Shown here in pieces: positions 1-64,000 of a stretch of DNA of 64,000 nucleotides. The stretch's first letter is position 1; each line of letters opens with the position of its first letter. The translations under genes were made by a program, and so were the position numbers. Below the pieces are notes generated by a model. That model saw only the letters and a list, made by a program, of their open reading frames with translations. It ran no database searches and had not been told where the DNA came from. The DNA is from Comamonadaceae bacterium ALPHA2B (GTDB taxonomy: Bacteria; Pseudomonadota; Gammaproteobacteria; Burkholderiales; Burkholderiaceae_C): contig SCOE01000032.1 in the NCBI GenBank assembly GCA_005503065.1, forward strand, positions 1-64,000. Direction: 5' to 3'.

Positions 1-98
1 CTCTTCGAACCCCGCTGCTTAAATAAACAGCAGGGTAGGTTGAACACCTGGCTCACTTTTACTTCGGTACTACCCGCATAACTGGCTCAATTTCCGGT
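1..98. other. left edge: break in the GMC oxidoreductase gene, possible insertion-element end
   Basis: Homology to the GMC family stops at about position 95 and the frame closes at 59. The sequence CTGGCTCA occurs twice here, at 48-55 and 82-89. Short direct repeats of this kind occur at the ends of some insertion elements (for example the IS21 family), so a mobile-element end or a deletion junction is possible. No transposase lies within the window, so this is inference only. An imperfect inverted repeat (11-35) is also present. Confidence 0.3.
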
Positions 99-1504
99 CG
101 GCGCCAACAGTCGATGATCTGATCGTCGGTGCGCACCAGTGGACCGGGCTTGAACTCCTCCGAGATCTCGCTGCGGATCGGTTCCGCATCCACGATCTGA
201 CGAGCCCGGCGCATGGCCTTGACGAAAAACTCGCGGTCGTGCGCCGTGCTGAAGTAGTTGGGCTGAATGATTGGCGGCGTCCCGGGATCTGCGTCGCGAA
301 GGGCGATATATCCGCGGCTGGTCGGCCACGACTGTGTCAACGTCAGCGTGAACGCGGAGAACGGATGCAGGGACTTGCCCGCCCCGTCCGCGCTGTATGG
401 CGAGAAGAAAGCCTGGACGTCGACCCGTGGCACGCTGCCCTCGGACTTGAAGAACATTCCAGCCTGTGCAGCAGCGTAGGTGAGCGCGCCACGGCGTCGG
501 AACACATAGTTCATTCCGATGCCCAAACGGCCCCAAAGACTCTTCATCTTGTCGTTGAGCGTGATCGGCCGCCTGGTCTTGAAGACGAACCGGGCGACCA
601 GATGGTCCTGCAGATTCCTTCCCACTTCAGGACGATCGGCCACGACCTCGATGCCATGGGCCTCCAGCAGGGCCGCCGAGCCGATCCCCGACAGCATCAG
701 AAGTTGCGGCGTATTGATCGCACCACCGCAAAGGACGATTTCGCGTGTGGCGTGTACCGACACCAGCGGCCCATCGCCGATCCGATACTCCACGCCGGTC
801 GCTCGACTGCCTTCGAAGATGACTCGCTGCACCATCGCATGGAGCTCGAGCCGGACCCGGCCCGTGCACAAGGCCGGCTTGAGGGCACCCATCGCTGAGT
901 TGGATCGACGCCCCTTACGGATGGTCAGATCGTAGTCGCCGGCGCCTTCCTGCGTTTCGCCGTTGAAATCGTCGTTCGGCGGTATCCCAGACCTGGCCGC
1001 GGCCTCGATCAGCGCTTGCCCGAGCGGGGACCGATCTTGCGGCTTGTGCACGGCAATCGGCCCCCCGGCCCCGTGCAAAGCAGATGCGCCAAGGTAGTGA
1101 TCCTCCATGCGCTTGAAATATGGAAGCACATCATCCCATCCCCAACCGTCGCAGCCCGACCGCCTCCATGACTCGAAGTCCTCATGCTGGCCGCGGATGT
1201 GAACCAGCCCGTTGATCGCTCCGGAGCCGCCCAACAGCTTGCCTCTAGGCCAGTAGATCGACCGATTGTTGAGCTCTGCCTGCGGCTCCGTTTGGTATGC
1301 CCAGTTGATCGACTTGTCCAAGATCGTCTTGGCGAAGCCAATAGGCACGTGCACCCAAAGCCTTCGATCGGATCCACCGGCTTCCAGAACAAGCACGGAA
1401 TACTCGCCCCCCTCGGCCAGCCGTGCAGCCAGCAGAGAGCCGGCACTGCCAGCGCCCACGATGATGAAGTCGAAGCTGTCGCTCTGCTTGGCTTGTGTGT
1501 TCAT
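59..1504 (-). pseudogene. GMC family oxidoreductase, C-terminally truncated
   Basis: FAD-dependent glucose-methanol-choline oxidoreductase, similar to choline and other alcohol dehydrogenases. The GxGxxG dinucleotide-binding motif is near residues 17-22 (VGAGSAG), and the family signature with LLGGSGAINGLVHIRG follows at about 90-105. The protein is about 481 aa from the ATG at 1504; an upstream TTG at 1567 overlaps livF and is less likely. GMC enzymes normally run another 40-50 residues through a conserved catalytic histidine (HP.G) and a closing FAD-contact segment. Here the frame departs from the family after DQIID and stops, so the active-site histidine is missing. It is last in the ALDH-liv operon, where it would have oxidised an alcohol to an aldehyde. 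Probably inactive. Confidence 0.8.
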
Positions 1505-1563
1505 TTGAAAGTTGAAACGCTCGCGCGACACGCTGGCCTCGAGAGACCAGCCGCGCATCCACC

Positions 1564-2283
1564 TCAATGGGTCATCACGACCTGCCGCCCGAGGAATGCT
1601 TCATTGATCTTCGGATCGTCAAGCAGATCTCTTGACGGGCCCTGCCTGGTCAACGACCCCGTCGTCAGCACATAGCTGTAATCGGAGAGCCGAAGAGCGG
1701 CCTTGGCGTTCTGCTCCACAAGCAAGATCGCCATGCCCTGCTGATTGAGCATGCGAAGAACCTCGAAGATGGTCTTCACGACAAGCGGAGCCAGTCCCAT
1801 GGACGGCTCGTCAAGAAGGAGAAGCTTCGGTCTGGTCATCATCGCCCGCCCGATCGCCAGCATCTGTTGTTCCCCACCGGACATCAACCCGGCAAGCTGC
1901 TGGCGCCGTTCCGCCAAGCGCGGGAAGAGATCAAACACAGCATCCATCTCCGAAGCCTTGAACTGCTTCCGGTGCACGTAGGCGCCGAGACGCAGGTTCT
2001 CGACCACAGTCATCTGGGCGAACACGCGGCGACCTTCAGGGACCTGGACGACGCCCAGCCCGACCACCTCTGATGCAGACATCTGCGATATCAGCTTCCC
2101 CTGGAAGCTGATCCGCCCCCCGCACACCGGGACGACGCCCGAGATGGCATTGAGCAGCGTGGACTTGCCCGCTCCGTTGGCGCCGACGAGAGAGACAACC
2201 TGTCCCTCCTTGACGGACAGCGAGACCGACCGCAGTCCTTCGATCATGCCGTAGCGGACCGAAACGTTAGCGAGCTCAAGCAC
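1564..2283 (-). CDS. livF: branched-chain amino acid-type ABC transporter ATPase LivF
   Basis: Cytoplasmic ATPase of a HAAT-family importer, about 239 aa. Walker A is GANGAGKST, the ABC signature is MSGGEQQML and Walker B is LLLLDEPSMGLAP. The GTG at 2283 is chosen as start because it gives the normal LivF N-terminus (VLELANVSVRYG) and overlaps the livG stop by 8 bp; the frame is open further upstream but that stretch has no family similarity. The gene belongs to the operon ALDH-livK-livH-livM-livG-livF-GMC. The context suggests that the substrate is the compound degraded by this island rather than leucine. Confidence 0.93.
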   Translation of the reverse strand: MLELANVSVRYGMIEGLRSVSLSVKEGQVVSLVGANGAGKSTLLNAISGVVPVCGGRISFQGKLISQMSASEVVGLGVVQVPEGRRVFAQMTVVENLRLGAYVHRKQFKASEMDAVFDLFPRLAERRQQLAGLMSGGEQQMLAIGRAMMTRPKLLLLDEPSMGLAPLVVKTIFEVLRMLNQQGMAILLVEQNAKAALRLSDYSYVLTTGSLTRQGPSRDLLDDPKINEAFLGRQVVMTH

Positions 2284-3046
2284 CGACGTCCTCCACGCCC
2301 AGATAGGCCTCGACCACCTGTTCGTTCGACTGCACCTGCGATGGTGTCCCCACAGCAATCAGCTTCCCGAAGTTCATCACGACGACGGCATCCGACAAAC
2401 TCATGACCATCTCCATGTCGTGCTCTACGAGAAGGACCGTGAGTCCACTGTCTCGCAGGCCCGAAATGAGGCGTGAGAGTTCCTCCGTTTCCGTTGGGTT
2501 CAAGCCCGCCGCAGGTTCATCCAGCAACAACAGCCGGGGCTCGGCAACCAGCGCCCGCGCTATCTCGACTCGACGTTGGAGTCCGTAGGGGAGCGACGCT
2601 GATTCGCGCGCCAACAGCTTTGAGGGCACGTTCACGCGATCCAAGGCCTCTCGTGCTACTTGCTCGAACTTCTTTTCCTCGCGCCGTACGGATGGCAGAC
2701 GCAACATGGCGGCGACCGGTCCTGATCGACCCAGGCCATGCGCTCCGGTCATCACGACTTCCAGGACGCTCATCTCCTCGAACATCTGAAGGTTCTGGTA
2801 CGTGCGGGCGATGCCGTGACGGGCGATCCTGTGACCCGGCAGCCCGGTAAGGACCGCGTCACCGAACGTGATGGAGCCCGACGTCGGGGAAAGCAGTCCA
2901 CTGGCCATGCTCAACATGGTGGTCTTGCCAGCACCATTCGGGCCGATCAGGGCCGTTACCTTGCCCTTCTCGGCCGTGAAGCTCAGTTGGTCGACCGCTG
3001 TCAGGCCAGCAAACTTCTTGGTTAGGTTCTCGACCTGCAGGCTCAT
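2276..3046 (-). CDS. livG: branched-chain amino acid-type ABC transporter ATPase LivG
   Basis: Second ATPase of the first HAAT importer, 256 aa, normal LivG length. Walker A GPNGAGKTT, signature LPYGLQRRVEIARA and Walker B LLLLDEPAAGLNPTE are intact, followed by the switch histidine in LLVEHDM. The ATG at 3046 overlaps the livM stop by 4 bp, indicating translational coupling. It pairs with LivF beneath the LivH/LivM membrane channel. Confidence 0.94.
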   Translation of the reverse strand: MSLQVENLTKKFAGLTAVDQLSFTAEKGKVTALIGPNGAGKTTMLSMASGLLSPTSGSITFGDAVLTGLPGHRIARHGIARTYQNLQMFEEMSVLEVVMTGAHGLGRSGPVAAMLRLPSVRREEKKFEQVAREALDRVNVPSKLLARESASLPYGLQRRVEIARALVAEPRLLLLDEPAAGLNPTETEELSRLISGLRDSGLTVLLVEHDMEMVMSLSDAVVVMNFGKLIAVGTPSQVQSNEQVVEAYLGVEDVGA

Positions 3047-4017
3047 CGCGCCACCTTTCTACGAAGAAGTCGCGTACCACCCTCCACGACACCGTGAAAC
3101 AGTCCGTCGGGCAGGAATAGCATGATGAGAACCATCACCACCCCATAGATGAAGAGCTTGTAGTCATTGAAGTGCTCAAGCGCCGCCGGCAAGACCGTGA
3201 TGATTGCGGCTCCGAACAACGCACCCCAGACGGATCGAAGCGATCCCACGATCACGATGATGAGAAGCTCGATGGACAACGAAAACCCAAAGGCGGTGGC
3301 GTTGAAGGAGCGCATGAAGAAGGCGTACATCGCGCCTGAAAGCCCTGCCATTCCCGCTGCGATCGAGAAGATGGCCGTCTTGTAGCTCACGGTGGGGATG
3401 CCAACGCCCTCAGCCGCAGCCTCCGAACTTTTCAGTGCGCGCAGACCACGCCCGAACCTCGAGTGCACCAGATTGATCGCCAGATAGAGCGTCGCCAGGA
3501 TGGCTGCGCTGCAGACCCAGAACATGTCCTTCGTACCATCGAACTTCCACGGCCCGACCGCAAATGCATGATTCAGCATGAACCCTGGGTCCAGACCACC
3601 GGTCAGCGCACTGGCTTGGCTGAACGCCAGGTACATCACAACCCCGAAGGCCAGCGATGCCATGGTCAGGTAGGTGCCCGACAGGCGAAGCAACGGCCGC
3701 GCAATGATCCAGCCCACCGTCGCCGGCAGGAGAATGGCGACAGGCAGGCTGGCCAGCGGCGGCCACGCCAATCGCTCGACGAGCAGCGCAGCGCTGTATG
3801 CGCCCAATCCAAAGAATGCGGCCTGTCCGAGCGATGCCAGTCCGGTGAATCCGAACAGCAAGGTGAGACCCACCGCAGAGATCGCCGCAATGAGCGCGAA
3901 GATCAGTGTGGTGAGATAGAACGCGTTCCCAACGAACAGACCCACGAGTGCCAGCAGTACCGCGGTCGACGCCAGCCCTCGAAGGTTATTGGTGTATGCC
4001 TGTTTCAACTCCGACAT
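3043..4017 (-). CDS. livM: branched-chain amino acid-type ABC transporter permease LivM
   Basis: Inner-membrane permease, 324 aa, with about eight to ten hydrophobic segments and the LivM-type stretch LLFGFTGLASLGQAAFFGLG near residues 50-70. The ATG at 4017 is taken as start: it follows the livH stop by 2 bp and gives the usual short hydrophilic N-terminus (MSELKQAYTNN). Upstream in-frame sequence overlaps livH and is not coding for this protein. Forms the channel with LivH. Confidence 0.93.
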   Translation of the reverse strand: MSELKQAYTNNLRGLASTAVLLALVGLFVGNAFYLTTLIFALIAAISAVGLTLLFGFTGLASLGQAAFFGLGAYSAALLVERLAWPPLASLPVAILLPATVGWIIARPLLRLSGTYLTMASLAFGVVMYLAFSQASALTGGLDPGFMLNHAFAVGPWKFDGTKDMFWVCSAAILATLYLAINLVHSRFGRGLRALKSSEAAAEGVGIPTVSYKTAIFSIAAGMAGLSGAMYAFFMRSFNATAFGFSLSIELLIIVIVGSLRSVWGALFGAAIITVLPAALEHFNDYKLFIYGVVMVLIMLFLPDGLFHGVVEGGTRLLRRKVAR

Positions 4018-4019
4018 CT

Positions 4020-4904
4020 TCAGACCCTTTTGACGCTCAAGCCACCGAAGATGCCAGTCGGCTTCACGAGGAGAACGACGATGAGGATGCCCAGTGCAAT
4101 GGCATCCTTCCAACCAGACGACACGTAACCCGCGGCGACGTTCTCGATCACGCCAAGGAGCAGTCCTCCGACGACGGCACCAAGCGGGCTGCCAATCCCA
4201 CCCAGGATTGCGGCTGAGAAGCCCTTCAGACCGAAAAACAGCCCGCTCGTGTAGTTGGCCGATGCCAGGGGAGCAATCAGTGCGCCAGCCAAGGCCCCCA
4301 TCGCGCCAGCCATCGCGAATGCGATCGTCGACACCTGTCTTGGCGAGATGCCCATGAGCAATGCCGCCCTCGGGTTCTCGCCAGCCGCTCGCATGGACCA
4401 GCCGAGCCAAGACCGGGCAAAGAGTTGCCAGAGCAGCATCGCCACCGCGAACACCGTGCCCACGATCCACACGCCTTGCGCAGGGACGTTGATGCCGAGC
4501 ATGCTCGGAATTTCGACCTCAGTGAACGATGGCGGGAATTGGAAGTCCTTCCCCGCCGAGAACAGCATGGCGCCACGCAGCACGATGGCCAGGCCAATCG
4601 TCAGCATCACGAGCGTCAGGTGCGCCTGACGGCGCGCTCGCTGCAGGCATCCCCAATCGATCAGAGCCGCGATCGCCGCCACGATCGCAATGGTCAGGGG
4701 CACTGCGACGATCGGCGGCCAGCCCAGCTTCGCGTTGAACGCAGCAGAGATGACCCCGCCCATCATCACGAACTCGCCGGCCGCGAAGTTGATCAAGCCC
4801 GTCGCGTTGTAGACGATCGTGAACCCCCAGGCAACGAGCGCATAGATGCAGCCGATGAGCAGACCTGAAACCAGGATCTGCGCGGCCATTGAGATCTGGT
4901 CCAT
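4020..4904 (-). CDS. livH: branched-chain amino acid-type ABC transporter permease LivH
   Basis: Inner-membrane permease, 294 aa. Typical LivH features are the N-terminal segment GLLIGCIYALVAWGFTIVYN, then INFAAGEFVMMG, and a C-terminal GGIGSPLGAVVGGLLLGVIE. It starts at the ATG at 4904, 35 bp after the livK stop. Partner of LivM in the first importer. Confidence 0.93.
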   Translation of the reverse strand: MDQISMAAQILVSGLLIGCIYALVAWGFTIVYNATGLINFAAGEFVMMGGVISAAFNAKLGWPPIVAVPLTIAIVAAIAALIDWGCLQRARRQAHLTLVMLTIGLAIVLRGAMLFSAGKDFQFPPSFTEVEIPSMLGINVPAQGVWIVGTVFAVAMLLWQLFARSWLGWSMRAAGENPRAALLMGISPRQVSTIAFAMAGAMGALAGALIAPLASANYTSGLFFGLKGFSAAILGGIGSPLGAVVGGLLLGVIENVAAGYVSSGWKDAIALGILIVVLLVKPTGIFGGLSVKRV

Positions 4905-4939
4905 AGGATGGCGCGTTCAGTCGCGTGGGCGATCGCTGA

Positions 4940-6076
4940 TCACTGAGCGGTGAACGCGTTGTTCAAGACCTTGAGAAACACAATGGGCGGATCTTGGTCG
5001 CTCACCCCGTGCGAGGTGGGGGAAAACTTGAAGTAGCCGTTGTCTCCATGCATATCGGTCTTCTCGATCGCATCTCGTAGCGACTGACGGTCGATCGCTC
5101 CGCCGATCCGCGCCACGGCGGCGTCGGCAATCGCCATCGCATCCATCGCGTGCTGCGCGCTGGGGTTCGGCGCCTCATTGAAGCGTGCCTGGAACGCGTT
5201 GTAGTCTTTCATGATGACGGACTTGTTTGGATGGCTGTCCGCAAGCGCACTGGGCATCAGCATCGCCGCCGTCATGACAGACGTATTCTCCGAGGCGCTT
5301 CCCGACTGCTTCAGAAACTCCTGCGACGCCATGGCAAAGCTGTTGTAGATTGGCTTGGCATAGGCCATCGCCTTGGCGTTTCGCAGAATGATCGCCGGCG
5401 CGGGGAATGTGCTCCAAACAAGCAGGACATCTGCGTTCGACTGCTTGGCGCGCAGGACCTGGGCCGTCATGTCCGTGTCCTGTCGGTCGAATTGTTCGTT
5501 GACCAGGGTCATCCCGAACTTCGGGGTCATCTCCTTGAACAGCGCGAGGCCGGACTGGCCGAACCCGTCAGTCGACGACAGCAAGGCAATTTTCTTGAAA
5601 CCCTTTTTCTGGAATTCCTTCAGGACGACGGGCACCCCGACGCGGTCGTATTGGGCCGTCTGGAAGACGTATGGCGTCGCGGGATCCACAACACTCTGCG
5701 CGCCGGAGTGCGTGATCATCGGCACCTGGCTCGAGTTGGCGATCGGTGCAACGGCAAGGGCTTCTCCGGTCGTCGAGGGACCAAGGATCAGGTCGACCTT
5801 GTCTGTCTCGATGGCCTTGCGCACGAGTTGCACTGCCTTGTTCCCGTTTCCTTCGGTGTCATAGAAAATCACCTCGACCTTTCTTCCCTTCCAGCCCCCG
5901 CGCTCGTTGATCTGCTCGACGCGCAGCTGGACAGCCTTTTGCTGGGGCACGCCGTACGGCGCCACGGGCCCGGTGATCGCGTAGACAGCCGCGATCTTCA
6001 CGGGCGGCTGTTGCGCCCACGCAGCAAGCCCGGTTATGCCCAGGGCGAGTGCAGCTGCGACGGTCTTCAGTTTCAT
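4940..6076 (-). CDS. livK: periplasmic ligand-binding protein of the first HAAT importer
   Basis: Type I periplasmic binding protein (Peripla_BP_6/LivK family), 378 aa. The start is the ATG at 6076, preceded by a strong GAGGAGAC ribosome site. Residues 1-21 form a signal peptide ending AWA-QQ, and mature sequence begins PPVKIAAVYAITGPVAPYG, the usual first strand. Family members bind amino acids, aromatic acids, amides or urea, so the ligand cannot be read from sequence. It lies 26 bp after the aldehyde dehydrogenase gene and is co-transcribed with it. Confidence 0.9.
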   Translation of the reverse strand: MKLKTVAAALALGITGLAAWAQQPPVKIAAVYAITGPVAPYGVPQQKAVQLRVEQINERGGWKGRKVEVIFYDTEGNGNKAVQLVRKAIETDKVDLILGPSTTGEALAVAPIANSSQVPMITHSGAQSVVDPATPYVFQTAQYDRVGVPVVLKEFQKKGFKKIALLSSTDGFGQSGLALFKEMTPKFGMTLVNEQFDRQDTDMTAQVLRAKQSNADVLLVWSTFPAPAIILRNAKAMAYAKPIYNSFAMASQEFLKQSGSASENTSVMTAAMLMPSALADSHPNKSVIMKDYNAFQARFNEAPNPSAQHAMDAMAIADAAVARIGGAIDRQSLRDAIEKTDMHGDNGYFKFSPTSHGVSDQDPPIVFLKVLNNAFTAQ

Positions 6077-6102
6077 ATCGATGTCTCCTCTGGTTGAATT
6101 GT

Positions 6103-7542
6103 TCAATCGGCTTGGAAGAAGGACTTGATGTTCATGTGGTCGAGCAGACCCTCCCGTCCCTGCGCGACGCCCAAGCCACTGTCCTTGATTCCAAGGAAGG
6201 GCATCTCCGGCGCCGTGACGTTGCAAGTGTTCATTCCGAGCGCGCCCACCTTGATACCGTCCCGGATCTGGCGCGCAGTCTTCAGCGAACGGGTGAAGGC
6301 GTACCCGGCGAGGCCGAACTGCACGTCGTTGGCCAGCCTGATCGCCTCCTCGAGCGAGCTGAATCGTACGAACGGCGCGATCGGGCCGAAGGGTTCTTCG
6401 TGCAGGATCTTGGCGCTCAGAGGAACATCAGTCAGCACCGTCGGCTTCCAGAAGAATCCCTTGGCTCTGGCCCGCTCGACCATGCCGGTCGCGACCCTCG
6501 CACCGGCCGCTACGGCGTCCTGCGCGAGGTCTTCCATGGCGTCGAGACGCCGCTCATGGGCCAGCGGCCCCATCTGCGAGGTGTCGAGCAAGCCGTCCTC
6601 CATCCGCAACGCTTCCGCCTGTGCGGAGAAGCGGCTCACGAACGCATCGAAGATCGCGTCGTGCACGAAGAATCGGGTGGGTGCGATGCAGATCTGCCCG
6701 GCATTCCGGAACTTGCTCGCGACGGACTGCGCGACCGCGCGATCCAGGTCGGCGTCATCCATGATGATGACGGGCGAGTGGCCGCCGAGCTCGAACGTCA
6801 CCTTCTTCAGCGCTCGCCCGGCCAACTGCGCCAGATGGCGACCTACCGGCACCGATCCGGTGAACGAGATCTTCCGTATGTGGGGCGATTGGATCAGCGT
6901 CTCCGACACCAATTCAGGCTGCCCGAACACCACTTGGATGGCGTTCGCGGGGACGCCTGCCGCAAGACATAGACGCGCCAGATGCAGTACTGCGCTCGGT
7001 GCTTCCTCGGCAGGCTTGATCACGACCGAACATCCTGCGGCAAGCGCATGTGCCACCTTCCGTGCTGCCAGCGCCAGCGGATAGTTCCATGGAGAGAAGG
7101 CGGCAACGGGACCGATCGGCTCGAGCAGGACCATCTGCTGGATCTCCTGCGCCCGCGAGGGAACAACGCGCCCGTACATGCGCTTGCCTTCCTCGGCCAG
7201 CCAGTCGAAGAGATCTGCAGCGCCCGCCACCTCGCCATTCGCTTCCCTGAGGGTCTTGCCTTGCTCTTCGGTCAACATCCGGGCCAACTGGCTGGCGTCA
7301 CGGCGCATGGCGTCCGCGACGCTTCTGAGCACGCCAGAGCGAACGATGGGTGTCTTGGTGCTCCATTCGACGAACCCAGCTGCTGCTCGCTCTGCGGCAT
7401 CAGCGAGGTCCTCTTTGCTGATGAGTGTCAGTTGAGCGAGAGCATCGCCCGTGGCTGGATTGACGACAGGCCGCGTGGCGCGCCCCCCTCCCATGACAGT
7501 TTCACCGCCGATCAACGCGCCAATCGACTTCAACGTGCTCAC
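6103..7542 (-). CDS. NAD(P)-dependent aldehyde dehydrogenase (succinate-semialdehyde dehydrogenase-like)
   Basis: ALDH superfamily enzyme, 479 aa, oxidising an aldehyde to a carboxylate in the cytoplasm. The catalytic glutamate is in FELGGHSP and the nucleophilic cysteine in NAGQICIAPTRF; both are intact, as is the FTGSVPVG cofactor loop. The start is set at the GTG at 7542 because AAGGAG lies 6 bp upstream; the TTG two codons earlier would abut that site. First gene of the operon that continues into livK, livH, livM, livG, livF and the GMC oxidoreductase. The perfect operator at 7578-7596 lies about 45 bp upstream. With an intact GMC enzyme it would form an alcohol-to-acid pair. Confidence 0.9.
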   Translation of the reverse strand: MSTLKSIGALIGGETVMGGGRATRPVVNPATGDALAQLTLISKEDLADAAERAAAGFVEWSTKTPIVRSGVLRSVADAMRRDASQLARMLTEEQGKTLREANGEVAGAADLFDWLAEEGKRMYGRVVPSRAQEIQQMVLLEPIGPVAAFSPWNYPLALAARKVAHALAAGCSVVIKPAEEAPSAVLHLARLCLAAGVPANAIQVVFGQPELVSETLIQSPHIRKISFTGSVPVGRHLAQLAGRALKKVTFELGGHSPVIIMDDADLDRAVAQSVASKFRNAGQICIAPTRFFVHDAIFDAFVSRFSAQAEALRMEDGLLDTSQMGPLAHERRLDAMEDLAQDAVAAGARVATGMVERARAKGFFWKPTVLTDVPLSAKILHEEPFGPIAPFVRFSSLEEAIRLANDVQFGLAGYAFTRSLKTARQIRDGIKVGALGMNTCNVTAPEMPFLGIKDSGLGVAQGREGLLDHMNIKSFFQAD

Positions 7543-7577
7543 GCTCAACTCCTTCGATACTCAAATATCCGACTTTA

Positions 7578-7596
7578 CAAATGGTAGGTCCATTTG
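7578..7596. promoter_or_regulatory. predicted GntR operator upstream of the aldehyde dehydrogenase operon
   Basis: Perfect inverted repeat CAAATGG-TAGGT-CCATTTG with 7-bp arms and a 5-bp spacer, centred at 7587, 45 bp before the GTG start at 7542. The same core recurs before most other transcription units of the island. Binding by the regulator at 14027-14854 is inferred from co-occurrence. Confidence 0.75.
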
Positions 7597-7812
7597 AACC
7601 TAAGTACTTTTCCCAGGTGCTACGGTTCGACTTGGAGAGCCGCCAGTGGCACCTGTGTGCGACTGAGTCACGTGCGACCCGGTACTTGGCGGATGCGACG
7701 GCCCAATGGACCGGCATCGATCGCTCCAGGGGCGCGCTACATCACGGCTACTTCGCCAACGGAGCAGCCAGCTGTTGTGCGAAGGTGCGGCGCGGCCTTG
7801 CGCCGCGCCACC

Positions 7813-8829
7813 TCAACCGCCAGTCATACCGGCGTCGGCAATCACCTTGCGCCAGCGCTGTGCATCGGCTTTGAGCCGGTCTGCGAACTCATCGTTTCCG
7901 AGCGGCGGCACGCCCGAGCCCGTTTTCGCGATCGCGTCACGCACCACGGGGTCGCTCATGACCTCCCTCAGCGCACTCGATAGAGTCTTCAGTGTTTCCG
8001 CCGGCAGCTTTGCCGGCCCCACGACGCCGATCGTCGACTCGACCACAAAGTCCTTGACTCCCGCCTCCGTGGCAGTCCGAACATCCGGCAGCTCCGGCAA
8101 TCTCTCCGCACCGCTAACCGCCAGCGCCCGGACCTTATCCGCCTTGATCTGAGGCAGGATCGAGGATGAAGACTCGAACATGAAGTCCACGGTGCCAGCC
8201 ATCAATTGCGACACGTTCTCAGCGCCCCCCTTGAACGGGATGTGCGTTGCTTGGAACCCGGTCGTACGTGCAAACAACACCGTGGCGAGATGGTGGCTGC
8301 TACCAACACCCGAGGAGCCGTAGTTGAGCTTGCCTGGGTTCGCCTTGCCGAAAGCCACCAGTTCCTCGAGGGAGCGGAACTTCGACTGCGGGGAGGCAAC
8401 GAGGATGAACGGTGCGCGCGCCGCCATCACCAAGGGCGAAAAATCGCGGACCGCATCATATGGCGGGGGACTCATGAGCAGCGGAGCGATGCCGAGGTTC
8501 GTGCTCCCGCCTATCCCGATCATGTAGCCGTCAGCCGGCGAGTTCGCCACCACCTTCATGCCCAGCGTCCCCGCGGCGCCGGCTCGATTCATCGCGACGA
8601 CCGGAACCTTCAGACGCTCCGAGAGGCCCTTGGCGATGATCCGCCCAATGAGATCGGATGTCCCGCCGGCCGTATACGGCACCACCAGTTCGATGGCGCG
8701 CGATGGATAGGCGGTCTCTGCCTTTACGAGCCCCGGCAGGGCGCCGAGCATCGACGCGGATGCCGCCAGGAGCAGACGTCGACGACTGATCGAGCACTCG
8801 GCCGTTTTCGCTGAGCGTGGGGTATTCAT
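7813..8829 (-). CDS. Bug/TctC-family tripartite tricarboxylate receptor
   Basis: Periplasmic solute-binding protein of the Bug family, 338 aa. The N-terminus has SRRRLLLAASASMLGALPG, a signal peptide with consecutive arginines, cleaved near VKA-ETA. The Bug signature YPSRAIELVVPYTAGGTSD follows. The ATG at 8829 has GGAGAC a few bases upstream. These proteins bind carboxylates or aromatic acids; no TctA/TctB membrane partners are encoded in the window, so it is an orphan receptor. Last gene of the operon flavin reductase - thiolase-like - DUF35 - amidohydrolase - TctC. Confidence 0.9.
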   Translation of the reverse strand: MNTPRSAKTAECSISRRRLLLAASASMLGALPGLVKAETAYPSRAIELVVPYTAGGTSDLIGRIIAKGLSERLKVPVVAMNRAGAAGTLGMKVVANSPADGYMIGIGGSTNLGIAPLLMSPPPYDAVRDFSPLVMAARAPFILVASPQSKFRSLEELVAFGKANPGKLNYGSSGVGSSHHLATVLFARTTGFQATHIPFKGGAENVSQLMAGTVDFMFESSSSILPQIKADKVRALAVSGAERLPELPDVRTATEAGVKDFVVESTIGVVGPAKLPAETLKTLSSALREVMSDPVVRDAIAKTGSGVPPLGNDEFADRLKADAQRWRKVIADAGMTGG

Positions 8830-8895
8830 CGTAGGTCTCCATGTTCTAGTCAGTATGCGGACCGAGTCGCGCAGAACCGGTCCGACAGGCGATCC

Positions 8896-10119
8896 TCAAA
8901 GCGGCTTCTTGGCGGCTTCGATGTCGATGCGGAACACACGTGCAGCATTCAGGCCCAGGATCTTGGCGCGCTCCTCATCCTTCAGACCACTCATGTTGCG
9001 CTCGACGGCCTCCGCGGAATGCGGCCAGGTGCCCTCGTGATGGGGATAGTCATTCGCCCACATGAAGTTGTCCATCAGGCCGTACTTCTGGGCGAAGTCC
9101 AGGCCTGCCTGGTCTTCACCGAACGTGGAAAAGCCGTTGGACCTGTAGTATTCGCTCGGCAAGTTCCTGAGCTTGGGCCGGACGGCGAAGTGATGCTTCT
9201 TGTAGGCCTCGTCCATCGTCTCCAGCATCCACGGAATGAATCCGATGCCAGCCTCGACCGAGCCGAAACGCAGCTTGGAGAACCGCTCAATAACGCCAGA
9301 CGCGCAGAGGTTGACCAGCGGCGAGATGGCCGGTGCCAGTGCATGCCAGACATAGTTGACCACGGCACCGCCGACACCGCGTGTCGTGCGAGGGTCCATG
9401 CCGGTTGCCACATGGAAGCACAGCGTCATGTCCGCGTCCTGCAACGCCGCCCAGATGGGATCGAAGTCCGCGTTGTTGTAGTTGAGCTCTCCCACCTTGG
9501 GAGGGCCGAACATCGGCTTCACCGGAAATGCGACAGCGGTGTAGCCGAGCTTCGCCGTGCGCTGGATCTCGGCAACGGCGCCCTCGATATCTCCGGGCGA
9601 GATCGCAGCGACCGGGATCAGCTTTGTGCTGTATGGACCGAATTCCTCCCACGCCCAGTCGTTGTAGACGGCGCACTGGGCCTGTGCAAATACAGGGTCG
9701 GGCGTGTACCACATTGCCAGGCCCTTGTTCGGAAAGATGATCTCTGCATCAATGCCGTCCACCACGTGGTCGGCCAGACGATTCTTGGCGCCCGCCCCGG
9801 ATCGAGAGCGGATCTGGTCCTGGCCGGACAGGTCGGCCAGCACCAGGCGATCGGGGCGATCGTTGCCTTCCGATTTGCGCCAGCGAACCCCGTTGTCGTC
9901 GATCCATGTCTTGGGCAACCGGTCCCGATACTTGGGATCGATGCGCTTTTCCCAAAGATCCGGCGGCTCGTTGGCATGGGTGTCAGCCGACACCATGAGG
10001 TACTTGTTCGGATCGTTCGGTCGGGCCGTACGCGTCCACCCTTCAACACCAGGGGTCTCCTTTCGCCATGCGTTCACTTCATCGCAGACGATCTCGCGCT
10101 TCTCAATCACTTCAGTCAT
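8896..10119 (-). CDS. amidohydrolase-2 family metal-dependent hydrolase or decarboxylase (ACMSD-like)
   Basis: 407-aa TIM-barrel enzyme resembling the group of 2-amino-3-carboxymuconate-6-semialdehyde decarboxylase and related aromatic-acid decarboxylases. Candidate metal or active-site residues are the D and H in SADTHANEP, the His in LCFHVATGMD, and the Asp in NDYPHHEGTWPHS near the C-terminus. AGGAGC precedes the ATG at 10119. It sits between the DUF35 gene and tctC in one operon. A decarboxylation or C-C/C-N hydrolysis step is inferred; the substrate is unknown. Confidence 0.85.
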   Translation of the reverse strand: MTEVIEKREIVCDEVNAWRKETPGVEGWTRTARPNDPNKYLMVSADTHANEPPDLWEKRIDPKYRDRLPKTWIDDNGVRWRKSEGNDRPDRLVLADLSGQDQIRSRSGAGAKNRLADHVVDGIDAEIIFPNKGLAMWYTPDPVFAQAQCAVYNDWAWEEFGPYSTKLIPVAAISPGDIEGAVAEIQRTAKLGYTAVAFPVKPMFGPPKVGELNYNNADFDPIWAALQDADMTLCFHVATGMDPRTTRGVGGAVVNYVWHALAPAISPLVNLCASGVIERFSKLRFGSVEAGIGFIPWMLETMDEAYKKHHFAVRPKLRNLPSEYYRSNGFSTFGEDQAGLDFAQKYGLMDNFMWANDYPHHEGTWPHSAEAVERNMSGLKDEERAKILGLNAARVFRIDIEAAKKPL

Positions 10120-10185
10120 GTAGTGCTCCTAATGAGTATCAAAATCCGCAGGAAGTTGCGCCTGCCATCGTAGAAAGATAGAACC

Positions 10186-10614
10186 TCACGGCCCTTGAAG
10201 GCGAGCGGCGAACAATGGCCCGTCCTCGAATGCCATGACGACCATGCGCACCTTGCTGCCCACCGCCACGCCGGCGCCGTCAGGCACGACGAGAGGACAC
10301 GCCAGCCGGATGCGGCGCTCCAAGTCCACAATGCCGACCGTGTAAGGAGCCAGAGGTTGAAACACTGCGGGGGCGGCATGGATGCGGGTCCAGCTGTACA
10401 ACAGCCCTTCGACTGGCATGTCTACCCACTCGATCTCCTCGGACCAGCAGTGTGGACACACGACCTTGGGGGGGAAGGTCTGATTTCCGCAAGCCCGACA
10501 TCGCGTCGTCGAAAAGCGGCGTGAAGCGAGGTCGTTCCAAAAGCGCTCTGTGAACGCGGATGCTCGCGGTGGGTAGGGTCGCCGGCCGGCGACCTGATGG
10601 ACATCGAGCATCAT
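10186..10614 (-). CDS. DUF35 OB-fold / zinc-ribbon protein (partner of the thiolase-like protein)
   Basis: 142-aa protein with a rubredoxin-like zinc ribbon (CRACG...CPHC, about residues 39-56) followed by an OB-fold (LYSWTRIHAAP, YTVGIVDLE). DUF35 proteins form complexes with thiolase-like or SCP2-type proteins and take part in acyl-CoA side-chain retro-aldol chemistry, as ChsH2/Ltp2 do for steroids. Its ATG overlaps the thiolase-like stop by 4 bp, so equimolar synthesis and complex formation are expected. Confidence 0.88.
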   Translation of the reverse strand: MMLDVHQVAGRRPYPPRASAFTERFWNDLASRRFSTTRCRACGNQTFPPKVVCPHCWSEEIEWVDMPVEGLLYSWTRIHAAPAVFQPLAPYTVGIVDLERRIRLACPLVVPDGAGVAVGSKVRMVVMAFEDGPLFAARLQGP

Positions 10615-11804
10615 TGGACCCCCTCGAAGACATGGACGATGGCTGCGTTGTAGTTGCCCAGTTCGCCCGTTGTCGCAGCCAGACGCGCGTTCGCGACCTG
10701 TCGATCTCCGGCCCGGCCTCGCAGCTGCTCCGCAACCTCCACTAGGTTATAGAGTGACGTCACCAAGGCAGGATGGCCACGCGAGGTAAGGCCTCCCGAT
10801 GGGGAGATCGGAATGTCGCCACCGAGACGGGTGCGACCTTCGGCCGCGGCCTTCGCGCCATGACCGCGCGCCACCAGACCGATGGCCTCGCTGACCAGAA
10901 CCTCAACGATTGTGCAAGGTGCGTACAGTTCGGCGAAGTCCAGGTCAGCGGCCGACACCCCGCCGGCCTCGTATGCCGAACGTGCCGCGGTGGCCGCAGC
11001 ATTGAAGGCAATCATGTCCCCCGGGACATCGTCGATTTGATGAACGCCCTCGTGGTAGAAGCCCCGCCCCCTCAGGAGCACATAGGGCTTGCCCAGGCCC
11101 TTTGCGACGTCTTCAGAGGCGAGGACCACGCAGACGGCTCCGTCGCCGCGAGGGGGCACGTCGTAGAGGCCAAGCGGCTCCACGATGGGACGTTGCTCGA
11201 GAACCTGCTCGAGGGTCAGTGGCTTGCGGTACTGCGCCAGCGGATTGCGCATCGCGTGACCGCGATTCTTCACCGCGACGGCCGCCAGCTCGGCGCGTGT
11301 CGCGCCGTACTCATGCATGTATCGCATGGCGTCCATCGCGTACCAAGAGATCGGCGTGAATCCACCAGGCGTGTGGAAGTCAACGTCGCCCGTGCTACGC
11401 ATGCTCGCCATCATGTGATCGTAGGAAGGCGTGGCACTCTCCATGTTGATGCCCAGGCACAGCGCCACATCGGCCTGGCCCAGCAGAATCTGGTTGGCCG
11501 CCTGGTCGAACGCCAATGCACCCGTCATGCCGTTTCCCATGACCTCCATCGCCACGCCCGTGTAAGCCAGTCGCAGATGACTCGTCAGGAAAGTATGGAA
11601 GTAGCTTTGTCGTGTGTAGGGGCGTGGCACGGTGAAGACCGCGCTTTGGATGTCCTTCTTGTCGACGCCGGCGTCGTGCACGGCATCCCGCACAACCTTG
11701 ACCATGAGTTCATGCTCAAGGACTTGCAGCGCGTCATCTTTGGACGTCTGCAGTTTTCCAACGGGCAGAGCATTCGCGCCGATGATTGCAACTCTTCGAC
11801 TCAT
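10611..11804 (-). CDS. thiolase-like / lipid-transfer (Ltp2-type) protein without the nucleophilic cysteine
   Basis: 397-aa thiolase-fold protein of the SCP-x/Ltp group. The position of the thiolase nucleophile is Met93 (MGNGMTG) instead of Cys, while SGGLTSRGHP and the closing QLRGRAGDRQV are kept. Tyr294 in AELYAPC and Tyr352 in SLYNLVE are candidates for the catalytic tyrosines reported for Ltp2-type retro-aldolases; this is inferred by position. With the overlapping DUF35 partner this suggests cleavage of a beta-hydroxyacyl-CoA by retro-aldol rather than classical thiolysis. The start lies 2 bp after the flavin reductase-FCD stop. Confidence 0.85.
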   Translation of the reverse strand: MSRRVAIIGANALPVGKLQTSKDDALQVLEHELMVKVVRDAVHDAGVDKKDIQSAVFTVPRPYTRQSYFHTFLTSHLRLAYTGVAMEVMGNGMTGALAFDQAANQILLGQADVALCLGINMESATPSYDHMMASMRSTGDVDFHTPGGFTPISWYAMDAMRYMHEYGATRAELAAVAVKNRGHAMRNPLAQYRKPLTLEQVLEQRPIVEPLGLYDVPPRGDGAVCVVLASEDVAKGLGKPYVLLRGRGFYHEGVHQIDDVPGDMIAFNAAATAARSAYEAGGVSAADLDFAELYAPCTIVEVLVSEAIGLVARGHGAKAAAEGRTRLGGDIPISPSGGLTSRGHPALVTSLYNLVEVAEQLRGRAGDRQVANARLAATTGELGNYNAAIVHVFEGVQ

Positions 11805-11806
11805 CT

Positions 11807-12790
11807 TCAGTGCGAGCTGTACGCAAGAAACTTCGACATCAGGACCTCCTCCGACGCAGACTCAGCGGGCTGCGAGAGAAAGTCCAAGTACCGGCCCAAC
11901 GCATGCTCCGCTGCGGCGCGATCCCGGGTGCGTAGGTGCTTGAGGATCTCCCGGCGCAACGGAACAAGCTCACTGCGCGGCGCGGACGCCACCGCATCGC
12001 TCAAGCTTTGACGCATGACATCGGCGAGGCTGTTGGCCAAGGTCGCCACGATCTCGTTGTGGGTCGCGGCGCCAATCAGCCTGAAGAACTCGACACCCGC
12101 TTCGACACGAGCTTGAGGCAATCCAGCTTCCGCGAATTTCTCCATCTCGACGAGCTTGGCTTCGAGCGCGTTGATGTCCTCGGCAACCGCGTTGCGGCAC
12201 GCCAGCTCCAGCAAAGCGCCGTGGATAAGTCGACGAGCCTCGACGACCTCTGCGGTGCGGGTCGCCGATTGCTGGGACGACTCGATCAGGGCCTTGCTGA
12301 GCAGCATGTAAGCGCCCTTGCAGAAGACCAGTGGGTGGTGGCTGATTTCGTGCTCGAAGCGCTGAACCTGCCCCAAGAAGAGCCAATGATCGCCCGCGTC
12401 ATGCACGGCGAAGGTCGAGCACTCGAAGGTTGCCGCGCAGTCTCTCAATACCGGCAGTCCGTTGACTCCCGCGTCCCATGCGACGCCTTCGAACTTGTCG
12501 GTAATGGCGCTGCTGGCAAAGCGCCCCGAAAGACCCTGTTGCGCACCGGCCAAGATGTTGATCGCGAATCCCTTGGCATTTCGGAACGCCGTGGCGGCAC
12601 GGCTGACCTTTCGCAGGCCCCACGACACCAGCGGCGGATCGAGCGACACGGAGCTGAAGGAATTGCAGGTCAGACCGATCGGCACTCCTTCTTCCGACAC
12701 CGTCGTCAGAATCGCGACGCCGGTGGGGAACAAGGACAATGCGCGCCTGTACTCCTTGACATCAAGGTTTGGCTCGACGGTTGTCTCCAT
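11807..12790 (-). CDS. flavin reductase fused to a C-terminal GntR-type FCD ligand-binding domain
   Basis: 327-aa two-domain protein. Residues 1-168 are a flavin-reductase-like (HpaC/split-barrel) domain: FPTGVAILTT, CNSFSSVSLDPPLVSWGL, and FLGQVQRFE near its end. Such domains make reduced flavin for a two-component monooxygenase. Residues 175-310 look like the all-helical FCD effector domain of GntR regulators, without a DNA-binding helix-turn-helix, and resemble the FCD of the regulator at 14027-14854 (GVEFFRLIGAATHNE versus AVEFFQLIAKATRND). Ligand-gated flavin reduction is inferred, by analogy with the 4-hydroxyphenylacetate hydroxylase reductase that carries a regulatory C-terminal domain. 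First gene of its operon; GGAG lies 7 bp before the ATG. No partner oxygenase is present in the window. Confidence 0.87.
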   Translation of the reverse strand: METTVEPNLDVKEYRRALSLFPTGVAILTTVSEEGVPIGLTCNSFSSVSLDPPLVSWGLRKVSRAATAFRNAKGFAINILAGAQQGLSGRFASSAITDKFEGVAWDAGVNGLPVLRDCAATFECSTFAVHDAGDHWLFLGQVQRFEHEISHHPLVFCKGAYMLLSKALIESSQQSATRTAEVVEARRLIHGALLELACRNAVAEDINALEAKLVEMEKFAEAGLPQARVEAGVEFFRLIGAATHNEIVATLANSLADVMRQSLSDAVASAPRSELVPLRREILKHLRTRDRAAAEHALGRYLDFLSQPAESASEEVLMSKFLAYSSH

Positions 12791-12825
12791 CGCTATGCTC
12801 CTACGACCAAATAGTTCAATATATT

Positions 12826-12842
12826 AAATGGTCCGTCCATTT
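12826..12842. promoter_or_regulatory. predicted GntR operator upstream of the flavin reductase operon
   Basis: Perfect inverted repeat AAATGG-TCCGT-CCATTT centred at 12834, 44 bp before the ATG at 12790. A TATATT hexamer (minus strand, about 12819-12824) immediately downstream could be the -10 element, so a bound repressor would cover the core promoter. Same core as at 7578, 13780 and 18248. Confidence 0.75.
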
Positions 12843-12924
12843 TGCCTGCGTACGATCGCGCGGTCAACTTGGGCACAGAGGGGTTATCCCCTAGCTGTGA
12901 GCCGCGGAGCAGGCGCCCATCGGC

Positions 12925-13245
12925 TTATCGCAGGCTGGAGAACGCAGCAGGCGCGAGCAGCCGATTGCTCATCGTGCTGATCATCGGGCGGACCTTTGCC
13001 AGATACGCCTGCCAGGCAGGCGAGCCGGCCAGCTTCGCGCGACGCGCCTGCCGATCTTCAAAGCTCTCGTAGCGCCAAAGACTCACCACGGCGTTGAGCT
13101 CCCCCGTTTCGGTCGCAAAGTAGCCAAGTGGCGCGCCCAGCGCCTCACTCTGTACATTCAGTCCTTCTTCCTGATAGAGCTTCAGGTAGTCAGCAGGTGT
13201 TGCCGAGGTGGTCAGGACGTAGCAGCGTTCTTCGATGATGGCCAT
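12925..13245 (-). CDS. NIPSNAP family protein
   Basis: 106-aa ferredoxin-fold alpha/beta-barrel protein of the NIPSNAP family: an early ERCYVLT strand, central GYFATETGELNAVVSLWRYE, and closing WQAYLAKVRPMI. Small proteins of this type are frequent in catabolic operons and some are monooxygenase- or isomerase-like, but no activity can be assigned. It lies 84 bp downstream of the cupin gene and is probably co-transcribed with it. Confidence 0.85.
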   Translation of the reverse strand: MAIIEERCYVLTTSATPADYLKLYQEEGLNVQSEALGAPLGYFATETGELNAVVSLWRYESFEDRQARRAKLAGSPAWQAYLAKVRPMISTMSNRLLAPAAFSSLR

Positions 13246-13329
13246 GGGATGACGATGATGGATGGATTGGAGGGAGTAGCGCCATGTAGCGATCAGTTGC
13301 CGAGTGCGCCGACTCGGGCGGCCATGCAG

Positions 13330-13731
13330 CTATTTGAGTTCTTTTCCAGCCAACTCGCCGACGAGGAAGCGGTTGGGCTTGAGGAACATGCTCAGTACCA
13401 GAGCGCCATTCGGCGAGCGCGCGATGTGGCGATTGCCCTGAGGGCGCCAGACATAGTCGCCTTCGCGCACCTCACCCTCGTCGTCGACGATGCTGCCCTT
13501 CAGGACGTAGGTCTGCTCAATCTCGACGTGTTCGTGCAGCGGTAGTTCCGTGCCTGGCTCCCATCGAAAGAGAGCGGTCATGAGGCCCGTCTTCTCGTCC
13601 TGAAGCAGGATCTTCATGTCGATGCCCGCCGTGGGCGTCGGCTTCCAAGGCAAGGCATCGACGGACACATATCGAGAGTCCAAGGGCGCCAGTTGGGCCT
13701 CGTTGGCCATGTTCGGGGTGTGCGCAGTCAT
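13330..13731 (-). CDS. cupin-domain protein (ChrR-like)
   Basis: 133-aa single-domain cupin. Motif 1 is PLHEHVEIEQTYVLKGS (metal ligands His, His, Glu) and motif 2 is GDYVWRPQGNRHIA. A dioxygenase, isomerase or ligand-sensing role is possible. The start is the ATG at 13731; an in-frame ATG seven codons later (MANEAQL) is an alternative. It heads a short operon with the NIPSNAP gene and is preceded by an operator at 13780-13794. Confidence 0.85.
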   Translation of the reverse strand: MTAHTPNMANEAQLAPLDSRYVSVDALPWKPTPTAGIDMKILLQDEKTGLMTALFRWEPGTELPLHEHVEIEQTYVLKGSIVDDEGEVREGDYVWRPQGNRHIARSPNGALVLSMFLKPNRFLVGELAGKELK

Positions 13732-13779
13732 TCGTGGTCCTCATTGATCAACGGCCTTCAATAATGAGCGGCTTTTTGC

Positions 13780-13794
13780 AATGGTAAGTCCATT
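13780..13794. promoter_or_regulatory. predicted GntR operator upstream of the cupin gene
   Basis: Inverted repeat AATGG-TAAGT-CCATT centred at 13787, 56 bp before the cupin ATG. Perfect 5-bp arms, same geometry as the other island operators. The rest of the 13795-14026 interval holds nothing recognisable. Confidence 0.7.
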
Positions 13795-14026
13795 AGACAG
13801 CTACATGCAATACATGGGCCCTACGGGTTGTCCCTGGGACTTGAAGTACGTGTGCTGCTTGCCCCGTTCGGCCCCGCGAAGGGCAGACGCGGAGCGTGGC
13901 GACGGCTCTGTCGAAAGCGGGGCGGTACCGATGCTGCCTCAGGCGGGCAGATGCGCAGCGCGGGCCTTCGAGCCCTCGCGACGGTTGCTGGTCAAGAAGG
14001 AGACGCCAGGGTCACGAACGCGCCAA

Positions 14027-14854
14027 TCACTTGCGGATCGAGCGGCCGGTGCTGCGCGCAGCTTGGGAGCTTGGCGGCTTGAGCTTCAGTGCAGTTGTCT
14101 TCGCCGCTTTCGTCGCTCCGCGGCTGTCGAGCACATCGCTGTGCACGATCGCGAGGTAGTGATCCATCTCAGCCACCGCTTTTGCAGTCGCACCGGCACG
14201 CATGTACTTCAGCATGTTCAGACGCACCGGGATCAACTCCGGTCGGAATTTGGCCGGCTGCCGCTCGATCGCGAAGTACCGAAGAATGGATCCCAGCGAG
14301 TCCATCAAAACGACCAGGACGTCGTTTCTTGTCGCTTTGGCGATGAGTTGGAAGAATTCGACTGCGGCTTCCGCGCGCCGGGTGAGATCGCCCGCTTCGG
14401 CCCAGCGCTGGATGTCCTTGATGTTGGCCTCGATCGCGTCGAAATCCTCGGCTTCACCGCGCTCGCAGGCCAGCCTCACGACTGCGCCACTGATGATGAC
14501 GCGCACTTCCGCCAGGCTGCTCGCAGAAATGTGGCCCAGCATGGCCAGGTCATGAAGCGATCGCGTCAACATTTCTGGGCTGCCTTCGCACACGAAGGCA
14601 CCACCCTTGACGCCCTTGCGCGTTTCGACGATTCCCGATATCTCGAGCGTCCTCAGGGCTTCGCGGATGGCCGGCCTGCCTACTCCGAACTCCATGGCCA
14701 GATCTCGCTCGGCAGGCAACCGATCGCCGGACTTCAGTTCGCCCAGCATCAATTTGTTCTTGATCTGTTCGCACACCCCCTCGAAGACCCGTGGCGTCTT
14801 CACCCGGTGGAATGTGCGGCGCGGCGCGGCCGCTTGTTCAACTTCAGTACTCAT
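14027..14854 (-). CDS. GntR family transcriptional regulator, FadR/FCD subfamily
   Basis: 275-aa regulator. An N-terminal winged helix-turn-helix (about residues 20-90) contains LKSGDRLPAERDLAMEFGVGRPAIREALRTL; the FCD effector domain (about 110-240) is all-helical. The FCD sequence has EFFQLIAKATRND where many FCD domains carry metal-binding Asp and His, so a metal-independent ligand site is possible. It is the only regulator gene of the island and lies amid units bearing the shared palindrome, hence the likely local repressor. The tail after residue 245 is basic and low-complexity. A degenerate operator about 85 bp upstream suggests autoregulation. Confidence 0.9.
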   Translation of the reverse strand: MSTEVEQAAAPRRTFHRVKTPRVFEGVCEQIKNKLMLGELKSGDRLPAERDLAMEFGVGRPAIREALRTLEISGIVETRKGVKGGAFVCEGSPEMLTRSLHDLAMLGHISASSLAEVRVIISGAVVRLACERGEAEDFDAIEANIKDIQRWAEAGDLTRRAEAAVEFFQLIAKATRNDVLVVLMDSLGSILRYFAIERQPAKFRPELIPVRLNMLKYMRAGATAKAVAEMDHYLAIVHSDVLDSRGATKAAKTTALKLKPPSSQAARSTGRSIRK

Positions 14855-14932
14855 GCGTCACCTGCGCTGAAGAGCGCTTGGAGAATTTGTGGAAATCAAC
14901 ATCATTTTCACAGAATCCATCCAAAGACATGC

Positions 14933-14949
14933 AAAAGGTCCGTCCAATC
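14933..14949. promoter_or_regulatory. degenerate GntR operator upstream of the regulator gene
   Basis: AAAAGG-TCCGT-CCAATC centred at 14941, 87 bp before the regulator's start. The spacer TCCGT and the inner GG...CCA match the perfect site at 12826; the outer bases are degenerate. Weaker binding would fit autoregulation. This match could arise by chance more easily than the perfect sites. Confidence 0.45.
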
Positions 14950-14980
14950 TCCACAATCTGGCGCGTTCAGTGCCGTACGG

Positions 14981-15961
14981 TCATTGGAAGGATATGCCGC
15001 CGTCCTTGATGAGTCGCTTCCATTCGGCCGACTGGTCAATCACGTATTTCGAGAAGTCCTTTGGGCTGGTTGGCGCTGTTTGGATACCGATCCTTTGCAA
15101 CTGCTGCTGGAGCCCTGGGGATTTGAGGACCTCGTTCACATCCTCGTTGATCTGCTCGACGAGTTTCGGATCGAGGCCCGCGGGTGCAACAACGCCGTTC
15201 CATACAGGCATGTTCACCTCGAATCCCTGTTCCATTGCCGTAGGAACCGTGGGAAGTTCCGCAGCGCGCTTCGCGTCGCTGACCGCCAGCGCCTTGAGCT
15301 TGCCCGCCACCACCAGTGGGACCGCCGTTCCCGCCACGACGAAACCCGCTGCCACGGTGCCAGCGGTCAAGTCGACCAACGCGGGGGCCTCTCCCTTGTA
15401 GGGCACATGCGTAAGGGATGCCCCTGACTGTTGACGGATGCTCTCGCCGGCAATGTGCATGAGTGAACCCGTGCCGGAACTCGAGAACGTTCCGCCGCCA
15501 GGATTCTTCTTGGCATAGTCAACATACTCACGCAGCGTCTGATACGGCGCGCCGGGGGCGGCAACCATGACCATGTAGGTCTTGCTCACCTGCCCGATCA
15601 TGGTGTAGGCCTTCGAGGGCTCGTACTGCGGCCCGTGCTGGATCGGATTGAGCATCATCTGCCCGATCGAGCCGAGCATCAGCGTGTATCCGTTGGGCGC
15701 AGACTTCATCAGCAGTTGCGCAGCAATCATTCCGTTGGCGCCCGCTCGATTGTCCACCACCACCGGCTGCTTCCATCGCTCCTGGAGGCCTGCGGCAAGC
15801 GCCCTTGCAGTGATGTCCGAACTCCCGCCCGCGGCGGCCGCAACCACCAGGGTGACTGGCTTGCTCGGAAACTGTTCCGCCCAGGCGCATGTAGTCAATG
15901 TGACGGAACTTGCCGCCAGGCCCAGAGAAATGGGCGTGATCAGCCGTGTCAGTGCATTCAT
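14981..15961 (-). CDS. Bug/TctC-family tripartite tricarboxylate receptor
   Basis: 326-aa periplasmic binding protein with a signal peptide cleaved near AWA-EQF and the Bug start QFPSKPVTLVVAAAAGGSSD, then PVVVDNRAGANG. Binds an unknown carboxylate. Downstream of the CaiB gene with a 50-bp gap, in the operon that starts at the duplicated protein (18203). No TctA/TctB genes are nearby. Confidence 0.9.
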   Translation of the reverse strand: MNALTRLITPISLGLAASSVTLTTCAWAEQFPSKPVTLVVAAAAGGSSDITARALAAGLQERWKQPVVVDNRAGANGMIAAQLLMKSAPNGYTLMLGSIGQMMLNPIQHGPQYEPSKAYTMIGQVSKTYMVMVAAPGAPYQTLREYVDYAKKNPGGGTFSSSGTGSLMHIAGESIRQQSGASLTHVPYKGEAPALVDLTAGTVAAGFVVAGTAVPLVVAGKLKALAVSDAKRAAELPTVPTAMEQGFEVNMPVWNGVVAPAGLDPKLVEQINEDVNEVLKSPGLQQQLQRIGIQTAPTSPKDFSKYVIDQSAEWKRLIKDGGISFQ

Positions 15962-16011
15962 TGTGTCTCTTCCATCGTTCTGGGTTTCGCATCTGTCGGC
16001 GTGGCCGTGCG

Positions 16012-17298
16012 CTAGCGGATTGAGGTGGGCGGTCCCAAAGCGCCTTCCGAGATCAACTGATCGATGCGCCGCTGTTCATAGTGAAGGGTGTCGGCCAGGA
16101 TCTCGAGGGTGTGCTGCCCAAGTGTGGGCGCTGCGAACGGGTCCGCCAGCGGCGTCTCCGAGAAGATGAAAGGCAATGCGATCTTGGGCACTTCCCCTGC
16201 GGTGGGATGTGGAATCCGCGTCACGAGTTGCCGCGACGCGGTTTCCTTTGACCGAAGGGCTTGCGGAACCGTGCGAACCTGGCCAGAGGCGACGCCAGCC
16301 GCGCGCAGGCGCGGCTGCCAGTGGGACCACGGCTCCTTGCCGAACGCCTCGTTGAGAACCGAGAAGAGTTCATCTCGACGCTTGAGACGCCCCGCGCGGG
16401 TCAGCAGCTCTTCGTCTTCCGCGAGGTCCGGGCGCTCGATGACCTGAGCGAACAGCCGCTGGAAGATCCCGGTGTTGGAAGACGAGATGTAGAAGGAGGT
16501 GTCCTTGGCCCTGAACACACCGGTGGGTGCGGTGTCCGGACTCGTGTTGCCATTGCGTGTCGGTTCCACACCGGAGAACAGGTGCTGCATGGCCTGGAAG
16601 CCGATCATCAGCATCGCTGTGTCATGGAGCGACAGCTCCACATACTGTCCGCGCCCGGACCTCTCACGGGCCAGCAGGCATGCCTGGACCGCGTTGCACG
16701 CCATCATTGCCGTGGCAATGTCCATGGTCGACGCAGCAGTACGCACGCCCTCGCGATCGGGATAGCCGTTGGTGGCAATGAAGCCACTCTCGGCCTGAAG
16801 CACCGGGTCGAAGCCGAGTCGGTCGGCGAACTCCCCCTTACGCCCGTAGGCCGAGATGGAGCAGTAGACAAGCTTGGGATTGAGCCGGGCCAGCTCGTCG
16901 TACCCCAGTCCCAGCCGCTCCATGACACCCGTGGAGAAGTTCTCCACCAGCACATCGGCATCCCGAAGCAGGTCGAGCACAACCTGCCGCCCCATAGGGT
17001 TCTTCAGGTCGATCGTGATGCTTCGCTTGTTTGAATTGCCCCACAGGAATGGCGCGCCCTGACCGTCGAGCGTGGGCTCGGCGGGCGGATAGTGGCGAAA
17101 GTCGTCGCCTTTGCCGGGCGCTTCGACCTTGATGACATCTGCGCCGAACTCCCCTAGCATCATGGTGCAGAACGGGCCTGCAATGAAGTGGGTGAAATCG
17201 ACCACGCGCAGGCCACCGAGCGGCGTGCTCTTGCTTGGATCGCGTTTGACCGGTTGTGGGAATTCTGCCTCTAGCGGCAATCGTTGCTGTGCTTGCAT
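16012..17298 (-). CDS. CaiB/BaiF-type family III CoA-transferase
   Basis: 428-aa class III acyl-CoA transferase, moving CoA between carboxylic acids. The N-terminus has GLRVVDFTHFIAGPFCTMML and GADVIKVEAPGKGDDFR, and the likely catalytic aspartate is in STMDIATAM. The ATG at 17298 is used because family similarity begins shortly after it; the frame is open further upstream but overlaps the preceding gene. It probably activates the pathway acid to its CoA thioester, feeding the thiolase-like/DUF35 pair. Second gene of its operon. Confidence 0.9.
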   Translation of the reverse strand: MQAQQRLPLEAEFPQPVKRDPSKSTPLGGLRVVDFTHFIAGPFCTMMLGEFGADVIKVEAPGKGDDFRHYPPAEPTLDGQGAPFLWGNSNKRSITIDLKNPMGRQVVLDLLRDADVLVENFSTGVMERLGLGYDELARLNPKLVYCSISAYGRKGEFADRLGFDPVLQAESGFIATNGYPDREGVRTAASTMDIATAMMACNAVQACLLARERSGRGQYVELSLHDTAMLMIGFQAMQHLFSGVEPTRNGNTSPDTAPTGVFRAKDTSFYISSSNTGIFQRLFAQVIERPDLAEDEELLTRAGRLKRRDELFSVLNEAFGKEPWSHWQPRLRAAGVASGQVRTVPQALRSKETASRQLVTRIPHPTAGEVPKIALPFIFSETPLADPFAAPTLGQHTLEILADTLHYEQRRIDQLISEGALGPPTSIR

Positions 17299-17339
17299 CT
17301 CTGTACCTACGTTGATTCCGGCGGCGCGACGCGTCCCGC

Positions 17340-18203
17340 TTATCTGGGCACGTGACCGAGCATGAGTGCCGCGGCCTCGGACGCTCGCATGCCTTCCTTC
17401 ACACCCAATGCCTGGGCGCTCTTGTTCGCCGCCGAGATGACGCCGTCGTTGTAGGTACTGAGGGCATCGCCGATCCTCGCGCTGTCTGTGGAGACCGTGG
17501 CAGCAGGGATTCCACATAGCTCCTCGACCGCGTCCAGACCACTGATGCCCGTGCGATTCAGGCCGATGCCCGCGTCGTTCGCAATCAGGCCCTTCGGACG
17601 GGCCCGCAGCGCATACTGCGCCATCACCTTGCCTCCATGGGACGCCACGCAGAACACGTCATTGGGATGCTCCCCTTCGACGCGAGAGAACGACCAGACC
17701 GCGTAGATCTTGCCGGACGCAGTGGAGACCACCTCATGGACGGCCTCATCGACGATGCCATCGAAGTTGATCGCGCGGCCTTTGGGCGCCTTCAACATCA
17801 GCTTTCCGGCTTCGCCGCCCGTCATGCCGACTCGAACGCCCAATGCCTCAGCGGCCTTGTTGACCTGGCGGACATGGCCGGTGACGAGCGTCATTCCCTC
17901 GGACAGGCCTGCCTCCATCGTCGCGATCGACGCCGCAGGAACACCAAACCGATCGGCGAGGGCCAGTCCTCCGGAGCCCGCGTTGTCTTTACCGGGTCCG
18001 CCCTCGTGCGCAATCCACGCCTTCACGCCGGGGCGCATAGGCATTGCGCCTGTCGGTGCTCCAGCGAACGACGCGCCCAGGACCACGTCGTTGAGCCACG
18101 GTTCGTGCTCGAAGTAGCTCAGCGAGTCCGCAACCACCACGCGGCCATCGTCACCGCCATCGAACCATACCGTGGGTGCCATTCCTTGAATCTGATCAAC
18201 CAT
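17340..18203 (-). CDS. unrecognised protein with an internal duplication
   Basis: 287-aa protein, family not recognised. Two similar halves are visible: residues 60-136 and 204-282 align over about 78 positions, for example FGVPAASIAT with CGIPAATVST, and EALGVRVGM..EAGKLML with QALGVKEGM..EAAALML. There is no signal peptide or membrane segment, so it is probably cytoplasmic. The ATG at 18203 follows GGAGGCTAAGGAAC. First gene of the operon with the CoA-transferase and a TctC, preceded by an operator. A catabolic role is inferred from context alone; ligand binding or an enzyme of a new family are both possible. Confidence 0.8.
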   Translation of the reverse strand: MVDQIQGMAPTVWFDGGDDGRVVVADSLSYFEHEPWLNDVVLGASFAGAPTGAMPMRPGVKAWIAHEGGPGKDNAGSGGLALADRFGVPAASIATMEAGLSEGMTLVTGHVRQVNKAAEALGVRVGMTGGEAGKLMLKAPKGRAINFDGIVDEAVHEVVSTASGKIYAVWSFSRVEGEHPNDVFCVASHGGKVMAQYALRARPKGLIANDAGIGLNRTGISGLDAVEELCGIPAATVSTDSARIGDALSTYNDGVISAANKSAQALGVKEGMRASEAAALMLGHVPR

Positions 18204-18247
18204 CTGTTCCTTAGCCTCCCCAATGTGGGAACGCCCATATAATAACT

Positions 18248-18262
18248 AATGGTCTTTCCATT
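18248..18262. promoter_or_regulatory. predicted GntR operator upstream of the duplicated-protein operon
   Basis: Inverted repeat AATGG-TCTTT-CCATT centred at 18255, 52 bp before the ATG at 18203. A TATTAT-like -10 element follows directly on the minus strand (about 18238-18244). The rest of 18204-18524 shows no gene. Confidence 0.72.
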
Positions 18263-18524
18263 TAACAAGTTGGATTCCTAGGGTTTTCGACAGAGTCGAG
18301 CGCCGAATCCCGCTTCATTCGATGCCAAGACACGTCGATGGCAGGGAGCCAAGGGCAAGGGGGGCGCGCAGCCGATGCCCTGCGCCCCTGGGTGAAGGGT
18401 CGAGGTCGAAGGGGGCCTTCCAGCCAGATGGGGTCCAAACGACGAGTGAGAGAGGCTCACTCGTTCAAGCCGTGGAAGCGAATCACTTCCGCCACGCACC
18501 GCTATGGCCCTCAAGCGGGCCCCT

Positions 18525-19730
18525 TCACGGCTTGACCGGCGTGCCGATCGGGCCGAACTGCTTGCCGTCGAACTTGATCAGCTGAAAAGCCTCGAACAGC
18601 TGGTAGTCATTCGGCGTGGTCTGCATGGCGATGCCCGGCAGGAGCATCGGAAGCTTGAGCGTCTTGATGTTGGTCGCCTGCTTCAGAATGTTCTCCCGGG
18701 TGAGATCATCGCCCGCTGCGCCGATCACGTGCACCATGAGTTGCGCCATGGTGTAGCCCAGAACAGTCTGGGAATTTGTGACGTCTTCGTTGGGCAGGTA
18801 TTTTTTCATGAACGCCCGAAACTCTTGAGTCGCCGGATCATCCGCCCAACGAGGATCCGAAGCGTCCTTGAAGTAGATCGTCGACATGACTCCCTTGGCC
18901 GCATCAACGCCAGCTGGCTCCATGACGGTCTTGACGTAGGCGGAGGCCGAAGCGACATACTGCTCGGACACGGCCCAGTTGATGTCCTTCACCTTCTTGA
19001 TGGCCTGCGCCGCGGCTCTGGGCATGCTGAAACTGACGAAGACGTCTGCACCCGACGACTTGAGCTTCACAATCTGGGAGTCGACCGTCGGGTCCGTCGA
19101 CTCGTAGCTCTCCTCCGCCACGATTTGGCCCTTCGCGAGTCCGGCCTTGAGGCCTTCCAGGTAGGCCTTGCCCATGTCGTCGTTCTGGTAGAGCACCGCA
19201 ACCTTCGCATCGGGCTTCGAGGCCTTGATCTGGTTGGCGAACACACGGCCCTCGAAGTCAAAGCTGGGCGTGAAAGGCGTGGTGTACGGAAAGCTCTTGG
19301 GGTCCGAGAACTTCGGCGCCCCGGTCAGCAGGAACAACTGAGGAACCTTCTTCTGGTTCAGGTAGCGGTAGACGGCCGTGTTGGTCGCCGTGCCAAGACT
19401 GCCCATCATCGCCAGGACGTTGTCCTTCTCGACGAGCTTTCGCGTCTGCTCCACCGTCACTGGTGGCGAGTACTGGTCGTCGTAGCTGAGCCAGGTCAGC
19501 TTGCGCCCATTGACCCCGCCTGCGTCATTGATCTTCTGGAAGTAGGCACCAATCACCTTTCCTGCAGCCGAGAAGGAAGACGCTGGGCCGCTGTAAGGCA
19601 TCGTGTTGCCAATACGCACCTCCGTGTCCGAGGCGCCCGGGTCATATTTCTTCGCCAAGGCGGACTGTCCACTGGCAATCGCCAGTGCGCCGGCGGCCAC
19701 GGCCAGCGCAAGTTTGAAACGGTGTGTCAT
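18525..19730 (-). CDS. livK: periplasmic ligand-binding protein of the second HAAT importer
   Basis: 401-aa Peripla_BP_6-type receptor with a signal peptide cleaved near ALA-KKY, then the first strand EVRIGNTMPYSGPASSF. It belongs to the branch with IGAYFQKINDAGG and NGRKLTWLSYDDQYSP, often linked to aromatic or acidic substrates; the ligand is not readable from sequence. AAAGGAG precedes the ATG. The start overlaps the livM stop by 4 bp. Last gene of livG-livF-livH-livM-livK. Confidence 0.9.
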   Translation of the reverse strand: MTHRFKLALAVAAGALAIASGQSALAKKYDPGASDTEVRIGNTMPYSGPASSFSAAGKVIGAYFQKINDAGGVNGRKLTWLSYDDQYSPPVTVEQTRKLVEKDNVLAMMGSLGTATNTAVYRYLNQKKVPQLFLLTGAPKFSDPKSFPYTTPFTPSFDFEGRVFANQIKASKPDAKVAVLYQNDDMGKAYLEGLKAGLAKGQIVAEESYESTDPTVDSQIVKLKSSGADVFVSFSMPRAAAQAIKKVKDINWAVSEQYVASASAYVKTVMEPAGVDAAKGVMSTIYFKDASDPRWADDPATQEFRAFMKKYLPNEDVTNSQTVLGYTMAQLMVHVIGAAGDDLTRENILKQATNIKTLKLPMLLPGIAMQTTPNDYQLFEAFQLIKFDGKQFGPIGTPVKP

Positions 19731-20812
19731 CGAGTCATCTCCTTTGTTTCAGTTCTGATCTGGGACATGGCCGTCGCCAGTGGCTTCGTACCTGCACGCG
19801 AAGGACTTCTCAGGCGCAACCCGGCAACGCCCCGAGGCATGACGAACACGACCGCAATCAGTGCACATCCGTAGACGGCCCAGGGGGCGCTTTTGGAGAT
19901 CTGCTCGGCCATGGAAGGAACAAACATGATGAAGAAAGCCCCGATGACCGGCCCCCAATACGTGCCTACGCCACCCACGACGATGCCCACCAGCAGCGAA
20001 ATCGACAGGAACAGCGTGAAGGAATCGGGAGAGACAAACTGGACCGCAACGGCCGAAAGCGCGCCACCCACTCCGGTGTATGCCGCAGACAGACCAAAAA
20101 CGAGGGATTTGTAGTGCGCCGCGTTGACACCCATCGCTTGGGCCGCCATCGAATGGTCACGTATGGCGCGGATGGCCCGCCCGGTCCCTCCGCTCAAGAG
20201 ATTTGCGGCCAGCCAGAACATCACAAGCGCGGTAACGACCGAAAAAGCGTAGAGCCACTGGTCCGGCGTCAGTGGCAAGCCCCACGGCGCGTCTGGCTTG
20301 GTCAGGACCAAGCCTTGCACCCCGCCCGTCCACGGCTCCAGCAGCTTGTACTTGAGCAGTTGCGGCAAGGCGACGCCAAGCGCAAACGTGGCCAGCGCGA
20401 GGTACAGGCCTTCGAGCTTCAGCGCCGGTCGCCCAAAGAGATATCCGATCAGGAACGCAACCAGCGCGGCCACTGGCACGGTGAGCCAGTACGGCACTGC
20501 AGCGACGTTCATGAGAACTCCGGCAGCGTACGCACCGATCGCAAAGAAGGCGCCGTGGCCAAGCGAAATCTGACCGTTGTAGCCCGTCAGCAGATTCAGA
20601 CCCATCAACGCAATCGCGTATGCGACCACCATGGTCATCTGAAAAAGTTGATAGTCCGGCAAGATGAAGATCAGTGCCATGCTGACGAGCAAGCAGGCGA
20701 TGGCTGCGGCCTTGCCCCTCTTCCCGACGGCGGGCGCATGCCCGGCTCTTGTGGCGGTTGGATCCACGTGGATCCTCTTGCGAGCCGCCGGCTTGGCTTG
20801 TGCTTCAGACAC
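19727..20812 (-). CDS. livM: branched-chain amino acid-type ABC transporter permease LivM (second importer)
   Basis: 361-aa inner-membrane permease. After a hydrophilic, basic N-terminus of about 33 residues come eight to ten membrane segments, with LLTGYNGQISLGHGAFFAIG as the LivM signature and the EAA-like loop around RAIRDHSMAAQAMGVN. The start overlaps the livH stop by 8 bp. Confidence 0.93.
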   Translation of the reverse strand: MSEAQAKPAARKRIHVDPTATRAGHAPAVGKRGKAAAIACLLVSMALIFILPDYQLFQMTMVVAYAIALMGLNLLTGYNGQISLGHGAFFAIGAYAAGVLMNVAAVPYWLTVPVAALVAFLIGYLFGRPALKLEGLYLALATFALGVALPQLLKYKLLEPWTGGVQGLVLTKPDAPWGLPLTPDQWLYAFSVVTALVMFWLAANLLSGGTGRAIRAIRDHSMAAQAMGVNAAHYKSLVFGLSAAYTGVGGALSAVAVQFVSPDSFTLFLSISLLVGIVVGGVGTYWGPVIGAFFIMFVPSMAEQISKSAPWAVYGCALIAVVFVMPRGVAGLRLRSPSRAGTKPLATAMSQIRTETKEMTR

Positions 20813-21677
20813 GGGAAATCAACCTCTTTCCGAACATCCCTGCGGGGCGGACGATCAACACGCCAATGATCAGCAGCAGCGCCACGGAGAGCTTGAGCTC
20901 CATCCCCACGACGTAAGCACCGACCAGGTTCTCCAAGACCCCGACGACGAAGCCCCCCAACACGGCGCCACCAGGGCTATCGATGCCACCTATCAAAGCA
21001 CCTGCGAACGCATACAACAAGACGCCGGACATCATGTTGGCGTCGAGGAAGACCACGGGAGCGACCATCATTCCGGCAATTGCACCAATCGCTCCAGCCA
21101 GGCCCCAGCCGAGCATGAGCATTCGGCTCACACTGATTCCCACGAGACGTGCCGATGCAGGGTTCTGCGCGGCCGCCCGCATGGCCAGTCCCAAGGGCGT
21201 CTTTTGAAAGAATGCAAAGAGCAGCGCAACAATGATCAGCGTGACCACGATGGCGCCAAGCTCATGCGTCGAGATCAATTCGCCAAAGCGCCAGTTCGCC
21301 ACGGTGAAAGGACTCGGGAACTGGCGTATCGTCGATCCGAACAGCCATCCTGCAAGGCTGTGAAAGATCACCAGCAGGCCGATGAACACGACGACCACCG
21401 AAAGCACCGGCTTGTCGTGCATCGGCCTGATCACGACAAACTCGACGACCGCTGCAAGCAAAAGCGAGAAGACAGTCGTTGCGATGAAGGCAACCCAATA
21501 CGGGAGGCCAGCCTGTATCAATGCCCAAGCGATGAAGGTCGAGAACATCGCCATCTCGCCCTGAGCGAAATTGATGTGCTGGGTCGCCTGGTAGATCATG
21601 ACCAGCGAGAGCGCAACACTGGCGTAGATGCCGCCGGTGGCCAGGCCCGCAATCACCTGATGAAGGAATTGTTCCAC
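20805..21677 (-). CDS. livH: branched-chain amino acid-type ABC transporter permease LivH (second importer)
   Basis: 290-aa permease with GLATGGIYASVALSLVMIYQ, HINFAQGEMAMFSTF and a C-terminal GGIDSPGGAVLGGFVVGVLE. Begins 11 bp after the livF stop. Together with LivM forms the second transport channel of the island. Confidence 0.93.
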   Translation of the reverse strand: MEQFLHQVIAGLATGGIYASVALSLVMIYQATQHINFAQGEMAMFSTFIAWALIQAGLPYWVAFIATTVFSLLLAAVVEFVVIRPMHDKPVLSVVVVFIGLLVIFHSLAGWLFGSTIRQFPSPFTVANWRFGELISTHELGAIVVTLIIVALLFAFFQKTPLGLAMRAAAQNPASARLVGISVSRMLMLGWGLAGAIGAIAGMMVAPVVFLDANMMSGVLLYAFAGALIGGIDSPGGAVLGGFVVGVLENLVGAYVVGMELKLSVALLLIIGVLIVRPAGMFGKRLISRV

Positions 21678-21688
21678 TTCAATTTCCC

Positions 21689-22404
21689 TCAGTCGCCGAG
21701 GTAGGCGCGGCGAACCGCGTCGTTGCTCTTGATCTCATCGGCCGTGCCGGCGAGTACGACACGCCCGTTTTCCACCACATAGGCGCGGCTGGCGAACCGA
21801 AGTGACAGGCCAGCGTTCTGCTCGACCAGGAGAATGGAAACGCCCTGCTCGGTGTTGATCCTTCGCAGGATGAAGAAGATCTCCTTGACAACCAGCGGGG
21901 CAAGCCCAAACGAGGGCTCATCCAGCAGCAGCAACCGTGGCTGGCCCATGAGCGCTCTTCCGATCGCGAGCATCTGTTGCTCACCGCCGGACAAGGTCCC
22001 GGCTTGCTGAAGCCGCCTTTCCTTCAGTCGGGGGAAGTAGTCGTAGATTCGAGCGAGCTCGGCATCCAAGCCCGAGACATCTCGTCGTGCGAAGCGGCCA
22101 AGGCGGAGGTTTCCTCGACAGCAAGCGAGAGAAACGTGCCTCTGCCGTCCGGCACGTGGCCGACACCCAGGCGAGCAATCTGCTCCGTGGACTTGTTCGC
22201 TATCGACTGTCCAAAGAGATTGATCGACCCTTGAGGGCGGATCATCATGTGGCAGATTGCGCGCAGGGTGGAGGTCTTTCCCGCCCCGTTGGCGCCCAAA
22301 AGAGCCACAACCTCGCCGACCGCAACGTCAAGCGTGATGTTGTGCAATGCCGCGGTCGCACCATAGGACCCCGACACATTCCTCAGGCTCAATGCGTAGT
22401 TCAT
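21689..22404 (-). pseudogene. livF: LivF ATPase of the second importer, split by a one-base frameshift
   Basis: Two reading frames together make one normal LivF (about 238 aa). Residues 1-93 carry Walker A GANGAGKTST and end correctly at GRGTFLSLAVEE; the frame then runs into ETSALAASHDEM and stops. Restoring one T to the TTT run at 22110-22112 (an A on the coding strand) gives EENLRLGRFARRDVSGLDAE and joins the second frame with LSGGEQQML and LLLLDEPSFGLAP. Either a recent natural frameshift or a homopolymer sequencing error; all other residues look healthy. If real, this importer would need the LivF at 1564-2283. Confidence 0.88.
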
Positions 22405-23261
22405 GCTTCGTGCAAGCTGAGGTGGGCCTGTGGTGCAGCCGATTTGTCCATGGGATCCCCGTCTTCGCCCAGGTAGGCTCGGACCACTTCCGGATGGACC
22501 GACACCTCCCTGGGCGTGCCTTCTGCCATCTTCTTGCCGAAGTTCAGCGCGACCACATGATCCGACACCCCCATGACGAGGCCCATGTGATGTTCGACAA
22601 GCAAAGTGGTAACGCCCATGTCATCGCGAATCTTCCGAATCAGCAGTGCGAGCTCACCGATCTCGGAGTGATTCAGGCCGCATGCAGGCTCATCCAGGAG
22701 AAGCAGCTTCGGCCTGCTGGCGAGGGCACGCGCGAGTTCAACTCTCTTCTGGGTCCCAAAGGGCAGCTCGCCCACGGCGATGTCGGCGACGTGCCGAAGA
22801 TCGATCAGGTCCATGAGCTCGTTTGAGAGCGCCTGCGCTTGTTCCTCCACCCGCCTGGAACTCACGGCGCCGAGCATGTCGAGCAACAGGCCGGTCGACA
22901 GGATCGAATGGCATCCCACGAGAATGTTGTCCCTGACGCTCATCGAGCCAAAGAGCGCGAGATTCTGGAAGGTGCGCCCAATCCCGATTTTGGCGATCCC
23001 CGATGTTGGAGCCTTCAGCACGTCGTGCCCGTCGAAGAAGATTTCGCCGCTGCTCGGGGTATAGAGCCGCGACAGGCAATTGAAGAGCGTGCTCTTGCCA
23101 GCGCCGTTGGGTCCAATCAGAGCGCAAACCTCGCCCGAGGCCACTGCGAACGAGACATCGCTCAGCGCGCGGATACCCCCGAAACTGATCGACACCTTCG
23201 CAACGCTCAATAGCGGCGTTGCGAGGTCGCGGCTCTGATAATTGCGCCCAATCCACTTCAT
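22401..23261 (-). CDS. livG: branched-chain amino acid-type ABC transporter ATPase LivG (second importer)
   Basis: 286 aa from the ATG at 23261, somewhat longer than usual at both ends. Walker A GPNGAGKST, signature LPFGTQKRVELARA and Walker B LLLLDEPACGLNHSE are intact. The TTG at 23210 (LSVAKVSISFGG) would give a more usual N-terminus but has no ribosome site; the ATG likewise has only a weak one. First gene of the second importer operon. A promoter-like pair at 23292-23319 and an operator-like palindrome overlapping the ATG lie upstream. Confidence 0.9.
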   Translation of the reverse strand: MKWIGRNYQSRDLATPLLSVAKVSISFGGIRALSDVSFAVASGEVCALIGPNGAGKSTLFNCLSRLYTPSSGEIFFDGHDVLKAPTSGIAKIGIGRTFQNLALFGSMSVRDNILVGCHSILSTGLLLDMLGAVSSRRVEEQAQALSNELMDLIDLRHVADIAVGELPFGTQKRVELARALASRPKLLLLDEPACGLNHSEIGELALLIRKIRDDMGVTTLLVEHHMGLVMGVSDHVVALNFGKKMAEGTPREVSVHPEVVRAYLGEDGDPMDKSAAPQAHLSLHEA

Positions 23262-23272
23262 GGTCTTACCAT
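23260..23272. promoter_or_regulatory. candidate GntR operator at the start of the second liv operon
   Basis: ATGG-TCTTA-CCAT centred at 23266, 4-bp arms, overlapping the livG ATG. The core matches the island operators but the arms are shorter, and the position differs (downstream of the promoter rather than over it). Confidence 0.45.
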
Positions 23273-23291
23273 TGTTATGGACGTGGTATTA

Positions 23292-23319
23292 GTTATATTT
23301 AGGTGATTACCCTCGCCAA
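23292..23319 (-). promoter_or_regulatory. sigma-70-like promoter for the second liv operon
   Basis: On the minus strand TTGGCG (23314-23319) and TATAAC (23292-23297) are separated by 16 bp. Transcription would begin near 23285, putting the operator-like palindrome at about +20, where a bound protein would block elongation. Confidence 0.5.
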
Positions 23320-24335
23320 AAGGATATTGGCGTGCGGATGGATGCACTACGTGTTCGATGCGCGAGCCAGCGCATTCGTGCCAGCGGCGGCTCGCATTCA
23401 CTCTGACTGCCATGCCCGTGGCAAGGCGAGATTGCCTCTGCGCTTCCTCGCGATGACGGCAATCGGCCCATCTAAACGCTCGAGTTCTACGAGGGCTGCT
23501 CCTGAGCCCCAGTCAAGTTGAGCGAGAGGTTGACCGTAGCAATGCCTTCGCCATCTCTGCTCAGGAGCTTGTTGCCACCGCGATCGGGCCACGTGAGTTC
23601 CGCATTCGTGGTCCACCTGCAATCTGCGGCGGCACGCGCTCTAGCTGTCGACGGTTTGCCGAGGTAGCGTGGTGGGTTGGAACACAAAAGCAGATCCCGC
23701 ACGGTGGAACGTCTTTGGCAAGATTGACGACGCTGATTGCTTTGCACGCGTTGAAGACACGCGACTTCGAGCGCACCAAAGAGGCATTGGGTAGCAGCCC
23801 TAACGGGCCGTCGCCTCTACGTGTATTGCGTGCACAAGCGGCCGGGGTCATCTCCGGCATTGATCACCGCCGCGCGCACATTTTCTTCGGCGGTCGGGTC
23901 GACGACGGTACTCGATGCGATATACGGCGGCGCTTTCTCGAGCTTGCGCAGCCGATCCTGTAGAGGGTGGCGCGAGGAAGCTCGGTGGCGACCAAAACCC
24001 CACCGAATTGGGCGCGAGCCGCGGGAGAGGGGATCAGCGGCAGGGCTTCTGATCACTGAGACACTGGCTGGCCATGGCATCGCCGACCAGACAAGTTCTC
24101 GCTCCATGAGGGAGCAAGGGTAGCGAAGGGCGGAGAGTCTCGACAAACGCCAGGCGGATCCAACCGGCCCGGTTGTACAAACCGTTAGCAGGTTTGCAGC
24201 AGTCGAGTGCCACAGGCGGCGCAACTGCTTGGCTGCCGCCTCACCTTCCAGAAAACCAATCACCGAACGCATTGGCTGGAAGGACGGCGGGGTTGTGCCT
24301 AAACAAGCGCCGAGTTATTGATTGACTTGAGCACT
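23320..24335. other. about 1 kb without a supported gene
   Basis: Open frames up to about 150 codons exist on both strands, but none has a credible ribosome site or recognisable family. No terminal repeats, integrase or transposase remnant was seen. The stretch separates the catabolic island from tRNA-Ser and the core genes and may be a recombination junction or degraded sequence. Confidence 0.5.
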
Positions 24336-24426
<91 letters not shown>

Positions 24427-24498
24427 ACAAGACGCAAATTTGTCGAAGCCTGCGATTCTAGCAGTACTTCGGGCCGCTTTCGGCCCGCATCGGCAAGA

Positions 24499-25839
<1,341 letters not shown>

Positions 25840-25869
25840 TTAGGTGGCGCTCCGCAGCGCCACCAGCGC

Positions 25870-26835
25870 TCAGGCCAGCGTCGCGGGGTCGACGTTGGCG
25901 CCGCAGACGATCAGGCAGACCTTCTCGCCCACGCGCGGTACGTAGGCACCGGACTGCAGGGCCGCCAGTGGCAGCGCGGCCGCCGGCTCGACGGCCAGCT
26001 TCATCTCCTTCCACAGCCACTGCTGCGCGGCGCGGATGGCGTCGTCGGTCAGCAGCAGTGAGTCGCGCACGTGCTGCCGCGTGATCTCCCACGAGATGGC
26101 ACCGATGCGCTTGGCGCCCAGCGAGTCGGCCGCCACGCCGCCCACGACGACGTCGACGGGCTCGCCGGCGGCACACGCAGCGTACAGGGTCGGGCAACCC
26201 TCGGGCTCCAGCGCCACCACGCGGCTGCGCTGCTGGAACCAGCCCGCCAGCCCGCCGATGAGACCGCCGCCGCCCACGCTCACCAGCACCGCGTCGGGCA
26301 GGCCGCCCTGGCGCTCGATCTCCACGCCCAGCGTGCCGGCACCGGCCACCACTTCGGGCTGGTCGTAGGCGTGCGTGAGCAGCGCACCGGTCTCCTGCTG
26401 GCGCGCCAGGCAGGCGGCCAGCGCATCGGGGTAGAACTCGCCGACCACGCGCACGTCGGCACCCAGGGCACGCAGTCGGGCACGCTTGGCTTCCGGCGAG
26501 ACGCCGGGCAGGTAGACCTCGCAGCGCACGCCGAGGGCCTGGGCTGCCGCGGCGGTCGCGATGCCCGCGTTGCCGCCCGAGGCGACAACCACGCCGGCAG
26601 TCGGAATCTCGTTGGCCAGCAGCCGGTTCATCATGCCGCGCGCCTTGAAGCTGCCGCTGACCTGCAGGTGCTCCAACTTGAGCCACACCTCGGCGCCGGG
26701 CGCCGCCACGCCGACGGCGGAAGCCGGCAGCCTCCACAGCGGCGTTTCACGTAAAAAGGGGCCGAATTGCCCGCCCAGCCTGCGGGAGGCGCTATCGATT
26801 TCGGAGCGCCAGTCGATGTCTTGCATACGGCTCAT
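25870..26835 (-). CDS. PLP-dependent threonine/serine dehydratase-like enzyme
   Basis: 321-aa fold-type II PLP enzyme. The PLP lysine is in [10 protein letters not shown], the substrate-binding loop is SGGNAG, and the phosphate-binding loop is GGGGLIGG. The likely reaction is deamination of L-threonine or L-serine to the 2-oxo acid; a serine racemase or related lyase is possible. No ACT regulatory domain, so it resembles the catabolic type. The ATG at 26835 overlaps the ispH stop by 4 bp. Confidence 0.85.
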
Positions 26836-27812
26836 GAGATGTGCTGCGGCGGCGGGATGTCGTCCAGCTTCAGGCCCTTGGGCAGAGGGAACTTGATCGT
26901 CTCCTCGATGCCCTGCAGACTGCGTACCGACACGGCGCCCAGCGCCTTGATGCGTTCGATCACCTCGCGCACCAGCACCTCGGGCGCCGAGGCGCCGGCC
27001 GTGAGGCCCACGCGCGCCTTGCCCTCGAACCATTCGGGCTTCAGCTCGGCGGCAGAATCGACCATGTAGGCCGCCGTGCCCAGCCGCTGCGCCAGCTCGC
27101 GCAGGCGGTTGCTGTTGGAACTGGTCGGGCTGCCCACAACGATGACCAGGTCGACCTGCGGGCTCATGACCTTCACGGCATCCTGCCGGTTCTGCGTGGC
27201 GTAGCAGATGTCCTGCTGCTTGGGTTCGCGCACAGCCGGGAAGCGCGCACGGACGGCAGCGGCGATCTCGGCCGCGTCGTCGACCGACAGCGTGGTCTGT
27301 GTCACGACGGCGAGCTTGTCGGTCTGGCCGGGCTGCACGCGCGCCACGTCGGCCACGTCCTCGACCAGGTGGATGCCGTGGTCGAGCTGGCCCATCGTCC
27401 CCTCGACCTCTGGATGCCCCTTGTGGCCGATCATGATGAATTCGTAGCCCTCCTTCGCGAGCTTGGCCACCTCGACGTGCACCTTGGTCACCAGCGGGCA
27501 GGTGGCATCGAAGACCGAGAAGCCGCGCGCCTGCGCCTCGGCCTCTACCGCCTTGCTCACGCCGTGCGCGCTGAAGACCAGCGTGGCGCCGGGCGGCACC
27601 TCGGCCAGGTCCTCGATGAAGATGGCGCCCTTGGCGCGCAGCGTCTCGACCACGTAGGTGTTGTGCACGATCTCGTGGCGCACGTAGATCGGCGCACCGA
27701 ACTTGGCGATGGCGCGCTCGACGATCTCGATCGCGCGGTCCACGCCGGCGCAGAAGCCGCGCGGCTCGGCAAGAAGGATTTCCTGGACGTCCTGCATGGC
27801 GGGATGCGTCAC
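26832..27812 (-). CDS. ispH: 4-hydroxy-3-methylbut-2-enyl diphosphate reductase
   Basis: 326-aa [4Fe-4S] enzyme, last step of the MEP isoprenoid pathway, making IPP and DMAPP. The three cluster cysteines are in [19 protein letters not shown] and [10 protein letters not shown]. It follows slpA with a 4-bp overlap; the slpA-ispH pairing is common in proteobacteria. Confidence 0.97.
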
Positions 27813-28267
27813 AGCACGCCGATCAGGCGCACCTCGAAGGTCACGGGCTGACCCGCGAGCGGGTGATTGAAGTCGAAGCGCACCGCGGTGTCGCTCGTTT
27901 CCATGACCGCCCCCGCGTAGCTGCCCGTACCGTCGGGCGTGGGGAACTGCACCACGTCGCCGGGCTGGTACTGCTCATCGGGATCGCCCAGCTGCGCCAG
28001 CAGCGCCCGTGCCACCCACTGCTGCATCTCGGGGTTGCGCTCGCCGAAGGCCTCGCCGGCCGGCAGCTCGAAGGTGGCGTGCGTGCCCTCCTCCAGGCCC
28101 AGCAGGCGCTGCTCGACCGCCGGCGACAGCTCGCCGGTGCCCAGCGACAGCGTGGCCGGCTTGTCGGCGAAGGTGTTGATGATGTCGCCGGCCGGGCCGG
28201 CCAGGCGGTAGTGCAGCGTGAGGAAGGAGCCGGGCTGCACCACGGCGGCGGTGGTGTTCAAAGACAA
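27809..28267 (-). CDS. slpA: FKBP-type peptidyl-prolyl cis-trans isomerase, SlpA-like
   Basis: 152-aa FKBP with an inserted-in-flap chaperone domain, as in SlpA/SlyD. FKBP parts are [18 protein letters not shown] and [20 protein letters not shown] at the start and [20 protein letters not shown] at the end. Lacks the His-rich metal tail of SlyD. Divergent from radC across about 100 bp. Confidence 0.93.
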
Positions 28268-28369
28268 GGGATCGCCCCGATAAACTGGTCCGTGATTTTA
28301 GAAGAGGGGTGCCGCCGGGCCGACCGAGGGGGTTTCGGCCAACGGCGGGCACTTCCAGGGAGGATCACC

Positions 28370-29047
28370 ATGGCATTCAAGGACCTGCCGGCAGACCTGC
28401 GTCCGCGAGAGAAGCTGCTGGCACGGGGCGCCGCCGCGCTCGGCGACGCCGAACTGCTGGCGCTGCTGCTACGCACCGGCGTGGCCGGCACCAACGTGCT
28501 GCAACTCGCGCAGCAGCTGCTCGACTCCTTCGGCGGGCTGGCCGGGCTGCTGCAGGCCGGCGCCGACGATCTCAAGCGCGTCAAGGGGCTGGGCGGCAGC
28601 GCCAAGCGGGCCCAGCTGGTGGCGGTGCTGGAACTGGCGCGACGCGCCATGGCCGAGCAACTGGCCGAACGCACCGTGTTCGAGGCGCCCGACTCGGTCA
28701 AGCGCTACCTGCAGCTGCACCTGGCCGGCCGCCCGCACGAGGTCTTCGCCGCCCTGTTCCTCGACAGCCAGCACCGCCTCGTCGCGCTCGAAGAATTGTT
28801 CCGCGGCACCCTCAACCAGACCAGCGTGTACCCGCGCGAGGTGGTGCAGCGCGCCCTCCACCACCGCGCTGCGGCGGTGGTGCTGGCGCACAACCACCCC
28901 AGCGGCAGCGTCGAGCCCTCGCGCGCCGACGAGGCGCTCACCAAGACGCTGAAGGCCGCGCTCGCGCTGGTCGACGTGCGCGTGCTCGACCACATCATCG
29001 TCGGCCCGGGCCAGGCCCTGTCCATGGCCGAGCGCGGGCTGGTGTGA
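28370..29047 (+). CDS. radC: RadC/YeeS-type JAMM domain protein
   Basis: 225 aa. The N-terminal helix-hairpin-helix region ([29 protein letters not shown]) precedes a JAB1/MPN+ metalloprotease-like domain with [14 protein letters not shown] as zinc site. GGGAGG-type ribosome site (GGGAGGATCACC) sits right before the ATG at 28370; long open sequence upstream is on the slpA antisense. Despite the name, a DNA-repair role is not established for the family. Confidence 0.93.
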
Positions 29048-29154
29048 ACCGTGCCGACTTGGGGTACGCTGGCCGGCAGCGCGCCGCCCCGGCGTACGCG
29101 CCCCGGCCCGTCCGCCGGCGGCGCCGCAGCAACGACCCCTGTCCGGCCAGTCCC

Positions 29155-29823
29155 ATGCCCCGCCCCAACACCCCCCTCAAGAGCCTGGCAGACCTCAAGC
29201 AGGTCCAGCGCGCCCTGAGCGAGACGCGCGAACGCGAAGCGGCCGAAGCCGCCGCGCGCGCGGCAACCGAGAAGCAGCGCCATGCCGAGCAGAACCTGTT
29301 TGCCCGTGCCGTGGGCGCCGACACCGGTGCCACTCGCCCGCTGCGCAGCAAGCCCGTCGTGCACCTGGCGCCCACGCCGCCGGCCCCGGTGGCCGTGCAG
29401 CACCAGCGCGACGAGGCGCAGGCGTTGCGCGAAGCGCTGTCCGACGAATTCGACGTCACCACCCTGCTCGACGCCGACGACCAGATGAGCTTCCGCCAGC
29501 CCGGCGTGGGCACCGACGTGACGCGCAGGCTGCGCGCCGGCGACTGGTCGATCCAGCGCGAGGTCGATCTGCACGGCCTGCGCAGCGACGAGGCGCGCGA
29601 GGCGCTGGCCGCCTTCATCCGCACCGCCCACCGCCAGGGCGTGCGTTGCGTGCGGGTGGTGCACGGCAAGGGCCTCGGCTCACCCGGCAAGCAGCCCGTG
29701 CTCAAGACCAAGGCACAGCGCTGGCTGATCCAGAAGAAGGAGGTGCTGGCCTTCGTGCAGGCCAAGCCGGCCGAAGGGGGCGCCGGCGCGCTGGTGGTGC
29801 TGCTGGCGCCGGTGGGCCGCTGA
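29155..29823 (+). CDS. Smr-domain protein
   Basis: 222 aa. A charged, helical N-terminus (KQVQRALSETREREAAEAAARAATEK) leads to a C-terminal Smr domain (about residues 135-215) with EVDLHGLRSDEAREALAAFI and VRVVHGKGLGSPGK, the HGxG motif of MutS2-type nucleases. Smr proteins nick DNA or cleave RNA at stalled ribosomes; the precise role here is unknown. Probably co-transcribed with radC. Confidence 0.9.
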   Translation: MPRPNTPLKSLADLKQVQRALSETREREAAEAAARAATEKQRHAEQNLFARAVGADTGATRPLRSKPVVHLAPTPPAPVAVQHQRDEAQALREALSDEFDVTTLLDADDQMSFRQPGVGTDVTRRLRAGDWSIQREVDLHGLRSDEAREALAAFIRTAHRQGVRCVRVVHGKGLGSPGKQPVLKTKAQRWLIQKKEVLAFVQAKPAEGGAGALVVLLAPVGR

Positions 29824-29831
29824 CCCGGGCC

Positions 29832-30236
29832 CTACGCGCCCTTGTTGCGCATCCAGTCCGCGGTCTGGAAGAAGGACTGGCGAAGCCTGGCGCGCAGGTC
29901 TTCGGGCACGGCGGTTTCGCCCATCGCCTGGTCCATGCAGGCCAGCCACTGGTCGCGCTCGGCAATGCCGATGGGGAAGGGCATGTGCCGGGCGCGCAGC
30001 ATGGGATGGCCGAAGCGGTCGGTGTAGTGCTGTGGACCGCCGAGCCAGCCGCACAGGAACCAGAACAGCCGCTGGCGTGCGTTGTCCAGGCTCGGGCCGT
30101 GGGCGGCGCGCAAGGCTGCGTAGGCGGGCTCGAGGTCCATCAGGTCGTAGAAGCGCTCGGTGAGCTGGTGGACCTTCTCTTCGCCGCCGATCCAATCGAA
30201 CGGGGTGTCGAAGGGGGGCTTGTCCTGGATCTGCAT
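29832..30236 (-). CDS. group II truncated haemoglobin
   Basis: 134-aa 2-over-2 globin. The proximal histidine lies in the FGHPMLRARHMPFPI stretch; FDWIGGEEKVHQLTERFYDLM is the typical start and FLCGWLGGPQHYTDRFG the B-E region. Group II members bind O2 or NO and are often tied to oxidative or nitrosative defence. Family similarity begins at the ATG at 30236. Ends tail-to-tail with the Smr gene. Confidence 0.92.
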   Translation of the reverse strand: MQIQDKPPFDTPFDWIGGEEKVHQLTERFYDLMDLEPAYAALRAAHGPSLDNARQRLFWFLCGWLGGPQHYTDRFGHPMLRARHMPFPIGIAERDQWLACMDQAMGETAVPEDLRARLRQSFFQTADWMRNKGA

Positions 30237-30309
30237 GCGGCCATTGTCGGCGGGTGACGTGCCGAATCCCGAGAGCCCTTCCTCGACGCCACGCCCCGGA
30301 TGTCCAGAC

Positions 30310-30621
30310 TCAGGCGCAGCGGATCGGAGCGCCGACTCCGCTGGGCGACGCGGTCCTCTCAAGTTCGGCGGACAGCGGCGATTCCTCGCCGGCTGTCACG
30401 TCGGCGTCGGGGTCCGAGATCGGCCGCAGCTTGTCGGCATGGCAATAGAAGGTCCAGCCCTCGAACAGCACGTCGTAGTACGTGCCAGGCAGATACTGCC
30501 AGGGGTTGGGCGCTTCATAGGGCGCAGAGCAGACCTCGACGATGCGGCCGACTGCACGCGAGGTGGCCGGGCTGGCGGTGCAGCTCTCGACGACGTAGCA
30601 CAGGGTTCCGATGCGGATCAT
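30310..30621 (-). CDS. hypothetical small protein
   Basis: 103 aa, no recognised family. Starts at the ATG at 30621 with GGAGG six bases upstream, the best support for its being real. The middle has aromatic-rich PNPWQYLPGTYYDVLFEGWTF and the tail is acidic; no signal peptide or membrane segment. Confidence 0.6.
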   Translation of the reverse strand: MIRIGTLCYVVESCTASPATSRAVGRIVEVCSAPYEAPNPWQYLPGTYYDVLFEGWTFYCHADKLRPISDPDADVTAGEESPLSAELERTASPSGVGAPIRCA

Positions 30622-30713
30622 GGGCGGCCTCCAGCGCGGTCATTCTGCGGGCCGGCGGCCCCGGGCGCAACGCCGGTCAGGTGGCGCGCGGGCTGCGGTG
30701 CGATGCTCGGCCC

Positions 30714-31079
30714 ATGACCGACACGAGCTCTTCTCCCGCGCGCCGCTGGCGCCTCGCCGGCTGGGTATTGCTGGGGCTGGGCTGGGTCGCGGCCGCCGGC
30801 GCGTACGCCACTGCGCCGACCGGCCCCGCGGGGTCGGCAACCTACAGCGTGGTGGGTGGCCAGAGCTTCGCGGACCCGGGCGGCGCCACCGGCTGGCAGG
30901 CGCCGCAGATCGAGCGCGTGGGTGGCCAGGGCGCGCTGCTCATCGCGCGCTTCGACGACTGGCTCGGCACGCTGTGGCACGGCCGCCGCCTGGCGCTGAC
31001 GCTGGGTGTGGCAGCGATGCTCGCCGCCCTCGCGTGCCGCTTCGTCGCGGGACTCGTCGACGAGACCGATTTCAAATAA
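30714..31079 (+). CDS. hypothetical membrane protein with two transmembrane segments
   Basis: 121 aa. Segments at about 13-33 (LAGWVLLGLGWVAAAGAYA) and 95-113 (LALTLGVAAMLAALACRFV) flank an extracytoplasmic loop of about 60 residues. No known family. The stop codon overlaps the A-run of the terminator serving the opposite-strand gene. Confidence 0.6.
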   Translation: MTDTSSSPARRWRLAGWVLLGLGWVAAAGAYATAPTGPAGSATYSVVGGQSFADPGGATGWQAPQIERVGGQGALLIARFDDWLGTLWHGRRLALTLGVAAMLAALACRFVAGLVDETDFK

Positions 31080-31101
31080 AAAGTGGCGGCAGCGCCCGCC
31101 A
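31074..31101 (-). terminator. rho-independent terminator for the DksA-like gene
   Basis: On the minus strand a perfect 6-bp stem TGGCGG / CCGCCA with loop GCGCTG (31084-31101) is followed by CTTTTTATTT. It lies about 50 bp downstream of the stop at 31154. Confidence 0.7.
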
Positions 31102-31115
31102 GCCGTGCGCGGGCC

Positions 31116-31132
31116 GCTACGGAATCGATAGC
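31116..31132. repeat. short dispersed stem-loop repeat
   Basis: GCTAC-N6-GATAGC. Resembles the copy at 34271-34287 (GCTATC-N5-GATAGC). Short GCTATC/GATAGC stem-loops are scattered between genes in Comamonadaceae; function unknown. Confidence 0.4.
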
Positions 31133-31153
31133 AGCGAGCGGCGGGCTGCGGCG

Positions 31154-31534
31154 TCAGGCGCCTTGCGCGCCCTGCTCCGCCTTCTCCTGGCAGGGCACGC
31201 AGCGCAGTGCCGCGGGCTGGGCCTGCAGGCGTGCGAAGGGAATGTCGATGCCGCAGTCGATGCATTCGCCATAGCTGCCGTCGTCCATGCGTGCCAGCGC
31301 CGCGCGCACGATGCGCAGCTCGCCGTGCTCGCGCGTGGCCTCGTCGTCGTCGATCTCCTGCTGCTCGTGGCGGTAGGCCAGCTCGGCCGGGTCGATCACC
31401 TCGTGGCTGCCGTCGAGCGGCTCGGCGCCGAACTGTTCGCGCTGGGCGCCTTGCAGGTCCTGCAGCAGCTCGGTCTCGCGTTGCTCCAGGGCGCTGCGCA
31501 GTTGCTGGAGTTGGGCGGTGTCGAGTGCGGGCAT
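31154..31534 (-). CDS. DksA/TraR-type C4 zinc-finger protein
   Basis: 126 aa. An N-terminal helical part (LQQLRSALEQRETELLQDL, then acidic EQQEIDDDEA) precedes a zinc finger with CIDCG and CVPC (about residues 97-118). Shorter than E. coli DksA; such paralogues may modulate RNA polymerase through the secondary channel. The ATG at 31534 has GGAGAG just upstream. Confidence 0.88.
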   Translation of the reverse strand: MPALDTAQLQQLRSALEQRETELLQDLQGAQREQFGAEPLDGSHEVIDPAELAYRHEQQEIDDDEATREHGELRIVRAALARMDDGSYGECIDCGIDIPFARLQAQPAALRCVPCQEKAEQGAQGA

Positions 31535-31625
31535 GGGCTCTCCGGGGGATCGGCGGCGGCTCACGGCGAGGCCGCACGGCCACGCCAGCTTACACGCGGC
31601 GTGCCTCAGCGTTCATTGCGCTGCG

Positions 31626-34145
31626 TCACTCCGCCGCCTGCCGCAGCGTCGCCACCACCGGCCGGCGCAGCACCTCGCGCAGGCCCCACCAGCCGGCCGC
31701 CAGCGCCAGCACCGCGCCGGCCGCAGCGCCGGCCAACGGCACCAGCGGCGAGGCGGTCCAGGTGAAGTCGAACACGTAGCGCGCCAGGCCCCAGCCGATG
31801 ACCGAGGCCACCACGCTCGCCAGCAGGCCGGCGAGCAGGCCCACGCCGACCAGCTCGGCGCGCTGCACCTGGCGCAGCAGGCTGGCGCGGGCGCCGACGG
31901 CGCGCATGACGGCGAACTCCTTGGCACGCTCCTCGCGCGTGGCCGTGACGGCCGCGAACAGCACCACCAGCCCGGCCGCGAGCGTGAAGCCGAAGAGGAA
32001 CTCCACCGCGCGGATCACCTGGTCGAGCACGCGCTGCACCTGGTTGAGCGTGGCGCTCATGTCGACGTTGGTGACGTTCGGGAATTGCCTGACCAGTGCG
32101 TTGTCGAACCCCGCCTTGTCGGGGGCGCGGAAGGCGCCCATGTAGGTGACGGGCAGCTCGGGCGGCATCGCCGCCACGGGGTACATCACGAAGAAGTTGG
32201 CGTGCAGCGAACCCCAGTCCACCTTGCGGGTGGAGGTGATGCGCGCCTCGCTCGGGATGCCGCCGACGTCGAAGCCCAGCGTGTCGCCCAGCTTCAGGCC
32301 CAGCGTTTCCATCAGGCCCGCTTCGACGCTCACGGCATTCGCTTCGCCCGCCTTCCAGGCGCCCTGCACCACCTCGTTGTGCGGCGGCTTGTCGGCGGCG
32401 TTGCTGAGGTTGAACTCGCGGTCGACCAGGCGCTTGGCGCGGTCTTCCGTGTAGTCGTCGGGCGAGACCGGCTTGCCGTTCACCGACACCAGCCGGCCGC
32501 GGAACATGGGGTACCAGTCGTAGTTCGCCACCCCGTCCTTGCGCAGCGCGTCGCGAAAGGCCTGCTCCTGGTCGGGCATGACATTGATGACGAAGCGGTT
32601 GGGCGCATCGGGCGGCGTCGCGCGGCGCCAGCTCGACACCAGGTCGGTGCGCAGCAGCACCAGCAGCACCAGCGCCAGCAGGCCCACCGACAGGCTGCTG
32701 ACCTGCACCACCGTGTACACCGGCCGGGCCGAGATCTGGCGCGTGGCCAGCACCAGCCAGCGCGGCGCAGTGGCCTCGTTGACGCTGCGCCTCAGCACCT
32801 TCACCGCCACCCAGGCCAGCGCCGCGAACACGACCACCGCGCCGGCGAAGCCGCCGACGGCGATCAGCCCCAGCTTGATGTCGCTGCTCGCCGCCAGCAG
32901 CAGCGCGGCGAAGCCCAGGATGCCCACGCCCAGCACCGCGATCGAGGCCGGCTTGAGGCCGCCCACGTCACGCCGGATCACGCGCAGCGGCGGCACCTTG
33001 GCCAACTGCAGCACGGGCGGCAGCCCGAAGGCGAAGAGCAGCGTGAGCCCCATGCCGACGCCGAAAGCCACCGGCCACAGCGTGGGCGCGGGCAGCGCGG
33101 TCTCGACCAGGCCCGCCAGCAGCAGCACGAAGGCGTAGTGCACGGCAAAGCCCACGGCCGTGCCCAGCAGGCTGGCCGCCAGGCCGATGACGGCGAACTC
33201 GAAGCCGTAGGCACCCGCGATGGTGCGCTGGCTCTGGCCCAGCACACGCAGCATGGCGCAGTCGTCCAGGTGGCGGGCCGCGAAACCGCGGGCTGCCAGG
33301 GCCACCGCCACGGCCGACAGCAGCGCCGCCAGCAGCGCCACGAGGTTGAGGAATTTCTCGGCCCGGTCCAGCGTCTGCCGCATCTCGGGCCGGCCGCTCT
33401 CGAAGGACTCGAGCCGCGCGCCGCGCAATTCGTTCTTCTTGAGCGCGGCGTCGGTGCCGTCGGAGAAGGCCTTGACCGCGCGCTCGGGCCCGGCGACGGC
33501 GAAGCGGTAGGTCACGCGGCTGGCCGGCTGCACGAGCGCCGTGCGCGCCACGTCGGCCTGGTTGACCATGACGCGGGGCGAGAAGCTCTGGAAGCCGCCG
33601 CCTCGGTCGGGCTCGAGCGTGATCACGCGCGAGATCGTGAGCTGCGCATCGCCCAGCAGCAGCGGATCGCCGACCTTCAGCTCCAGCGCCCCGAGCAGCG
33701 ACGGGTCGACCCACACCTGCCCCGGCGCCGGCACTTCGCGCGTGGCCTCGCCGGCGCCCTCGGGCGTCGTCGCCACCTGCACGCTGCCGCGCAGCGGGTA
33801 GCCGGCGGTCACCGCCTTGAACGCCACCAGCCGGCTGGCGCCGCCCTGCGCGTCGGTGGCGCGGGCCATGGTCGGAAAGCTGTAGGTGGTGTTGCCCTGC
33901 AGGCCCAGCTGCGCCGCGCGGTCGACATACGCCTGCGGCGTCGGGTTGTCCGTGACCAGCACCGCGTCGCCGCCCAGCAGCTGGCGCGCGTCGCGCTGCA
34001 GGCCGCCCTTGAGCCGGTCGGCGAAGAAGCCGACCGCCGTGAGTGCGGCCACGGCCAGCAGCACGGCGACGATCAACAGGCGCAGCTCTCCGGCACGCAG
34101 GTCGCGCCAGAGCGTGCGCCAACCCAGGCGGAGGGAGGCGGTCAT
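31626..34145 (-). CDS. FtsX-like ABC transporter permease (YbbP-type)
   Basis: 839-aa inner-membrane protein. An N-terminal anchor (LLIVAVLLAVAALTAVGFFA) and a large periplasmic domain are followed by FtsX domains near 270-390 and 720-835; about ten membrane segments in all. Related to YbbP and lipoprotein-release permeases. The ATPase partner (YbbA/LolD type), usually adjacent, is not in the window next to it, so the system's cargo is unknown. Confidence 0.88.
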   Translation of the reverse strand: MTASLRLGWRTLWRDLRAGELRLLIVAVLLAVAALTAVGFFADRLKGGLQRDARQLLGGDAVLVTDNPTPQAYVDRAAQLGLQGNTTYSFPTMARATDAQGGASRLVAFKAVTAGYPLRGSVQVATTPEGAGEATREVPAPGQVWVDPSLLGALELKVGDPLLLGDAQLTISRVITLEPDRGGGFQSFSPRVMVNQADVARTALVQPASRVTYRFAVAGPERAVKAFSDGTDAALKKNELRGARLESFESGRPEMRQTLDRAEKFLNLVALLAALLSAVAVALAARGFAARHLDDCAMLRVLGQSQRTIAGAYGFEFAVIGLAASLLGTAVGFAVHYAFVLLLAGLVETALPAPTLWPVAFGVGMGLTLLFAFGLPPVLQLAKVPPLRVIRRDVGGLKPASIAVLGVGILGFAALLLAASSDIKLGLIAVGGFAGAVVVFAALAWVAVKVLRRSVNEATAPRWLVLATRQISARPVYTVVQVSSLSVGLLALVLLVLLRTDLVSSWRRATPPDAPNRFVINVMPDQEQAFRDALRKDGVANYDWYPMFRGRLVSVNGKPVSPDDYTEDRAKRLVDREFNLSNAADKPPHNEVVQGAWKAGEANAVSVEAGLMETLGLKLGDTLGFDVGGIPSEARITSTRKVDWGSLHANFFVMYPVAAMPPELPVTYMGAFRAPDKAGFDNALVRQFPNVTNVDMSATLNQVQRVLDQVIRAVEFLFGFTLAAGLVVLFAAVTATREERAKEFAVMRAVGARASLLRQVQRAELVGVGLLAGLLASVVASVIGWGLARYVFDFTWTASPLVPLAGAAAGAVLALAAGWWGLREVLRRPVVATLRQAAE

Positions 34146-34270
34146 GCGGCGACGATAGCCGAGGACAGGCGGCCTCAGCGGCGCAGGGTCACTCGGAGAA
34201 AGGGCTTTGGATCCGCCTTGCGCATTTCAAGCCAATTCGGGCCGAAGCGCCCGCCGCGCCTGCGCACTCA

Positions 34271-34287
34271 GCTATCTCTTTGATAGC
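34271..34287. repeat. short dispersed stem-loop repeat at the fdhD end
   Basis: GCTATC-TCTTT-GATAGC, perfect 6-bp stem, overlapping the fdhD stop codon. No T-run follows, so it is not a canonical terminator. Related to 31116-31132. Confidence 0.45.
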
Positions 34288-35144
34288 AATGGCGAGGCGT
34301 AGAGCACGCCGCGCGGCGCCCGGCACAGCCCCCACAGCGTGAGCCCGCACAGCTCGGCCATGCGCACCCCCATCGCCGTGGGCGCCGAAATCGTCGCCAT
34401 GGCCGCGACGCCCAGGCGCGCGCACTTGCGCACCAGCTCATGGCTGCCGCGGCTGGAGAGCAGCACGAAGCCCGGCTCCGCCAGCCGCGCGCTTCGGGCG
34501 AGCCGCCCCAGCAGCTTGTCGAGCGCGTTGTGGCGGCCGACGTCTTCGAGCACATCGGTCACCGCGCCGTCGATGGTGGTCCACGCGGCGGCATGGATGG
34601 CGCCGGCTTCGGCGTTGAGCACCTGCAGCGGCTTGAGCTGCGCGAAGCCCCGCAGCACGGTGGGCAGGTCGACGCGGCCGATCCAGTCGCGCGGCGGCAC
34701 GGGCACGGGCGACAGGTCCAGTGCCGTGAAACTCTCGACGCCGCACACGCCGCAGCCCGTGCGCCCGGCCAGGCTGCGGCGCCGGCCCTTGAGGCGCTCG
34801 AAGGCCCGGGTCGAGATGTCGAGCCGCACTTCGAGCCCCGGCATGCCGTCGGGCAGGCCCGCGTCGGTGGCGGACACCGCTTCGACGTCGATGCCGCGGC
34901 AGTCCTGCGGGCTGTCGAGGATGCCTTCGGACAGCGCGAAGCCGAGGGCGAAGTCCTCGATGTCCTGCGGTGTCGCCATCATCACTGCGTGCGAGATGCC
35001 GTTGAAGACCAGGGCGACGGGGACCTCGGCGGCGAGGGTGTCGGTGCGGAATTCGCCGCCGGAAGGAAGCCCGGGTTCTCCGTGGACCTGAACCGGCAGG
35101 TTCAGCAGCGGGGGAAGAAAGGCGTCCACGTCGCGAGGTGTCAT
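34272..35144 (-). CDS. fdhD: formate dehydrogenase accessory sulfurtransferase FdhD
   Basis: 290 aa. Transfers sulfur to the molybdenum cofactor of formate dehydrogenase-type enzymes. The active cysteines are in TGCGVCGVES (Cys131 and Cys134), and the C-terminal LLSSRGSHELVRK region is typical. Overlaps the upstream winged-helix gene by 4 bp and serves the molybdoenzyme at 35481-37856. Confidence 0.95.
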   Translation of the reverse strand: MTPRDVDAFLPPLLNLPVQVHGEPGLPSGGEFRTDTLAAEVPVALVFNGISHAVMMATPQDIEDFALGFALSEGILDSPQDCRGIDVEAVSATDAGLPDGMPGLEVRLDISTRAFERLKGRRRSLAGRTGCGVCGVESFTALDLSPVPVPPRDWIGRVDLPTVLRGFAQLKPLQVLNAEAGAIHAAAWTTIDGAVTDVLEDVGRHNALDKLLGRLARSARLAEPGFVLLSSRGSHELVRKCARLGVAAMATISAPTAMGVRMAELCGLTLWGLCRAPRGVLYASPLLSKR

Positions 35145-35470
35145 GGGTCGACGTTAACGCGTTTGCCCGGCGTGTGCCCCCCAGCGGGGTCGGGGGCCGG
35201 GATGTGCGCCCGGCCCCCCGCACTTCGCGTCTGCGCGAACTCCCTCCCCGCCTCCGTCAGATGCACCACCCACCGTGCATCGATGCGCTCCACCCGCACC
35301 CAGCCCGGCCCGGCCACGCCGCCGATCGGTGCGTCGCCCATCGATGCGAGCTGGCGCATCAGCACGCTGGCCCCCTGCCCCAGCCGCTTGCCCAACCGCG
35401 CCAACGACGTTCCCTCCGGGGCCTCCTCGGACGCCAGGGCGCGCAGGATGTCGGTCGCCAGCGCGTCCAT
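35141..35470 (-). CDS. small winged-helix-like protein of the molybdoenzyme operon
   Basis: 109 aa. ILRALASEEAPEGTSLARLGKRLGQGASVLMRQLASMG followed by ARWVVHLTEAGREFA looks like a winged helix with the family's wing-and-tail (MarR/ArsR-like fold). It lies 10 bp after the molybdoenzyme gene and overlaps fdhD by 4 bp. The tail after residue 85 is Gly/Pro-rich and encoded by a GC-rich inverted segment (35165-35220). Whether it binds DNA or another ligand is unknown. Confidence 0.75.
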   Translation of the reverse strand: MDALATDILRALASEEAPEGTSLARLGKRLGQGASVLMRQLASMGDAPIGGVAGPGWVRVERIDARWVVHLTEAGREFAQTRSAGGRAHIPAPDPAGGHTPGKRVNVDP

Positions 35471-35480
35471 GCCGCGCCCG

Positions 35481-37856
<2,376 letters not shown>

Positions 37857-37959
37857 CGGCGCAGTGTGGGCCGGGCGCGGCGGCACGGTCAAATGGATTC
37901 GGCGCATCGCCCCATTCACGAAGGCAATGAGGCCGCGCCGGCCGAGCGATGCCGGCGCC

Positions 37960-38049
37960 TCAGCGCCCGAGGTTGAACAGCCACAGGAAGAAGTGGCCGA
38001 TCAGCACGAAGAACGCCCACAGCGCACGAAGCGCATCCCACAGACCCAT
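37960..38049 (-). CDS. possible small membrane protein
   Basis: 29 codons: MGLWDALRALW then a single hydrophobic segment (AFFVLIGHFFLWLF). No clear ribosome site. Could be a real small membrane protein or chance. Confidence 0.35.
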   Translation of the reverse strand: MGLWDALRALWAFFVLIGHFFLWLFNLGR

Positions 38050-38566
38050 GGGTGCAGCATAAGCGCGGTGCGCAGACCGGGGCGTTCGCGCACGGGCACT
38101 GAATGCTCGCGCCCTTTTCAACCACATGGCGCTTGATGAGTACAGGCCTGATCGGGGGTGCGCACCCAGCGCCGACGATCGCTCCCATGCCACCTTGAAA
38201 GATAGGTCAATTCAGTCCTAGGCGTTTAGCGGCCGCGAGCGCATGATGAATCAGCGCTGCGACGCAGCATGAATCCACTCAGGAGCTCACCATGTCCCAC
38301 CAAGTGCACCTCGGCCGCTCGGGCGCGCGACGCACAGCGAAGCGGCCAAAGCTGCCCTCTCAGAGGCGATGACCCAAAACGCGGCCGAACGAGCGAGGCT
38401 GCTCAATGGACGAGTGCCGAGGGCGGTCCGCCAGTGCAGAACGGAGCCGGATCCCATCGCAGTGCTTCAATGGCCTGACTCTACCGCCGGCCGCCACGTT
38501 TGGACGCCCATATCGACAGCGGCCTGGGCCGGCGCAGGCGCCCGCTTCCATCCAAAAAGGAGTCCC
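38050..38566. other. about 500 bp without a firm gene; one small ORF with a good ribosome site
   Basis: AGGAGCTCACC precedes an ATG at 38292 that opens a 26-codon frame ending at 38372. A second frame from about 38343 (EAAKAALSEAMTQNAAERAR) continues with helix-like composition, so a frameshifted small gene is possible. No family recognised. Otherwise nothing seen. Confidence 0.25.
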
Positions 38567-38824
38567 ATGGCCGTCATCACCCATTCACCTTTCAAGACTG
38601 GAACGGGCGTCAATTCGCTCAGCACGCTGAATTGGATCGCCTGGGCCCTGGTCATCATCGGCGCACTCAACGGCAGCCTCTTCGGTCTTTTTCAGATCGA
38701 CGTGATGGCTGCCATGTTCCCGGGCGCATCGACGCTCGGCCACCTGGCCCACGTACTCGTCGGCGCAGCCGGTTTGTACTTTCTGAGCGTTCCCTTTCAG
38801 CCCGAGTTCGATGACGACGAATGA
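38567..38824 (+). CDS. DUF378 family membrane protein
   Basis: 85 aa with two membrane segments: LNWIAWALVIIGALNGSLFGLF and ASTLGHLAHVLVGAAGLYFL. AAAAAGGAGTCCC is a strong ribosome site before the ATG. DUF378 proteins are small, of unknown function, often found in stress-related blocks. Confidence 0.85.
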   Translation: MAVITHSPFKTGTGVNSLSTLNWIAWALVIIGALNGSLFGLFQIDVMAAMFPGASTLGHLAHVLVGAAGLYFLSVPFQPEFDDDE

Positions 38825-39076
38825 ACCCGGGACCAACGCCTCAGAGGACTTAGCAGTAGGGCGTGCGACCAGTCATGAGCAGCAGCGCGCAGGTGTGACG
38901 GGCTTGCTCCTGGGCTGGACATCGTTGGGTTGCGGCTTCGCGGCTGTGACCTCTTGCCACGCCCTGCTGCGCTGGCTGTTGCCCTAGCAGCCCAGCCCCC
39001 ATTCCGTGCCGCGCGCGAGGCACCGCCCGTGCGCAGTACTTCCTGTCGGTGCGGTGCGCTTTTGCTGGAGGTCGCT

Positions 39077-39493
39077 ATGACCTGGACCACTTACCTGATG
39101 CTGACGCTGCTCATTGCAGCGTGCATCCCTCTGTTCGACGTGCTTGCTACCTGGAACTATTTGCGACTCGCGAAAAGCATTCCTCCCATCGGCCCCACCA
39201 TTCGCAGATGGGTCGCCGACAGGCCCGGCGCGACAGCCCCCGAGTCCGCGCCCGCGGCACGATTTGCGGCGGTTGCGGCCGGGCCAGAAGATCCTTTGCG
39301 AGGCGCGCCGAGCGCAGGGACGGCCGATGGGACCAGTGCTGTCGGACAGCGACTGCACGCGCTCGCGATCGGGTTCGACGGTCGCCAATACACCTTCGCG
39401 GGCTACCGCTACGACCGAGCTTCGGACGCGATCGACGACGCGGAGCTGGTGCGTTCGCGCAGCGTGGTGTCGGCACGCGGTGGTCGCACATGA
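39077..39493 (+). CDS. hypothetical membrane-anchored protein
   Basis: 138 aa. One N-terminal membrane segment (YLMLTLLIAACIPLFDVLATW) then a Pro/Ala-rich soluble part ending FDGRQYTFAGYRYDRASDAIDDAELV. GGAG precedes the ATG at 39077. The YTFAGYRYDRxxDA segment resembles small DUF proteins of this family group, but no function is known. Followed 58 bp later by the glycosyltransferase gene. Confidence 0.65.
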   Translation: MTWTTYLMLTLLIAACIPLFDVLATWNYLRLAKSIPPIGPTIRRWVADRPGATAPESAPAARFAAVAAGPEDPLRGAPSAGTADGTSAVGQRLHALAIGFDGRQYTFAGYRYDRASDAIDDAELVRSRSVVSARGGRT

Positions 39494-39551
39494 GCCGGCC
39501 GGGGTGCCCGATGCCGACGATGCGCCCCGCGGCAAGCCCCGGAGCACGGCC

Positions 39552-40610
39552 ATGAGGATTGCGCAGGTGGCTCCGCTGTTCGAGTCCGTGCCGCCCCGGC
39601 TCTACGGAGGCACTGAGCGCGTGGTGGCGCACCTCACGGATGCGCTGGTCGATCAGGGCCATGAAGTGACCCTGTTCGCGGCCGGCGAGACGCAGACCAA
39701 GGCGCGGCTGGTCGCGACGCGCTCGCGGCCGCTGCGCCTGGACGATGGCCGGCTGAATTCGGACCTCGCCAGCCACCTGTCGATGATGCACGAGGTCCGC
39801 CGGCGGGCCGACGCCTTCGACGTCATCCACTTCCACGTCGACCTCATCCACTTTCCCTTCTTCGAGACGATGCCCGAACGCACCCTCACGACGCTGCACG
39901 GACGGCTCGACATCGACGATTTGCGCGGGGTGTACGAGCGCTGGCATGCCTACCCGCTGGTGTCCATCTCCCGCAGCCAGCGCCTGCCGCTCCCGGACGC
40001 GAACTGGTGCGCCACCGTGCAGCACGGCATGCTGCCGACGCATTACCGTCTCAGCCCCCAGGCGCAGGACGGCTACCTCGCCTTTCTCGGCCGCATCTCG
40101 CCAGAGAAGCGGCCCGACCGTGCGATCGAGATCGCCAAGGCTGCGGGCATTCCGCTGAAGATCGCCGCAAAGGTGGACGCCGCCGACCGCAACTACTTCG
40201 ATGCCTGCATCCGGCCATTGCTGGACCATCCGCTGGTCGAGTTCGTCGGAGAGATCGGCGACGCCGAGAAGAGCACGTTCCTCGGCAGCGCCCGGGCGCT
40301 GCTGTTCCCCATCGACTGGCCTGAACCCTTCGGCCTCGTCATGATCGAGGCGATGGCCTGCGGGACACCCGTCGTCGCCTGGCGCTGTGGCTCCGTCGAG
40401 GAGGTGGTGGAGCATGGCGTGTCGGGCTTCATCGTCGACGACATGGCCGGCGCAGTGAAAGCGGTGCGGGACATTGGTGAGCTGTCGCGCTCGCGCGTGC
40501 GCCGCGTCTTCGACGAGCGCTTCACCGCGCACGCGATGGCCGAACGCTACGCCCGCCTCTACTGGACGCTGGCGCAGGCCCGCCACCTGCACGAAGGCGA
40601 AGTGGCATGA
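39552..40610 (+). CDS. glycosyltransferase family 4
   Basis: 352-aa GT-B enzyme. N-terminal IAQVAPLFESVPPRLYGGTERVV is the acceptor-side signature, and EPFGLVMIEAMACGTPVVAW carries the E-x7-E nucleotide-sugar motif. The start is the ATG at 39552, beginning the typical MRIAQVAP. The stop overlaps the debranching-type gene by 4 bp, so both probably act on one glucan or glycan. Confidence 0.9.
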   Translation: MRIAQVAPLFESVPPRLYGGTERVVAHLTDALVDQGHEVTLFAAGETQTKARLVATRSRPLRLDDGRLNSDLASHLSMMHEVRRRADAFDVIHFHVDLIHFPFFETMPERTLTTLHGRLDIDDLRGVYERWHAYPLVSISRSQRLPLPDANWCATVQHGMLPTHYRLSPQAQDGYLAFLGRISPEKRPDRAIEIAKAAGIPLKIAAKVDAADRNYFDACIRPLLDHPLVEFVGEIGDAEKSTFLGSARALLFPIDWPEPFGLVMIEAMACGTPVVAWRCGSVEEVVEHGVSGFIVDDMAGAVKAVRDIGELSRSRVRRVFDERFTAHAMAERYARLYWTLAQARHLHEGEVA

Positions 40611-42757
40611 GCGAACTCGCCGGGACCAGGCCGGAGGGCGCGGCCACCACGTCGCTGCCGCGCACGCCCGATCACCTCTACGTGCTCAAGGACGCAGACA
40701 GCTTCGTGGTGGCCGACACCTATGGCGACATCGCCGGGTCGGGCGACGGCTTCTTTCGCGACGACACGCGGTTGCTCTCGCGCTTGCATCTGCTGCTGGA
40801 GGGCGAACGGCCCACGCTGCTGTCGAGTGCGGTGAGCCGCGACAACGTCTTCTTCACGGCCCATCTGACCAACCGGCCCTTGCCGCCTCTGGGGGGCGAA
40901 TCGCTGCCGCAGGGTGTGATGCACATCCAGCGCCGCCGCCTGCTGTGGGACGGACTGCTGCGCGAATGCATCACCGTCACCAACCACGGCCGGGCGGCCG
41001 CCCGCCTGCAACTCGGCATGGCGTACGCCGCCGACTTCAGCGACACCTTCGAGGTGCGCGGTGAGCGCCGCTCCCGCCGCGGAGAATTTCTGGCACCGCA
41101 CGTGGAGGACTCCGAAGTCGAGCTCGGTTACCGTGGGCTCGACGGCCTGGAGCGACGCACCCGCCTGGCTTTCTCGATCCAGCCGACGTCGATCGACAGC
41201 GAGCGCTGCGGGTTCGAGTTGATCGTGGGGGGACGCGAGAGCATCGCGCTGTATATGGACATCGGGCCCGACGCCAGCGTGCCGAGCCGCGCGAAGTTCC
41301 GTGCGGCGGCCGCCGCCGCGCGCCGCAGCATGCGCGTGCGCCAACGCGGCGGCGCGAGGGTGCGCACGCCGGCGCGCCAGTTCCAGGCCTGGCTGGACCG
41401 TTCCGCGGCCGACCTCGCGCTGTTGACGACGATGCTGCCCACGGGGTCTTACCCCTACGCGGGTATTCCGTGGTTTTCGACCCCCTTCGGCCGCGACGCG
41501 ATCGTCACTGCGTTGCAGACCCTGTGGCTCACGCCCGCGCTGGCGCGAGGCGTCCTGGCCTACCTCGCGAGCCACCAGGCGCAAGAAACCTCGGCATTCC
41601 GGGATGCAGAGCCCGGAAAGATCATGCACGAGCTTCGCAAGGGGGAGATGACGGCGACTGGCGAACTGCCCTTCGGGCGCTATTACGGGGGCGTGGACAC
41701 CACGCCGTTGTTCGTCGTACTGGGCGCCGCTTACGCGCGGCGCACGGCGGACCGCGCCTTCATCGCCGGCCTCTGGCCGGCCCTGGTGGCCGCGACCGGC
41801 TGGATCCAGCGCAATGCCGAACGGCATGGGGGCTTGCTCTGCTATGCGCGCGCGCAGGCCTCGGGCTTGGCCAACCAGGGCTGGAAGGACAGTCACGATT
41901 CGATCTTCCACGAGGACGGCCGCACACCCGATGGCCCGATCGCGCTGGTCGAGGTACAGGGCTATGCGGTGGCCGCGCTCCAGGGCATGGCGCGATTGGC
42001 CCGTTGGCTGGGGGACGCGCCCGCAGCCAGCGGCTACGCACAAGCCGCCGCCGTCTGGGCTGAACGCGTGGAAGCGCGCTTCTGGCAGGAGGACATGCAG
42101 TTCTACGCGCTCGCGCTGGATGGCGCGGGGGCGCCTTGTCGCGTCGTGGCCTCGAATGCGGGCCACCTGCTCTACACCGGGCTGCCGGGAGAAGCGCGCG
42201 GCCGCGCCGTGGCTCGGCAGTTGCTCGCGTCTGGGTTGCGATCGGGCTGGGGCGTACGCACGCTCTCGTCGAACGCTGCGCGCTTCAACCCCATGTCCTA
42301 CCACAACGGGTCGGTGTGGCCGCATGACGTCGCGTTGTGCGCCGCAGGCATGGCTCGCTATGGCGAGCGGGACGGTGCGGCCCGATTGACCAGCGAGATG
42401 TTCGACTGCGCGAGCCAGGTCGGCATGCGGCTGCCCGAACTCTTCTGCGGCTTCGAGCGCGTGCGTGGCGAGGCGCCTGTCTCCTATCCCGTCGCCTGCC
42501 TGCCCCAGGCCTGGGCGGCGGGCTCCGTATTCATGCTGCTGCAAGGCTGCCTGGGTGTGGAAATCGACGCCATCGAAGGTCGCATCGTGGTCGAGCAACC
42601 GGTTCTCCCGGAAGACATCGAGACGTTGGTGCTTCGCGAGCTGCACCTACCGCAGGGCACCGTGGACCTCACCTTGCAGCGCCGCGGCGCAACGGTGCAA
42701 GTCGTCGTCGCTCGAGGGGCAGGCGCCGAGCGCCTGCAGGTCGACCTGCTGCTCTGA
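40607..42757 (+). CDS. amylo-alpha-1,6-glucosidase / glycogen-debranching-like glycoside hydrolase
   Basis: 716 aa. An N-terminal beta-rich domain (VVADTYGDIAGSGDGFFRDDTRLLSR) is joined to a C-terminal (alpha/alpha)6 barrel: PWFSTPFGRDAIVTALQTLW, QGWKDSHDSIFHEDG and YHNGSVWPHDVALCAAGMA hold likely catalytic Asp/Glu residues. Predicted to act on alpha-glucan branches or related oligosaccharides. Ends at 42757 with a clean stop. Confidence 0.88.
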   Translation: MSELAGTRPEGAATTSLPRTPDHLYVLKDADSFVVADTYGDIAGSGDGFFRDDTRLLSRLHLLLEGERPTLLSSAVSRDNVFFTAHLTNRPLPPLGGESLPQGVMHIQRRRLLWDGLLRECITVTNHGRAAARLQLGMAYAADFSDTFEVRGERRSRRGEFLAPHVEDSEVELGYRGLDGLERRTRLAFSIQPTSIDSERCGFELIVGGRESIALYMDIGPDASVPSRAKFRAAAAAARRSMRVRQRGGARVRTPARQFQAWLDRSAADLALLTTMLPTGSYPYAGIPWFSTPFGRDAIVTALQTLWLTPALARGVLAYLASHQAQETSAFRDAEPGKIMHELRKGEMTATGELPFGRYYGGVDTTPLFVVLGAAYARRTADRAFIAGLWPALVAATGWIQRNAERHGGLLCYARAQASGLANQGWKDSHDSIFHEDGRTPDGPIALVEVQGYAVAALQGMARLARWLGDAPAASGYAQAAAVWAERVEARFWQEDMQFYALALDGAGAPCRVVASNAGHLLYTGLPGEARGRAVARQLLASGLRSGWGVRTLSSNAARFNPMSYHNGSVWPHDVALCAAGMARYGERDGAARLTSEMFDCASQVGMRLPELFCGFERVRGEAPVSYPVACLPQAWAAGSVFMLLQGCLGVEIDAIEGRIVVEQPVLPEDIETLVLRELHLPQGTVDLTLQRRGATVQVVVARGAGAERLQVDLLL

Positions 42758-43202
42758 ACTCAGCTAGAGCGAGGCAAGCCCGCCCGCGGCGAGCTTGGTC
42801 ATGTGTGCTCGCGGGCTCTGAACCGATCCGCGCTACATGCGTGCAACGCCAATGCTGTCGTTGGCACCAGTGCTCGACTTTCCATCCACGCCGATTACGC
42901 AAAGTGGGGCAAGGTGGTGATGGCGTCCGGCTTGAAGCCCGAATAGCCTGGCGCCACGCGTCCCGGCGCTTGTCGAAACCGCTGGCCGCCAGCCCGCGAG
43001 TTCTGGTGCTAGAGGAGGCGGCCAGCGTTGAGCAGCTTTGTCCGCCATCCAGTCGCCGGGCAGCCGAGGCTGCCCCGGTCGACGCGGCAAGGATGCCAGA
43101 TGCCGGAAAAGTTGTCGGCCATTGAGCCTGGATAGCTTGCATGAGGCCAAATGGAAGGCAGCCTGAGCTGCCGCAAAACGGGCCTGGACCGGTCCCGCGC
43201 AG
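42758..43202. other. gene-free gap holding a TctC gene remnant
   Basis: Apart from the short TctC C-terminus at 42893-42946, no supported gene or RNA was found in this interval of about 450 bp. Confidence 0.5.
42893..42946 (+). pseudogene. C-terminal remnant of a TctC receptor gene
   Basis: The plus-strand frame GAT TAC GCA ... TAG reads DYAKWGKVVMASGLKPE then stop, the characteristic last 17 residues of a Bug/TctC receptor (usual form RKWGxVVKASGxxPx). No upstream part of the gene remains. Marks a past deletion next to the chimeric TctC gene, which is itself missing its own end. Confidence 0.6.
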
Positions 43203-44849
43203 CTACTTCTGTGCACCCCTTGCGTGCCGTGCGAACGCCATGAGTTGCAGGTCGCGCCAGTGAGACCGATCTCGCAGCTTTTCCTTCGGCAGCACCGCGC
43301 GACGTTGCGCCTCGACCTCGGCGATCAGCGCGTCATCCCAGGCATCTGAGTGATTCCTTGAAGCGCCGATGCCCTGGTAAAGCGGCCCCAGCCGCCGGGC
43401 ATAGTCGGCGACGCCACCCACCGCGTTGAGATCGATGGTCTCAAAGGGCCCCATGAAGGACCAGCGCCACCCCAGGCCGTCACGCACGGTCTTGTCGATG
43501 TCCTCCACTGACGCGATGCCGTCCTTGACCAACGCCCAGGCCTCTCTGAGAAGCACGGCCTGCAGGCGATTGAGGACAAAGCCATCGATCTCGCGTCTCA
43601 CGGTAATCGGACTCTGGCCGCAAGCCAGCATCAACTCCCGGGCAAGATCCAGGGCAATCCCTCCGGTCTCGGGCGACGGCACAAGTTCGACCAGCGGGAT
43701 CAATGACGGTGGATTGACCGGATGCACGACAAGCACGCGGCTGCTGATTCGCAACCCTGCTGCAAAGGCAGAGGCCGGGATGCCTGACGTAGAACTGCCG
43801 ACCACAGCGTCCCGGATCACAGCGCTGAGCTTCTTCACGTCGCCCTCAAGCCACTTGCGGGCTTCGGCTGAGCCCACGAACGTCGGCTGCACCTCCAGAT
43901 CGTTCAAGCTCTTCATGATGGCTGGATCGTTCATGGCATCTCGGAAAGCGCCTTCGAGGCGCTGCAACACGGGCGCGGGAGTTCCTGCCGGCGCGGAGAT
44001 CGTGACCAGCTGTTCATTGCCATCGAGCTCCGGATAGCCCTGTTCGCCCGTTGTCCCGGCATTGGGCAGGAGTGGCAGCCGCGTAGGCCGCTGCACCGCA
44101 ATCACCCGCAGCCCCGCGCCATCCATCTGCTTGACCAGCGAGCTGTAGGGCAGGACGCAGGCGTCGACGTCGCCTGCCTTGATCGCGGTCAGCGCCGGCG
44201 CAACGCCGTTGTAGGGAATGTGGGTGATGTTCAGCTTCTGGCCGGGGTGGTTCTTCTGGAAGGCAAACCTGAACATTTCCAGTTGAAGGTGGTTGATGCC
44301 GTTGGCGCCCGTGGAGCAGACGCTCAGTCCGCCAGGCCTGCTGTTTGCCAATGCCACGAGTTCGGGCAATGTCTTGGCCGGAATCTTGTCGCTGACGGCG
44401 AACAAGGACGTGTAAATACCCAGACCCGCGACGGGCGCGTAGTCCTTCAGGCTGAATTCGTGGTTGCGAACGAGCAGATGCACAAACCCGAATGCCGAGC
44501 CGGACGCGATGAACAGCGTGTAGCCGTCCGGCTTGGACGTGGCTGCGGCACGCGCTCCAACGGCGCTGCCGGCGCCAGGACGGTTGACGATCACGACCGG
44601 CTGGCCGAGGAGCTCGTTGACCTTCTTGCCCAGGACGCGGGCCGTCGCGTCCAGGCTGCCGCCGGCAGCGAAGGGAACAATGATGCTGATCGGACCCTGC
44701 GGAAACGCGGGCTCGGCGGCCGAAGCCGGACGGAGGCCACCGGCCAGGGCAACCGATGCCAGCAGTGCGAGATGGAGGTGGCGGCCGAGCCGCGGCACCT
44801 GAAGGGTGAAGTGGGCACGGCGTGCCAGCCCGGCGATGGTCGGGATCAT
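43203..44849 (-). CDS. chimera: TctC receptor fused to the C-terminal part of a 3-hydroxyacyl-CoA dehydrogenase
   Basis: 548 aa in one frame. Residues 1-348 are a nearly whole Bug/TctC receptor: signal peptide cleaved near ASA-AEP, then PISIIVPFAAGGSLDATA. From about 349 the sequence changes to a lambda-crystallin-like 3-hydroxyacyl-CoA dehydrogenase, beginning in the SSTSG segment, with VVHPVNPP (catalytic His) and REIDGFVLNRLQ, but lacking the Rossmann NAD domain. An in-frame deletion between two neighbouring genes is the simplest explanation. A signal peptide would send a cytosolic dehydrogenase half to the periplasm. GGAGAC lies before the ATG. Third gene of the Rieske operon. Confidence 0.88.
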   Translation of the reverse strand: MIPTIAGLARRAHFTLQVPRLGRHLHLALLASVALAGGLRPASAAEPAFPQGPISIIVPFAAGGSLDATARVLGKKVNELLGQPVVIVNRPGAGSAVGARAAATSKPDGYTLFIASGSAFGFVHLLVRNHEFSLKDYAPVAGLGIYTSLFAVSDKIPAKTLPELVALANSRPGGLSVCSTGANGINHLQLEMFRFAFQKNHPGQKLNITHIPYNGVAPALTAIKAGDVDACVLPYSSLVKQMDGAGLRVIAVQRPTRLPLLPNAGTTGEQGYPELDGNEQLVTISAPAGTPAPVLQRLEGAFRDAMNDPAIMKSLNDLEVQPTFVGSAEARKWLEGDVKKLSAVIRDAVVGSSTSGIPASAFAAGLRISSRVLVVHPVNPPSLIPLVELVPSPETGGIALDLARELMLACGQSPITVRREIDGFVLNRLQAVLLREAWALVKDGIASVEDIDKTVRDGLGWRWSFMGPFETIDLNAVGGVADYARRLGPLYQGIGASRNHSDAWDDALIAEVEAQRRAVLPKEKLRDRSHWRDLQLMAFARHARGAQK

Positions 44850-44895
44850 TGCTCGTCTCCTTGCAAGACGTGGGTCGGAGGTTCCGGTCGGCCTG

Positions 44896-46179
44896 TCAGG
44901 CCTGAGCGGCGGGAGCTTGTTCGGGGCGGGCGGTTTTCATGAGCGCCTCCGCCTTGTCGGGATCGAGCCCTTCCGGCAGAACCGTCTGCGTGGCCCGCAC
45001 CCTGTAGAGATGTGGCATGAGCGAGGCCTCTGGCCGCTCGCCGCGGTCCTGGCAGGCCAGCGCCGCATCGATCAGCGTTCTGCGCATGGCGACCACGGCC
45101 CGATCGCTGCTGCCGAGGTTCTCGCGCGTTCGGTCCACGATGGCGCCCGCCGTCTCGCACACCATCGCATCCTGTGCACGCACGCCGGCGATGCCTGTGA
45201 ACGACACGGTCTTCTGCAACTGGCGGTCGATCAGATAGTTGTTGTCCAGGCGCTCCGTCGGATGCGTGGTGCCCGGTACGACCCTGCGATGCGCCGTGTC
45301 ACCGTTTCGCCATGCCGTCAGTTCCTTTTCGCCCAGCCGGCGATCCGGGCGGAACGTCACACAGATCACCCAGCAGCGCTCGTCATTCATGGGCACCCAC
45401 ATTCGCACCAGACGGGCATCGTCGGGATGTGGAGGAATCATGGTGTAGAACGGCATGAGGAACTGGTTCAGGCGCCAGTAGCGCTGTCCCTCAGCCGTCC
45501 TGCGTCCGTTGCAGGCCATGAAGCCGGCCGGCGTCGGCAGAATCTTCCAGACCGGTGCCTTGTCGTCGCGGAAGTATTGCCCGGTCAATGTCTGGGCGTC
45601 GCCCTCGGTCTTGTTGACGAGGCTGTGGAGGAAGCCCACGTGCGCGCTGTCCAGTTCGCCCTCCATCGCCTGGGCGTAGTTGCAATCCTGCTCCCAGCGC
45701 GAAGCGTAGATGTGGTCTTCCGGCAGGCCCAGCCATTCAAAATCGGGCAGCGGTGGAGCTTCGCCCTCACCCATGTACACCCACAGCACGCCGCCGGCCA
45801 GGCGCGCGGGATAGGCCCTCGCCCTGACCTTCGAGCACATCGGGCTGCCTGCGGGCTCGGTAGGCATGTCGAGGCACTTGCCCTCGACCGAGAACTTCCA
45901 GCCGTGATAGACGCAGCGCACGCCCCCCTCCTCGTTGCGGCCGAAGAAGAGGCTGGCACCCCGGTGCGGGCAGTGCTCTTCCAGCACGCCGACCCGATCC
46001 TGCGTGTCGCGGAACACCACCAGGAACTCGCCCAGGAGCGTCAGGCGCACCGGCGGTTCGTCGGCGGGCGGGATTTCGCGCTCTAGCATGGCCGGCGTCC
46101 AGAAGGAGCGCATCAGCTTGCCCATCGGTGTTCCCGGGGCGGTGCGCGTCAGGATTTCATTGTTCTCTTTGCTCAGCAT
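44896..46179 (-). CDS. Rieske aromatic ring-hydroxylating oxygenase, alpha subunit (phthalate-dioxygenase type)
   Basis: 427 aa. The Rieske cluster is bound by EHCPHRGASL and CVYHGWKF; the mononuclear iron by ELDSAHVGFLHS (Asp-His-His type). The overall form matches the single-component-alpha oxygenases of the phthalate 4,5-dioxygenase group. It needs the reductase at 49258-50196 or another. Between an upstream tctC and the downstream chimera on the minus strand. No beta subunit nearby. Substrate unknown. Confidence 0.88.
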   Translation of the reverse strand: MLSKENNEILTRTAPGTPMGKLMRSFWTPAMLEREIPPADEPPVRLTLLGEFLVVFRDTQDRVGVLEEHCPHRGASLFFGRNEEGGVRCVYHGWKFSVEGKCLDMPTEPAGSPMCSKVRARAYPARLAGGVLWVYMGEGEAPPLPDFEWLGLPEDHIYASRWEQDCNYAQAMEGELDSAHVGFLHSLVNKTEGDAQTLTGQYFRDDKAPVWKILPTPAGFMACNGRRTAEGQRYWRLNQFLMPFYTMIPPHPDDARLVRMWVPMNDERCWVICVTFRPDRRLGEKELTAWRNGDTAHRRVVPGTTHPTERLDNNYLIDRQLQKTVSFTGIAGVRAQDAMVCETAGAIVDRTRENLGSSDRAVVAMRRTLIDAALACQDRGERPEASLMPHLYRVRATQTVLPEGLDPDKAEALMKTARPEQAPAAQA

Positions 46180-46245
46180 GGCGATGGGGAGTGGCTGTTG
46201 AGTTGCGCGAAAGTGGATCTGCAGCTGCCAGGCCCACGGTTGATA

Positions 46246-47211
46246 TCAGTCGGCCTTGGCACCGGATGCCTCAATCACGGGGGCCCATTTCAGGATGTCC
46301 GCGCGGATGCGCCTGTCGTATTCCTCGGGGCTGGAGCCGACGGGATCCAGGCCCATGTCGAGCAGCTTGCGGGCGAACTCCGGCGCATGCGCAGCGCGCG
46401 CGATGTCTGTACTGATCTTCTGCACGATGGCCGCCGGCGTGCCCGCCGGCGCGATCACGCCGACGCTGCTCTGGGCTGACACGCCGGGCACGGTCTCGGC
46501 AACCACCGGAATGTCGGTCACGCTGGCGGGCCGCGACGGACTGAACAGAGCGATGGGTTTGAGCTTCCCGGCCTTGATGAGGCCGGCGCTGGCGTAGTAG
46601 GTGTCCATCAGCAGCGGCACCTGCCCGCCCATCACGTCCTGTTGTGCCGGCGCGCCCCCGCGGTAGGGCACGTGGACGATGTTCACGCCCGCCTTGACCT
46701 TCAGAAGCTCCATCACCAGGTGGTGCGCGGTACCGCTTCCCGGGCTCGCATAGCTGAGGCGCCCAGGCTGCCGCCGGGCCAGCTCCAGCAACTCTGCGAG
46801 ATTGCCCGCCGGCAGCGACGGGTTGGCATCCAGGATGATGTGCTGCACACCCACCTCAGACACCGGCTGGAGATCCTTCAGCGTGTCGTAGGGCAGGTTC
46901 GATCTCAGCGTCGGATTGATCGCATGGGACGACACGGCAATGCCCAGCGTGTAGCCATCCGGCGGGGCCTTGGCGACCAGGTTGGTCGCCAGGACGGCGC
47001 CAGCGCCGGGCCGGTTGTCGACGACCACCGGCTGGCCCCACACCTCCGAAAGCTTCTGCGCCAGCAATCGCCCTTGCGCATCAGTCGAGCCACCCGGCGG
47101 AAACGGAATGACAAGTCGTACCGGCCGGGCCGGCCAGTCGTCTTGCGCCCGGACCTGCGAGGAAATAACCAGCGGAAGCAGGGGCAGCGCCAGGCGCATC
47201 CTGTTTTTCAT
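46246..47211 (-). CDS. Bug/TctC-family tripartite tricarboxylate receptor
   Basis: 321 aa from the ATG at 47211. Signal peptide MKNRMRLALPLLPLVISSQVRA is followed by the Bug start WPARPVRLVIPFPPGGSTDA. Heads the left operon (tctC, Rieske oxygenase, chimera), divergent from marR. Likely captures the substrate of the local oxygenases; no TctA/B present. Confidence 0.9.
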   Translation of the reverse strand: MKNRMRLALPLLPLVISSQVRAQDDWPARPVRLVIPFPPGGSTDAQGRLLAQKLSEVWGQPVVVDNRPGAGAVLATNLVAKAPPDGYTLGIAVSSHAINPTLRSNLPYDTLKDLQPVSEVGVQHIILDANPSLPAGNLAELLELARRQPGRLSYASPGSGTAHHLVMELLKVKAGVNIVHVPYRGGAPAQQDVMGGQVPLLMDTYYASAGLIKAGKLKPIALFSPSRPASVTDIPVVAETVPGVSAQSSVGVIAPAGTPAAIVQKISTDIARAAHAPEFARKLLDMGLDPVGSSPEEYDRRIRADILKWAPVIEASGAKAD

Positions 47212-47289
47212 CGTGTGTCTCCTTGGCCCGTGGCGGCCAGCTTGTTCTTGTCCGTACGTGACGATGTCTGCAGATCGACAACCAAACGA

Positions 47290-47305
47290 TTGCATTGTGC
47301 AAGTA
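47290..47305. promoter_or_regulatory. predicted MarR operator in the tctC/marR divergent region
   Basis: TTGCATTGTGCAAGTA; arms TTGCA / TGCAA (47290-47302) with one imperfect central pair. It shares TTGCATNNTGCAAGTA with the perfect palindrome at 47967-47991. Lies between tctC (47211) and marR (47456). Confidence 0.6.
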
Positions 47306-47455
47306 TTTTTTTGGATCTGCAAGAGCGCCCGTCGCAATGGATCTTCTGGAGTCAAGACAATCGCCAAGCGCCGAAATATTGCGGATTGCTGGCGAAGAGC
47401 GGGCGGCAGCTATGCTCCAGATGCAACGACGCTCCGCCGCACAGCCTTCGCATCC

Positions 47456-47941
47456 ATGGCCACCAAGAAAAAGCCTTCTCTCGAACACTGGATCTCCTAC
47501 AGGTTCGGCCTCATCGCCTCCCGCATCGGCGCCGTGATGTCGGCCCGCTACGTGGCTCCCCACGACCTGCCCATGCCCGCCTGGCGCTCGCTGGCCGTCA
47601 TTGCCCGCTTCGGCCCTCTCTCCGCTGGTGAATTGGGTGAACGAACCTCGTCCGACCCGTTTCGCGTCGTCCGCGCCATCGATCTGCTGGTCAAGCGTGG
47701 CCTGATCACCCGGGCGCCTGACCCCTCCGACAGGCGGCGGGCCCGGCTGGAATTGACCGCTGAGGGACGTGCGCTTTACGAGGACATCGAACAAGGCGCC
47801 ATCGCGAACGAGAAATTCATTCGCGCCGGCCTCACCGCCCAGGAGGTCCGGATGCTCGAGAGCATGCTGGACCGCATCGACGCGCAAGTGCAGGCCCTGG
47901 GCGCTGGCGTGGCCGCGCCAGCGCAGGCCGAGAAGGCCTAG
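47456..47941 (+). CDS. MarR family transcriptional regulator
   Basis: 161-aa winged helix protein. Helix-turn-helix and wing: LSAGELGERTSSDPFRVVRAIDLLVKRGLI then TRAPDPSDRRRARLELTAEGRALYE. Probably a dimeric repressor of the divergent Rieske operons. ATG at 47456 gives the usual N-terminus; the longer upstream frame overlaps the divergent promoter. Confidence 0.9.
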   Translation: MATKKKPSLEHWISYRFGLIASRIGAVMSARYVAPHDLPMPAWRSLAVIARFGPLSAGELGERTSSDPFRVVRAIDLLVKRGLITRAPDPSDRRRARLELTAEGRALYEDIEQGAIANEKFIRAGLTAQEVRMLESMLDRIDAQVQALGAGVAAPAQAEKA

Positions 47942-47966
47942 CCGGCAACGTCTTGCGGCGACCTAT

Positions 47967-47991
47967 TATTACTTGCATAATGCAAGTAATA
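47967..47991. promoter_or_regulatory. perfect palindrome, predicted MarR operator before the second Rieske gene
   Basis: A 25-bp perfect inverted repeat: TATTACTTGCAT, a central A, then its exact reverse complement. It lies 26 bp after the marR stop and about 40 bp before the Rieske gene at 48032. Length and symmetry suit a MarR dimer; a second copy of the core is at 47290-47305. Confidence 0.75.
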
Positions 47992-48031
47992 GGGCCGTTT
48001 CTGCGCCCTTGCGAACCCCGCGAGACAACCG

Positions 48032-49261
48032 ATGAACGAGCAAGACGTTTCCTCCACGCAGCCGATCCGCTTTGTCGGCAAGCGCCAGCAGGGCGGCGGC
48101 TACGGCAAGCCGCCCGGCCGATCCGACGATTTCCTGACACAGGTCGAGCCAGGCACGCCCTGCGGCGAGTTCATGCGGCGCTACTGGCATCCTGTGGGCG
48201 TCTCATGCAAGGTCACGACAGACCCCGTACGGGTGCGCATCCTGGGCGAAAACCTGATCCTGTTCAGGGACGGCCAGGGCAAGCCGGGCCTGCTGCACGA
48301 GAACTGCGCTCATCGCGGCACGTCGCTCTACTACGGCAAGGTCGAGAGCGAAGGCATCCGCTGCTGCTACCACGGCTGGCTCTTCGCAGTGGACGGAAGC
48401 TGCGTGGAGCAGCCCTGCGAGCCCGGCGGAGGACAGCATCGCGACAAGTGCCGCCAGCCCTGGTATCCGGTGCAGGAGCGCTATGGCCTCGTCTTCGCCT
48501 ATATGGGGCCGCTTGACGCGATGCCCCCCCTGCCGCAGTACGACGTGCTCGAAGACCTGGGGGCGGACGAGGAACTGCAGCAGGAGGACCAGAGCTTCTA
48601 CATCGGTGGAGGTGTCTCGCAGGAGAAACCGATAGCTCCCTACAGCTGGCTCCAGAATTTCGAGAACGTGATGGACCCCTTCCACGTGGTCATCCTGCAT
48701 TCGCGCTTCAGCGGCGTGCAGTTCCGGGAGCAGATGGCGGCCATGCCCGCCGTGGAATGGGAGCAGTGCGACCACGGTGTCATGTACCGTTCCGTGCGCC
48801 AGACCAAAGAAGGCTCCCTCACGCGAATCACGCAGACCCTGCTCCCCAACGTGCGCATCGTCCCGTCCATCGAACTGGTGCCCGGCAAGGGCCGCGAGGT
48901 GGCCTGGCTGGTGCCGGTGGACAGCCACCACCATCGCACCTTCGGTGTAGCGCGGGTGCTCAAGAGCGAAGAGCCCCTCTACACGCGGCGCTCGCGCGCA
49001 GCAGTCTTCGAAGGCAAGACCTGGTGGGAGATGACAGAAGACGAACACAAGCGCTTTCCGGGCGACTACGAGGCGCAATCCACCCAGGGAAGCATCCCCG
49101 CGCACAGCGACGAGCATCTGGCCACCAGCGACAAGGGACTGGTGATGTTGCGCCGGATGCTGGCCCGCCAGATTCGCGTCGTGCAGGAGGGCGGGACTCC
49201 CCAGGGCGCAAACCAGGACGGCGCGATGGTGTCGGTCAAGGCAGGGAACTTCTTCGGATGA
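48032..49261 (+). CDS. Rieske aromatic ring-hydroxylating oxygenase, alpha subunit
   Basis: 409 aa. Rieske ligands in ENCAHRGTSL and CCYHGWLF; mononuclear iron site in ENVMDPFHVVILH. Distinct from the minus-strand oxygenase (44896-46179) with little similarity outside the metal motifs, so probably a different substrate or step. The stop overlaps the reductase start by 4 bp. Controlled by the palindrome just upstream. Confidence 0.9.
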   Translation: MNEQDVSSTQPIRFVGKRQQGGGYGKPPGRSDDFLTQVEPGTPCGEFMRRYWHPVGVSCKVTTDPVRVRILGENLILFRDGQGKPGLLHENCAHRGTSLYYGKVESEGIRCCYHGWLFAVDGSCVEQPCEPGGGQHRDKCRQPWYPVQERYGLVFAYMGPLDAMPPLPQYDVLEDLGADEELQQEDQSFYIGGGVSQEKPIAPYSWLQNFENVMDPFHVVILHSRFSGVQFREQMAAMPAVEWEQCDHGVMYRSVRQTKEGSLTRITQTLLPNVRIVPSIELVPGKGREVAWLVPVDSHHHRTFGVARVLKSEEPLYTRRSRAAVFEGKTWWEMTEDEHKRFPGDYEAQSTQGSIPAHSDEHLATSDKGLVMLRRMLARQIRVVQEGGTPQGANQDGAMVSVKAGNFFG

Positions 49262-50196
49262 GCGGCGAGCGCTTGTTCGACGTAAGGGTCGTGGCGCTGC
49301 GCGAGGAAGCGCCCGGCGTGGTTTCCTGCGAGCTGCAATCGACTTCAGGCGAACTGCCGTCTTGCCCGCCCGGCGCGCATGTGGACGTGCATCTGCCCAG
49401 CGGGCTCGTGCGCCAGTATTCGGTCGCGTCGGCCACGGCAGAGAGCTATCAGGTGGCCGTCAAACGTGAGCCTGCCAGCCGAGGCGGGTCCGCGTTCATG
49501 ACCGACTCGTTGCGCATCGGAAGCCCGCTGCGCATCGGCGCTCCGCGGGACAGCTTTCCGCTCGCCGCGACCAACGGCCGCACCGTGCTGATCGCGGGCG
49601 GCATCGGCATCACGGCACTGCTCCCCATGGCGCGCCTCCTGGCGGCCCGTGGACTCGACTGGACGCTGCATTACGCGGTACGCGCACCGGAAGATGCCGC
49701 ATTCAAGCACGCGCTGCGGGACCTGGGCGACCGGATCCGCATCCACGCGTCCTCGACATCAGGAGGTCGTCTTTCCATCGAGGACATCGTCAGACAGCAG
49801 CCGACCGGCACCCATTTCTATTGCTGCGGGCCGGCGTCGATGCTCGATGCTTTCCTTGCGGCTACCGCGTTGCTGCCGCCCGAGCAGGTCCACTTCGAGA
49901 GGTTTGGCGCCGAACCCACCATGGGTGGGCAGGAGTTCGTCGTCCGGCTGGCGCGCAGCGGCCAGGTGCTGCCGGTGGCCTCAGACCAGACGATCGTCGA
50001 CGCGCTGCTGGCCGCGGGGGTCGATGCGCCCTACTCGTGTCAGCAGGGCATCTGCGGCTCCTGCGAAGTCACGGTGTTGCAGGGCAGCCCGGACCACCGG
50101 GACGATGTTCTGACGGCCGCAGAGAAGGCCTCCAACAGAACCATGATGATCTGCTGCTCGCGTGCCTGCTCCCCCGAGCTGGTGCTCGACCTGTAG
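49258..50196 (+). CDS. phthalate dioxygenase reductase-type ferredoxin reductase
   Basis: 312 aa: FMN domain with RQYSVAS, NAD domain with GGIGITALLPMARLL, and a C-terminal plant-type [2Fe-2S] ferredoxin with CQQGICGSCEV and a final CCSRAC. Passes electrons from NADH to a Rieske oxygenase. Overlaps the upstream oxygenase by 4 bp, so that is its main partner; it may also serve the minus-strand oxygenase. Confidence 0.92.
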   Translation: MSGERLFDVRVVALREEAPGVVSCELQSTSGELPSCPPGAHVDVHLPSGLVRQYSVASATAESYQVAVKREPASRGGSAFMTDSLRIGSPLRIGAPRDSFPLAATNGRTVLIAGGIGITALLPMARLLAARGLDWTLHYAVRAPEDAAFKHALRDLGDRIRIHASSTSGGRLSIEDIVRQQPTGTHFYCCGPASMLDAFLAATALLPPEQVHFERFGAEPTMGGQEFVVRLARSGQVLPVASDQTIVDALLAAGVDAPYSCQQGICGSCEVTVLQGSPDHRDDVLTAAEKASNRTMMICCSRACSPELVLDL

Positions 50197-50291
50197 CAAA
50201 GTAGCCGTACCAGACGGCCGCTGCGGGCTTGAAGAGCGCCGTGCTCCTTTGGCATCGTGCGACCCCTTTCCCCAACCACTGGAGACATCCC

Positions 50292-51203
50292 ATGCTTCAG
50301 CCCACCATCGGCTTGATCGGACTTGGCGCCATGGGCGCAGGTATCGCCACGACATTGCGCAGGCAAGGCCACGAGTTGCGCGTGTGCGACGCGCAGCCGG
50401 GGCGTGCACAGGACTTCGCCGCCGAAGGCGGCCTCGCCTGCGCCACGCCGGCCGAAACGGCGACCAGCTGCGACGTGCTGGTCTCGGTGGTGGTCAATGC
50501 CGAGCAGACGGAGGCTGTGCTGTTCGGCAAGCACGGTGCTGCCGCAGCGATGTCGTCCGGCAGCGTGTTCGTGATGTGCTCGACGGTCGATCCCTCGTGG
50601 TCGATGGCGCTGGAAGCGAGGCTGGCAGAGCACGGCATCCTCTACCTCGACGCGCCCATCTCGGGCGGGGCCGCCAAGGCGGCCAGCGGTCAGATGACGA
50701 TGATGACCTCCGGCGCGCCGGCTGCCTATGAGAAGGCCGGCGTTGTGCTCGACGCCATGGCCGCCAAGGTGTACCGCCTGGGCGACCGGGCCGGCGCCGG
50801 CAGCAAGGTCAAGGTCATCAACCAGCTTCTGGCCGGCGTGCACATCGCCGCGGCGGCCGAGGCCATGGCGCTGGGGCTGCGCGAGGGTGTCGATCCGGCG
50901 GCGCTGTACGAGGTCATCACCCACAGCGCCGGCAACAGCTGGATGTTCGAGAACCGCATGGCCCACGTGCTCACCGGCGACTACACGCCGCTGTCGGCGG
51001 TGGACATCTTCGTCAAGGACCTGGGGCTGGTGCTCGACATGGCGCGCGCCAGCAAGTTCCCGCTGCCGTTGTCTTCCACTGCGCACCAGATGTTCATGCA
51101 GGCGTCCAGCGCGGGCTTCGCGCGCGAGGATGACAGCGCCGTGATCAAGATCTTCCCGGGCATCGATTTGCCTCCGGCCCGGCCACCCACCACCGATGCT
51201 TGA
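50292..51203 (+). CDS. ltnD: L-threonate dehydrogenase
   Basis: 303-aa 3-hydroxyisobutyrate dehydrogenase-family enzyme. GxGxxG in IGLIGLGAMGAGIA, DAPISGGAAKAASGQM for substrate binding, and the catalytic Lys in KVKVINQLLAG. Within the otn pathway LtnD oxidises L-threonate at C2 to 2-oxo-tetronate. The ATG at 50292 has GGAG upstream. First of five consecutive tetronate genes. Confidence 0.85.
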   Translation: MLQPTIGLIGLGAMGAGIATTLRRQGHELRVCDAQPGRAQDFAAEGGLACATPAETATSCDVLVSVVVNAEQTEAVLFGKHGAAAAMSSGSVFVMCSTVDPSWSMALEARLAEHGILYLDAPISGGAAKAASGQMTMMTSGAPAAYEKAGVVLDAMAAKVYRLGDRAGAGSKVKVINQLLAGVHIAAAAEAMALGLREGVDPAALYEVITHSAGNSWMFENRMAHVLTGDYTPLSAVDIFVKDLGLVLDMARASKFPLPLSSTAHQMFMQASSAGFAREDDSAVIKIFPGIDLPPARPPTTDA

Positions 51204-51205
51204 TC

Positions 51206-52219
51206 ATGAACATTCTCGTCACCGGCGGCTGCGGGTTCCTGGGCACCCGCCTCGCGCGCACCCTACTGCAAAAGGCCAATCTATCGCTGGCCGGCGCACC
51301 GGCGCAGCCCGTCGACCGCATCCTGCTGGTCGACCGCGCGCCGCCGCCAGCCGACCTACAGGCCGACGCGCGCATCCGCGTCCTTCAAGGCGACCTGCTC
51401 GAACAATCCACGTCCGGCGCGCTGCCGCTGGCCGAGGTCCAGCTGGTGTTCCACCTCGCGGCCGCCGTCAGTGGCGAATGCGAGGCCGACTTCGAACTCG
51501 GCATGCGCAGCAACCTCGACGCTACACGCGCCCTGCTTGAAGGCTGCCGCCGCGCCGGCCATGCGCCCGTCTTCGTCTTCTCCAGTTCGGTGGCCGTGTT
51601 CGGCGATTCGCCGGAACAGCCGCTGCCGGCGGTGGTGGACGACCGCACGCTGCCGACACCGCAGAACAGCTACGGCATCCAGAAGTTCATCGGCGAGCAG
51701 TTGGTGGCCGACTGCACACGCAAGGGCTTCGTGCAGGGCCGCAGCGTGCGGCTGATGACGGTCAGCGTGCGGCCCGGCCGGCCCAACGGGGCGGCTTCCA
51801 GCTTTCTGTCTGGCATGCTGCGCGAGCCGCTGGCCGGCGAGCGGGCGCGCTGCCCGGTGCCTCCCGATACGGCCGTTGCGCTGGCGTCGCCCGGCAACAC
51901 GGTGGCAGGCATCCTGCGCGCGGCCACCGCCGGCGCGGCCGAGTGGGGCGCGCGCACGGCGGTCAACCTGCCGGCGTTGACCACCACGGTGCGGGAGATG
52001 GCCCAGGCGCTGGAGCGCATTGCCGGAGCGCAGGCAACCGCATTGATCGACTGGTGGCCCGACCCCGGCGTGGCAAGGATCGTCACGGGCTGGCCCAGCC
52101 GTATCGACGCCCGGCGCGCCGAGGGCCTCGGTCTGGCCGCCGACCCGGACTTCGACACCGTCCTGCGCCAGTACGTCCATGAGAATCCGCAGGCAGTGAA
52201 GCTGCTGCTGAAAGGTTGA
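51206..52219 (+). CDS. denD: D-erythronate dehydrogenase
   Basis: 337-aa extended SDR (epimerase fold). NAD motif TGGCGFLGTRLA and the catalytic Tyr-Lys in NSYGIQKFIGEQ. DenD oxidises D-erythronate to 3-oxo-tetronate. The ATG at 51206 is used; a TTG two codons upstream is less likely. It starts 2 bp after ltnD stops. It gives this cluster a second entry point besides ltnD. Confidence 0.88.
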   Translation: MNILVTGGCGFLGTRLARTLLQKANLSLAGAPAQPVDRILLVDRAPPPADLQADARIRVLQGDLLEQSTSGALPLAEVQLVFHLAAAVSGECEADFELGMRSNLDATRALLEGCRRAGHAPVFVFSSSVAVFGDSPEQPLPAVVDDRTLPTPQNSYGIQKFIGEQLVADCTRKGFVQGRSVRLMTVSVRPGRPNGAASSFLSGMLREPLAGERARCPVPPDTAVALASPGNTVAGILRAATAGAAEWGARTAVNLPALTTTVREMAQALERIAGAQATALIDWWPDPGVARIVTGWPSRIDARRAEGLGLAADPDFDTVLRQYVHENPQAVKLLLKG

Positions 52220-52227
52220 CGACAACC

Positions 52228-53511
52228 ATGGCAAACCTGCTTCTCGGCTGCATTGCCGACGATTTCACAGGCGCCACCGACTTGGCCAATAACCTGGTGC
52301 GCGCCGGCATGCGCGTGGTGCAGACGATCGGCGTGCCGCAAGCGCCGCTGGACGCCGAGGTGGATGCCGTGGTCGTGGCGCTGAAGTCGCGCACTGTCCC
52401 GGCGTCCGAGGCCGTCGCGCAGTCGCTCGCCGCGCTGCGTTGGCTGCAGGGCCAGGGCCGCAGCGGGGCCGCGCCGCAGATCTATTTCAAGTACTGCTCC
52501 ACCTTCGACAGCACGCCGCGGGGCAACATCGGCCCCGTCGCCGAGGCGCTGATGGATGCGCTGGACTGCAGTTTCACGATCGCAACGCCAGCTTTCCCTG
52601 ACAACGGCCGCACGATTGTTAAAGGCTACCTGTTCGTCGGAGACGTGCTGCTCAACGAGAGCGGAATGCAGAACCATCCGCTCACGCCGATGGCCGATGC
52701 CAGCTTGGTGCGCGTGCTGCAGGCCCAATGCACGCGCAAGGTCGGTCTGATCGACCACGCGGTGGTGGCGCGCGGCGCCGATGCGGTTGCGGCGCGCATC
52801 GCGCAGCTGCAGTCGCAGGGCGTGGGCATCGCCATCGTCGACGCACTGTCGAACGAGGACCTGCTGCGCACCGGCCCCGCTCTGGCTGCGCTGCCCCTGG
52901 TGACGGCGGGTTCGGGGCTGGCCATCGCCCTGCCGGCCAACTTCGGCCTCGCGCCTTCGGCCCGCGCCAGTGCGCTGCCACCGGCCGGCGGATTGCGCGC
53001 GGTGGTCTCGGGCAGCTGCTCGCTGGCCACCAACCGGCAGGTGGCGGACTTCGTGCGCCGCGGCGGCGCGGCACTGCCGATCGACCCGCTTCGCATCGCC
53101 GCCGGCGTGGACGTGGCGGCTGAAGCGCTCGCATGGGCCGCGTCGCGCATGGAACAAGGGCCCGTGCTTGTCTATTCCACGGCCGAAGCCCACGTCACGC
53201 AGGCGGTGCAGGAACGGCTCGGCGTGGAAGCGGCCGGCGCCATGGTGGAGCGCACGATCGCGGCGGTCGCACGCGGCCTGGTCGAGCGCGGCGTGCGCCA
53301 GCTGGTAGTGGCGGGCGGAGAAACGGCGGGCGCCTGCGTGCAGGCGCTGGGCATCGCCCAGCTGCAAATCGGTCCGCAGATCGATCCCGGCGTGCCCTGG
53401 TGCCATGCCCGCTGCGGGGCCGCCGCGGACGACGGCCTGCATGTCGCCCTGAAGTCCGGCAACTTCGGCGGCGATGACTTCTTCACCCGTGCCTTCAAGG
53501 CACTGCCATGA
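52228..53511 (+). CDS. otnK: 3-oxo-tetronate kinase
   Basis: 427-aa four-carbon acid sugar kinase (DUF1537 type). Substrate domain signature CIADDFTGATDLANNLV at the start and the nucleotide-domain GGETAGACVQALG near the end. Phosphorylates 3-oxo-tetronate to the 4-phosphate. The ATG at 52228 begins MANLLLGCIADD; an earlier TTG is open. Overlaps otnC by 4 bp. Confidence 0.92.
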   Translation: MANLLLGCIADDFTGATDLANNLVRAGMRVVQTIGVPQAPLDAEVDAVVVALKSRTVPASEAVAQSLAALRWLQGQGRSGAAPQIYFKYCSTFDSTPRGNIGPVAEALMDALDCSFTIATPAFPDNGRTIVKGYLFVGDVLLNESGMQNHPLTPMADASLVRVLQAQCTRKVGLIDHAVVARGADAVAARIAQLQSQGVGIAIVDALSNEDLLRTGPALAALPLVTAGSGLAIALPANFGLAPSARASALPPAGGLRAVVSGSCSLATNRQVADFVRRGGAALPIDPLRIAAGVDVAAEALAWAASRMEQGPVLVYSTAEAHVTQAVQERLGVEAAGAMVERTIAAVARGLVERGVRQLVVAGGETAGACVQALGIAQLQIGPQIDPGVPWCHARCGAAADDGLHVALKSGNFGGDDFFTRAFKALP

Positions 53512-54176
53512 ACGAGGCACACGCCCGCGAGGAGATCTGCCGCATCGGCGCGAGCCTGTACCAGCGCGGCTACGTGCATGCCAGCGCGGGCAACATCAGC
53601 GTGCGCCTGCCCGGCGACGCCGGCTTCCTCATCACCCCCACCGATGCCTGCCTGGGCTTCCTGGACCCGGCGCGCCTGGCGCGGCTGGACGCACAGGGCC
53701 GGCAACTCCACGGTGACCGCGCGAGCAAGACCATCGCGCTGCACACCCGCATCTATGCCGCCACGCGCGCCTACCAAGCCGATACCGCGTGCGTCATTCA
53801 TACTCACAGCACACACTGCGTTGCGTTGAGCCTGCAGCCCGAAGGCAACGAGCTGCTGCCGCCAATCACGCCCTATTTCGTGATGAAGGTCGGGCACGTG
53901 CCGCTGATTCCCTATTGCCGCCCCGGTGCACCCGAGGCGGCGGAGGCGGTGGCGCAGGCCATTGCGCGCTACGGCGCTGCCGGCGCACCGCTGAGGGCAG
54001 CGATGTTGGAGCGCGTGGGCCCGAATGTGTGGCATGACACGCCTTCCGCGGCCATGGCCGTACTGGAGGAGCTGGAAGAGACTGCCAAGCTGTGGCTGCT
54101 CTCCGGCCGCCGCTGCGCGGTGCTCGACGAAGCCGGAATCACCGAGCTGCGCACGGTCTTCGGAGCGCGCTGGTAG
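53508..54176 (+). CDS. otnC: 3-oxo-tetronate 4-phosphate decarboxylase
   Basis: 222-aa class II aldolase-fold enzyme. [10 protein letters not shown] and ITPTDACLG in the N-terminal part; zinc ligands in [13 protein letters not shown]. Decarboxylates 3-oxo-tetronate 4-phosphate to dihydroxyacetone phosphate, entering glycolysis. Coupled to otnK. Confidence 0.9.
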
Positions 54177-54210
54177 CGCCCCTTGTTGTTTTCTTCCTCA
54201 ACACGCCGCC

Positions 54211-55014
54211 ATGCCCCGCTTTGCCGCCAACCTCTCGATGCTCTACACGGAACTGCCCTTCCTCGACCGCTTCGCCGCCGCCGCGGCCGACGGTTTCGAG
54301 GCCGTGGAGTACCTCTTTCCCTACGACTTCGCGCCGGCCGACCTCGCCGCACGGCTGCGCGAGCACGGCCTGCAGCAGGTGCTGTTCAACAGCCCGCCCG
54401 GCGACTGGGCCGCCGGCGAGCGCGGCCTGGCCTGCCTGCCCGGTCGCGAAGCCGACCTCCGCGATGCCGTGGCCACGGCGCTGGACTACGCCCAGGCGCT
54501 CGATTGCCCGCGCATCCACCTGATGGCCGGCCTGGTGCCCGAAGGCCGCACGCGCGCCGAACTGCGTCCGTTGTACATCGACAACCTGCACCGCGCCGCC
54601 GAGATGGCCGCGCAGGCCGGCCGCGAGGTGCTGATCGAGCCGATCAACACGCGCGACATTCCCGGCTTCTTCCTGAACCGCCAGGACGAGGCGCACGCCG
54701 TCGTGCAGGCTGTCGGCGCACCCAACCTCAAGGTGCAGATGGACCTGTACCACTGCCAGATCGTCGAGGGCGACGTGGCGACCAAGATCCGCCGTTACCT
54801 GCCCACCGGGCGGGTGGGCCATTTTCAGGTCGCCGGCGTGCCCGAGCGCCACGAGCCGGACGTGGGCGAGCTGCACTACCCCTATCTATTCGACGTGATC
54901 GACGAGGTGGCCGCGCAGTGCGGCTGGCAGGGCTGGGTCGGCTGCGAGTACCGGCCAGCACGCGGAGCGATACCGAGCGGAACCACCGGGGGCCTGGCTT
55001 GGATGCGGGCCTGA
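54211..55014 (+). CDS. otnI: 2-oxo-tetronate isomerase (hydroxypyruvate isomerase family)
   Basis: 267-aa TIM-barrel isomerase. Metal-binding residues in [28 protein letters not shown] and the C-terminal GCEYRP. Turns the LtnD product 2-oxo-tetronate into 3-oxo-tetronate for OtnK. The ATG at 54211 begins the usual [12 protein letters not shown]. Completes the pathway. Confidence 0.9.
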
Positions 55015-55091
55015 CCCCACGGCTGCGTGCGTCGCGGTTGTCGCGCTGCGACGCACCGGTCTCCGCAGCGCCAAACACATGGCCGAAGACG

Positions 55092-56096
55092 TCAGGCAGC
55101 ATCGTCCGCAGGAGGCGCGCGCAGGGCGCCGCTGTGGGCCTCCACCTCGGCACGCCAGTCGGCGCCCTGCAACAGCGCCAGCGCCGCCTCCAACGCGCGT
55201 GAAGGCCGCACCGCCGCGGGCGCCATGAAGCCCAGCGGCGTGCGTACTTCGGGCGCCACCAGCGGCAGAGCTTCCAGGTCGGCGTGGTGGCGCACGGTGT
55301 CGACCATGGCACCAGGGAGGATGGCGCCCAACTCGCCGTCCTGCACCGCCAGCGCAAGGGTAATCACGGAATTCGTCTCGACGGCCGGCTGCACGGGCGG
55401 CGCCCCCGCGATCGCGAAGGCCGCATCGACGATGGCGCGGTTGTGCATCTCGGGCGTGAGCAGCACCAGCGGTAGCGCCGCCGCCTCGGCCCAGCCGATG
55501 GGTGGGCCGAGGTGCAGGCCCTCTCCGCCCTTGTCCTTGCCCTTCCCCTTGCCCGACGCGCTCCGGCGCCGCAGCAGGAAGTAATGCTCCACCGTCTGCG
55601 GCCAGGCCTGCAGCCGCGCCGCCTGGCCCTTGGCGCCCGAGCGCATGCGTTCGGTGTAGCCGAGCGCGAGGTCCAGCGCGAGCGCATCGAGGCCCGCCTC
55701 CAGTTCCACCGAACTCATCGACAGCACGGTGGGCACGATGCCCGGATGCCGCGCGCGCAACCTGGCGGCGAAGCGCGTGAGCAGCGGCATGGCCGTGGGC
55801 ACGGCCGCCATGCGCAGGTGACCGCGCGGATGGCCCGCCTCGCTGCGCAGCTGCTGCTGCAGCCGCTCGTGCTCGTGCAGCATGCGGTGTGCGCTGGCCA
55901 GCACGGTCTCGCCCTCGGGCGTCAAGCCGGCGAAGCTGCGGCCCCGGCGCACGATGACGACGCCGAACTCCTCTTCCAGCGCCCGCAGCGCGTTCGACAA
56001 CGCCGGCTGCGTGATGTGGCAGGCCGCGGCGGCGCGGCCGAAGTGGCGATGCTCGCTCAGCGCGGCCAGGTAGCGCAGCGAAGCGAGCAGGTTCAT
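55092..56096 (-). CDS. LysR family transcriptional regulator
   Basis: 334 aa. The N-terminal HTH HFGRAAAACHITQPALSNALRALEEEFG is typical; the effector domain follows, with a Lys/Gly-rich insert (SGKGKGKDKGGEG, about residue 180). It faces the end of the otn operon tail-to-tail, so a role there is not implied. Target unknown. Confidence 0.9.
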   Translation of the reverse strand: MNLLASLRYLAALSEHRHFGRAAAACHITQPALSNALRALEEEFGVVIVRRGRSFAGLTPEGETVLASAHRMLHEHERLQQQLRSEAGHPRGHLRMAAVPTAMPLLTRFAARLRARHPGIVPTVLSMSSVELEAGLDALALDLALGYTERMRSGAKGQAARLQAWPQTVEHYFLLRRRSASGKGKGKDKGGEGLHLGPPIGWAEAAALPLVLLTPEMHNRAIVDAAFAIAGAPPVQPAVETNSVITLALAVQDGELGAILPGAMVDTVRHHADLEALPLVAPEVRTPLGFMAPAAVRPSRALEAALALLQGADWRAEVEAHSGALRAPPADDAA

Positions 56097-56106
56097 CCGG
56101 GCAATG

Positions 56107-57201
56107 TCAGGTGTTCTTGCTGACCGTGATGGTCGGGAACTTGGCGCTGAAGTCCTTGGCCTTCTGCGCCACGCTCACCGCGACCTGGCGCGCGACCTCG
56201 CGGTACAGGCCGGCGGCCTCGCTCTCGGGCGCGGCCACCACGGTGGGCGTGCCGCTGTCGGCCTGCTCGCGGATCGCCAGTGCCAGGGGCAGCGCGCCCA
56301 GGTAGGGCATGCCGTATTCGGCGGCCATCTTCTTGCCGCCCTCGGCGCCGAAGATGTGTTCCACATGGCCGCAGTTCGTGCACACGTGCACCGCCATGTT
56401 CTCGACGACGCCGAGGATGGGCACGCCCACCTTCTCGAACATCTTGATGCCCTTGCGTGCGTCGAGCAGCGCGATGTCCTGCGGCGTGGTGACGATCACC
56501 GCGCCCGTGATGGGCACGCGCTGGCTCAGCGTGAGCTGGATGTCCCCGGTGCCGGGCGGCATGTCGACCACGAGGTAGTCCAGGTCCTTCCAGTTGGTCT
56601 GGCGCAGCATCTGCTCCAGCGCCTGCGTGGCCATGGGGCCGCGCCAGATCATGGCCTGGTCGGCATCCACGAGGAAGCCGATCGACATGACCTGCACGGC
56701 GTGGTTGACGATCGGCTCCATGCTCTTGCCGTCGGTGCTCTCGGGCTTGCGGCCCTGCAGGCCCATCATCAGCGACTGGCTGGGGCCGTAGATGTCGGCA
56801 TCGAGCAGGCCCACGGTGGCACCTTCGGCCGCGAGGGCCAGCGCCAGGTTGGCGGCGGTGGTGCTCTTGCCCACGCCGCCCTTGCCCGAGGCGACGGCGA
56901 CGATGTTCTTCACGTTGGGCATCAGCTGCACGCCGCGCTGCACGGCGTGGCTCACGACGTTGAGCTTGAAGTTGACCGACACGTTGCCCACGCCGGGCAC
57001 GGTGCGCGCGGCCTCGACCAGCGCCTTGCGCAAGGCGGCATGCTGGCTCTTCGCCGGATAGCCCAGTTCGATGTCGAAGGCGACGTCCGCGCCGTCGATC
57101 TGCAGGTTCTGGAGGGATTTGCCGGCCGCGAGGGGCTTGCCGGTGTTCGGGTCCACGACGGCCTGGAGCGCGTTCTGAAGGACCTCTGGGGTAACTGCCA
57201 T
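56107..57201 (-). CDS. apbC: iron-sulfur cluster carrier protein ApbC (Mrp/NBP35 family)
   Basis: 364-aa P-loop ATPase. Walker A ASGKGGVGKST, switch DIYGPSQSLMMGL, and the cluster-binding pair CTNCG. The N-terminal MIP18/DUF59 domain (MAVTPEVLQNALQAVVDPNTGK) is present. Transfers [4Fe-4S] clusters to target enzymes. Common core gene. Confidence 0.95.
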   Translation of the reverse strand: MAVTPEVLQNALQAVVDPNTGKPLAAGKSLQNLQIDGADVAFDIELGYPAKSQHAALRKALVEAARTVPGVGNVSVNFKLNVVSHAVQRGVQLMPNVKNIVAVASGKGGVGKSTTAANLALALAAEGATVGLLDADIYGPSQSLMMGLQGRKPESTDGKSMEPIVNHAVQVMSIGFLVDADQAMIWRGPMATQALEQMLRQTNWKDLDYLVVDMPPGTGDIQLTLSQRVPITGAVIVTTPQDIALLDARKGIKMFEKVGVPILGVVENMAVHVCTNCGHVEHIFGAEGGKKMAAEYGMPYLGALPLALAIREQADSGTPTVVAAPESEAAGLYREVARQVAVSVAQKAKDFSAKFPTITVSKNT

Positions 57202-57243
57202 GGGGAAAGCTCCGAAGTGGCGCGTAGTCTACGGGCTGCCTCC

Positions 57244-58494
57244 ATGCCGCATCCGCCCGCCTCCGCAAGCCCCTCCCACGCGCCCGACGCCGCCTCGCCC
57301 GCCGGCCTGCTGCTCACCGGCGGCGGCGCCCGCGCCGCCTACCAGGTCGGCGTGCTGGAGGCGCTGGCCGACCTGCGGCGCGAGGCCGGGCGGCAGCAGG
57401 CCGGCAACCCCTTCCCCATCATCACCGGCACCTCGGCCGGCGCCATCAACGCCGCCGCGCTGGCCTGCGGCGCGGCGGACTTCGACCACGCGGTGCGCCA
57501 CATCGCCGACGTGTGGCAGCAGTTCCGGCCCGAGCAGGTGTACCGCGCCGAAGGGCTGCGGCTGCTCGACGCGCAAGGCCGCTGGCGCATGCTCTACGGG
57601 CTGGCGCGCCTGCTGGTGCGCTGGCGGCGCGAGCAGCCGCGCTCGCTGCTCGACAACGCGCCGCTGGCGGACCTGCTGCAGCAGCTGGTGCCGCTCGACC
57701 GCTTGCCGCGCCTGATGCAGGACGGCCACCTGCGCGCGCTGGCCGTCACGGCCTCGAGCTACAGCTCGGGCGAACACTTCACCTTCTACCAGTCGGCCGT
57801 GCCGATGCAGCCCTGGGTGCGCTCGCAGCGGCAGGCGGTGCCGGGGCCGATCACGCACGCGCACCTGCTCGCGTCCTCGGCCATTCCATTCGTGTTCCCG
57901 GCCACGGCGATCGACCACGCGGGCCACACCGAGTACTTCGGCGACGGCTCGATGCGGCAGTCGGCCCCGATCGCGGCGGCCATCCACCTGGGCGCGCGGC
58001 GCGTGCTGGTGGTGGGCGCCGGCCGGCTGCACGAGCCGCAGGCCTCGCACGGGCCCAACACGCTGGCCGGCTACCCCACGCTGGCGCAGATCGCCGGGCA
58101 TGCGATGTCGAGCATCTTCCTCGACGCGCTGGCGGTGGACGTCGAGCGGCTGCAGCGCATCAACCAGACGCTGGCGCTGATCCCGCCCGAGGCGCGCCGC
58201 GACACGCACCTGCGGCCGGTGGAGCTGCTGGTGATCGCGCCGTCGGAGCGCATCGACGTGATCGCCGCGCGGCATGTGAACGCCCTGCCCGGCGTGGTGC
58301 GGCGCGCCTTCGGCCACCGCGGCCCGGCCAACGGCCACGGCGCGCAAGCCGCGCAGTCGTCGGCGCTGGCGAGCTACGTGCTGTTCGACACCGGCTTCAC
58401 GCGCGAGCTGATGGCGCTGGGGCGGGCCGACACGCTGGCCCGGCGCGAGGCGGTACGGCGCTTCTTCGGCTGGGACGATGCATCCACGCCGTGA
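57244..58494 (+). CDS. patatin-like phospholipase
   Basis: 416 aa. Oxyanion loop TGGGARAAYQVGVLEAL, nucleophile Ser in GTSAGAIN, and catalytic Asp in FGDGSMRQ form the Ser-Asp dyad. No signal peptide. Acts on acyl esters; lipid remodelling is inferred. Divergent from apbC; the start chosen is the ATG at 57244. The long frame upstream is antisense to apbC. Confidence 0.9.
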   Translation: MPHPPASASPSHAPDAASPAGLLLTGGGARAAYQVGVLEALADLRREAGRQQAGNPFPIITGTSAGAINAAALACGAADFDHAVRHIADVWQQFRPEQVYRAEGLRLLDAQGRWRMLYGLARLLVRWRREQPRSLLDNAPLADLLQQLVPLDRLPRLMQDGHLRALAVTASSYSSGEHFTFYQSAVPMQPWVRSQRQAVPGPITHAHLLASSAIPFVFPATAIDHAGHTEYFGDGSMRQSAPIAAAIHLGARRVLVVGAGRLHEPQASHGPNTLAGYPTLAQIAGHAMSSIFLDALAVDVERLQRINQTLALIPPEARRDTHLRPVELLVIAPSERIDVIAARHVNALPGVVRRAFGHRGPANGHGAQAAQSSALASYVLFDTGFTRELMALGRADTLARREAVRRFFGWDDASTP

Positions 58495-58567
58495 TCGTCA
58501 CGAATGTGACGAATTCGGCTGCAACGCCCGGCTGGCGGGCGCTGCGGGCCGATTGCACTTTCGCATT

Positions 58568-58981
58568 TCAGGCGCTTTTCGGCGCTTTCGCGGCCTGCGC
58601 TTCGAGCATGGCGGCCATCTTCTGGTGGATGAGCTGGATCGCCTTGAGCGGGCGGATCATGACCTTGAAGGCGGTGATGCGGCCCTCGGCGTTCCACGTG
58701 ATCATGTCGACGCCGTTGACGCTGATTCCGTCGATCACAACCTCGAATTCCAGCACCGCATGGTCCGCGGCGACCGTCTCGCGCACGTAGCGGAAGGTGT
58801 CGTTGAAGAACACATCGAAGGCGGCGCGCAGGTAGGCCGCCGTGATGCGCTTGCCCACCTGCGGCGTGTGGACGACGGGCGAATGGAACACGGCCTCGTC
58901 CGCCAGCAGCGTGTCGAGGCCGGCCATGTCGCGTTCGCGCACCAGGCGGTGCCAGGTGGCCAGGGTGGCGGGGGTACTCAT
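58568..58981 (-). CDS. SnoaL/NTF2-like protein
   Basis: 137-aa alpha+beta barrel protein: helix WHRLVRERDMAGLDTLLADEAVFHSP, then VLEFEVVIDGISVNGVDMITW and RITAFKVMIRPLKA. Often a small isomerase or ligand-binding protein; no activity can be assigned. Strong helix at the end (HQKMAAMLEAQAAK). Confidence 0.85.
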   Translation of the reverse strand: MSTPATLATWHRLVRERDMAGLDTLLADEAVFHSPVVHTPQVGKRITAAYLRAAFDVFFNDTFRYVRETVAADHAVLEFEVVIDGISVNGVDMITWNAEGRITAFKVMIRPLKAIQLIHQKMAAMLEAQAAKAPKSA

Positions 58982-59080
58982 GATCGTCTCCTTGCGTGTT
59001 GGAAGCAGGCGGCACGGTAGCGCAGGCGGTGCCGGGCGCCGGTCGTCTGCGCGACCGGGGGCCTGTGGACGGATCCTGGC

Positions 59081-60238
59081 TCAGGCCGCGTCGACGAAGC
59101 GGCGCATCGCCAGCACGGCGCGCAGCGTGAGCGCCGTGGCGTCGCCGTCCAGCGCCTGCGGGTACGCCGACAGCTTGGCGATGACCAGGCCGCGTGCCGC
59201 ATCCACGAACACGTGCTGGCCGTGGATGCCCATGGCGAAGACCAGCGGCTGCTCGCCATCGAGCACATACCAGCCGCTGCGGTAGTGCATGGGCAGGCGA
59301 CCGAAGGCCTGGGCGAACTCGCCCGCCGCCCACGCCTCACGGTCGCCCTCGGTGGCGATGTCGGCGATCCATTCCGCGGGCACGATCTGTGTGTCGTCAC
59401 GACGGCCGCCATCGAGCACGAGCTGCCCGATGCGTGCGAAGTCGTGCAGCGTGCTGCACAGGCCGCCGGTGGCGCGCGGGGCGCCTTCCCAGTCGAGGGT
59501 GAGGGCCGCATCGTGCTGGGCGCCGAGCGGGCGCCAGAGCCGATCCGAGAGAAGCGTGGCCAAGGGCGCGCCGCCCGCACGTTCCAGCACCCAGCCCAGC
59601 AGGTCGGTGTTGGCCGACACGTAGCGAAAGGGCCCGCCATGCGCCGGCTCGCGCGCCGGCAGGCCGGCCAGGAAGCGGTGCAGCCCCTCGCGCGGCGTGC
59701 CCTCGGGCACCGGGTCCCAGCCCGTGGCGGCGCCGTAGCGGCGCAGGTCCTCGGTGTCCAGCCGTGCATCGGCGCGCATGTCGAGCAGTTGGCGCACGGT
59801 GGCGCCCGCATAGCCGGTGTGGGCGACCTCGGGCACGTACTGCGTGGCCGGCGCCTCCATGTCCAGCCGGCCCTCGCCGGCCAGCACGCCGCACAGCAGG
59901 CCGACGACGGACTTGGTGGCCGACATGAGGATGTGCGAGGTCGAGGGCGCCATGCCTTCGTCCCACCACTCGCCCACGATGCGGCCGTGGCGGAGCACGA
60001 CAAAGGCATCGCTGTGGGTGCGGCGCAGGAAGGTGTCCAGGTCCAGCGGCGTGCCGCGCGCGTCGACGCGGAAGGCCGACCAGTCGATGGGCGCCACTGG
60101 CAGCGGCGAAGCCTGCGCCGGGTCGTGCGCCACCACGGCGGTGGACAGGATAGCCGGCACCTGCCGGAAGGCGAGGCGTTGGTGGGGCGGCTGACGCCAG
60201 TCGGCGAGGGTGGGCGATGCAGAAGGGCTCGAACTCAT
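59081..60238 (-). CDS. beta-lactamase-fold serine hydrolase (class C / NylB-like)
   Basis: 385 aa. SxxK is SATK (Ser106-Lys109), the YxN motif is YVSAN near residue 204, and a third-motif-like GIHGQHV lies near the end. No signal peptide, so unlikely to be a secreted antibiotic-resistance enzyme; more like an esterase or 6-aminohexanoate-dimer hydrolase relative. Confidence 0.87.
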   Translation of the reverse strand: MSSSPSASPTLADWRQPPHQRLAFRQVPAILSTAVVAHDPAQASPLPVAPIDWSAFRVDARGTPLDLDTFLRRTHSDAFVVLRHGRIVGEWWDEGMAPSTSHILMSATKSVVGLLCGVLAGEGRLDMEAPATQYVPEVAHTGYAGATVRQLLDMRADARLDTEDLRRYGAATGWDPVPEGTPREGLHRFLAGLPAREPAHGGPFRYVSANTDLLGWVLERAGGAPLATLLSDRLWRPLGAQHDAALTLDWEGAPRATGGLCSTLHDFARIGQLVLDGGRRDDTQIVPAEWIADIATEGDREAWAAGEFAQAFGRLPMHYRSGWYVLDGEQPLVFAMGIHGQHVFVDAARGLVIAKLSAYPQALDGDATALTLRAVLAMRRFVDAA

Positions 60239-60293
60239 CGGCCGAATCTACCGCTGATTGCCGACCGATGCCGGCACAGCCCGGCCGCGGCGC

Positions 60294-60728
60294 TCAGGAG
60301 GGGAAGAGCTGGAAGGTCCGCCACACATTCAGCGCGACCACCACCAGCGCGAGCAGCATCAGCACCAGCAGGGCTCGGCTGCGACGGCCGGTGGCCAGTT
60401 GCCAGCCCCCGCCGAGCGCGCTGAAGACGCCGACCGCTGCCACGCACGCGAACAGCACCAGCGCCTGCCGGCCCTGCGCGGCCGTTCCGGTGAAGCGGCT
60501 GCCCTCCGCATCGGGCACGCCGGGGTTCAGCATGCCCGGCGCGAGGCGCCAGGCGATCACCGCCATGCCCACGGCCAGCAGCAGCCCGATGACCAGGCTG
60601 ATCGCGCCGAGCACCGCCACCTGGCGGGCCGAGCGCATCGGCTTGCCACAGCGCGGACAGGCGGTCGCGGGCGCCTCGGCAGTATGGCCGCAGGCGAGCG
60701 AGAAACAGACGGCAGCGGGCTTGGTCAT
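60294..60728 (-). CDS. zinc-ribbon membrane protein
   Basis: 144 aa from the ATG at 60728. An N-terminal Cys-rich part (CFSLACGHTAEAPATACPRCG) precedes three membrane segments (about 38-58, 86-105, 119-136). Unknown function. Weak support for the exact start; the frame is open further upstream. Confidence 0.65.
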   Translation of the reverse strand: MTKPAAVCFSLACGHTAEAPATACPRCGKPMRSARQVAVLGAISLVIGLLLAVGMAVIAWRLAPGMLNPGVPDAEGSRFTGTAAQGRQALVLFACVAAVGVFSALGGGWQLATGRRSRALLVLMLLALVVVALNVWRTFQLFPS

Positions 60729-61116
60729 GGCCTGGGATTGGGCCACCGCGGCGCCAGCCTGCCAATGCGCCGGCCGCGCTAGCACTTTCGGCCGTGGCGT
60801 CGAGGCGCGATTGACAGGGTCGATGCCCAGCTCGGCACAGACCATTTGTGCATGCTGCCGCTCGCGATGCGCAGCTCGTCCCCCTCCTCGGACCGCGCCC
60901 CGCCGTCTCGATCGGATCGTGGGTGTCCTTGTCTGTGCTGCGCACGCGGTTGAAGCTCCTACCAAGATCGTCTGGCAGACCCAATGGTGCGAGTAGACAT
61001 TGTTCGATACATGCTCCAGGCAAACCGCCTGGGTGTGCGTGTTGCCGCGTCGTGCTCAGTGCCCGAGGCATGCAAATCTAAGTGTTGCACCTCATCTAAG
61101 TCGGCGGGCTAAAGGA
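60729..61116. other. gap of about 390 bp without a gene
   Basis: No supported ORF, RNA or repeat. GC content falls towards 61.1 kb, the right-hand end of this gap bordering the toxin locus. Confidence 0.5.
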
Positions 61117-62114
61117 TCACTTGAATGCCTCCAATACGCTTTCGCAAACGATCCGTTTTTTGCGAACTATTCCTGACTGCGTGCACTCAATGGCTTCGTA
61201 TTTTCTCTTGTCCGGATTCCACTCATAACGAATACGCAGATCACTTGGAGCGTTCCCGCCACTTCGTGTGATGATATTTTTTGGTATCCCATTTCTCTGC
61301 AATCTGGAAAATTCAACCTCATTTGCAACGGGCGCAGACAGTACAAGGCAAAGATCTTTTTTGTTCTGAGTTTTCAAAAAAACGTAACGCGGTGGATTAG
61401 TTACTGGAGTTTTAGTATTTCCCGAAACTCCTTCGTCACAGACCCGGTTAGTATTCCCGGTGCCTCTAAACGTCTTGCTGACCCAGTAAAACCCGCTTGC
61501 TTTTCCAGCTTGTGAGATGTCGGTTTCCACAATAGAGGGATCGTAGCGAGGCGCCCACCTAATTTTTCGTGAACCCGAATCCACGGGATGTACAGAGCTG
61601 GTTGTAATACGTGGATCACTATACGACCCAGCATGATTTCGGAAATTTTGGAATGCACCAAAACTCGCGAAGTTGCCGGCCCAAGTTAGCTGATGATAGC
61701 CTCGCCCATAGAACGCTCCATAGGCTTGCCAGCGCCGCGACCGTCCTCGGTTAAAGTCCTAAACAATCCGGTTTCAATAAGCGATTGAGCAAGGTTGTGT
61801 AGATACCTCGACGCGGTTCCGGCGCTGAATGTCCTTATGAATCTGTTATAGGACTTTGAATGAATATTTGCTCTTTGGATCGCCGAACTCCACGGGACCG
61901 CGCCTGATAGGCTATTGCGAGGAGCACATTGCGCGAACTCCTCAGGACTCAACCACCAAACTTGCCGCATGTTGCTAATGAAGGTCCTTGGATGCAAATG
62001 CCAAGTGGCGGCCTTGCATTCCTCAGGCAGGCCGTCGAGGCATCGCTCACAATCTTTCTGACCGCCTCTTTTCAATGAGCCGAATTGATTTGAGAATTTC
62101 ATTAAATTCGTCAA
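61117..62114 (-). pseudogene. orphan effector C-terminus (glycoside hydrolase 19-like), frameshifted
   Basis: The frame from 62114 runs to GKPMERS then drifts; a one-base loss near 61714 shifts the true reading to FYGRGYHQLTWAGNF, the GRGxxQLT motif of GH19/lysozyme-like enzymes, and on through the frame ending at 61117. Homology to the active effector begins near 62030 with LPEECKAATWHLHPRTFI, almost identical to 63368-63433. The far C-terminal part (KASGFYW onward) has Cys and Lys-rich sequence unlike that effector. No start or promoter of its own is evident and it overlaps the immunity gene end, so it looks like a displaced or silent toxin cassette. Confidence 0.7.
61965..62030 (-). repeat. 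homologous junction segment, copy in the orphan cassette
   Basis: About 66 bp coding LPEECKAATWHLHPRTFISN then MR; roughly five of six bases match the copy at 63368-63433. A likely recombination point for swapping effector C-termini. Confidence 0.75.
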
Positions 62115-62634
62115 TCATCTCAAATGGAAGGCATTCGCTCAGCCCGACAATTGTATTGTTAAAGGTTCCGACAGCTGTTGAGCATAGTAGCACATACCCC
62201 GCTCTTCCCCCCTGTGAAAGATATTGAACCTGCCTTGTCCAGATGGACCAGATTTTTAGCTTCTTCTTCTTCATTGAACCAATCTTGGAAATTTCATCGA
62301 CAGCCGGTGGGCGCAGCAAATTTTTATTATCGGGAATTGACGGATTTTTGTAATTGATTTCAACAGCAGAGATAACGGGCGTCGATTTTTTTCCATATGC
62401 GACAATCAACTTTCTTTGATCAAATTCTGTTGCATATGGCGAACTTGGTTTCTCACCTAGGTATTCTTCCACCACTGCGGAATTTACCACTCGACATGCT
62501 GCTCTATGCAGGCCCTTCATCAAAATCGCCGGCTCATTTCTACACTCCGCAGGCTTCTCCTCACCGAGGACAAGGACAGGATGCAGAACGGCCCCCGCAA
62601 GCAGAAGCTGCGAGAGCGTTCTAGATTTCATCAT
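62047..62634 (-). CDS. putative periplasmic immunity protein
   Basis: 195 aa, no family recognised. A signal peptide (MMKSRTLSQLLLAGAVLHPVLVLG) predicts export. The rest is basic and AT-rich in coding, with VNSAVVEEYLGEKPS and late SECLPFEMIDEFNEILKSIRL. Its ATG overlaps the effector stop by 14 bp, the usual arrangement for a cell-wall-hydrolase effector and its periplasmic antidote. The role is inferred from location, export signal and overlap. Confidence 0.65.
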   Translation of the reverse strand: MMKSRTLSQLLLAGAVLHPVLVLGEEKPAECRNEPAILMKGLHRAACRVVNSAVVEEYLGEKPSSPYATEFDQRKLIVAYGKKSTPVISAVEINYKNPSIPDNKNLLRPPAVDEISKIGSMKKKKLKIWSIWTRQVQYLSQGGRAGYVLLCSTAVGTFNNTIVGLSECLPFEMIDEFNEILKSIRLIEKRRSERL

Positions 62635-64000
62635 TCAGCCGCCTCCAGATTTTCTGGAAATTGTTCTGACGCTCAGAATCATGCAATGGCGCCTTGTTTG
62701 CAGCGCCTCGATTAACGATGCCCCCGACCCTGGTCACGTTACTCGCCGCGGTTCCTGCGTCAGCCTCAGCATTAGTCCTTTCTCTGGACCAATAAAATCC
62801 TGAAGCGTCACAGGCATTAAAATCGTTGGATGCCAAGAGTACTGGATTTGGATCCGTTGTAAAGTCATGTCCACGAAATTTGCCGTAACTTGAATAGTTT
62901 CTTCTGCCGGTAATCTGTAGAAACCCGCGCCCTCGGAATCTGGGCCCGTCGCCACTGGCGCCGCCGCTGGCTGCATTTGCTTGCCCGTTGTCCATGCTCG
63001 CCGCCTTGATGACCACGGCACTCGGTCTACGCGCAGAATAGGCTTGTTCACTTTCCCCTGACCGAACCAAATTAAGGCGCTGAGCGAGTCCCGATCGGTA
63101 GTCGGCCGCCGCTTCAGTGGAAGTGATTAATTCGTACATGGTGCGAAAATAGCGCTCATTGCCAAGTTCCTCTCGGTATTGCCACCACCCTGTTTCATGG
63201 CCGACTTGTGCAAAAAAATGCGCAGCTCTTTGCCTTGTAAGGAGTAGGCCGTATTTCCTTAACATCGTATTCATGGGAGTTCGCAGCGAGTTGGCTCGCG
63301 TTTGCCCGGTTGTTGGTGCTGTATCGAGTGCCCTTGCAAGCTCCTTTTCGCTCAACCACCCACACATGCGCATATGGCTGATGAACGTCCTCGGATGCAA
63401 ATGCCACGTGGCAGCCTTGTACTCCTCGGGCAGGTCATCGAAAGTGATGGCCTTGCAGTGCGCCTCGAACTCCTCCCAGCCCTTGCCCGGCTCCACTCGG
63501 TACTCGTCATCCGTCTTGAGCCACTCGTAGCGCTTCGCGATGGTGCTGCGGTCCCACTCGGTCGGGAATTTGCAGATCGCCCGCTTGAACGTATTGCGAA
63601 CACCGTCATCGCCCAGGCGCCGGGCCAGTACCGTGCGCTGGCGGACGCTCTCGGGCACCTGGGGATCGCGGATGGCACGCCTGAGTTGCAATGAATCGCA
63701 GCGCTGGTTGTCTGCGCTTGGGTCGTCGTCGTAGCACTGCCAGCCCAGGAACGCAGGGAAGTCGGCATCGCTGAGCTTGAAAGTGCCCGGTGCGTTCAGG
63801 TCCGCCCACACGGTGCCGCTGGCGGTGGGAATCTGGCGCCAGTGCGCCGCGTTGCCTGGCAAGGGGTCGGGGCCCAGGTTGCGGCCGAAGCGCAGCAACT
63901 CATACCAGCCGCTCGGGCTGCTGGTGGCCTGCACGGCGGCGCCCAGGCTGTTGTGGCGCCGGTTGGCTTCGGCGTACAGGTTGTATTCGAAGTCCGGCTC
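62621..64000 (-). CDS. polymorphic-type effector with GH19/lysozyme-like C-terminal domain (partial at window edge)
   Basis: At least 460 aa in the window; the frame is open through 64000, so the start lies beyond. The high-GC N-terminal part (GWYELLRFGRN, AFLGWQCYDDDPS) gives way after LPEEYKAATWHLHPRTFISH to an AT-richer C-terminus. That half contains the likely catalytic Glu in FAQVGHETGWWQ and RFRGRGFLQITGRRNYSSYG of GH19/muramidase-type enzymes. Predicted to cleave peptidoglycan. Delivery, for example by a type VI secretion system, is likely from domain layout but no secretion gene is in the window. Confidence 0.75.
   Translation of the reverse strand, partial: EPDFEYNLYAEANRRHNSLGAAVQATSSPSGWYELLRFGRNLGPDPLPGNAAHWRQIPTASGTVWADLNAPGTFKLSDADFPAFLGWQCYDDDPSADNQRCDSLQLRRAIRDPQVPESVRQRTVLARRLGDDGVRNTFKRAICKFPTEWDRSTIAKRYEWLKTDDEYRVEPGKGWEEFEAHCKAITFDDLPEEYKAATWHLHPRTFISHMRMCGWLSEKELARALDTAPTTGQTRANSLRTPMNTMLRKYGLLLTRQRAAHFFAQVGHETGWWQYREELGNERYFRTMYELITSTEAAADYRSGLAQRLNLVRSGESEQAYSARRPSAVVIKAASMDNGQANAASGGASGDGPRFRGRGFLQITGRRNYSSYGKFRGHDFTTDPNPVLLASNDFNACDASGFYWSRERTNAEADAGTAASNVTRVGGIVNRGAANKAPLHDSERQNNFQKIWRRLNDEI
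63368..63433 (-). repeat. homologous junction segment, copy in the active effector
   Basis: About 66 bp coding LPEEYKAATWHLHPRTFISH then MR; pairs with 61965-62030. It sits at the change from high-GC N-terminal to AT-richer toxin sequence, marking the module boundary. Confidence 0.75.

Follow-up and report, generated by a model that had tools for sequence, protein, structure and literature searches.

FCD domains are the ligand half of GntR regulators, and the locus at 11807-12790 of the window (the whole stretch of DNA analysed, 64,000 nucleotides) raises the question of what such a domain does when it is joined to an enzyme. The first-pass annotation had described a flavin reductase carrying an FCD domain without any DNA-binding part; this was borne out by Pfam, and the ORF lies on the minus strand, the plus strand across 11807-12790 being interrupted by a stop. 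The four peptides quoted there from the fusion and from a regulator of the same island are exact letter matches in both translations. The gene and its domains are:

11807..12790, minus strand: flavin reductase-FCD fusion gene, one ORF, 327 aa
12305..12736, minus strand: Flavin_Reduct (PF01613), residues 19-162, E 6.9e-38 to 9.6e-38
11882..12250, minus strand: FCD (PF07729) without metal-binding histidines, residues 181-303, E 1.3e-16 to 2.5e-16

Both domains passed their curated cut-offs (130.1 bits against 27 for PF01613 and 60.7 bits against 24.3 for the FCD), and the fused FCD is complete, covering profile positions 1-124 of 125. No HTH was found among the Pfam matches of the fusion at E values up to 1, and the remaining match was a single row under its cut-off (E 0.1). 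As judged from its domain content, the fusion is not a GntR-family regulator, since the N-terminal winged HTH is absent, and an NADH-dependent flavin reductase is the best explanation of the sequence. An AlphaFold2 model of moderate quality (pLDDT 77.0, pTM 0.57) contained strands to residue 147 and helices from residue 153 to the C terminus, which agrees with a predicted fold of a barrel preceding a helical bundle. The best Foldseek matches of this model were reductases, including 3RH7 and, as match number 3, C1 (5ZC2); all of the best 50 matches listed were reductases, and there were no FCD structures among them.

We examined the distribution of the fusion by a scan of genome contigs, which returned 46 loci, with the whole fusion in 36 (L009-L044) and the reductase only in 10. 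The taxonomy labels of 32 of the 36 relatives were Comamonadaceae genera, and the other four were MAGs labelled Burkholderiaceae, Proteobacteria or Gammaproteobacteria; two genomes contributed two fusion loci each. The full-length fusion was present in 1/399 order-sample genomes, namely its own genome, five others matching the reductase half alone, and in 8/299 family-sample genomes with its own genome counted. The fusion is thus conserved yet rare, and no fusion of a flavin reductase to an FCD or IclR domain was found among the matches listed from the open-licence literature in PubMed Central. The 37 fusions formed one clade in the reductase tree (SH-aLRT 91, quick method), which fits one fusion event. 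They fall into two groups, group 1 comprising the window fusion and L009-L017 (n=10) and group 2 comprising L018-L044 (n=27).

We compared the fusion with known reductases. C1 (p-hydroxyphenylacetate 3-hydroxylase reductase, 5ZC2/5ZYR) likewise combines a homologous split-barrel flavin reductase with a C-terminal regulator sensor domain, and the two proteins are similar in size (about 310-330 aa), but the sensor of C1 is of the MarR type, whereas that of the fusion is an FCD. According to the excerpted text of PMC10816480, the MarR domain of C1 (AbHpaC) has a self-inhibitory effect that 4-HPA relieves, and gated reductases of this type are termed uncommon by this recent review. The earlier analogy to the aromatic-hydroxylase reductase held at the sequence level: the C1 reductase model NF045919 ranked first among the NCBIfam models matching the reductase half, and 5ZC2 stood third among the structural matches. 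The reductase half matched C1 with an hmmsearch E value of 9.6e-48, and NF045919 scored 163.7 bits against a cut-off of 340, over residues 8-185 only. The fusion is outside the C1 equivalog, its C-terminal domain being unmatched. C1-like reductases from three further loci (L176-L178) aligned to 5ZC2 over their length, as tested for L176.

The SMa0793-type reductases (3RH7) are similar to the fusion in having a homologous reductase with a C-terminal extension, but their extension has no Pfam match and is not an FCD. Of four extended plasmid loci of this type, three have an adjoining luciferase-like monooxygenase (LLM) gene and the fourth has none within the stretch covered, and the plasmid reductases aligned full-length to 3RH7, as tested for P0004. 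In the plasmid loci L169, L170 and L173, the 3RH7-type reductase stands beside an LLM, an alpha/beta hydrolase and an aldehyde dehydrogenase. The genome of the window itself encodes another flavin reductase with a regulator sensor and an adjoining LLM (C66:109765-110895, corresponding to L116:4766-5899); unlike the fusion, it carries IclR_C (E 6.9e-9) and has a separate place in the reductase tree. A full-length relative of this IclR_C reductase was found in 1/299 other order-sample genomes (L175). The C1-like, 3RH7-type and IclR_C reductases all sit apart from the FCD fusions in the reductase tree. A Pseudoduganella reductase (L048:7965-9155) with a 227-residue tail, which gave an IclR_C match under the cut-off (E 0.014), lies elsewhere in this tree.

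With the GntR/FadR-subfamily regulators (PdhR, NanR, DgoR and FadR) the fusion shares a complete FCD, but it has an enzyme in place of the HTH. The solved FCDs closest to it by sequence are those of DgoR, S. agalactiae GntR, PmiR, NanR and PdhR. A regulator of this kind is encoded in the same island:

14027..14854, minus strand: island GntR-FCD regulator, REG-A type, GntR 26-82, E 3.6e-18
14153..14515, minus strand: FCD of the regulator, residues 114-234, E 3.1e-16 to 3.4e-16

The AlphaFold2 model of this regulator had a pLDDT of 72.5 and a pTM of 0.55. BLASTP aligned the fusion with the regulator at 32% identity over 191 aa (E 7e-26) and profile-profile comparison gave a probability of 99.9, both alignments over-running residues 112-170 (reductase/HTH), a stretch that was not counted as homology. 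Among the 33 FCDs found in the genome, the best match of the fusion was the island regulator (83.8 bits), and contig C66 supplied the next two regulators (66.1 and 35.3 bits); the rest scored at most 24.7 bits. Over the FCD only, the fusion was 29% identical to the island regulator (46/156) versus 31% to the C66:149248 regulator (44/143). The proposal that the fused FCD tracks the island regulator was upheld in that the regulator is the best match in the genome and belongs to the same clade; overall identity does not set it apart from the C66:149248 regulator.

Of 86 FCDs placed in a tree, 55 formed a clade (SH-aLRT 99) made up of the 37 fusions, the two C66 regulators and 16 regulators encoded in group 1 loci, and outside it fell 29 other FCDs of the same genome and two actinobacterial FCDs, from L053 and L054. 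The regulators of L053 and L054 were left out of a second, 60-row tree made with a careful search, and the incomplete REG-A copies in L011 and L016 (119 and 128 aa) were left out of the trees and of the REG-A count given below. In the second tree, support was 100/98 for the split from five outgroup rows and 96/90 for the one separating fusions from regulators, and the outgroup joined beside the window's fusion. AU tests rejected none of three arrangements, namely all fusions in one clade (p 0.255), the window fusion paired locally with its regulator (p 0.112) and the fusion with REG-A (p 0.297). The AU test (p 0.112) neither established nor rejected that the FCD likeness arose by a recent duplication within the locus. 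The trees give good support to a common origin of these FCDs, but not to any branching order inside the clade. The sequence comparisons support the view that the fused FCD resembles the island regulator more closely than expected by chance or from general FCD kinship. At L053 and L054 (actinobacteria, near 7941-9192), a reductase gene is followed directly by an unfused GntR-FCD-like ORF whose core, VHHH, is of the metal type.

We investigated the sensor pocket using columns taken from a sequence alignment to DgoR, whose own ligand pose is a docking model. In the excerpted text of PMC7674646, the metal ligands of DgoR are Asp146, His150 and His195, the metal of TM0439 is held by three histidines, and E. 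coli FadR has Phe149, Tyr193 and Tyr215 at the metal positions and no metal. In contrast to DgoR and TM0439, the metal histidines are replaced in the fusion: by the DgoR alignment, the metal-site columns read G-F-R-Y in the window fusion and A-F-R-Y in the island regulator, and the site of the common subtype (Asp/Asn-x3-His ... His ... His) is absent from the window fusion. At least two of the three metal histidine columns are kept in 28/31 other FCDs of the genome. Among nine pocket columns, the island regulator is identical to the fusion in five, versus two for the C66:149248 regulator, and it is in these columns that the special likeness of fusion and island regulator lies.

Three residues of the fusion were followed further, F236 and R279, which occupy metal-site positions, and R272, the third of the trio. 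All three occur together in 37/37 fusions and in 8/8 regulators of the window type (REG-A), but in 0/8 of the second regulators of group 1 loci (REG-B) and in 0/31 other FCDs of the genome. Outside the fusions, in 30 loci from 16 group 2 genomes, the F/R/R combination was found only in the regulators L155-L157, which are REG-A copies. In this sequence form, the outcome favours the expectation that the pocket residues would match better than those of other FCDs in the genome. The column of the ligand-binding Arg102 of DgoR holds Tyr in 27/27 group 2 fusions and Arg in 10/10 group 1 fusions, suggesting that the two groups probably bind different ligands.

The surroundings of the fusion include ABC transporter genes and the following genes:

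6103..7548, minus strand: aldehyde dehydrogenase, PF00171 E 4.6e-150
8896..10119, minus strand: amidohydrolase, PF04909 E 1.1e-24
10186..10614, minus strand: ChsH2-like zinc-ribbon/OB-fold protein, PF01796 E 4e-15, PF12172 E 7.2e-12
10611..11804, minus strand: SCP2-type thiolase, 2 bases past the fusion stop codon, PF22691 E 7.7e-36
12925..13245, minus strand: NIPSNAP-family protein, PF07978 E 6.8e-24
13330..13731, minus strand: cupin protein, PF12973 E 9.2e-24

The contig has 64,157 bases and the island extends to its left end, so the island may be cut.

A palindrome, AATGG-N5-CCATT, was spotted by eye on the fusion and cupin promoters, which makes two of the five window sites seeds. The pattern ATGGNNNNNCCAT occurs at 5 sites in the window versus 0.72 expected, and 0/100 shuffles reached 5. 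The sites and a promoter-like sequence at the fusion are:

7581..7593, no strand: operator-like palindrome upstream of the aldehyde dehydrogenase gene, pattern match
12828..12840, no strand: operator-like palindrome ATGGTCCGTCCAT, 37 bases upstream of the fusion start codon
13781..13793, no strand: operator-like palindrome upstream of the cupin gene, pattern match
18249..18261, no strand: operator-like palindrome upstream of gene 17340-18203, pattern match
23260..23272, no strand: operator-like palindrome at the 5' start of gene 22401-23261 (ABC-transporter ATPase), pattern match
12839..12867, minus strand: sigma70-like promoter TTGACC-17-CAAAAT, its -10 overlapping the palindrome by two bases

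The palindrome at 23260 overlaps the first ATG of the ATPase gene, whose true start may thus be further in. The narrower pattern ATGGWNNNWCCAT occurs at 11 places in the 6.0-Mb genome, five of them within a 15.7-kb stretch of the island, three on C66 and three elsewhere, and its reversed control occurs at two. A binomial estimate for 5/11 sites in the island was 6e-11, two of the five being seeds; without the seeds the count is 3/9. A strict site lies within 250 bp upstream of the fusion in 9/10 loci with the regulator (group 1) and in 0/27 without it (group 2), and the looser TGGNNNNNCCA lies within the same distance in 10/10 group 1 and 0/27 group 2 loci. L014 and L017 have a further site 22 bp upstream of the REG-A ORF, and one genome (G703) has a site just upstream of a REG-B-like regulator.

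FadR-subfamily sites consist of TKGT/ACMA boxes with 3 nt between GT and AC, as given in the excerpted text of PMC4494728. The window motif fits this pattern, with GA for GT in one half of some sites: both halves fit in the 23260 site ATGGTAAGACCAT (complement ATGGTCTTACCAT), and in the fusion site ATGGACGGACCAT one half fits and the other has GA for GT. The overlap of the promoter-like sequence and the palindrome is as for a repressor site; such sigma70-like sites numbered 6 in 18 kb versus 3.3 expected, so that the promoter match is weak alone, chance matches being common. We infer from the site distribution that the palindrome is a candidate binding site of REG-A, and with a candidate operator on the fusion promoter the idea of joint control of gene and enzyme gains evidence.

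On the evidence, the FCD domain appears to act here within an enzyme, and a repressor encoded a few kilobases from it carries a closely related domain. By analogy with C1, the fusion most likely works in the same manner with another sensor and under a repressor of the same sensor type. The reading that we prefer, with a probability of roughly 0.55, is a switch in two layers, in which REG-A would control the gene and the fused FCD would gate the flavin reductase as a built-in metabolite switch. REG-A would repress the fusion operon and other island promoters via ATGGNNNNNCCAT, and repression would end once a metabolite of the pathway bound the REG-A FCD. This metabolite is probably a carboxylate or an acyl-CoA, which the conserved arginines would hold. 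The fused FCD, when empty, would restrain NADH oxidation and flavin reduction, and the same or a neighbouring metabolite would release this brake, as with the MarR domain in C1. Reduced flavin would then pass to an oxygenase, in group 2 the adjoining LLM. The benefit would be to avoid spending NADH on oxygen while no substrate is at hand for oxidation. Both the gating of the enzyme by the fused FCD, proposed by analogy with C1, and the sharing of the ligand are inferred. Ungated reductases waste NADH and make peroxide, and gated ones hence matter for biocatalysis; the FCD would be a second sensor fold for a gated reductase of the C1 type. The shared operator system and the related sensor allow a direct test of whether one sensor is reused at two control levels.

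A narrower version, which we put forward tentatively and hold to be possible rather than probable, is that a sensor of the repressor clade moved once onto the reductase and that one ligand serves both proteins, the same reductase lineage having separately taken up MarR, FCD and IclR sensors. If this were true, one metabolite would both lift repression of the operon and unbrake the operon's enzyme, and the three sensor types on one reductase lineage, with FCD and IclR in one genome, would amount to a wider habit.

Gating by the fused FCD has to be weighed against the explanation that the domain is a structural relic, joined by chance and serving folding, dimer formation or anchoring without a ligand. 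The FCD does diverge faster than the reductase, the mean identity between group 1 and group 2 being 34.6% for the FCD halves versus 59.8% for the reductase halves, and the metal site is gone. However, FCD identity inside each group is 64-74%, and the fusion is retained in 37/37 relatives found. Across these 37 fusions 16 FCD positions are invariant, six of them arginine, as expected of a used pocket, and the six arginines and two invariant phenylalanines stand at the FCD core. Loss of the metal site is, moreover, seen also in the active-looking regulators, and E. coli FadR binds acyl-CoA despite its missing metal site, according to the excerpted text of PMC7674646; structure entry 1H9G is FadR with myristoyl-CoA. 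We therefore consider a ligand-free relic unlikely.

The destination of the reduced flavin was examined through the neighbouring genes. An LLM is encoded in 27/27 group 2 loci, often directly upstream of the fusion (PF00296 E 1.5e-60 for the representative). No FMNH2-dependent oxygenase was found in the island of the window, and the LLM scan was blank on the window's contig; the genome has seven LLMs, all on other contigs, and all ten group 1 genomes have LLMs elsewhere. Near the group 1 fusions, an LLM was found in 1/10 loci, a distant match (E 8e-16) 4 kb from the fusion of L011, and the LLM scan found none on G686:C6, the sister contig of L009. In L010-L017, a FAD_binding_2 gene (cluster c13, KstD/fumarate-reductase-like; E 5e-102 in L015) lies directly 3' of the fusion and there is no LLM cluster, which would fit an acceptor that is a flavoprotein reductase or dehydrogenase and not an oxygenase. 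The c13 gene is missing, however, from the window and L009, and group 2 has LLMs instead, so that a flavoprotein acceptor appears improbable.

We also surveyed the regulators that accompany the fusions. A REG-A-type gene is present in 10/10 group 1 loci, the copies of L010, L011 and L016 being cut by the locus edge, and no related regulator was found in the flanks covered around the group 2 fusions (27/27 loci). The likeness to the island's own regulator, as originally claimed, thus applies to group 1 (10 loci) but not to the 27 of 37 loci without a related regulator in their flanks. Among 16 group 2 genomes searched, two of which are also genomes of group 1 loci, eight had a regulator of the wider clade (E below 1e-60) and the other eight had no regulator better than E 1e-31, the weak regulators examined having a different core (EHGH, DHKH or DHDH). 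The FCD is therefore kept where a related regulator is absent, an argument that its function lies within the enzyme.

This distribution also bears on an explanation in which the fusion is an anti-repressor or partner. FCDs pair, and the fused FCD might form mixed dimers with REG-A and so titrate or redox-tune the repressor; the state of flavin or NADH would then be coupled to transcription, the enzyme being the partner of the regulator rather than its target. The FCD clade and core residues common to fusion and REG-A are consistent with such pairing, as is their co-occurrence in all ten group 1 loci. Retention of the FCD in the 27 fusions whose flanks lack a related regulator argues against it, as do the eight genomes with no regulator better than E 1e-31, where the weak ones examined have another core, and we regard it as very unlikely. 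A heterodimer as the general rule is made unlikely by the genomes without a related regulator. A chance or artefact ORF was ruled out by the 36 independent full-length relatives.

Two observations concern other parts of the island system. The gene at 17340-18203, which has its own palindrome, gave odd Pfam matches, to DUF1805 twice (E 2.9e-10) and to IMS (E 6e-8), and is followed by a CoA-transferase gene. A sister island without the fusion (L115, C66:140000-158000) contains two FCD regulators of the same clade and the same palindrome as in the window, at C66:147576, and it also encodes a FAD_binding_2 oxidoreductase, a ChsH2-like protein and a thiolase-like protein.
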